Below, one piece after another: positions 1 to 64,000 of a stretch of DNA of 64,000 bases (the first letter of the stretch is position 1; every line of letters begins with the position of its first letter). The notes below the pieces were generated by a model. The model was not told where the DNA came from, made no database searches, and saw nothing but the letters and a program-made list of their open reading frames with translations. The translations under genes were made by a program, and so were the position numbers. This DNA is from Xestospongia bergquistia. Lineage: Eukaryota > Porifera > Demospongiae > Haplosclerida > Petrosiidae. Location: assembly GCA_963965975.1 (NCBI GenBank), contig OZ014421.1, forward strand, positions 6,501,413 to 6,565,412, read 5' to 3'.

Positions 1-1096
1 AGGCTCAGGAATGTTATTGTCATTTGAAGGTATATGCCATCGTCCATTTTTGTCCTTTATGACCTTTGATCCCACAGTAATTTCTGTAAGAAGACTTCCA
101 AATGTAGAGGTACTAGAGACCTTGCTGTTCAACCTTTGAAGATTTAAGTTCAAAGATGTACTAAACCCTTTGTAACTGCCTCCCACTGATACACTGCTAC
201 TATCCTATTAAAATTACAGAATTTTCATGTATCATTTGTAACAACTCTAATTGTACCGTTCTTTCTGCAAAATCATACAGATCTGAAAGTGTAGATCTGA
301 ATCGTTTGATAAAACGACCTCCCATTGTAGCTTTAACAACAATATGCTATAAAAAAGAAAACCTTACACAAGTACAACAATGTAGCACCTACCGTTCCCC
401 ACTCATTTAAAAACTGATAATATTTTCTGAAGTTCCAAATCTCAGGTAATCGTTTAAAAGCATAGTAGAAGTTTTTTGAAACCCCAAATCCATCATCATA
501 TGGTATACGTTCAGTGAGATATCGTACTTCACTGCTGTGACAGAAAGCTTCCTTGTCAAAATAGACTTGACGTGTATGTTTAATTGTTTTTTTCATTTCC
601 TTGTAACCTGTACACGAGATTATGATTAAAGTCATATAACATATACAACTAACTTTGACTTGCACTGAAAGAGAAAGAAGCAAGCCCAAAGTCTGAGAAC
701 ATGAATGAGATAAAGAGAGAGACAATAATTATAACATAACTAACTTCCTCCAGCTGATGTATCAACAGACAAGGACAATCTACTCTTATAGCTTTCCATC
801 CCTGCAAATAGTTTGGCTATTTCTTTGTAAGAACACGATGTAAGTGGTATCATTTTTATTTGCTTAGGGGACCTTTTGCTTCCATGATTATCTGAGACCC
901 GAAGTATCCTATGTGTTCGTCTGAGCCCAGGGTCACGTCCAGCCTGTCGTGGTGATCCATCAGGATTGCCAAAAATCAAATTGTAACCAACTCCAACTAA
1001 CAGTTTCTCTTCCTTATAACCAAAACATGTTGTAACAGTCAACAATAGTCCACATACTACAGTCAGAAAAATGGTAAATTGACCCATAGTGATCAT
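1..1096 (-). CDS. Apextrin-like MACPF protein A (partial, C-terminus outside window)
   Basis: This is the 5' part of a secreted MACPF-family gene. The exons I place are 745-1096, 654-692, 393-607, 257-346 and 1-204, running off the window edge. The 39, 215 and 90 bp internal exons have the same sizes and phases as in genes B and D downstream of it in the array. The N-terminus is a hydrophobic signal peptide. The MACPF hallmark follows: a Trp-Gly-Thr-His stretch split across the 393/346 intron, then a Gly-Gly-Arg motif. The open frame continues up to a Met at 1126, but a TATA box at 1130-1137 lies too close for that start, so the Met at 1096 or 1087 is preferred. Apextrin-type proteins are secreted and bind or attack microbes in other animals; that role is inferred here. 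The ApeC domain, if present, lies to the left of base 1. Confidence 0.8.
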
Positions 1097-1129
1097 GAAG
1101 AGATGAATGTCTCTCTTCACAACCAACTA

Positions 1130-1137
1130 CTTTTATA
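1130..1137 (-). promoter_or_regulatory. TATA box of apextrin-like gene A
   Basis: On the minus strand this reads TATAAAAG, a canonical TATA box. Transcription normally begins about 25-30 bp downstream, near 1100-1105. That excludes the upstream Met at 1126 and points to the in-frame Met codons at 1096 or 1087. Confidence 0.55.
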
Positions 1138-1235
1138 CTTTAGTGTGTCATATAGATCTAAGGAGTGGTCCTTTAGATTTCATATAATATTTTCACAAAG
1201 GAATTTGTTCAGCTAGATTTTTATTTATCTTTCAG

Positions 1236-1520
1236 TAAGTTTTCATCACTAAAGTTATCAAAAAACATTGTGAAGATCATGTCAACTGTCTTTCAATAAT
1301 TTGGCATCACTAAAGTTATCAAAAAACATTGTGAAGATCATGTCAACTGTCTTTCAATAATTTGGCATCACTAAAGGTTTCACAAAAACATTGCAAAAGT
1401 TATGTCAACTACCTTTCAATAATTTGGCATCACTAAAGTTATCAAAAAATATTGTGAAGGTCATATCAACTACCTTTCAATAATTTGCCATCACTAAAGT
1501 CAACAAAATATTTACAAAAT
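1236..1520. repeat. 60-bp tandem repeat, about 4.5 copies
   Basis: Successive units begin with CTTTCAATAATTTGGCATCA and end with a GTCAACT-like motif at roughly 60-bp spacing. Divergence between copies increases rightwards. A reverse-orientation fragment of the unit is visible near 1860-1895, so the whole 1230-1900 stretch may be a relic of an inverted-repeat element. Confidence 0.8.
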
Positions 1521-2279
1521 TGTCACATGAACATCTAAAGAACCTCTTCTTTGCCTGACTTTTTCATGAGAGGGTTTTTTAAATAATAATTGTTGATATG
1601 ACTTTACAATAGTATCAAAAAAGCCCTTCTCATGTGAAGGTTAGGTTTATCTAACCAGCCACATCAAAGGAGTGATTCTTTACATGTTCATGTAATGTTC
1701 TCACAAAGGATATGAAACCCCATTCAACTATAGTGATGTCACTGTGGAGAGAAAGGAAGAAGAGTAAATAAAAATGAACGATGGTAAAGTCAATCTAACC
1801 AGCCATGTCAAAGGAGGGAGTGGCTTTAGATATGAAATCTGTTCAACTATAGTGATGTCAATTTACTGAAAGGTAGTTGACATGACCTTCACAATTAATT
1901 ATAAGGTCGTATCAAACAATAATAGAATGCAATCACCACACCCATTTTATTATCCAGGTATATTAGAGGACACTACTTTAAAGTATGTCAACTGTTCTTA
2001 CAATTTCAATAAGATAAGATGATTTAAATTTGTTGTATTAAATAAATATTATATTCTCTATCAGAATTTGTAATGAAAGCTGTACAAACTACAAGTTAAG
2101 TAATTAATCTGAAATATTATAATTATACATATAAAAACATGAATAATATATTGCTATCATTCTGATAATCACAATTATTTCAATATCTGTTAAATTTGGT
2201 ATTGTGTCTTTTGCAATAATGTATGATCTTATTGATATGAGAAATTAATAACATACAATATATTAACTCCTCTGTATTA

Positions 2280-3920
2280 TAATTATGGATAAACACAATC
2301 ATCAAAGTTAGTATCTTATTAACAGATGAGAGCTTATCCAAAATTATTAAAGAATCTCAATTTGTTTATAGATACAACAACTACAAGTTCTTAGAAAACA
2401 GATGGTGCAGCTGTCAAATGTTGTAATAACAACATTAACCTTTGAAACTAACAACAGATACCAAAATGTACAGGAAGGGCAATACCATTAATTACCAATT
2501 CAATGCCATTTTTATTCTCAATAATGTTAGATGAAATGGATAAAGCTGATAACTTTGTAACTTCATTACCTCTCACATCTCAAATTCCTCAACTAGAAAA
2601 CTGAGTCATTATCTGAGCCTGTAAGAGATCTTTCTCCACCTTGTAAAAATAAGTTATTAGAACCTGTTTGGTTAGTAATACTGATGGGAAGACAGAGGAC
2701 AATTCATTTGGGATTAATCACAGATTTTCTTACTTACCATGGTATCTAATCATGATGTAAGTTACATTTGCCAAAAATTAGGAATAAAATTGTCTTACAA
2801 GGTAATGTTATTTGTAGCTAATTAATTGATGTTGCTTTTCCTGTACATTTTGGTATCTGTTGATAGTTCAAAGGTTAATTTTGTTATTAAAAAAAATTGA
2901 CAGCTGCACCATCCGTTCTCGTGAAACTTATAGCCCAGTGTTTACTGCTAGATAAGGAGTGAATATCCCAAAAAGTATCTAGTGAATTTAATCTATTCCT
3001 TAGTGGGTAATGGCATTGAATTAACAAATGGGTTCCTTTTAATACATCTTGGGTCTTCTTTCCGTTATAATCCACTAACAACACACCTTGGATAGCTTCT
3101 ATTAGTGAGCTTTTGTTGGTGTGGTTCAGTTACAAGCAAATACTTTTGTTGTTTATAAACAGAGACACTATTCTATAAACATTACAGTAAAAACAAAATT
3201 GTATTTATAATAATGAATGAAGTTATAAGTAGCTACTGACAAATTAATTTGTTTGATGTGATAGAAATGATCAGTAATGAAATACAACCATACAGCTGTT
3301 TAAAGTCTGTAGCCACATCCAAAGAGATATGAGGGGGACCAAGTGATATGTATCCCTGATTGTCTAAACCCAATATCTGATATAGTCTAATATCAGGGTT
3401 AGGTTAGTGCTAGGAATGCAGTTAGTATTAATTTATAACATATGACAGAGAATGTACTGATAATGTTACTGCTATAAAGAAGGTTTTGCTGACACTGGTA
3501 CTATATTAACTTAAAGAACAGAGAATGAAAACTATCAAACATAGAAATATAGAGAAGCACTTGTTTGGCTTGAAGCAAAGTTCACTATTAACATGAATAT
3601 TAACACAGAAGTACTGGAAATGAACAAAAATCTTTTTCTACAAGAGTTACTTGTGAAGGTGATGTAGTAATCCTGTAAATAAACAACTAGAATCATATTT
3701 TTGACACCTTTTAGACGTTTTGAGATTAGTCATTTTGTTATTGAGCATTTTGGGATGTTCCTGACCTAGTGACTTGTACTTCTGTGATGCATGCATGAGA
3801 TGAAACTAAACATTATCAGGATTATGTCATCAACTCTATTCCTAGACACTAAACCTTCCTAAATATAGTAACATATATTCATGTGTTACTATTTTTAGTA
3901 AATGCATAGCTATATGGAGA
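2280..3920. repeat. Duplicated spacer block, copy 1
   Basis: This stretch is nearly collinear with 9530-11290 with few substitutions, for example the shared segment beginning CAGATGGTGCAGCTGTCAAA at 2400 and 9683. It sits downstream of gene B's 3' end just as copy 2 sits downstream of gene D's 3' end, so each apextrin duplication carried its 3' spacer along. Confidence 0.85.
2385..2925. repeat. Fold-back inverted repeat element (arms about 110 bp)
   Basis: The left arm (about 2395-2505) and the reverse complement of the right arm (about 2815-2921) share long matches, including GGTGCAGCTGTCAA and AACAGATACCAAAATGTACA. About 310 bp of non-coding sequence lies between the arms. This resembles a non-autonomous DNA transposon or fold-back element. 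A second copy is at about 9680-10270, right-arm relics lie at 6530-6720, and a diverged one lies near 14700-14850. I see no transposase. Confidence 0.7.
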
Positions 3921-4123
3921 AACTTCATTTGATACTACGTATACTTAGAATTTAAAATTTCTTTAAAATGATAAAATATTAATGGATAAATTAATTCTTC
4001 AGAAAAACTTTTTATTTTTAATTTAAAAAACCTATAAAATTATATACTTCAATAATCTATTCAAACTACATGTATAAAACTAAATGTATATAATTAACTG
4101 TCTATAGTTCAAACTGCTGAGGT

Positions 4124-6175
4124 TTATGGTTTGAAGTAGTAGCAAAAGTGGACACGATGATCTGGTATACGAGTGTCAGGAAATAGACCACCACGAGGTC
4201 CACGACTATCTCTATTCTTATAATTCTCATCGTCCCACTGTAACCATTCATCAATCACACTCATACCAAGAACTTTCTGACAGTTTCCACCTTTACGAAT
4301 CAGATAGAAAGGATCTGTAATCGGAAGAAGAATGGGGTCTCGATAACTGCCATCACTACGACAACAATAATCAATTCTGGTATCACGATTATAGACACCA
4401 TCAGGAAGTACACCATCAGCATCATTTTTATTATTCTTATCTTCGTCATCCCAAATAAGAAAGCCTGCTTTAAAACCTTGTGGGCAATCCCCTTTCTTAT
4501 AGATGCAGTAACGACCCCTTGGCCAGTTAGGTCGGCGTAAACGTCTGTTTGCTTCAGATAATTGTTTAATGCAAACATAATGTCTGATGGACGATTGAAA
4601 GATGATGCTACGAAGATGTCTTCTTATTGAATAAGACAAACGGTTTCTTGCTCCTTTGTCATTTTCAGTATCATGTTGCCTCCATCCATTATCAAAATCA
4701 AATCCTGCTCCTTTTGGACAGCCAGTTTTTGCTTGAGGAAGTCCATATGTACCATCAGGCCATATCAATTGGATTAATAGTGCTGGATCTTTATCTGTAA
4801 ATGAATAACATTTATTTAATGATTACAATTTTAATTAAGTTAAAAGTATATACCTTGTTTCAGTTGAAGATGTTGGGCATATGTCTTTAATGCATTTTCT
4901 AGATTCTTGCACTTTTCTTCCAAAGAAGCTGGTAACTGTTGCAGAGTAACATTTCCACTAGTGTCATTTGATCCTGTGTTGTTATCGTTATCTAAACATT
5001 TTTTCCAATATCCTGGATTACTGCAGACCTCAGTGATGGGAATTAGCTTAATATTGGCAGGTTTTGGGATTTCAGCATCATTTTGAGGTATGTGCCACCT
5101 TCCTTTATTATTCTTGATTACTGTTGATCCAACTGCAATTTTCTTATAAATTTTCCCAAAGTTAGTCTCTGAATTGAGATTTCGATTCAATCGTTGCAGA
5201 TCTAAGCTAACTGCACCACCAATGATATTCTTTCTACCTTTCAAAGACACAGAAGTTTTATCCTAAACCAAACACATCACAGCATGTAACTTCTAAGTGT
5301 AATTACCTCTCTCTCTGCAAAGTCAAAGAGATCCCTACGTGATGATCTGAAACGTTCAACATAACGTCCTCCCAATTTAGCATCAACAATAATATGCTAC
5401 AAATATTAATAAATAATGAAATGTTATTAAAGGTACAGTCCCATACTGTTCCCCACTTGTCCAGAAACTTATAGTACTCTCCTGGATCCCATTTCTTAGG
5501 CAAACCTTTGAAGGCATCACAGAAGCGTTTTGACACTCCAAACTTGTCGTTTTTTCTTATAAATTCTGTCATGTACTGTACAGAACTGAGAAGACACTTT
5601 GCATCCTTGTCAAGGAATACTTGTTCACTCTTTTGTGTCTGTTCTTTGATGCTTTGATAGTCTATAACGTAATTATATTATCATTATTATTTTATGAAAA
5701 GTATATTAATTACTGACCATGACTCAAACTGAAAGCAAATTTTACAAGTCCAAATTCTGTAATAAATAAAAAATATCATTTAAAATTATTACCAAAACTA
5801 ACTTGCATTAACATTGGCATCCACAGATACTGACAGTTTTTTTTGATAAGTCTGTGCTCCAACAAATATTTGTGCTGTTTCTTTGTATGTGCAAGATGAC
5901 AGAGGTATCATATTCACCTGGTCAGGTACACATATGTTATTTCCTCGTATATTTCTTGACTTTCCTTCATCAAAGTCTAGTTGAAGTACATTGCGAAAAG
6001 TCAGTCCAGGATCAAGTCCATTGTCTCCTCCATCAGGGTTACCATGAAGGAGCTTGTAACCCATTCCAACAAATACAGGTCGTTTGACACAATTTGCACT
6101 TGTTGTTGAAGCAGTTAATAATAGTCCAATGGCCACTGCCATAGTAAAGGTAATGACTACAGAGTAATGCTTCAT
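4124..6175 (-). CDS. Apextrin-like MACPF-ApeC secreted protein B
   Basis: This is an intact six-exon gene: 5803-6175, 5718-5756, 5447-5661, 5307-5396, 4854-5262 and 4124-4794, giving 598 aa. A signal peptide occupies about residues 1-28. The MACPF region (about 30-340) includes the conserved Trp-Gly-Thr-His near residue 208 and an LGGRYVERF motif shortly after. A linker with predicted helix follows, and then an ApeC (apextrin C-terminal) domain from about residue 398 to the end. The ApeC domain is recognisable by WPDGTYGLP, WPRGRYCIYKKG, a CP-G-F motif, WDDE, paired cysteines and LPITDPFYL. ApeC domains in amphioxus and echinoderm apextrins bind microbial cell-wall sugars, and MACPF domains form pores. 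A secreted immune-effector role is therefore inferred. A TATA-like element lies 60 bp upstream. Confidence 0.88.
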
Positions 6176-6234
6176 GATGATGAGATTGATAGCAGGACTA
6201 GAGAGATCTGTTCCCTTGTGAGTGTGGACACCAC

Positions 6235-6242
6235 TATTTATT
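6235..6242 (-). promoter_or_regulatory. TATA-like element of the apextrin genes (copy at gene B)
   Basis: CTATTTAT on the plus strand (ATAAATAG in gene orientation) sits 60 bp upstream of the start codon. Equivalent elements lie at the same distance upstream of gene D (13838-13845) and of pseudogene C (near 9000). The preceding 60 bp is nearly identical in the three, so B, C and D share one duplicated promoter while A has a different one. Confidence 0.45.
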
Positions 6243-6905
6243 GTGAAGTGAATACAACAAATGCCATAGTTCTAAAAATAGAATGATGCTATTAATAGAA
6301 TATAACCTTTTGGATATAATGGAGATAACAAAATGGAACAAAGTTATTAAAGCACCAAATGCTCATAATTTGTTATGCTTCTTTTAATTTAATTTACATT
6401 AACTTTACCTTATATTTCAAATGATAATTGAAGCAGGTGTTAACGTTGGAGTAATACACAATAATGTTGATGGCATCAAGATAGATACTAATAGACATAT
6501 AGTTACCAAAAAAATCACTGATTTTTCTTACTTACTAAGATATCTTATCATGATGTAAATTACACTTGCCAAAAATTAAGTACAAAATTGTCGTACAAGG
6601 TGATGTTATTTGCAGCTAATTAATGGTATTGCTCTTCCTGTACATTTTGGTATCTGTTGATAGTTTCAAAGGTTAATTTTTTTGTTAAAAACATTTGACA
6701 GCTGCACCATCCATTCTCTTTTATTTGTACTTCATTTGTTACTACTTAGAGTTTAATTTTTTTAATGATAAAATTATAAAGGATAAATTCAATTTCTCAT
6801 CAAAATTCTTATTTTTAATTTCCTTTAAAACACCTTCAAAAGATTTATAAAATTTTATATTTCAACATTCTATTCAAACTATGTATATAAAACTGAATGA
6901 ATCTA

Positions 6906-7055
6906 GGCTGTGTCTAAGTAGCTGGCAGAGAATGCCATACTTTAATATGAAATTAATATTATACTCTAAACCCCAAAATCCTAAACTTTGGATCTTAACT
7001 GTGTTAATTTTGAATAAAAGTATGGCAGTTCTCTGCTGGCTACCTAGACACAGCC
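6906..7055. mobile_element. 150-bp MITE with ~40-bp terminal inverted repeats and 9-bp target duplication
   Basis: The left end begins GGCTGTGTCTAAGTAGC and the right end is its near reverse complement, finishing CTAGACACAGCC. The arms match over about 40 bp with a few differences. The element is flanked by ATGAATCTA (6897-6905) and ATGTACCTA (7056-7064). The paralogous empty site downstream of gene D reads ATGTATCTA once, near 11688-11696, which supports a 9-bp target-site duplication. An 8-9 bp duplication suggests hAT or Mutator-type mobilisation. The element is too short to encode anything. Confidence 0.85.
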
Positions 7056-7095
7056 ATGTACCTATTTAATTGTCTACAGTTCAAACTACTGAGGT

Positions 7096-8941
7096 TTATG
7101 GTTTTGAGTAGTAGCAGAAGTGGACACGATGATCTGGTTTATTACGATCATCAGGAAATAGACCACCACATTTATCTTTATTGTTGTCATTCTCATCATC
7201 CCACTGCAACCATTCAAGGTTCACTTTCATACCAAAGACTTTCTGACACTGTTCACCTTACGAATGAGAAAGAAAGGATCTGTAATTGGAAGAAAAATGG
7301 GATCTCGAGAACTGCCATCATTACGACAACAATAATCAATTCTGGTATCATGATTATAAACACAATCAGGATGTACACCTTCAGCGTCATTTTTATTGTC
7401 TTTGTTTTCATCATCCCAAAAAAGAAACCCTGTTTTAAAACCTTGTGGACAATCCCCTTTCTTATAGATGCAGTAATGACCTCTTGGCCAGTTAGGTCGG
7501 TGGAAACGTCTGTTTGCTTTGGATAATTTTTTATGCAAAAAAAATTCATAATGGATGATTGTGAGAGAAAGCTATAAAGTTTAATTTTTTCTCTTGTAGG
7601 AAACCAACGGTTTCCTGTTTTTTGTCATCTTCAGTATCATGTTTCCTCCATCCACTAACAAAATCAAATCCTTCTCCTCTTGGACAGCCAAGGTTTGGTT
7701 GAGGAAGTCCATATGTACCATCAGGCCATAGTAATCGGATCATTAGTGGTGGATCGTTATCTATAAATCAATAAATCAATAATGATTAGTGATTATGATT
7801 TTAATAAAGTCAAAAGTACCTTGTTTCAGTTTGAGATGTTGGGCATAGGTCTTTAATGCATTTTCCAGATACTCACACTGTTCTTCCAAAGAAGCTGGTA
7901 TCTGCTGACTAACGTTTCTACTAGTATCATTTGATCCTGTGTTGTTATCTAAACATTTTTTCCAATATCCTGGATTACTGCAGACCTCAGTGATGGGAAT
8001 TAGCTTAATATTGGCAGGTTTTGGGATTTCAGTGTCATTTTGAGGTATGTGCCACCTTCCTCTATCATTCTTGATTAATGTTGATCCAACTGCAATTTTC
8101 TTATAAATTTTCCCAAATTTAGTCTCAGAATTGAGATTTTGATTTAATTGTTGGAGATCTAACCTAACTACACCACCAATGATCTTCTTCCCACATTTCG
8201 AAGTGTTATCCTAAAACCAAACACATCATTTACACACAGCTTGTAATGAATTTACCATTCTCTCTACGAAGTTAAAGAGATCCTCATGTGATGACCTTAA
8301 ACGCTCAACATATTGTCCTCCCAATTTAGCATCAACAATTATATGCTACAAATATTAAAAATATGATTATATATGATGAAATGTTATTGAAGGTACAATA
8401 TATATTTACAAACATTGTCCTAAGATTATCTTAATGGTACTTCTGTTGCTATAAGGGACTAAAATATTGCTAACTTTGAAGACTGAAGAGTTGGTATAAG
8501 CTATGGAATTATAAATTAAATTGTATAATAAGGGGTTAAAATTTACTAACTATTATTATTATTATTATTATTACTAATATTACTATTAGCATCATTTAAT
8601 TATTGAAGGTATAATACAGTCCCATACCGTTCCCCGCTCGTCCAGAAACTTATAGTACTCTCCTGGATCCCATTTTTTGGGCAACCCTTTGAAGGCATCA
8701 CAGAAGCGTTTTGACACGCCAAATTTGTCATTTCTTCTTATGAACTCTGTCATGTACTGAACAGAACTGATCCAGGATCAAGTCCATTGTCTCCTCCATC
8801 AGGGTTACCATGAAGGAGCTTGTAACCCATTCCAACAAATACAGGTTATTTTATACAATTTGCACTTGTTGTTGAAGTAGTTAATAATAGTCCAATGGCC
8901 ATTGCCATAGTAAAGGTAATGACTACAGAGTAATGCTTCAT
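7096..8941 (-). pseudogene. Apextrin-like MACPF-ApeC pseudogene C
   Basis: This copy aligns throughout with genes B and D but is broken in several ways. The start region (8941 leftwards, signal peptide) joins abruptly at about 8771 to the middle of the third MACPF exon. About 410 bp present in B (roughly 5592-6003) is missing, including the small 39-bp exon and two introns. The ApeC part carries a stop and frame change near 7540-7550, a further frame shift near 7258 where B reads through, and a short deletion near 7165. The intron at 8341-8628 is enlarged by about 230 bp of AT-rich and ATT-repeat sequence. It cannot encode a full protein as read. Confidence 0.88.
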
Positions 8942-9529
8942 GGTGATGAGATTGATAGCAGGACTAGAGAGATCTGTTCCCTTGTGAGTGTGGACAGCAC
9001 TATTTATAATACAACAAATGGCATGGTTCTAAAAATAGAATGGTGCTATTAATAGAATATAACTTTTTAGTAATAATAAAGACAACAAATTGAAACAAAG
9101 TAATGAAAGCACCATGTGTTTATAATTTATAATGCCTCTTTTAATTTAATTTACATTGTTAACCTTATATTTCAAATGATAATTGGAGTAATACACAATG
9201 ACATTGGAAAATACAACTAATGATTACTTATAAATATAATTACTTATAAATATAATAACACAGATATTATTATTAGGATATTATAGTAATAATATATACA
9301 ACAAAAACTGATATAATTATCATCATAAGTTACTGAGTAATTAATAATTATAGCGAAGTGTTGAATTGTATGAAAAAACCATCAAATTAAAAGTTAGTAT
9401 GAGAGGTTATCCATACATAATTATTAAAGAATCTTAATTTGTTTCATTATTTGTTAAATTTGACATTGTGTCTTTTGTAATAATGTGATTTTATTGATAT
9501 GAGACTATGAGAAATGAACAACATATAAA

Positions 9530-11290
9530 ATACTAATTCCTTTGTATTATAATTATGGATCTTATTTTAGTGATAACACGACCATCAAAAGTTAGTATCT
9601 TATTAACAGATGAGAGGTTATCCAAAATTATTAAAGAATCTCAATTTGTTTATAGATATAACAATTATAAGTTCTTAGAAAACAGATGGTGCAGCTGTCA
9701 AATGTTGTAATAGCAACATTAACCTTTGAAACTAACAACAGATACCAAAATGTACAGGAAGAGCAATACCAATAATTACCAATTCAACGCCATTTCTATT
9801 CTCAATAATGTTAGATGAAATGGATAAAGCTGATAACTTTGTAACTTCATTACCTCTCACATCTCAAATTCCTCAACTGAAAACTGAGTCATTATCTGAG
9901 CCTGTAAGAGATCTTTCTCCACCTTGTAAAAACAAGTTATTAGAACCTGTTTGATTAGTAAATTACTAATCAAACAGGTTCTAATAACTTGTATTACTAA
10001 TACTGATGGGAAGACAGAGGACAATTCATTTGGGATTAATCACAGATTTTCTTACTTACCATGGTATCTAATCATGATGTAAGTTATACTTGCCAAAAAT
10101 TAGGAATAAAATTGTCTTACAAGGTAATGTTATTTGTAGCTAATTAATGATATATGATATTTGTAGCTAAATAATGAATTCCTTTTCCTGTACATTTTGG
10201 TATCTGTTGATAGTTTCAAAGGTTAATTTTGTTATTACAAAAATTTGACAGCTGTACCATCCGTTCTCGTAAAACTTATAGCCTGCTGTTTACTGCTAGA
10301 TAAGGAGTGAATGTCCCAAAAAGTATCTAGTGAATTTAATCTATTCCTTAGTGGGTAATGGGATTGAGCTAACAAATGGGTTCCTTTTAATACCTCTTAG
10401 GTCTTCTTTCCATTATAACTCACTAACAACACACCTTGGACAGCTTCTATTAGTGAACTTTTGTTAGTGTGGCTCAGTTACAGCAAATACTTTTGTTGTT
10501 TATAAACAGAGACACTATTCTATAAACATTACAGTAAAAACAAAATTGTATTTAATATAATGAATGAAGTTATAAGTACTTACTGACAAATTAATTTGTT
10601 TGGTGTGATAGAAATGACCAGTAATGAAATACAACCATACAGCTGTTTAAAGTCTGTAGCCACATCCAAAGAGATATGAGACAGAATGAGGGGGACGAAG
10701 TGATATATATCCCTGATTGTCTAAACCCAATATCTGATATATAGTCTAATACCATGGCCAGGGTTAGGTTAGTGCTAGGAATGCAGTTAGTATTAATTTA
10801 TAACACATGACAGAGAATGTACTGATAATGTTACTGCTTATAAAGAAGGTTTTGCTGACACTGGTACTATATTAACTTAAAGAACAGAGAATGAAAACTA
10901 TTAAAACAGAAAGATAGAGAAGCACTTGTTTGGCTTAAAGCAAAGTTCACTTTAAATATGAATGCTAGCAAAGAAGTACTGGACATGTGCAAAAGATCTT
11001 TCCTAGAAGAGTTACTAGTGAAGGTGATGTAGTTAGTAACCCTGTAAACAAACAACTACAATCATCTTTTTGACACCTTTTAGACATTTTGGGATTAGTC
11101 ATTTTGTTATTGGGCATTCTGGGATGTTCCTGACCTTGTGATATGTACTTCTGTGATGCATGCATGAGATGAAACTAAACATTATCAGGATTATGTCATC
11201 AACTCTATTCCTAGACACTAAACCTTCCTAAATATAGTAACATGCAATCATGTGTTACTATTTTTAGTAAATGCATAGCTATATGGGGAG
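9530..11290. repeat. Duplicated spacer block, copy 2
   Basis: Collinear with 2280-3920. It differs mainly by a short inverted insertion near 9960-9995 that makes a long palindrome, and by small indels near 10150 and 10740. A rearranged third relic lies at about 14700-15420. Confidence 0.85.
9942..9998. repeat. Near-perfect palindrome unique to spacer copy 2
   Basis: ACAAGTTATTAGAACCTGTT... is followed immediately by its own reverse complement around a centre near 9960-9961. Copy 1 (around 2648-2685) has only the left half. The right half therefore looks like a templated inverted insertion of about 35-40 bp. Confidence 0.8.
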
Positions 11291-11731
11291 ATATACCTGA
11301 TTAATTAGTATTATCAATTGTGATCAAAGTCATCATCGACATGGCCTTGCTAATAGCTATTGTTTATTTGTGTCAAAGTACTTTCATACTGGCAGGTTGG
11401 GGGGAAAGGAGCAAATGCTAGTGATTCCCTTCTGTCCTGTTGGTTTCCTGTACCAGTCTTTAACATCTTTCAAGATCTCTGCATTTATATGCTAAATGTA
11501 TAGCTGACATTATTTTTGTCACATTTGTACTTCATTTGCTACTACCTAGATTTTAGAATTTCTTAAAAATAATAAAATTTTAAAGGATAAATTAATTCTT
11601 CAGTAAAACTTTTTTATTTTTAATTTAAAAGACCTATAAAATTATATACTTCAATATTCTATTCAAACTACATGTATAAAACTGAATGTATCTAATTAAC
11701 TATCTATAGTTCAAACTGTTGAGGTTTATAG

Positions 11732-13779
11732 TTAGAAGTAGTAGCAGAAGTGGACACGATGATCTGGTATACGAGTGTCAGGAAATAGACCACCACGAGG
11801 TCCACGACTATCTCTATTCCTATCATTTTCATCATCCCACTGCAACCATCCATCAATCACATTCATACCTAAGACTTCCTGACACTTTCCACCTATACGA
11901 ATCAGGTAAAAAGGCTTTGTAATCGGAAGAAGAATGGGGGTTTCATGATGGCCATCATTACGACAACAATAATAAATTAAAGTGTTACGATTATAGACAC
12001 CATCAGGAAGTACACCACCAGCATTATTAGTATTCCAAGTGTCTTCATCATCCCAAAAAAGAAACCCTGCACTAAAACCTTGTGGGCAATACCCTTTCTT
12101 ATAGATGCAGTAACGACCCCTTGGCCAGTTAGGTCGTTGAAAATGGATCCTTGCTCTATGTAATATTTTTATACAAAAATAATGTGTAATGTCACAAGGT
12201 AAATTGCCACGAAGATGTTTTTTTATTGCAATATGGAGATTATTGCCATCTTCAGTATCATGTTTTCTCCCTCCACTTAAAAACTTAAATCCTGCTCCTT
12301 TTGGACAGCCATTTTTTGGTTGAGGAAGTCCATATGTACCATCAGGCCATACTAATTGGATCATTAGTTGTTGTACAGGTACCGGTGGTTGACCTTTATT
12401 TGAAAAGCAATAATGTTTATTTAGTGGTTATAATTTTAATTAAGTTAAAAGTATGTACCTTGTTTCAGTTGGAGATGTTGGGCATATGTCTTTAATGCAT
12501 TTTCCAGATACATGCACTGTTCTTTCAAAGAAGCTGGTACCTGCTGAGTATTATTTCCACTAGTATCATTTGATCCTGTACTGTCATCTAAACATTTTTT
12601 CCAATATCCTGGATTATTGCAGACCTCAGTGATGGGAATTAGCTTAATGTGCACAGGATATGGGATTTTTTTATCATTTTGAGGTATATGCCACAATTTT
12701 TTATCATTCTTGATTACTGTTGATCCAACTGTAATTCTCCTGTAAAGTTTCCCAAACTTAGTCTCAGAATTGAGATTTCTATTTAAGCGTTGAAGATCTA
12801 AACTAGCTACACCACCCTGGAACATTCCACGTTTCAAAGACAAAGAAGCTTTATCCTAAGCCAAAAACATTATTACACATCACAGCTTGTACAAGTAATT
12901 ACCTTTCTCACTGCAAAGTCAAAGAGATCCACGTGTGATGACCTGAAACGCTCAATATATTGTCCTCCCAATTTAGCTTCAACAATAATATGCTACACAA
13001 ATTAGAAAAATAGATTAATTATGAAATGATATTAAAGGTACAGTCTCGTACCGTTCCCCACTTGTCCAGAAAATTATTGTAATCTCTTGGATCCCATTTT
13101 TTAGGCAATTCTTTGAAGGCATCACAGAAGCGTTTTGATACTCCAAACTTGTCTTTTTTTCTTATAAATTCTGTCATGTACTGTACAAAAGTGAGATGAC
13201 ACTTTACATCCTTGTCAAGGAATACTTTCTTGTTCTTTTGTGTCTGTTCTTTGATATGTTGATACTCTATAACACAATTATATTATGATTATTATTTTAT
13301 ATATGAAAAGTATATTAATTACTGACCACGACTCAAACTGAAAGCGAATTTTACAAGTCCAAATTCTGTAATGAATTAAAAGAAAATGTCAATTAAAATT
13401 GTTTTCAAAACTAACTTGCATCAACATCCACAGATCTCAACAGTTTTGCTTGATAAATTGATGGTCCAACAAATATTTGTGCTGTTTCTTTACAATGCAA
13501 TGGTAGAGATATCATTTTCACTTGGTCGGGTACACATATATCTTTCCCTTGTATCTTTTTTGACTTGCCTTCATCAAAGTCTATTTGAAGTATGTTGCGA
13601 AAAGTCAGTCCAGGATCAAACCCATTATCTCCTCCATCAGGGTTACCATGAAGGAGCTTGTAACCCATTCCAACAAATACAGGTTGTTTTATACAATTTG
13701 CACTTGTTGTTGAAGCAGTTAATAATAGTCCAATGGCCACTGCCATAGTAAAGGTAATGACTACAGAGTAATGCTTCAT
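11732..13779 (-). CDS. Apextrin-like MACPF-ApeC secreted protein D
   Basis: This is an intact six-exon gene: 13416-13779, 13327-13365, 13052-13266, 12903-12992, 12459-12855 and 11732-12393, summing to 588 aa. The order is signal peptide, MACPF region with the Trp-Gly-Thr-His junction and Gly-Gly motif, linker, then ApeC with WPDGTYGLP, WPRGRYCIYKKG and WDDE. The signal-peptide segment is nearly identical to gene B. The interdomain linker differs because a Pro/Val/Gln-rich stretch replaces B's sequence at the exon 5/6 junction. The ApeC first half is also more diverged than the second half, as expected under partial gene conversion or diversifying selection. An antimicrobial role is inferred from the family. 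Confidence 0.88.
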
Positions 13780-15843
13780 GATGATGAGATTGATAGCAGG
13801 ACTAGAGAGATCTGTTCCCTTGTGAGTGTGTACACCGCTATTTATTGTGAATTGAATGCCATGAGTTCTAAAAATAGGACGATGCTATTAATAGAATATA
13901 ATAACCTTTTAGGTAATAATGAAGACAAGAAAATGAAACAAAGTAAGTATCAAATATTCATAATTTGTTATGCCACTTTTAATTTAATTTCTATTGACTT
14001 TACCTTATATTTCAAATGATATAATTGAAGTAGGTGTTAAAGTAATACACAATGACATTACAAAATATAACTAATGATTACTTATATTATAATAACACAG
14101 ATATTATTATAGGGTATACAATAATAATATATATAACAAAATATGATATAATTATAATTATAAGTTACTAGTGTTGAATTATATGAAAAAAGACTTCATT
14201 TGGTCATTGTTTTCTGTTGTTAGAGCCAGCTAACAAATAAAGAATTCTGATAAAGATATTGATGGTATCAAGATAGATACCAATAGACATATTGATTGGA
14301 TCATAATATGATATGTTCTCTGCATGATGAATAATCTTCTGTGTATCATATAGTAAATAGCCTCCAAAGAGAACTAAACCTCCATACATGTATATAGTAT
14401 GTAATCCTGAAAATAATGCAGTACCAGGAGCTGCAAAAAGACCACCTAAAGGAGGACAGGTACAAAATGAAGGACAAATAACATATAGATATGTGTACAG
14501 GATAACATAATTATTGCCTACTCTACTTACCAATGGAGCCCACAAAGACCACACCCAGTCGCTACAAATGAACCTAAAGGAGGACAGGTACAAAATGAAG
14601 GACAAGTAATACACAGATTTATGTAAATCAAAGATAAAATTAATTATCAAACTCAATCTACTTTAAAAAGCTTCTATTTTGATGAAAGCAACACTTGATG
14701 AGATTTAAGTACAAAATGATGTAATGTTATTTGCAGCAAATCAATAATATTTTACACTTTAGTATATATCAGCTGGTAATTTCTAAGGTTGATGTTGTTA
14801 TTGAAAGTGTTTGAAAATTTGCACCACAACTGTTTTCTGAAATCATATAGTCCAAGTGTTTACAGTTTGATAAGGTATGGACGTCCCAAAAAAGTATAAT
14901 TTTTAATTTAATATATTCCTTATTGGGTGACATAGGATTGAATTAACAAATGGTTCCTTTTAACACCTCTTGGATCTTCCTTTATAACTCACTAACAACA
15001 CACCTTGAATAACTTCTGTTAGTGAATTTTGTTGGTATGGTATTTAATATGCAACTACAGCAAATATTTGAGTTGTTTACACGCAGAGACACTGTTCTAG
15101 AGTCATTACAGTAAAAACAAAATGGCAAAAATCTTAGTACATGTCATTTGGTCCTTCTATTCTGTTTCATATCTCTTTAGATGTGACTACAGACATTAGA
15201 TGGTTGTATGGTTGTATTTCATTAATGATCATTTCTATCACATCAAACAAATTGATTTGTCAGTGGGCACTTAACTTCTTTCATCATAATTAAATCCCAA
15301 AATATGATATAGTCTATATGATGTGAAGCTATCCAGTATTAGAATTAATTACATCATCAAGTCTATTTTCTCTAGACTCTAAACCATCTTAAATATAGTA
15401 ATATACAATTATATATTACTGTTTTTAGTGGAGAAAGCCAAGAATAATCATTATTGTTGATTGTGACAAAAGTTATCATTGACATGACCTTACTAATAAC
15501 TATTGCTATTAATACAATATAACTTTTGAGGTAATAATGAAGACAACAAAATGGAACAAAGTGCCAAATATTCATAATTTATTATGCTTCTTTTAATTTT
15601 AATTTACATTAACTTTACCCTTACATTTCAGATGACATAATTGAAGCAGGTGTTGGAGTAATACACAATGACATTACAAAATATAACAAATGATTCCTTA
15701 TATTATAATAACACAGATATTATTATAAGGATATACAATAATAATATATACAACAAAAACTGATATAATTATCATCATAAGTTACTGAGTAATTAATAAT
15801 TATAGGAATGTGTTCAATTATATGAAAAAATGACTTTGTTTGG
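13780..15843. other. Spacer between apextrin array and GHITM, with relics
   Basis: It contains the 5' flank of gene D (13780-14200), a duplicate of the GHITM last exon (14204-14560), and a rearranged relic of the array spacer (14700-15420). A further copy of an apextrin 5' flank (about 15500-15835) lies next to the real GHITM end, although no apextrin coding sequence follows it. This suggests an apextrin unit was lost here. Confidence 0.65.
14204..14560 (-). pseudogene. Duplicated terminal exon of GHITM
   Basis: The last coding exon, the preceding intron and the first 30 bp of the upstream exon of GHITM are copied here. Homology to the parent ends exactly at 14560 (parent 16200), inside an exon. 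The copied frame is open to its stop and differs from the parent by only a few residues. It has no promoter, start or upstream exons, so it is a fragment rather than a gene. A second short copy of the intron sequence follows at about 14573-14606. Confidence 0.85.
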
Positions 15844-17301
15844 TCATCGTTTTCTGTTATTAGAGCCAGCTAACAAATAAAGAATTCTGATAAAGATATT
15901 GATGGTATCAAGATAGATACCAATAGACATATTGATTGGATCATAATATGGCATGTTCTCTGCATGATGAATAATCTTCTGTGTATCATATAGTAAATAG
16001 CCACCAAAGAGAACTAAACCTCCATACATGTATATAGTATGTAATCCTGAAAATAATGCAGTACCAGGAGCTGCAAAAATACCACCTAAAGGAGGACAGG
16101 TACAAAATGAAGGACATATAACATATAGATACATGTACAGGATAACATAATTACTGCCTACTCTACTTACCGATGGAGGCCACAAAGACCACACCCAGTC
16201 CTAATGATAGGGGTCCACTCATATAGAGGTACTTTTGACTGGGTGCACATGCTGCTGTGAGACTAAGTCCTCCTACTACACCTGCTGTGTAGAGTGCAGC
16301 ACGAGCTACAAGTGGACCTAGTGAATAGATAGATTGATAAATGCATCAATGGACATATAAAAATGAGTGGATTGGTTGACTGATAATTGAAGGGTACCTG
16401 CCATGAGAGCAACTGGAGCGAGGGTAGCCCCCATAATAGATGAGAATAAGGTAAATGCTCCTAACTTTGCTGGCAATGATTCTGGTGTGTATGGGATGGC
16501 ATAACAAAGCATAGCAGAGCCAATAGTACTGACCAAGAAAGTCACACTAGACTATAAGTATAGAAAGACAAAAGTAATATAATGTCACAATAAAAAAAGG
16601 TTCAAGATATGAGCAAATAATATGGACATTATATATTATCACATATTACTCACTAGAATTGGTCTAGTGATCATAAACCTCATCACAGACTGAGCTCTTG
16701 ACACACCATAGGCAGCCAATGCTGTTACTCCAAGACCAGAGGCAAAGTATGTATAAGTCTTGTTAATACGTTGACGTATCTCTGTTGGCCAAAATCTATG
16801 AGAAGAGTGAGTGATTATAGAGGAGATAGGAACTTACTTAGCTCTGTCAATAGCACCTGTTTCATTGGATAAACCTAGCCCGTAGTAACAGAGACTACCG
16901 ATTGCAACTAGAGAACCACCAGCTAGAAATGCTCGACCAACACGATCACCTACATGTATGAATGGAGAGTAAATGTATTATACATGTAACTAATGATTTA
17001 TCCCGTTATTCAACTAATTCTCCATTTATCCACCTACCTACCCATCCATCTTACTTGTCCATCAATCTTTCTATGTTATTCCCAAATCTATTTTATTACC
17101 AGTCCATGTTCCAGGTCTAGTCACTCCCTTAGTATCAGCTACTGTACTCTCCCAAGTTTCCACTCTCGATTGATTAGAATATTTTCTTCCCTGTAGTCGT
17201 ACCCCCCTGAATGTATTACTAGAGCTTGTAAATCCTCTCCGTACTGATATCAGCCTTATCGATGGATTATATACAAAGAGAATACGTCCCAATGATGCCA
17301 T
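15844..17301 (-). CDS. GHITM: Growth-hormone-inducible transmembrane protein (mitochondrial BAX inhibitor-1 family)
   Basis: Six exons (17100-17301, 16838-16949, 16654-16795, 16398-16551, 16171-16317, 15844-16085) give 332 aa, close to the usual 345 of the vertebrate protein. The N-terminus is rich in Arg and Ser with no acidic run, consistent with a mitochondrial targeting peptide. It is followed by multiple hydrophobic segments. The C-terminal exon has the family pattern GTALFSGLHTIYMYGG, LLYDTQKIIHHAE and YDPINMSIGIYLDTINIF. GHITM (TMBIM5/MICS1) is an inner-membrane protein linked to cristae structure and ion transport. It starts 104 bp from the DRC11 start on the other strand. Confidence 0.93.
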
Positions 17302-17405
17302 TATAACCAGGTCTTCTTTAATATAGACAAGATGGCTGACGCAAGGTCAATGTAAGATCACGTGAGCTACTTGTTGCTATAGCAACAAATACACTGCAAG
17401 ACAAG
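17302..17405. promoter_or_regulatory. Bidirectional GHITM/DRC11 promoter
   Basis: Only 104 bp separate the two start codons. The interval holds a YY1-like CAAGATGGCTGAC (about 17328-17340), an E-box CACGTG (about 17359-17364) and an X-box palindrome (17373-17386). Binding is inferred from motif identity. Confidence 0.7.
17373..17386. promoter_or_regulatory. RFX X-box palindrome upstream of ciliary gene DRC11
   Basis: GTTGCTATAGCAAC is a perfect 14-bp palindrome fitting the X-box bound by RFX factors, which drive ciliary genes in animals and choanoflagellate relatives. It ends 19 bp before the DRC11 start codon. The position is very close to the start, as is common for X-boxes. Confidence 0.7.
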
Positions 17406-28688
<11,283 letters not shown>

Positions 28689-28776
28689 GTAACAAAATAA
28701 CTCTATGTTATTATTGATATAATTGTTGTTAAATGTCTCTGTTTAATATTTATATGAATACTTCAAGTATTTGTAT

Positions 28777-28782
28777 AATAAA
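28777..28782 (+). terminator. Polyadenylation signal of DRC11
   Basis: AATAAA, 89 bp after the DRC11 stop codon; a plausible cleavage signal. Confidence 0.55.
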
Positions 28783-30486
28783 TAGTTTAGTCAATAACAT
28801 ACTTTATAATATGTTATTTTGTAAGGAAAGCCAAATTATTTATAATTTCTGGGAAATTTTGAGTTGTTACAACTTCTTTGAGTAACTTGGCAAGCTCCTG
28901 ACATTTCTCAATTTGCATGTTACATTATAAGTAAACAAGATATTGTGGTAATGTCCCTTAAAATATTCTTTAATTCATAACTCAGTTACTGTAATACAAC
29001 ATGTACAAAAATAGTAATTCATTAAGTCTATTACATGGTATCATGACATGAGGTATATATACTATTTTATAACCAAGCCGAATAATTTAACAGTTTTATA
29101 TTATCAATTTGGCAAACTTGACTCTTTGAAAGAAAACTGATACCTTCCAATTGGTATGTTATTTTACAAGCAAACAAGACATCTTAGTAATGTCTCTTTG
29201 ATATATATAGTATCCTCTTCAGTTAGATATCCCATCCAAGTTACACAATAGATAGTATCCTGTTTAATAAGAGACGACTTTCTATTTGTTAGAGACTCTT
29301 GTCTCAGTCACAAACCCTAGATAAACACTCAAATAAGTCGTAGAGAATGACTGCCAAGATTTAAAATAAACATTGCTAATAAATTGAATGTTAACTCAAA
29401 TAGTACCTGGTAATATACTTAATACTGGTATTAGTGTGAAAGGTTTAATAATATAGAGGAGGTCAAATGGTTATTGAGTACTTTATCTTATCATAGTAGT
29501 TTTAATGTCAAAAGATAGTATTAATTAATTGAATAAAAGTGTCTAAGGATAACAAAAAGGTGTGAGCTACAAAATTACTACAAAAGTTATTAACACACAA
29601 TAGTAACCATTATTTACATGTTATATCATTGTCACCTGGCACAATAGAATATATTTAACATTAATTAACAAAATAACAATGATGTCAACACCTTGTGATA
29701 CCAATAACAACAGAACATGTATCATTATCAAGTAACAATGAATTAATATTTAACAGTTGTTCCTCCCTTTCGTTCAACAACAAACTAGTTGTTTGTAATT
29801 CACAATAGAACATCATTGTTCCAACCTGAACAGACTCCAGTCAGTCAGTCAGTCTCAAATTAATACATCTTAAGGTACAATATGGTCTGTTTGGATGATA
29901 GCCATGAACTACACATGATGTAATAGCATAACAATTGTAATAATGCTGACCCTTAGTTAGATAGTAAACTTCTTGCTAAAGTACCAGCACAGATATGACA
30001 TTATCTCTGTCCACAAGTACTCAATTATCTCTCCTTTATTCTTGAACAAAAATTAAAAGGCACATACAAACACATGTACATGTAAACAATAATAATATAT
30101 TATTGTGTACATGTAAACAATAATAATATATTATTGTGTACATGTAAACAATAATAATAATATATTATTGTGTACAATTATTATTATTATAGAATACATG
30201 TACAGTTTGATTATCTGTATAATATGACCATGCACTTCCTGTAAAGTAACTATGTTTATATTTCTCTGTTTCCTCCAATAGACAGTAGATAAATGTAATA
30301 CATTTAATTTGTTAATCACTTAAATTGTTACAAAATTAACTTAATAAATTAATTAACTAAAATATATTTTATTGTTATAATAAACACATTTTACATAATA
30401 AGTTATAAATCATACTAAAGTTAACAATAGATAATAATAACAACAACATTGTTTGTTAAGTAAGAAAATAATATTATTATAACAAG
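28783..30486. other. Intergenic region between DRC11 and LRRK (convergent 3' ends)
   Basis: AT-rich sequence with no recognised gene. It contains a palindromic tandem repeat at about 30075-30180: three units, each holding the palindrome AATAATATATTATT and separated by GTGTACATGTAAAC. Confidence 0.65.
30075..30180. repeat. Tandem palindromic repeat
   Basis: Three successive units of about 36 bp, each a palindrome around AATAATATATTATT flanked by TGTGTACATGTAAACAA. The last unit is three bases longer. Single strands could fold into hairpins. Confidence 0.75.
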
Positions 30487-41757
<11,271 letters not shown>

Positions 41758-42037
41758 AATGGCGTCACTCGTAACAATAGCTTGCTTCTATTAGTCTGGA
41801 ACTAACAATTTAGTTTGTCTTCTTGCTTTTGCAGGTTACTACTAAAAATATGGAGACATGACAGTCGTGCTCAGCACAGTTTTTAACCCCGGGGTTCCAG
41901 GTCAAATCCCCGGGAAATTCCCCAGGCTAGTTTAATATTAACTAATTTTTATTAATAATTATTTATTTTTGACATGATTTATTGTTGTAGTTGACAACAT
42001 TTCAGATATTAAATGAAAAAAAAGAGCAAATGTCGTC

Positions 42038-42896
42038 TCAATATTTCTTGTCTGAAGCATCTGGAGTATAGTCATGACCCTATATGGAAATACCAGTTCC
42101 AATAAACTTTTTAAAATAAAATGCATTACCTCTTCAATTTTTTTGTCAAGCATTTTAAAGAAATCAATTTGTGAATCAGAAGAATCTCTAATAAATAAAG
42201 ATAAATTATAAACAGAAAACATAATAATACCCTCTCTCTCCCTTCTCCCTCCCTCTCTCTCTCTAATAATTATACGTACACTAAGACGGGCCTCCCACGA
42301 AACTCAGTACCATATCGGGAAAGGATCCTGCTTGCATAATTATATGGCAACATATGAGGATTTATTTGTTGAATTAATCGTTGTCTTCTACCTTCTTCAT
42401 CATACCTTAAATAAAACAATACAAATTACAATAATATTTTGTAATTATTTGGAACTTACGGTGCAGAAAAATCAGGACCTATGTACGTGGGATTCCTTGG
42501 TTGTGGTAAACGACTAGGTCTTCTAACTCTAAGGACTTTAGTCTTAGGAACATACTGTCTTGTTGCTGCTGTTGCTTCAGATACGAGTGGACCATCTGAA
42601 AACACAACACATGAATAATACACAATTAATAAACTAAGAAGCTAAGAATAATAGATTATTTATCTATTATTGTATTTATCAATTTTCAGATATACTATTA
42701 ATTCATTGACCTTTCCCTCCATCCATCTATCCATTCATCTATTTCTCCATCTTCACTACATCCATCCATCCATTCATCATAGAAAAATATCACTCAACAA
42801 ACCACGTGTTTCTGTGTTCTTCTCTCCTTCATCTTTAGATGTAGGAACAACAGCGGGTTGGATAACCTCACTTGAACGTGAGGATCCACAACCCAT
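42038..42896 (-). CDS. Small predicted N-myristoylated/palmitoylated protein, function unknown
   Basis: Five exons (42803-42896, 42460-42595, 42280-42405, 42130-42187, 42038-42079) sum exactly to 151 aa. The protein begins MGCGSSRSSE, the signature for N-myristoylation at Gly2 with palmitoylation at Cys3, so membrane anchoring is predicted. The rest is hydrophilic, with a basic Arg-rich stretch (KVLRVRRPSRLPQPR) and an acidic or polar C-terminus; there is no transmembrane segment. The opening resembles BAALC and other acylated proteins only in this motif, and I do not recognise the family. It lies 280 bp upstream of LRRK on the same strand and is divergent from MRPS18B, with 245 bp between starts. 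Confidence 0.72.
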
Positions 42897-43141
42897 AATT
42901 ATCAGACTACTGACAGCATAGAACAGAACAGACAACAGATTTGTTGATTCATCTAACAAAGTATCTGTGCCATTTAAGGGGCAAATTGATTTCATTTATT
43001 AATTTTAGCCCTTTAAGTTATAGACAAGTAATTACAGGTCTTGCTTTACTTGGACGCCAAACTTCAAATCTTACAACGAGCCCCACCCACATTTGTTCTG
43101 CAAGTATGGGCGTGGTCTTTCTTCACCCACGTGGAACTAAA

Positions 43142-44169
43142 ATGGCCATCTTACTGAGAATACTTCATAGAACATTCTTTGAGAGTTTAATTAAAACAGA
43201 AGCTAGTGCACCAAGCTCTTACCTATTTAGTTCATCAAACCCTTTTGCTTCACCTTTATTCAGGTTTATTTCAACGAATCCACTGGGGCACTTCTCCAAT
43301 AATAACACTACACATTGTAAGTGTTTAAATGTCATAATTTGTTTTATAAATAGCTTTGCAGCCACTAAAGAACTAGAAAGTGGAACTGTGAAGAAATTGA
43401 TTTGGGAAGATTACAAAAGAAATCACAAAGGAGCAATACCCCCTCAAGTACATATTTACATATTCTGTTGTAATTATCTCCCTCTTCTCTACCTCCCAGA
43501 AAACCAGACTAAGATGCAAGGTTATATACATTTTATTTTAAAAAGATAATAAATTACTGTATTTGTTCTTTTAACAGAGAAGAACCAAGAAACATATTGT
43601 AGGCAACCCCTGCCCAATTTGTAGAGATAACATTGAAATTGAGTATACAGTATGTATGATGGCTACAATTATAGCTGGTAGATTTTATTATTCCATAGGA
43701 TGTTAAGTTATTAATACAGTTTATATGCCCATATACTGGCAAGATACTTCCAGCTACTAAAACAGGTAAGTTGGCAACAGTAAATACACTGTAGCTACTG
43801 GTAACTGGTGCTATATATTTCACAACAAAATTAATATACTCCAAGACAAGTCCAGGATATAACATTAATTTTCCCTTAAAGTATAGCACTTTATTATCAG
43901 TAGACAAACCACACGATTGTCTATAGTATTCTCTACTTTATATATATTTATATAGGATTATGTAGACTGCAGCAGAAGAAACTAGTAACTGCTATTGAGA
44001 AAGCATGGGATTATGGTAACTTGTTTAGTTAAATGTCTTATTTTTATTATCCAGCTCAGGTCTAATGACTTATACTATACCAAGAGAGACTGATGCCCAT
44101 TCTACTGGAATGGAATCGAATTATTCTTTATCCTGGAACAAGATTGATGTTATTGAACCTAAACATTAA
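43142..44169 (+). CDS. MRPS18B: Mitochondrial ribosomal protein S18B
   Basis: Six exons (43142-43316, 43362-43447, 43578-43649, 43699-43765, 43956-44015, 44060-44169) give 189 aa. A Ser/Arg/Phe-rich N-terminus is consistent with mitochondrial import. The family-specific core follows: DYKRNHKGAIPPQ, GNPCPICRD (one half of a zinc-binding Cys pair set), VKLLIQFICPYTGKILPA, GLCRLQQKKL and a short C-terminal tail. It is a component of the small mitoribosomal subunit. An in-frame upstream Met at about 43106 (MGVVFLHPRGTK) is possible, but it does not improve the presequence. Its stop lies 48 bp from the stop of the convergent CH-ankyrin gene. Confidence 0.9.
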
Positions 44170-44217
44170 GAGTTGAGTACATTTCTAATAACAATTATAT
44201 TAACAATATTTATAACA

Positions 44218-47200
44218 TCAGAATTTCAAAGTAGATTCTTTTAGTTTCTCTGATATGCTTTTAACTAACAAGCGTGCATGTTTTAAACTATAAGCTAGAA
44301 AAATATTAAAAATATGAAATTACTCTTACAATGATGAAAAATATAGTTACCTTTTAAATGTGCTCTAATATTCTCAGTAAAGTACCCACTATCAATCCAC
44401 TCTTCGTGATCTTTAATGTAATCAAAAGCAGTCTTACTATAAGCATCATTACATCTATAGTCTGCACCTAAATTTAAAAATTAATATTATGATCAGATGA
44501 CACTCTTCTGTGATCACTGACCATGCTGTAAGAGTTTACTAGCTGCATAGAAATTGTTATTCTGACATGCAACAAAAAGTGGTGTCATTTGTGCTCCATC
44601 AATACTATTAATATCTGCATTAGATTCTAATAATAAGTCTACTATGTCAGAGAGATAAATGTGACCAACAGCATAATGTAGTAGACTAGAAAAAGAAAGA
44701 TAATATAGCTAGTTTGTGTTAATGATAAGTTGGTATTGTTATTCTTTATACCTTTTGCCATCTTTGAGGACTGTGTTTACATTTAATCCATTTTTTAACA
44801 GAAATCTGAACATGTCTATAGGATTTTTACTGTATGTGGTTGTTATAAACAATTTTAACTAATTCTATACTTACTGTTTTTTCTCAGCATTAGTAAAAAT
44901 AGTTTGTGCTAAAGTTGTAGCTTCTTTCTCTTCTAACAATGACCCATTCTTCACTAACCTGATAGAGAGACTTAAAATTAACTCTTTAGAATTCACTCAT
45001 AGTCAGCAAAGACTCCATGACCTACTTACCATTCTGTACACATTAAGTGACCTTCATTCAAAGCTATATATCCCAAACTTTTAGTATTTGACTATTAGAA
45101 AAATGATTAGTCAAATGAACTATTATAACTTCTCTATGTACTGACTTTGTTAGAATTAGTTGTTGAATATTGACTGAACAATATCTCTAATATTGCTATG
45201 TGACCTCTCAGTGTAGCACAGTGGATAGGTAAATAGCCGTCATCATTCTCCACTGTCAAATCCACTCCAGCTTCTAGCTGTATGAAAATCAACAATATAG
45301 CACTTTATACAATTAATACGTTATTAATATATGCAATTAATAAGGTTAATAAAAATATTGTACTTACTAACACTGCTATTAGTTCTTCTACTTGTGCAGT
45401 GGTTTTCATGTCTAGACAGATACAGTGTAGTGGCGTGTTCCCTTTCTTGTCTACAAAATTGACGTATGCTCCATAATCCAATAACAATTTAGCTATAGTT
45501 GGATGTCTTGTTAAATGTAATGCTGTGGATCCAATATAACTCTTTACATCAGGATCAATATGCTGAGCAAGTAGTGTCTTGTGTGTGTGTGAGAGAGAGA
45601 GCTCTTTTAATGTATAGTCATTACTGACAATACTGAGTTACCTTTGTCAGATCAAATGAACCAATTTTAACAGCCCAATGCAAGAGAGTATAACCATCAA
45701 CACATCTGTAGGGAAACAAAGAATAAAATCATTTTTTATAATTAGTATAGTCAACTGACCTGCTTGTAAGACTGGCAAATGGTTTCTCTCCAGAAATGTG
45801 TCCTCGAATAATCTCTTCAAGATAGGTCTTGTCTTGTTGACGAAATTTCTTAACCAGTTCTGAATGTTCTTCAGCCACTCCTATTAACACAGTAATGACA
45901 TTGAAGTACATGAATTCATTAAGTTAAGTCTTTCACTTTCTAGAAACTTCTTTAAGTCACTGTTCCTCACTATCTCTAATGCTGTCTTGCTTTTTCTGTT
46001 AGGAATATCAATATTAGCTCCCCATTCAATTAGTAACTATAACATTAATGATGCAACAATAATAATTAATGATGTATGTACTTGACTTAGTTTCTTGTGA
46101 AGTCCCTCTACGCTGACAAAGAAAGGAGTACAGCCTGAGTTGTTTTGGGTGTTAACTAATGCTCCATTCTCCAGTAGATATAATGCTGATTCCTATGACA
46201 AAATATATATTAAATAAAATTATCAATGATAGAAATAAACAACTTACAAAATGTCCATTTCTAGCAGCAAAATGGAGTGGTATATTACCAGTCGTAATAT
46301 CTAAACTATTAACAAACTCTTCATCAGATTTGAAAAAGACGACCTATAATATATAGGTGAAAAGTATTGGATTGGATCTAACTTAAGACTGACCAGTTTC
46401 TGTATTGTCTCTAGATCGCCTCCTTTTGCAGCTGACCTGAGCAGTCGTTGACATTGATTTGGAGTACCAGGAAACACTTGATAGAGAAACCTGTTTGTAA
46501 AAATACAAGTCATTTTAATAGCTCTGTGTTATACAAACTTGGAACCAGCTTTGAGGATTTTGTTCCTAGAAGAGCTCTCAAAGAACAACTATTTCAAATG
46601 TAATTTTAAAAAGGCATTTTCGGTATATTAACTAATTACCTCATAATTAATGTGGCTAGATGGCACTACCTCAATTACATCAGTTAAATGTAGGCCTAGT
46701 AATCCTCTTAATGAACCTAATGCATTTGACAATGAGTCTATAGAGTCTCTATACATGTGTAGCAGTTACCTTTAGGACAATCTGCACCTGAGAAATCATC
46801 ATAGAACTCACCTAATGACATTGTATAAGTGATAACTGTGAAACAGTGGATTTTTCTAAGTTACCAGATTCTTTGTCTCTAGCTACCATCTTTCTTTTAG
46901 TCCATAAATTCTCTTTATTGTCATTGGTATAGAATCCATTACCACTAGTTAAACTCTGCAAGGAAGTAAGAGGCAATGATTACAATACGAGATTATGTCT
47001 CACCAAATTAATGACATATATCTTGCACAACTCATTAATTGTCAAACCACTTAAAAAATCAAAGGAATTTGAAGTCAATTTTTACGTTTTATACAGTGCT
47101 TTAACTGACCATGTATTCTCTGGTACAGTTACAATATCAAATCTCCTACTCATTTGCATAGCAATGCTTTCTCTTACATCAGCTTGAACTTGTTTTATTG

Positions 47201-49183
47201 ATCTCAGCCAATCTTGACATCTTTCTATATTGTAAGTACTGCTGAGCCAAGACAACTCTACATTATAAAAGTTATATAATAACAACATTATGTGTTGATC
47301 CTATCACCTTCTCTAACACTCTGTAATGCCATTTCCTCTGTCCTACTCCTAAGACAGCATTGAAGTAAAGTACATATGTAGTAATGTACTGACTGTTTCT
47401 CTTTAGGTGGTGATGACTGTAAGAGAGATATTGATCTAGGAGCTTGCTCTTGAGATGATTCTATTTTCTGTAATAATTGCTGGAGATCTTCTTGTCTTTT
47501 ATTTAGTTCTTCCTATGGATTATAGAAGTCTGTAATGATTTTTAAGAATTCTTACAAATTGAGTAACAATAGCTCTTGCTTGAGTCAATTGGTAACCAGA
47601 GAGAAAGAAATAAGTCAAGAATGCACAAGCCCCCATGTCATCTCCCTAGTCAATAAAGGTTATGATAAAGTTTTTCTATTATTTTGTAGAGAATAACTAA
47701 CTTCATTTAATTCTTTAGAGGTCATTTTAGTGTCTTCTTTGAACAGTTTAGCAGCAGTTTGTAATGCTAGATTTATACTCCATCTTTAATAGAAATAATA
47801 TCTATATGAAACACACAGTACACAGTATTACAATCATTGTACCTGTCATTTAGGAGAACTTCTGATGTAAATGTTCCTGGTACAAAAGAATTAACTAGTG
47901 CACATAATATTCTGAAATATATCAAATAAAGAAACACATTTAATAATACTCTTACTTGCTATCAACGAGTTCTTGAAAATCCTTCAAAAAAGGAATTATT
48001 TATATTTGTATATATGTACTTTTAAAGGTATTTATTCTTACTGATATTTTGAGCCTTCTTCCTTCAGGAACAGTCTATAGTGTATAGTCTTAAGTTACAT
48101 ATATCACAGCAATATCAAATCTTTACTTTCAATTGAGTATTCACTAACTTCAGTATCATTTGTTCAGGTGTCATCAGAGTAGCCTCCTTTGCTCTATAAA
48201 TGAGGACAGTTACTATAAAATCTTTCTACAAAACAAATACCTCTTTTGACTACGAAATGTGCTGAATTTTCGACTCTCAGCTGATTGGTAGTAAGGCTAA
48301 AGATACAGAATCCAGAATGCACACAATATCATAGGACCCATGCCATATATATAGGTACCTACTTTGTATTGTGTGTCATTAGTTAAATCTTGTGGGCCAT
48401 CCTATAGATACACCAGTAATAATATAGTGCAAACTAGTTATATATATTGTTTTACTTTCAGTGGTTCTGTCAGTATGGTTATATTAGCACTGGATAAAGA
48501 CTGTTGGAATGTTGGTGCTATCTCCCATAAAAGAGCAATATCGTCACTAATTAAATGCCACAGTACTGGATATATCTGGTTTAGTTCAAATGGACAAATG
48601 TATTATTGAATGGATAGATGAATGAGGCATTGATAGATGGATAATAATGCATTATGGATGAATTATTATTATTATATGAGTAATGGATATTGGATAGTCA
48701 GTGGTCAGCTGTGTATCATATCTCACATGATCTGTAGAATGCTGTGCAAAGTACTGGGAGCTAATTTTCAATGATTGCGGTAGTTTATTTCTATAACAAA
48801 GAAAGAATCAGATAACATAGTTGCAGAATAAGTTGCCGTCATCACTTACTGTTGTTTCAATGCATCAATAAACCAATCCACTCTTGTGACTTTTTGTGAT
48901 GGAGTCAATCTAAAAAGGATTGGTATCATATCATATTTAATGCATTGACATATTGTGACTTACCCATCTAATGAACCTAATCTCTTGGGAACTGTTCCTG
49001 TGAGTTCTGGAGAGATAAACATTTAATTGTTTTGACAATATATCTTCACTTCTTACTTTCAACGAGTGTTTTCATTCTTTCTCCTTCCATGATGTCTTTG
49101 AGAATGTTTTCACAGCAACAATTACCAGACACTAGTCTCATATTAGCCCATGCTGTGAGCTCTGTAATGGTTGATATACTCAT
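44218..49183 (-). CDS. CH-domain and ankyrin-repeat protein (approximate exon model)
   Basis: A minus-strand gene of about 25-30 short exons; the C-terminal half is well supported and the exons between about 46500 and 48900 are approximate. The start at 49183 opens MSISTITELTAWANMRLV. The N-terminal region reads like a calponin-homology domain (about 49183-48850), and a second CH-like helix set contains YPVLWHLISDDIALLWE near 48580 with more helices to about 47600. A helical, coiled-coil-like segment follows, then at least eight ankyrin repeats (46490-44351), seen as GNTPLHCICLD, GSTALHLTRHP, GYTLLHWAVK and GNIPLHFAARNGH. The stop is at 44218. CH domains bind actin or microtubules and ankyrin repeats bind proteins, so a cytoskeletal scaffold is inferred. 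I do not recognise a named orthologue. Confidence 0.72.
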
Positions 49184-49644
49184 CTTTGTATGTATTGCCT
49201 TCGGGGATCATGTGTTTATTTCCATGGTAACTACAATGGTTATCTTTCATTAGGTTGAAGCCATAGTATACGGAATTGAGTTAATTTTTGTGCATTCCAT
49301 TTTTTACATAAATTTCTTTTTTTTTTCTGTACAAATTTTTTGTTAGCAAAGAATGCAACACAATATAACACAGGTAATAATGAATTGTTTTTAAGATTTA
49401 AGAATAATAATAGAAAACAGCTATATAAATTTCAGAATGTTTCCGTTTTTTGTTTCCGTACATGTTCAAAAATGGGCTTTAATTAGAAAACAATTGGCGG
49501 GAAATGAAAGAAAGTGACTTTAGCAGCTGCAAAGAAAAGTCCTGGAGGTTGCAAGAAGCTTGTCTGTCATTTGAGAAGGTTTTGATCTATACACAAGCTT
49601 CCTTTGTAAACTCTGAGACGATCTGTGCTGTCTAAGAGAACAAC
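49184..49644. promoter_or_regulatory. Bidirectional CH-ankyrin/SMC1 promoter region
   Basis: A 461-bp interval between divergent start codons. It includes an E2F-like site at 49494-49504 and AT-rich sequence with a T-run near 49317. No gene is seen. Confidence 0.6.
49494..49504 (+). promoter_or_regulatory. E2F-type site upstream of SMC1
   Basis: TTGGCGGGAAA matches the classical E2F consensus and lies about 140 bp before the SMC1 start codon. E2F control of cohesin genes fits S-phase expression; binding is inferred. Confidence 0.6.
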
Positions 49645-56207
<6,563 letters not shown>

Positions 56208-57108
56208 TGTCTTCTCATTCTCCCCTCCGCTGTTGATCATGTTACCCATATCAGTGATACAGCATGACATGTACTGTATGTTATTAATGTTATCAGAAAA
56301 ATAAGACCACTTTACTAGGAACAAATATATAAGTTATTTTTTTGTCAGTCAGAGAGTGAAGTGTTATATTCTTTAAAGAGATCCCTTTCTTCCCATTATG
56401 TCTATGTATTGTGATTGTTATGTTACACACACACACACACATGCACATAATTTTAAGCTGGACTTGTGATATAATGTGAGTGTTATTTTTAAGTTATAAA
56501 ATATACATCAAAAAATTTAATGTAATATTATTTTAAGTAAAAATAAAATCATTGGTACACAGAAGTATTATAATTATTATAAATGCATTTCATTTTCACT
56601 CCTAATATGACCTACAGTTCAGTTAGGTTGGATTGTTTTGTGTGTCTGTGTTCATTTTATTACTTGTCTTCGAAAAAAATTACTTTGAATAATTTGTCAT
56701 AACAGTTTGAAAACTTTTTTATATTTAATTTTTAAATTAAAATTTAAATCTTCAAAATAATTGTTTTGAGTCACACGTCTGGTAACTAGACTCATTCCAG
56801 TTACAAATGTTCCAGCTTGTGTCATCTAGGAGAGGACAAGATGGCCTTTGCAAGGAAATGGAACCTTGTTCTTTTTTCAAACTTAGTATTTTTTGTGGTA
56901 TGTTTGTGTGAGTATCTACATCTATAATATATTGACACCTCATAATTAATACTGTTAAGTGCTGTGGTCAGTTAAAGTATTCTGTATTCATCAATTTAGT
57001 ATTAAAGGTATCATGTTTATAACAGTACTTGTAGTTATAACAGTAATGATTAACTAAAATTTAATATAAGCAAGGTTATAAAAGAACACAATGATCATTG
57101 ATTCTGTC
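56208..57108. other. 3' region of SMC1 and intergenic sequence to BRK1
   Basis: No gene is recognised. A (CA)n run lies near 56427-56441, and a possible AATAAA signal for SMC1 is at 56542-56547. A minus-strand open frame near 56752-56943 shows no coding pattern. Confidence 0.6.
56542..56547 (+). terminator. Candidate polyadenylation signal of SMC1
   Basis: AATAAA about 335 bp after the SMC1 stop codon. Confidence 0.4.
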
Positions 57109-57312
57109 TCATGGTTTATTCACTCTAGCTTCTATATAATCCACCTGTCGCTCTAGGTACGTCAGTTTCTCATTCAGTGTAGCAAGACGGGATCGTGCTG
57201 AGAGATCAAATGCATTCAAAAACTCTGTGATCTTTTTTATACTGGTTGTAATAAGTTCAATAAATTCTCTGTTATTCCAGTCTTGTTGAATCTGTGCTTG
57301 GACTGAAGCCAT
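57109..57312 (-). CDS. BRK1: BRICK1 (HSPC300), SCAR/WAVE complex subunit
   Basis: A single coding exon of 67 aa (human 75). The sequence is very close to the family: [36 protein letters not shown] and [12 protein letters not shown]. The protein is a coiled-coil subunit of the WAVE regulatory complex that drives Arp2/3 actin branching. The start Met is chosen because it matches the family's N-terminus; open frame upstream to 57372 lacks similarity and may be 5' UTR. It is divergent from SKI2 with 206 bp between starts, so the two likely share a promoter. Confidence 0.95.
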
Positions 57313-57518
57313 TGTAAACTGGTGTCCTAAAAGAGATAGAGAATACGTAGTTAGAGATTTAGTGCAAAACAAGAGGTTTAGAATGTATATCTATTGACAA
57401 ACGATTAAAGAAGAAACCTACCTTCCACTAAGTAAACTGAACTAAACTCACTGGGTGTGGCTAAAGGTGTGGTTAATAATTAATTAATATAATATTTTCT
57501 CTGACTTATACAGGCATC
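57313..57518. promoter_or_regulatory. Bidirectional BRK1/SKI2 promoter region
   Basis: Only 206 bp lie between the two start codons. I see no clear TATA box or known palindrome; the interval is AT-rich. Confidence 0.5.
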
Positions 57519-60500
57519 ATGTCAATTCCATTGCCTCCCTTTCCCTCTTCCCAAAATGAAATGGAGGAGTTCCTCTTATCTCCTCAAAATCTCTCAATTC
57601 ATAATTTTCGCAGCAGCCAAAAGTGGGTACATCTATATAGTATATATCAGTAGTACAACTGCATACATCTCAATGCAGTAATGCAGTGTATTAACCAGCT
57701 GTAATAAATAGCAATATTAAAATATACTGTTTATTATGGAATATTTGAATGTGTACCAGAACCTCCACTTATGATGTTTTTATAGGTTCTGGCCGAGGGT
57801 ACCTAAGCCAGAGTCATTGTTTTTTGTTCCTCTTTGTCCCCCCCACACACAAATTGCTGTGGAACGAGACCCAAAGACTGGAAAATTATCAGGCTATAAA
57901 GAAGTATAGATACCATAAATGTACTATAATGCTATGTTGTATGCTGTACAGATTGAGGTCAATGAAGTGGGACTTACAGCTAAAAACTCTACCTCTCTTC
58001 AAAGGGCACCAGGTCCACTTGATCAATCCATTAAAGGTGACTCCACCCATTTCCCTTTTTGGCCAGGTACATCTGCACACTCATAACACATGCAAAATGA
58101 GTATTTGGGAACGAGCCTAATATATAAATGTTTTAATAATGCAGGTGGTTTGGATGAGCCAGAGGCAGCAGTTAAAAATATACTTCAATCTACAGATGAT
58201 AACATTGATTTTAGCAAAAGTTAGTTGAAGATACAGCTGCTTGTTGGTTGATGACTGAACTGGTATTAGCTAAAATATTTCCTTTTTAATTAGATCTGTT
58301 GTCTGTACCTCCTGGATTCAGCGAGGGAATGACCTTTCCTGATGAGTCCCATTGTCAAATAGCTGGTAGTTTTAAATCTACAATATGTGTATCTTTATGA
58401 TTTCCTTAGACTCCACTGCAGCTTTAACAATCTCACTCCAAGACTTACTCTCTGGTTCTGGAATGGGACTAGGATTGGAATGGACTTCAGACCAAGACAA
58501 AGACACACCCAACATATCAGACTCCAATCCAGTACTAATATAATAATTATATTTCCATACAAATAACTTAACTATTAATATATTTTAGGTCAAAGATAGT
58601 GACAGTGCTATTGATGGACTAGTAGAAGATATGTCCCCTCCAGGGGATCAAAATTCTGATGTGTTTCAGAACCCTGTTGGTAAAAAGACATGGGCGATTA
58701 AAGTTGATTTACAAGAGAATGTAGATGATTTCCATCAGAGGATACCATATATGGCACATTCAGTCAGTGTTATATGTCTAACTGTCTTCATATCTCATTG
58801 TCTTCTTTAGTGGCCATTTGAGTTAGACATTTTTCAGAAACAAGCCATATTGAGATTAGAATCACAACAATGTGTCTTTGTTGCTGCTCACACCTCAGCA
58901 GGAAAGACGGTAGTAGCAGAGTATGCTATAGCTCTTTCATTTTCTCACATGACTAAGTTAGTCAGTCACATGTTTATCACATGCTAGTAATGTTTTCTTG
59001 TATAGAACTATTTATACATCACCCATTAAGGCTCTTTCAAACCAGAAGTTTAGAGATTTTCGATTGACTTTTGGGGAAGACAATATAGGATTGGTGACTG
59101 GAGATGTTCAGATACGCAAAGAGGCACCTTGTCTCATTATGACTACAGAGATATTACGGTAGGAGAAAGAGAGAGGGAAAGAGATAGAACCTTGTTTTTT
59201 TGCTAGTTCAATGTTGTATCATGGATCTGATATGATACGTGATGTTGAGTGGGTTATCTTTGATGAAGTTCACTATATCAATGATTCTGAGGTAATAATC
59301 ATCCATTGATCTTATCTATTGGTCCAGCTGTCTCTTTTGTCCATTTTTTCATTCATCCATTTGACAATCTGTTCATCAATTCAACTATTAAATTATCTCT
59401 CTCCATTTATTCATTCATCTATCCATTTAGAGAGGGGTTGTATGGGAGGAAGTCCTCATTATGTTACCAGAGCATGTCAATCTAATCCTATTATCAGCTA
59501 CAGTACCTAATGCAATGGAGTTTGCTGATTGGGTGGGGTAAGTAGTTTAGTCATGTGACATTCATGCAATTTACATGTGATTAATATTGTCCACAGGCGG
59601 ACAAAACAAAAGAACATATATGTTATCAGTACCAGTAAGAGACCAGTACCATTGCAGCACTATTTGTATACTGGTAACAGTAAACAAACACAAGACCAAT
59701 TGTTCATGATTGTAGATGAGCACAGAAAGTTTATTTTGAAAGGGTAAATTTGCTGTTCATTTAGTTTAAGAATTAGAGTCTCATGTTTTCATAAATTGAT
59801 ACTTGATACCTTCATATTTAATACATACTGAGTATTTATCAGTATTTGTAGATACTCAATATCAATAAATATTTACTGACTACATATATACTGATAATTT
59901 CATTCCTATACTACTGATATGTTGATAATTTCATTTCTTTACTACTGATATTTTGATAATTCCATTCCTATACTACTGATGTACTAATAATTCCATTCCT
60001 ATACTACTGATATACTGATAATTTCATTCCTATACTACAGATATCATCAGGCTTTAGATGCTAAGAAAGAAAGAGAAGAGAAACAAGGAGCTGCTGCTAA
60101 GTTTGGTCCTAAAGGAAGATCTCAACTAGGACCAGCCCAAGACAAAAATATTTGGCTTTCTCTTATTTACATGTTACAAAAGAAGGACAAACTTCCATTA
60201 GTAGCATTCACTTTATCTCGTGCTCGTTGTGATCAAAATGCTGATTCTCTAACAAACTTAGATTTAACTGACGGTGATGAAAAACATAAAATAAATTCTT
60301 TCTTTCAAAAATCAATATCGATATTAAAAGGTTCTGATAAAGAACTACCTCAGGTACTTACAAATCTAGCAGTCATTTTTGATTATAATTACACGTACTT
60401 AATTTGATGTTTATAATTGCTGTTATCTCTTGGTTTTAATTTTAGGTGACTTGGATGAAAGATCTATTAAAACGTGGTATTGCTGTACATCATAGTGGTA

Positions 60501-63480
60501 TATTACCAATTATTAAAGAGGTATGTGGTATATTACCAATTATTAAAGAGGTATGTGGTATATTACCAATTATTAAAGAGGTATGTGGTATATTACCAAT
60601 TATTAAAGAGGTATGTGGTATATTACCAATTATTAAAGAGGTATGAGATATATTAATAAAAAGGTAGTTAGTATATATTAACACACTATGACTATGAGTT
60701 AATTACAGCTGGTTAGCTTAAACTTGATCTCATTTTGTTAGGTTGTGGAAATGTTATTTGGCCAAGGTTTAGTAAAGGTATGTAAAAAATTGTAATATAA
60801 TTTGAATTGTAAGGTTAATAATAATAATAGAATGAGTATTTTGACTTCAAATTTTGAATGACTTCAAAATTTTTGCTATGATTTATAATTACAAGAGCCC
60901 ATAGTTTCACTAAAGAGGGGTGGAGTCTTGTTATTTAGTATTTTATATTTTAATTATCAGTATTGATTTTAAAATTACTTTTAGTTATTATTTGCTACGG
61001 AAACATTTGCAATGGGTGTCAATATGCCGGCTAGAACAGTGGCCTTTGATTCTATGAGAAAACACGATGGAGTACGAATGAGAGATCTCTATACAGGTCA
61101 GTGACCACATGATCATCACATGATTAGTGGATAACGATGTTATAGGAGAGTATATACAAATGGCAGGAAGAGCCGGAAGAAGAGGCAAAGACTCCACAGG
61201 GACTGTTATTATTCTCTGCAAAGCTGACATTCCAGAGTCCAGTGAACTCCACAAGATGATACTGGTCAGTTTAGTTTGATGACTCTGTTGCTATGGTAAC
61301 ATTTGTGTTTTAGGGTATTCCAACAACATTGGTTTCACAGTTTAGATTGACGTACACAATGTTACTAAACATTATGAGACTGCCAACATTGAGGTAAATA
61401 AAACAATAACTCCTTTTAATGTAAACATTTTTAATAAATTTCTGTTAGAGTTGAAGATGTTATGAAGAAAAGTTTTGCCGAATTAGATTCTATAAAATAC
61501 CAAGATGACCGTCAAGAAAAACTTGAAGCATTGCAACAGACAATGTCATCATTAGATGGATTGTATTGTCCTGTATGTATCACTGATATCGATCAGTATT
61601 ATCAGTCTTGTGATCAGTTACAGAAATTAAAGAAGAAAATGCAGGTATGAATGGATGGATGGACAGATAAATTGATCTATACTTTTTGTGATATAGGAGT
61701 TGCTCTTAGGAAATGTACACTTTCAAAAAGCTCTTGCTCCTGGTCATGTGATAGTCATGTGGACAAATAAATACAAGTATGGTCTAGGAATTATTTTACA
61801 AGAAAATGCAAAAAAGAACAATGACCACACCTACATAGTACTCATGTTATGTAACCGTGATGATGAGTCTGAAAATGGTGCAACTTCATTGGTCAATTTT
61901 GATCCTGATCATGTGATCCCTTTTGAAGCCATGACGAATATGTTTAAACCCGAAGGAGAGGTCGGGCACATTGTTGCTGAGGTCAAAGGTCACATAATAA
62001 TTGCTGTAACCAAGAATGTAATATCAGTGGATACTAAAAGAATAATTAATGATTATAAGGAAAGGCAACTCCCCCGATTCAAGTCAGTCATGTGACTCTC
62101 ATGTGATAGTGGTATTATATCACATGATATTTAATTCATTAGGGATAGATCTCCTATTCCAGACACAGTTAAGACAGTTGAGATGTTAAGACAATTGTCT
62201 GATGTACCTATAAAGGATCTGGGACTATTAGATCCAATAGCAACCTTGAAGATGAACAGTTTGGATTATGTGGAGATGAAGAGTGATAAGGAGAGAATTG
62301 AGGGGACCCTGTTGTGTTATACATGTATTAAATGTCCGCAATTCTTGGAACATGTAAGAGTGCTATATTTGAATGGATAAGTCTTGAATAGTGATAATGT
62401 AGATTGACAGTTATAATTGTATTTATTGTAGTTTGAAAAGGCACGTACTAAAGCTGTCCTTCAAGACCAGCTGTCTGTACTGAGATACAAGTTGTCAGAG
62501 AACAGTCTTCAGTTGTTACCAGAATATTACCAGAAACTAGATGTAAGATCATTTGTTGTTAAAAGTAATCTTCAATTTATTTCATGTTGACAGGTTTTGA
62601 AACATCTTAAATATATCAGTGAAGAAAATGGCACAGTAAAATTGAAAGGTCGTGTAGCATGTGAGATTCATACTCAGGAGATAATGATCACTGAACTATT
62701 GTTTCGAAACGCTCTGGAGGGATTTGAACCGGCTGAAGTGGCAGCTTTACTATCCAGTATGGTATTTCAACAGGTATAGTATTAGACGATGACTGTCATA
62801 TTTTCAATTTTCTTTATATTTTAGAGTAAATGTAGTGAACCAAACTATACTGAAAGATTAACTGAGGTAAGTCTCAAACTAGTGAGGCAGTCTCAGACCT
62901 GTTCTGAGTTCATGTAGTATAAGTATGAAATTATGAAATCTATACTAACAGGGCAAACAAATGATATTGAGTATTGCTGAAGAGATAGCTCGTGTAGAAA
63001 TGTCATATCGATTAGAAACGTCAGTAGAAGACTATCAGAAAGAATTCAAGTTTGGATTAGTGGAAGTTGTTTATGAATGGGCCAAAGGACAGGTAAAGGT
63101 ATTAGGAATGAGACTTGTATACATATCAGTATGGGAATGAGACCTATAACTTGTGAGTATGGGAATGAAACTTGACTCTTAAATTGATATTTTAGATTAT
63201 AAGCAACTTTTAATTTTAGGAATTTGTCAAAATAATTGAGTTGACTGATGTATTAGAAGGTATGTTGTCTAACTACAAGCTACATCATGTGATTATGACA
63301 TGTTATTCATATATCATAGGTGTGATAGTCAAGTGTATTCAACGTCTTGATGAACTTTGCCGCGATATTGGCAAAGCTGCCCGACTAGTAGGCGACCCAC
63401 GATTGGCTAGCCTCATGCAAGAAGTCTCAACATTGATCAGAAGAGATATAGTATTTGCTGCTAGTCTTTACACAATATAA
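57519..63480 (+). CDS. SKIC2: SKI2 RNA helicase of the cytoplasmic exosome (SKIC2/SKIV2L)
   Basis: A multi-exon Ski2-like DExH helicase of very roughly 1,200 aa. First exons: 57519-57622, 57786-57903 and 57952-58066. Core motifs in order are [15 protein letters not shown] (Walker A, exon beginning near 58811), [31 protein letters not shown] (DEVH box), [44 protein letters not shown] and [15 protein letters not shown]-terminal Ski2 helical domain follows and ends ...[10 protein letters not shown] at 63480. SKI2 feeds mRNA to the cytoplasmic RNA exosome, with SKI3 and SKI8. The exon ending near 60520 is followed by a tandem repeat that reiterates its splice donor (see findings). Start chosen by similarity and reading frame. 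Confidence 0.94.
59840..60040 (+). repeat. ~30-bp tandem repeat in SKI2 intron
   Basis: Units such as TACTACTGATATGTTGATAA and TTTCATTCCTA repeat about five times with variation before the exon at about 60042. Confidence 0.8.
60491..60650 (+). repeat. 30-bp exon-end repeat with five splice donors
   Basis: Five head-to-tail copies of a 30-bp unit that encodes GILPIIKE and then contains GAG|GTATGT. The donors would cut before 60521, 60551, 60581, 60611 and 60641 (the last is GTATGAGA). Copies are identical across the coding part, so the duplication is recent or homogenised. Confidence 0.95.
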
Positions 63481-64000
63481 ATAGAATCACTTTAAAACAC
63501 ATTGTTTTTGACATTTTTCTACCTAATATAGAGTAGTCATTCAGGTAAACAATTGTTACAAATTATTATTTCCCTTTTTGTTTAATTCATTTATATAATG
63601 CAATATTTTTTGTTATGATGTTTTTAACAATTCCTGATATGAAATTTGTAGGTTCTTCCAAAGGTATGTATTGGCTTTTAAAGACATTACTTTTCTATAA
63701 TATTGAGCAAGATAGGGTCTTTGACACAAGTTTCTTAACTTCTTAAACAATTGTTGTTCGGTGTTATATAAACATTGTTCTGAAAAATGAAAAGTCGATA
63801 ACATCCAATGTAGGGAGAATGTTTTAACAGTATTCACTGAAATAGATAAAGTAAGGCTCAAATTATGTCTTTCATTATGTCTCTGATTTCAGGAGCCTCA
63901 TTTCATCAATGTGTTTAGTGAATTGTTAATTCCTCCCAAGTGATGTAAGTTTGTGAAATGTTATGGTAAGTATCAGTCTTGTCTGTATAAATGTCCTCAT
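63481..64000. other. Downstream of SKI2, with a possible exon of a minus-strand gene
   Basis: AT-rich sequence downstream of SKI2. A minus-strand open frame at 63613-63861 ends in a stop at 63613 and contains a moderately complex stretch (RPYLAQYYRKVMSLKAN), so it could be the terminal exon of a gene extending right of the window. I do not recognise it. Confidence 0.3.

Follow-up and report, generated by a model that had tools for sequence, protein, structure and literature searches.

Five in-phase splice donors in a 30-bp tandem array at the 3' end of exon 14 in a sponge SKI2 gene: a probable donor-side mirage minisatellite

The analysed window is a stretch of 64,000 nucleotides, and all coordinates of the SKI2 locus given here are positions within it. 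The gene carrying the array occupies 57519..63480 of the forward strand, where a hand-built model of the coding part comprises 27 exons and 1206 residues, with matching phases and a single terminal stop. Its protein aligned with human SKI2W over residues 5-1205 with 1178.7 bits, as compared to 784.7 bits with yeast SKI2 and about 600 bits with DOB1/MTR4. The full-length homology thus exceeds that to other Ski2-like helicases, and the gene is SKI2 (SKIC2). Both the helicase named in an earlier note on this DNA and the exon end it had placed before 60521 were borne out by the model and by the human and yeast alignments. As read from DNA alone, with splicing from the first of five donors, exon 14 spans 60446..60520, intron 14 spans 60521..60741 (221 nt, or 101 nt from the fifth donor) and exon 15 spans 60742..60777, all on the forward strand and the two exons in agreement with the SKI2 alignment. 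The acceptor of intron 14, TCTCATTTTGTTAG, scored 5.91 (69.6th percentile), and the preceding intron 13 is 92 nt long. All counts of predicted introns come from the second parameter set of an ab initio gene finder, the first set having been dropped as it merged the genes into four. SKI2 served as seed for the gene finder, so its 22 exact exons out of 27 in this gene are no independent test.

The boundary between exon 14 and intron 14 lies within an array of five identical 30-bp units, GTGGTATATTACCAATTATTAAAGAGGTAT, at 60495..60644 of the forward strand. Each unit holds 26 exonic and 4 intronic bases, which can equally be read in donor register as 24 + 6. TRF reported a row at 60495-60655 with 5.4 copies, 98% matches and a score of 308; its last bases (60645..60655, forward strand), GAGATATATTA against GTGGTATATTA, are either a further copy, incomplete and diverged, or homology that was there beforehand. 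The splice donor is intact in all five copies, at 60521..60522, 60551..60552, 60581..60582, 60611..60612 and 60641..60642 on the forward strand, so that the reiteration of exon end and donor five times at 30-bp spacing, as first noticed, holds. Donors 1-4 read GAG/GTATGTGG (GAG/GTATGT) and donor 5 reads GAG/GTATGAGA (GAG/GTATGA), differing at +6. With a matrix built from 573 predicted introns, donors 1-4 scored 7.21 (92.8th percentile) and donor 5 scored 6.41 (84.8th percentile). Donors 1-4 are identical in sequence from at least -26 to +8, and therefore nothing local singles out donor 1. For the same reason U1 snRNA, the 5' end of which was found with ACTTACCTG at three of four U1 loci and not at the fourth, cannot separate them. 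No RNA structure marking a donor was detected at 60446-60745, where the predicted fold was not better than shuffled sequences (z -1.01; 33 of 200 shuffles as good).

All five donors are in phase 0 and the frame of exon 14 stays open through the array up to a TGA at 60644..60646 (forward strand), which would be reached on intron retention. Successive use of donors 2, 3, 4 and 5 would add 10, 20, 30 and 40 residues, and all four lengthened joins between exons 14 and 15 remain open, in keeping with the single stop-free frame and the ten residues per donor noted earlier. Since the unit has a length divisible by 3, is in phase 0 and is free of stops, a slip to a later donor would cost an in-frame insert of 10-40 residues and no frameshift. 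Only the join from donor 1 yields the conserved protein, which aligns to human and yeast SKI2 with no insertion at the array site. Inserts were examined in the Helicase_C domain (cut-off 23.5 bits) for three forms: without insert the match covered residues 71-158 with 31.8 bits, with +10 residues it started only at residue 107 (26.0 bits) and with +40 residues at residue 139 (25.3 bits), still above the cut-off.

Five strong donors in one phase, each lengthened join being open, raise the prospect that several of them are used appreciably, giving SKI2 forms with +0, 10, 20, 30 or 40 residues, whether functional or simply noise that is tolerated. Alternative donors account for 12.7% of splicing events reported for Amphimedon, which has a comparable compact genome (PMC4432959). 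Further, short introns are described as preferring the 5' splice site that lies closest to their acceptor (PMC9225289), and with intron 13 of 92 nt and intron 14 of 221 to 101 nt, this proximity rule predicts donors 4-5 in SKI2, against the reading that we favour. Taken to its end, the rule would make a late donor (60611 or 60641) the main one, and the normal SKI2 of this animal would then be longer by 30-40 residues. An intron of 101-131 nt is nearer the predicted median of 68, and the gene finder, which was blind to RNA, does run exon 14 on to donor 5. However, that choice would interrupt the conserved stretch in all SKI2 protein made by this animal, and donor 5 has the lowest score in the array; we regard main use of a late donor as very improbable. 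A graded set of isoforms is a possibility to be taken seriously but on the whole unlikely, as the insert shortens the Helicase_C match and the human and yeast alignments are free of it.

The array occurs at a single location in the 146-Mb assembly. Only 5 of 85 TRF array rows lay over a predicted junction, two of them overlapping at the SKI2 site, as compared to 26.9 expected from random shifts (95% range 19-35). Since TRF arrays avoid splice junctions in this genome, the position of the SKI2 array at an exon edge is not due to chance. None of the 88 predicted introns whose donor scores at least 6.4 had a second donor of at least 6.4, whereas intron 14, taken from donor 1, has four. By a laxer measure, counting further donors that come within 1 nat of the donor in use, at least one was present in 102 of 573 introns and at least four in 13 of 573. 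A genome-wide enrichment of donor triplets as such is not supported, all pattern counts being below the backward control: AGGTRWGT three times with gaps of 4-34 gave 8+5 matches (8 places) against 596+729, the laxer AGGTAWRW three times gave 129+96 against 3218+3401, and triplets with gaps of 35-65, the matches of which were inspected as text, gave 14+8 against 399+513. The control was probably inflated by GGAT-type repeats.

Coding context was examined for 7 of the 8 AGGTRWGT places. SKI2 and a second gene, SPT5, qualified, while the other 5 lacked a convincing coding exon end; the eighth place, seen as text, is a GT-rich repeat. From among the AGGTAWRW matches listed, of 225, five places were chosen by eye and fetched, and among these AMPK alpha qualified. 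One more (L043) is a possible case, with an open exon-like stretch, a coding score of -1.5 and no Pfam match; three others (L041, L042 and L044) were judged by eye unlikely to be coding.

Two further donor-side arrays are thus present in conserved genes of the same genome. The SPT5 array (L026; phmmer, 157.6 bits) has a 41-bp unit, with the exon end at 1502 and AG/GTAAGT donors at 1503, 1544 and 1585 in the coordinates of that locus. Donors 2 and 3 lead to an immediate stop, hence SPT5 is productive from donor 1 only, and a ladder there cannot be useful, which speaks against a ladder in SKI2. It suggests that the organism tolerates such arrays by way of the first donor. SPT5 may nevertheless be an unfair guide, because its array-bearing intron is 717 nt long, where the proximity rule favours the upstream donor. 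The AMPK alpha array (L039/L040; AMPK_alpha_AID, 42.9 bits, cut-off 27) has a 33-bp unit in frame, with five copies and four intact donors. As a second in-frame ladder it lends some weight to graded isoforms; the conserved join is again obtained from donor 1. The earlier note had left open whether the SKI2 repeat is intronic or gives a ladder of isoforms. The conserved donor-1 join, the shortening of Helicase_C by the insert and the SPT5 and AMPK alpha arrays lean towards donor 1 and an intronic repeat.

Five identical copies also resemble a slippage artefact, in which case the real locus would be single-copy. We consider such an assembly or sequencing error highly improbable: an array of 150 bp is short relative to long reads, arrays with 30-60 bp units are frequent in the assembly, and the similar AMPK alpha and SPT5 arrays have copies that differ from one another within each gene.

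In the literature examined, such arrays take their name from amphioxus, in which 'mirages' are described as minisatellite-like tandem duplications over exon/intron boundaries in Adh3 and the globins BflGb6 and BflGb9 (PMC3087553). The SKI2 unit likewise lies over an exon/intron boundary and carries AG/GT signals in its copies. Boundary-spanning tandem units in ordinary genes, some on the donor side (BflGb9) and many with AG/GT, are common to both. The SKI2 array differs in its 30-bp, phase 0, stop-free unit and in its five identical copies with intact donors. Amphioxus mirages are reported to differ in length between haplotypes and to be spliced regularly (PMC3087553), the latter a further point against a ladder in SKI2. 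In the literature search the word 'mirages' was found in PMC3087553 alone among the matches listed, and no sponge mirage was seen among the papers listed, a scope outside which most subscription journals fall. Human internal tandem repeats altering gene structure, with units of about 30 bp and a mean of 4 copies as given in PMC2812944, are similar in being minisatellite units, some at an exon-intron boundary, that change exon or intron length; those repeats were detected by comparison of paralogues with transcripts, the SKI2 array being read from DNA.

The dual-specific arrays described for human UBC (PMC10809524) also have AGGT at unit ends and a frame-keeping unit length. If SKI2 were of that type, each AG/GT would act as donor and acceptor, and units would be removed or kept singly. 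Every SKI2 unit does end in AG/GT with a length that is a multiple of 3, but the AGs of the array scored -2.19 as acceptors, under all 573 predicted acceptors, and the AG two bases upstream scored 1.07 (0.7th percentile). No acceptor-like site of ordinary strength was found by score inside the array. An intron of the UBC type would moreover have both its ends within the array and a length that is a multiple of the unit, whereas the 221-nt intron 14 runs to 60741, beyond the array, and its acceptor there is an ordinary one. The array lies at an exon end and not, as described for UBC, in the coding body, and we see hardly any chance that it works in that manner. Intron gain by tandem duplication similarly involves a duplicated exon/intron boundary with copied splice signals; no new intron has arisen here, intron 14 being merely longer at its 5' end.

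We therefore favour, with a probability of about 0.6, the reading of the SKI2 array as a young, mostly spliced-out donor-side mirage minisatellite. A 30-bp stretch across the boundary of exon 14 with intron 14 would have undergone tandem duplication, probably when imperfect homologies flanking it misaligned, and would recently have expanded to five identical copies. That the five units show no difference from the exon copy indicates youth or homogenisation. The first donor would mainly be used and the extra copies would leave with the upstream portion of an intron lengthened from 101 to 221 nt, with normal SKI2 as the product. Some leakage to later donors may be tolerated, the insert being in frame, and the array as a whole is presumably neutral.

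The SKI2 array is a clean new case of a kind already described, and the class recurs in this genome, in AMPK alpha and SPT5. Three arrays in conserved genes here suggest that mirages are no peculiarity of lancelets. For annotation they carry a warning, as the gene finder, by running the exon on to donor 5, would lengthen a conserved helicase by 40 residues should splicing in fact start from donor 1. Five near-equal donors facing one acceptor at 30-bp spacing are a natural experiment on whether position decides splice choice and in which direction; depending on the donor, intron 14 measures between 101 nt (donor 5) and 221 nt (donor 1), which adjoins the 200-250 nt at which the published preferences, for the site closest across the intron or closest across the exon, change over, and the in-frame array of AMPK alpha and the out-of-frame array of SPT5 offer matched tests within one animal. 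More speculatively, and with considerable doubt, frame-keeping donor ladders might be a recurrent, tolerated source of length-graded isoforms in this animal, in steps of 10 residues for the five donors of SKI2 (30-bp unit) and of 11 for the four intact donors of AMPK alpha (33-bp unit); the mix of isoforms would depend on the number of repeats and the length of the intron, and would thus vary between individuals.

The assembly totals 146,460,797 bases in 21 contigs and is similar in size, gene density and intron size to that of another sponge, Amphimedon queenslandica, which in the available part of its description has about 145 Mb (computed from the published figures), dense genes and small introns (PMC4432959). 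The SKI2 helicase gene is complete at 57519-63480. The hand-built model comprises 27 exons with GT-AG introns and matching phases, and encodes 1206 residues with one terminal stop. The protein aligned over near full length with human SKI2W (1178.7 bits) and scored 784.7 bits with yeast SKI2, while DOB1/MTR4 scored lower, at about 600.

Five identical 30-bp units are present at 60495-60644, each joining the final 26 bases of exon 14 to the initial 4 bases of intron 14; in donor register, a 24 + 6 split is equally valid. All five donors (60521, 60551, 60581, 60611 and 60641) share phase 0, donors 1-4 reading GAG/GTATGT and donor 5 GAG/GTATGA, and the frame of exon 14 continues through the array as IKE, four copies of a ten-residue unit, V and then TGA. 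When scored with a donor matrix built from 573 introns predicted in a surrounding region of 264 kb, donors 1-4 ranked at the 92.8th percentile and donor 5 at the 84.8th. These introns came from a self-trained gene finder that reproduced 22 of the 27 hand-built SKI2 exons exactly, which is no independent test since SKI2 was also the training seed.

We consider that SKI2 is spliced mainly from donor 1, with a probability of about 0.6. Joining at donor 1 leaves the protein colinear with its human and yeast equivalents at exon 14/15. An insert would fall between the HHSG and FATETF stretches, which we take to be named helicase motifs, and presumably within a helix. The Helicase_C match scored 31.8 bits and began at residue 71 without an insert, 26.0 bits from residue 107 with 10 additional residues, and 25.3 bits from residue 139 with 40; the inserts thus removed the first part of the match, all scores remaining above the cut-off of 23.5. 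A genuine ladder of isoforms, differing by ten residues per donor, is a tentative second reading. According to the available part of one study, the donor closest to the acceptor is preferred in short introns and the upstream donor in exons flanked by long introns, with the switch at 200-250 nt (PMC9225289). Splicing from donor 1 would give an intron 14 of 221 nt and from donor 5 one of 101 nt, and the upstream intron has 92 nt, so that the short-intron rule predicts donors 4-5; the two published rules conflict at this intron. That a later donor is the normal one appears improbable. Use of the array sites as both donors and acceptors, as in the human polyubiquitin gene UBC in the part of that report available (PMC10809524), is very unlikely, because none of the 573 predicted acceptors scores as low as the array AGs, and intron 14 terminates outside the array.

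Arrays in such a position are uncommon. After merging of overlaps, 85 tandem arrays with a period of at least 10 were retained in the 264 kb, and only five array rows (two at the SKI2 site) crossed predicted junctions, against 26.9 expected from random shifts (95% range 19-35). Arrays therefore generally avoid junctions, and the SKI2 array is an exception. Among the 88 predicted introns whose own donor scores at least 6.4, none has a second donor reaching that score, whereas intron 14, taken from donor 1, has four. When the bar was lowered to any donor within 1 nat of the one used, additional donors appeared in 102 of the 573 introns and numbered four or more in 13; what sets the competing donors of intron 14 apart is thus strength more than number.

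A genome-wide pattern of three strong donors (AGGTRWGT, 12-42 bp apart) gave 13 matches at eight places, and the seven read for coding context included two exon ends of conserved genes, SKI2 and SPT5. The SPT5 array (L026:1475-1638, near 22771951 of contig C1 of assembly G000, plus strand) has 41-bp units. Its exon end, ...SAWDPSVSNTPAR, is followed by GTAAGT, and intact AG/GTAAGT donors lie at L026:1503, 1544 and 1585 of a 717-nt intron; the fourth copy has lost the donor (AG/AA), and donors 2 and 3 lead to an immediate TAA stop. The laxer pattern AGGTAWRW gave 225 matches, and AMPK alpha was found by eye among the matches listed. Its in-frame array of 33-bp units (L039/L040, C1:10049251-10050450, minus strand) retains the donor in four of five copies; the exon end ...HLAVAYELVQDNR is followed by GTATAT (donor score 5.76), the following exon reads ...VLLSQTESLDKPSEDVYATSPPSSSF, and the intron is 347 to 215 nt depending on the donor. 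These sister arrays are found cases and give no rate, as the patterns span only some donors and spacings and the AGGTAWRW candidates were picked by eye among the matches listed. Genome-wide counts of the donor-triplet patterns were far below the backward control.

Several other repeats were seen. At L043 (C1:16576651-16577150), a 33-bp array with repeated GAG/GTAAAT adjoins a possible exon of weak coding score (-1.5) and no Pfam match. Near a contig end, a 69-bp tandem unit (C1:28164510-28164724, minus strand) resembles, from the match text only, an intron of 45 nt (GTAAGT...TATAG) together with an exon of 24 nt. Locus L015 holds a 58-bp array (8280-9959, 28.8 copies) with GTAAGT and CTACAG in its consensus, adjoined by a 33-bp array (7705-8102, 12.1 copies) whose minus strand is partly open with an EMLKLVLDALI-like repeat. 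The 60-bp minisatellite at 36573-37624 has GGTAAGT in its consensus unit; by consensus, four more arrays of this unit, one inverted, lie in the window's right flank, so it looks like a member of a dispersed family. The left flank (L002-L011) carries a series of minus-strand gene predictions in which certain sizes recur; three that were compared look partly alike, and of the two whose domains were scanned, one contains caspase and CAP-Gly domains.

Within SKI2 itself, a 31-bp array (59879-60044; 86% matches, more diverged than the 30-bp array) reaches the acceptor of intron 12. Its four upstream copies read CTACTG against CTACAG at the acceptor, so that the frame-breaking array has one usable AG only, whereas the frame-keeping 30-bp array retains five donors. 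Tolerance by frame predicts this contrast; one case each proves nothing, and SPT5, with three intact donors in a 41-bp array, stands against it.

The sequence 3' of the array, GAGATATATTA, resembles the unit start, GTGGTATATTA, with agreement across the breakpoint at 9 of the first 13 bases and 12 of 18. The first duplication may have arisen by unequal exchange at this imperfect homology, which would also have converted GTATGA to GTATGT in the copies, strengthening the copied donors and removing the in-frame stop. Identity of all five copies, the exon copy included, points to recent expansion or homogenisation. That the array is an artefact is very unlikely.

The array is not an intron gain. 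It has the anatomy of amphioxus mirages, which in the accessible part of their description are tandem repeats across exon/intron boundaries, at both boundaries, with units of 10 to about 160 bp (PMC3087553). It is unusual in being short, fully intact, in phase 0 and stop-free, and in recurring elsewhere in this genome, in the conserved genes SPT5 and AMPK alpha.
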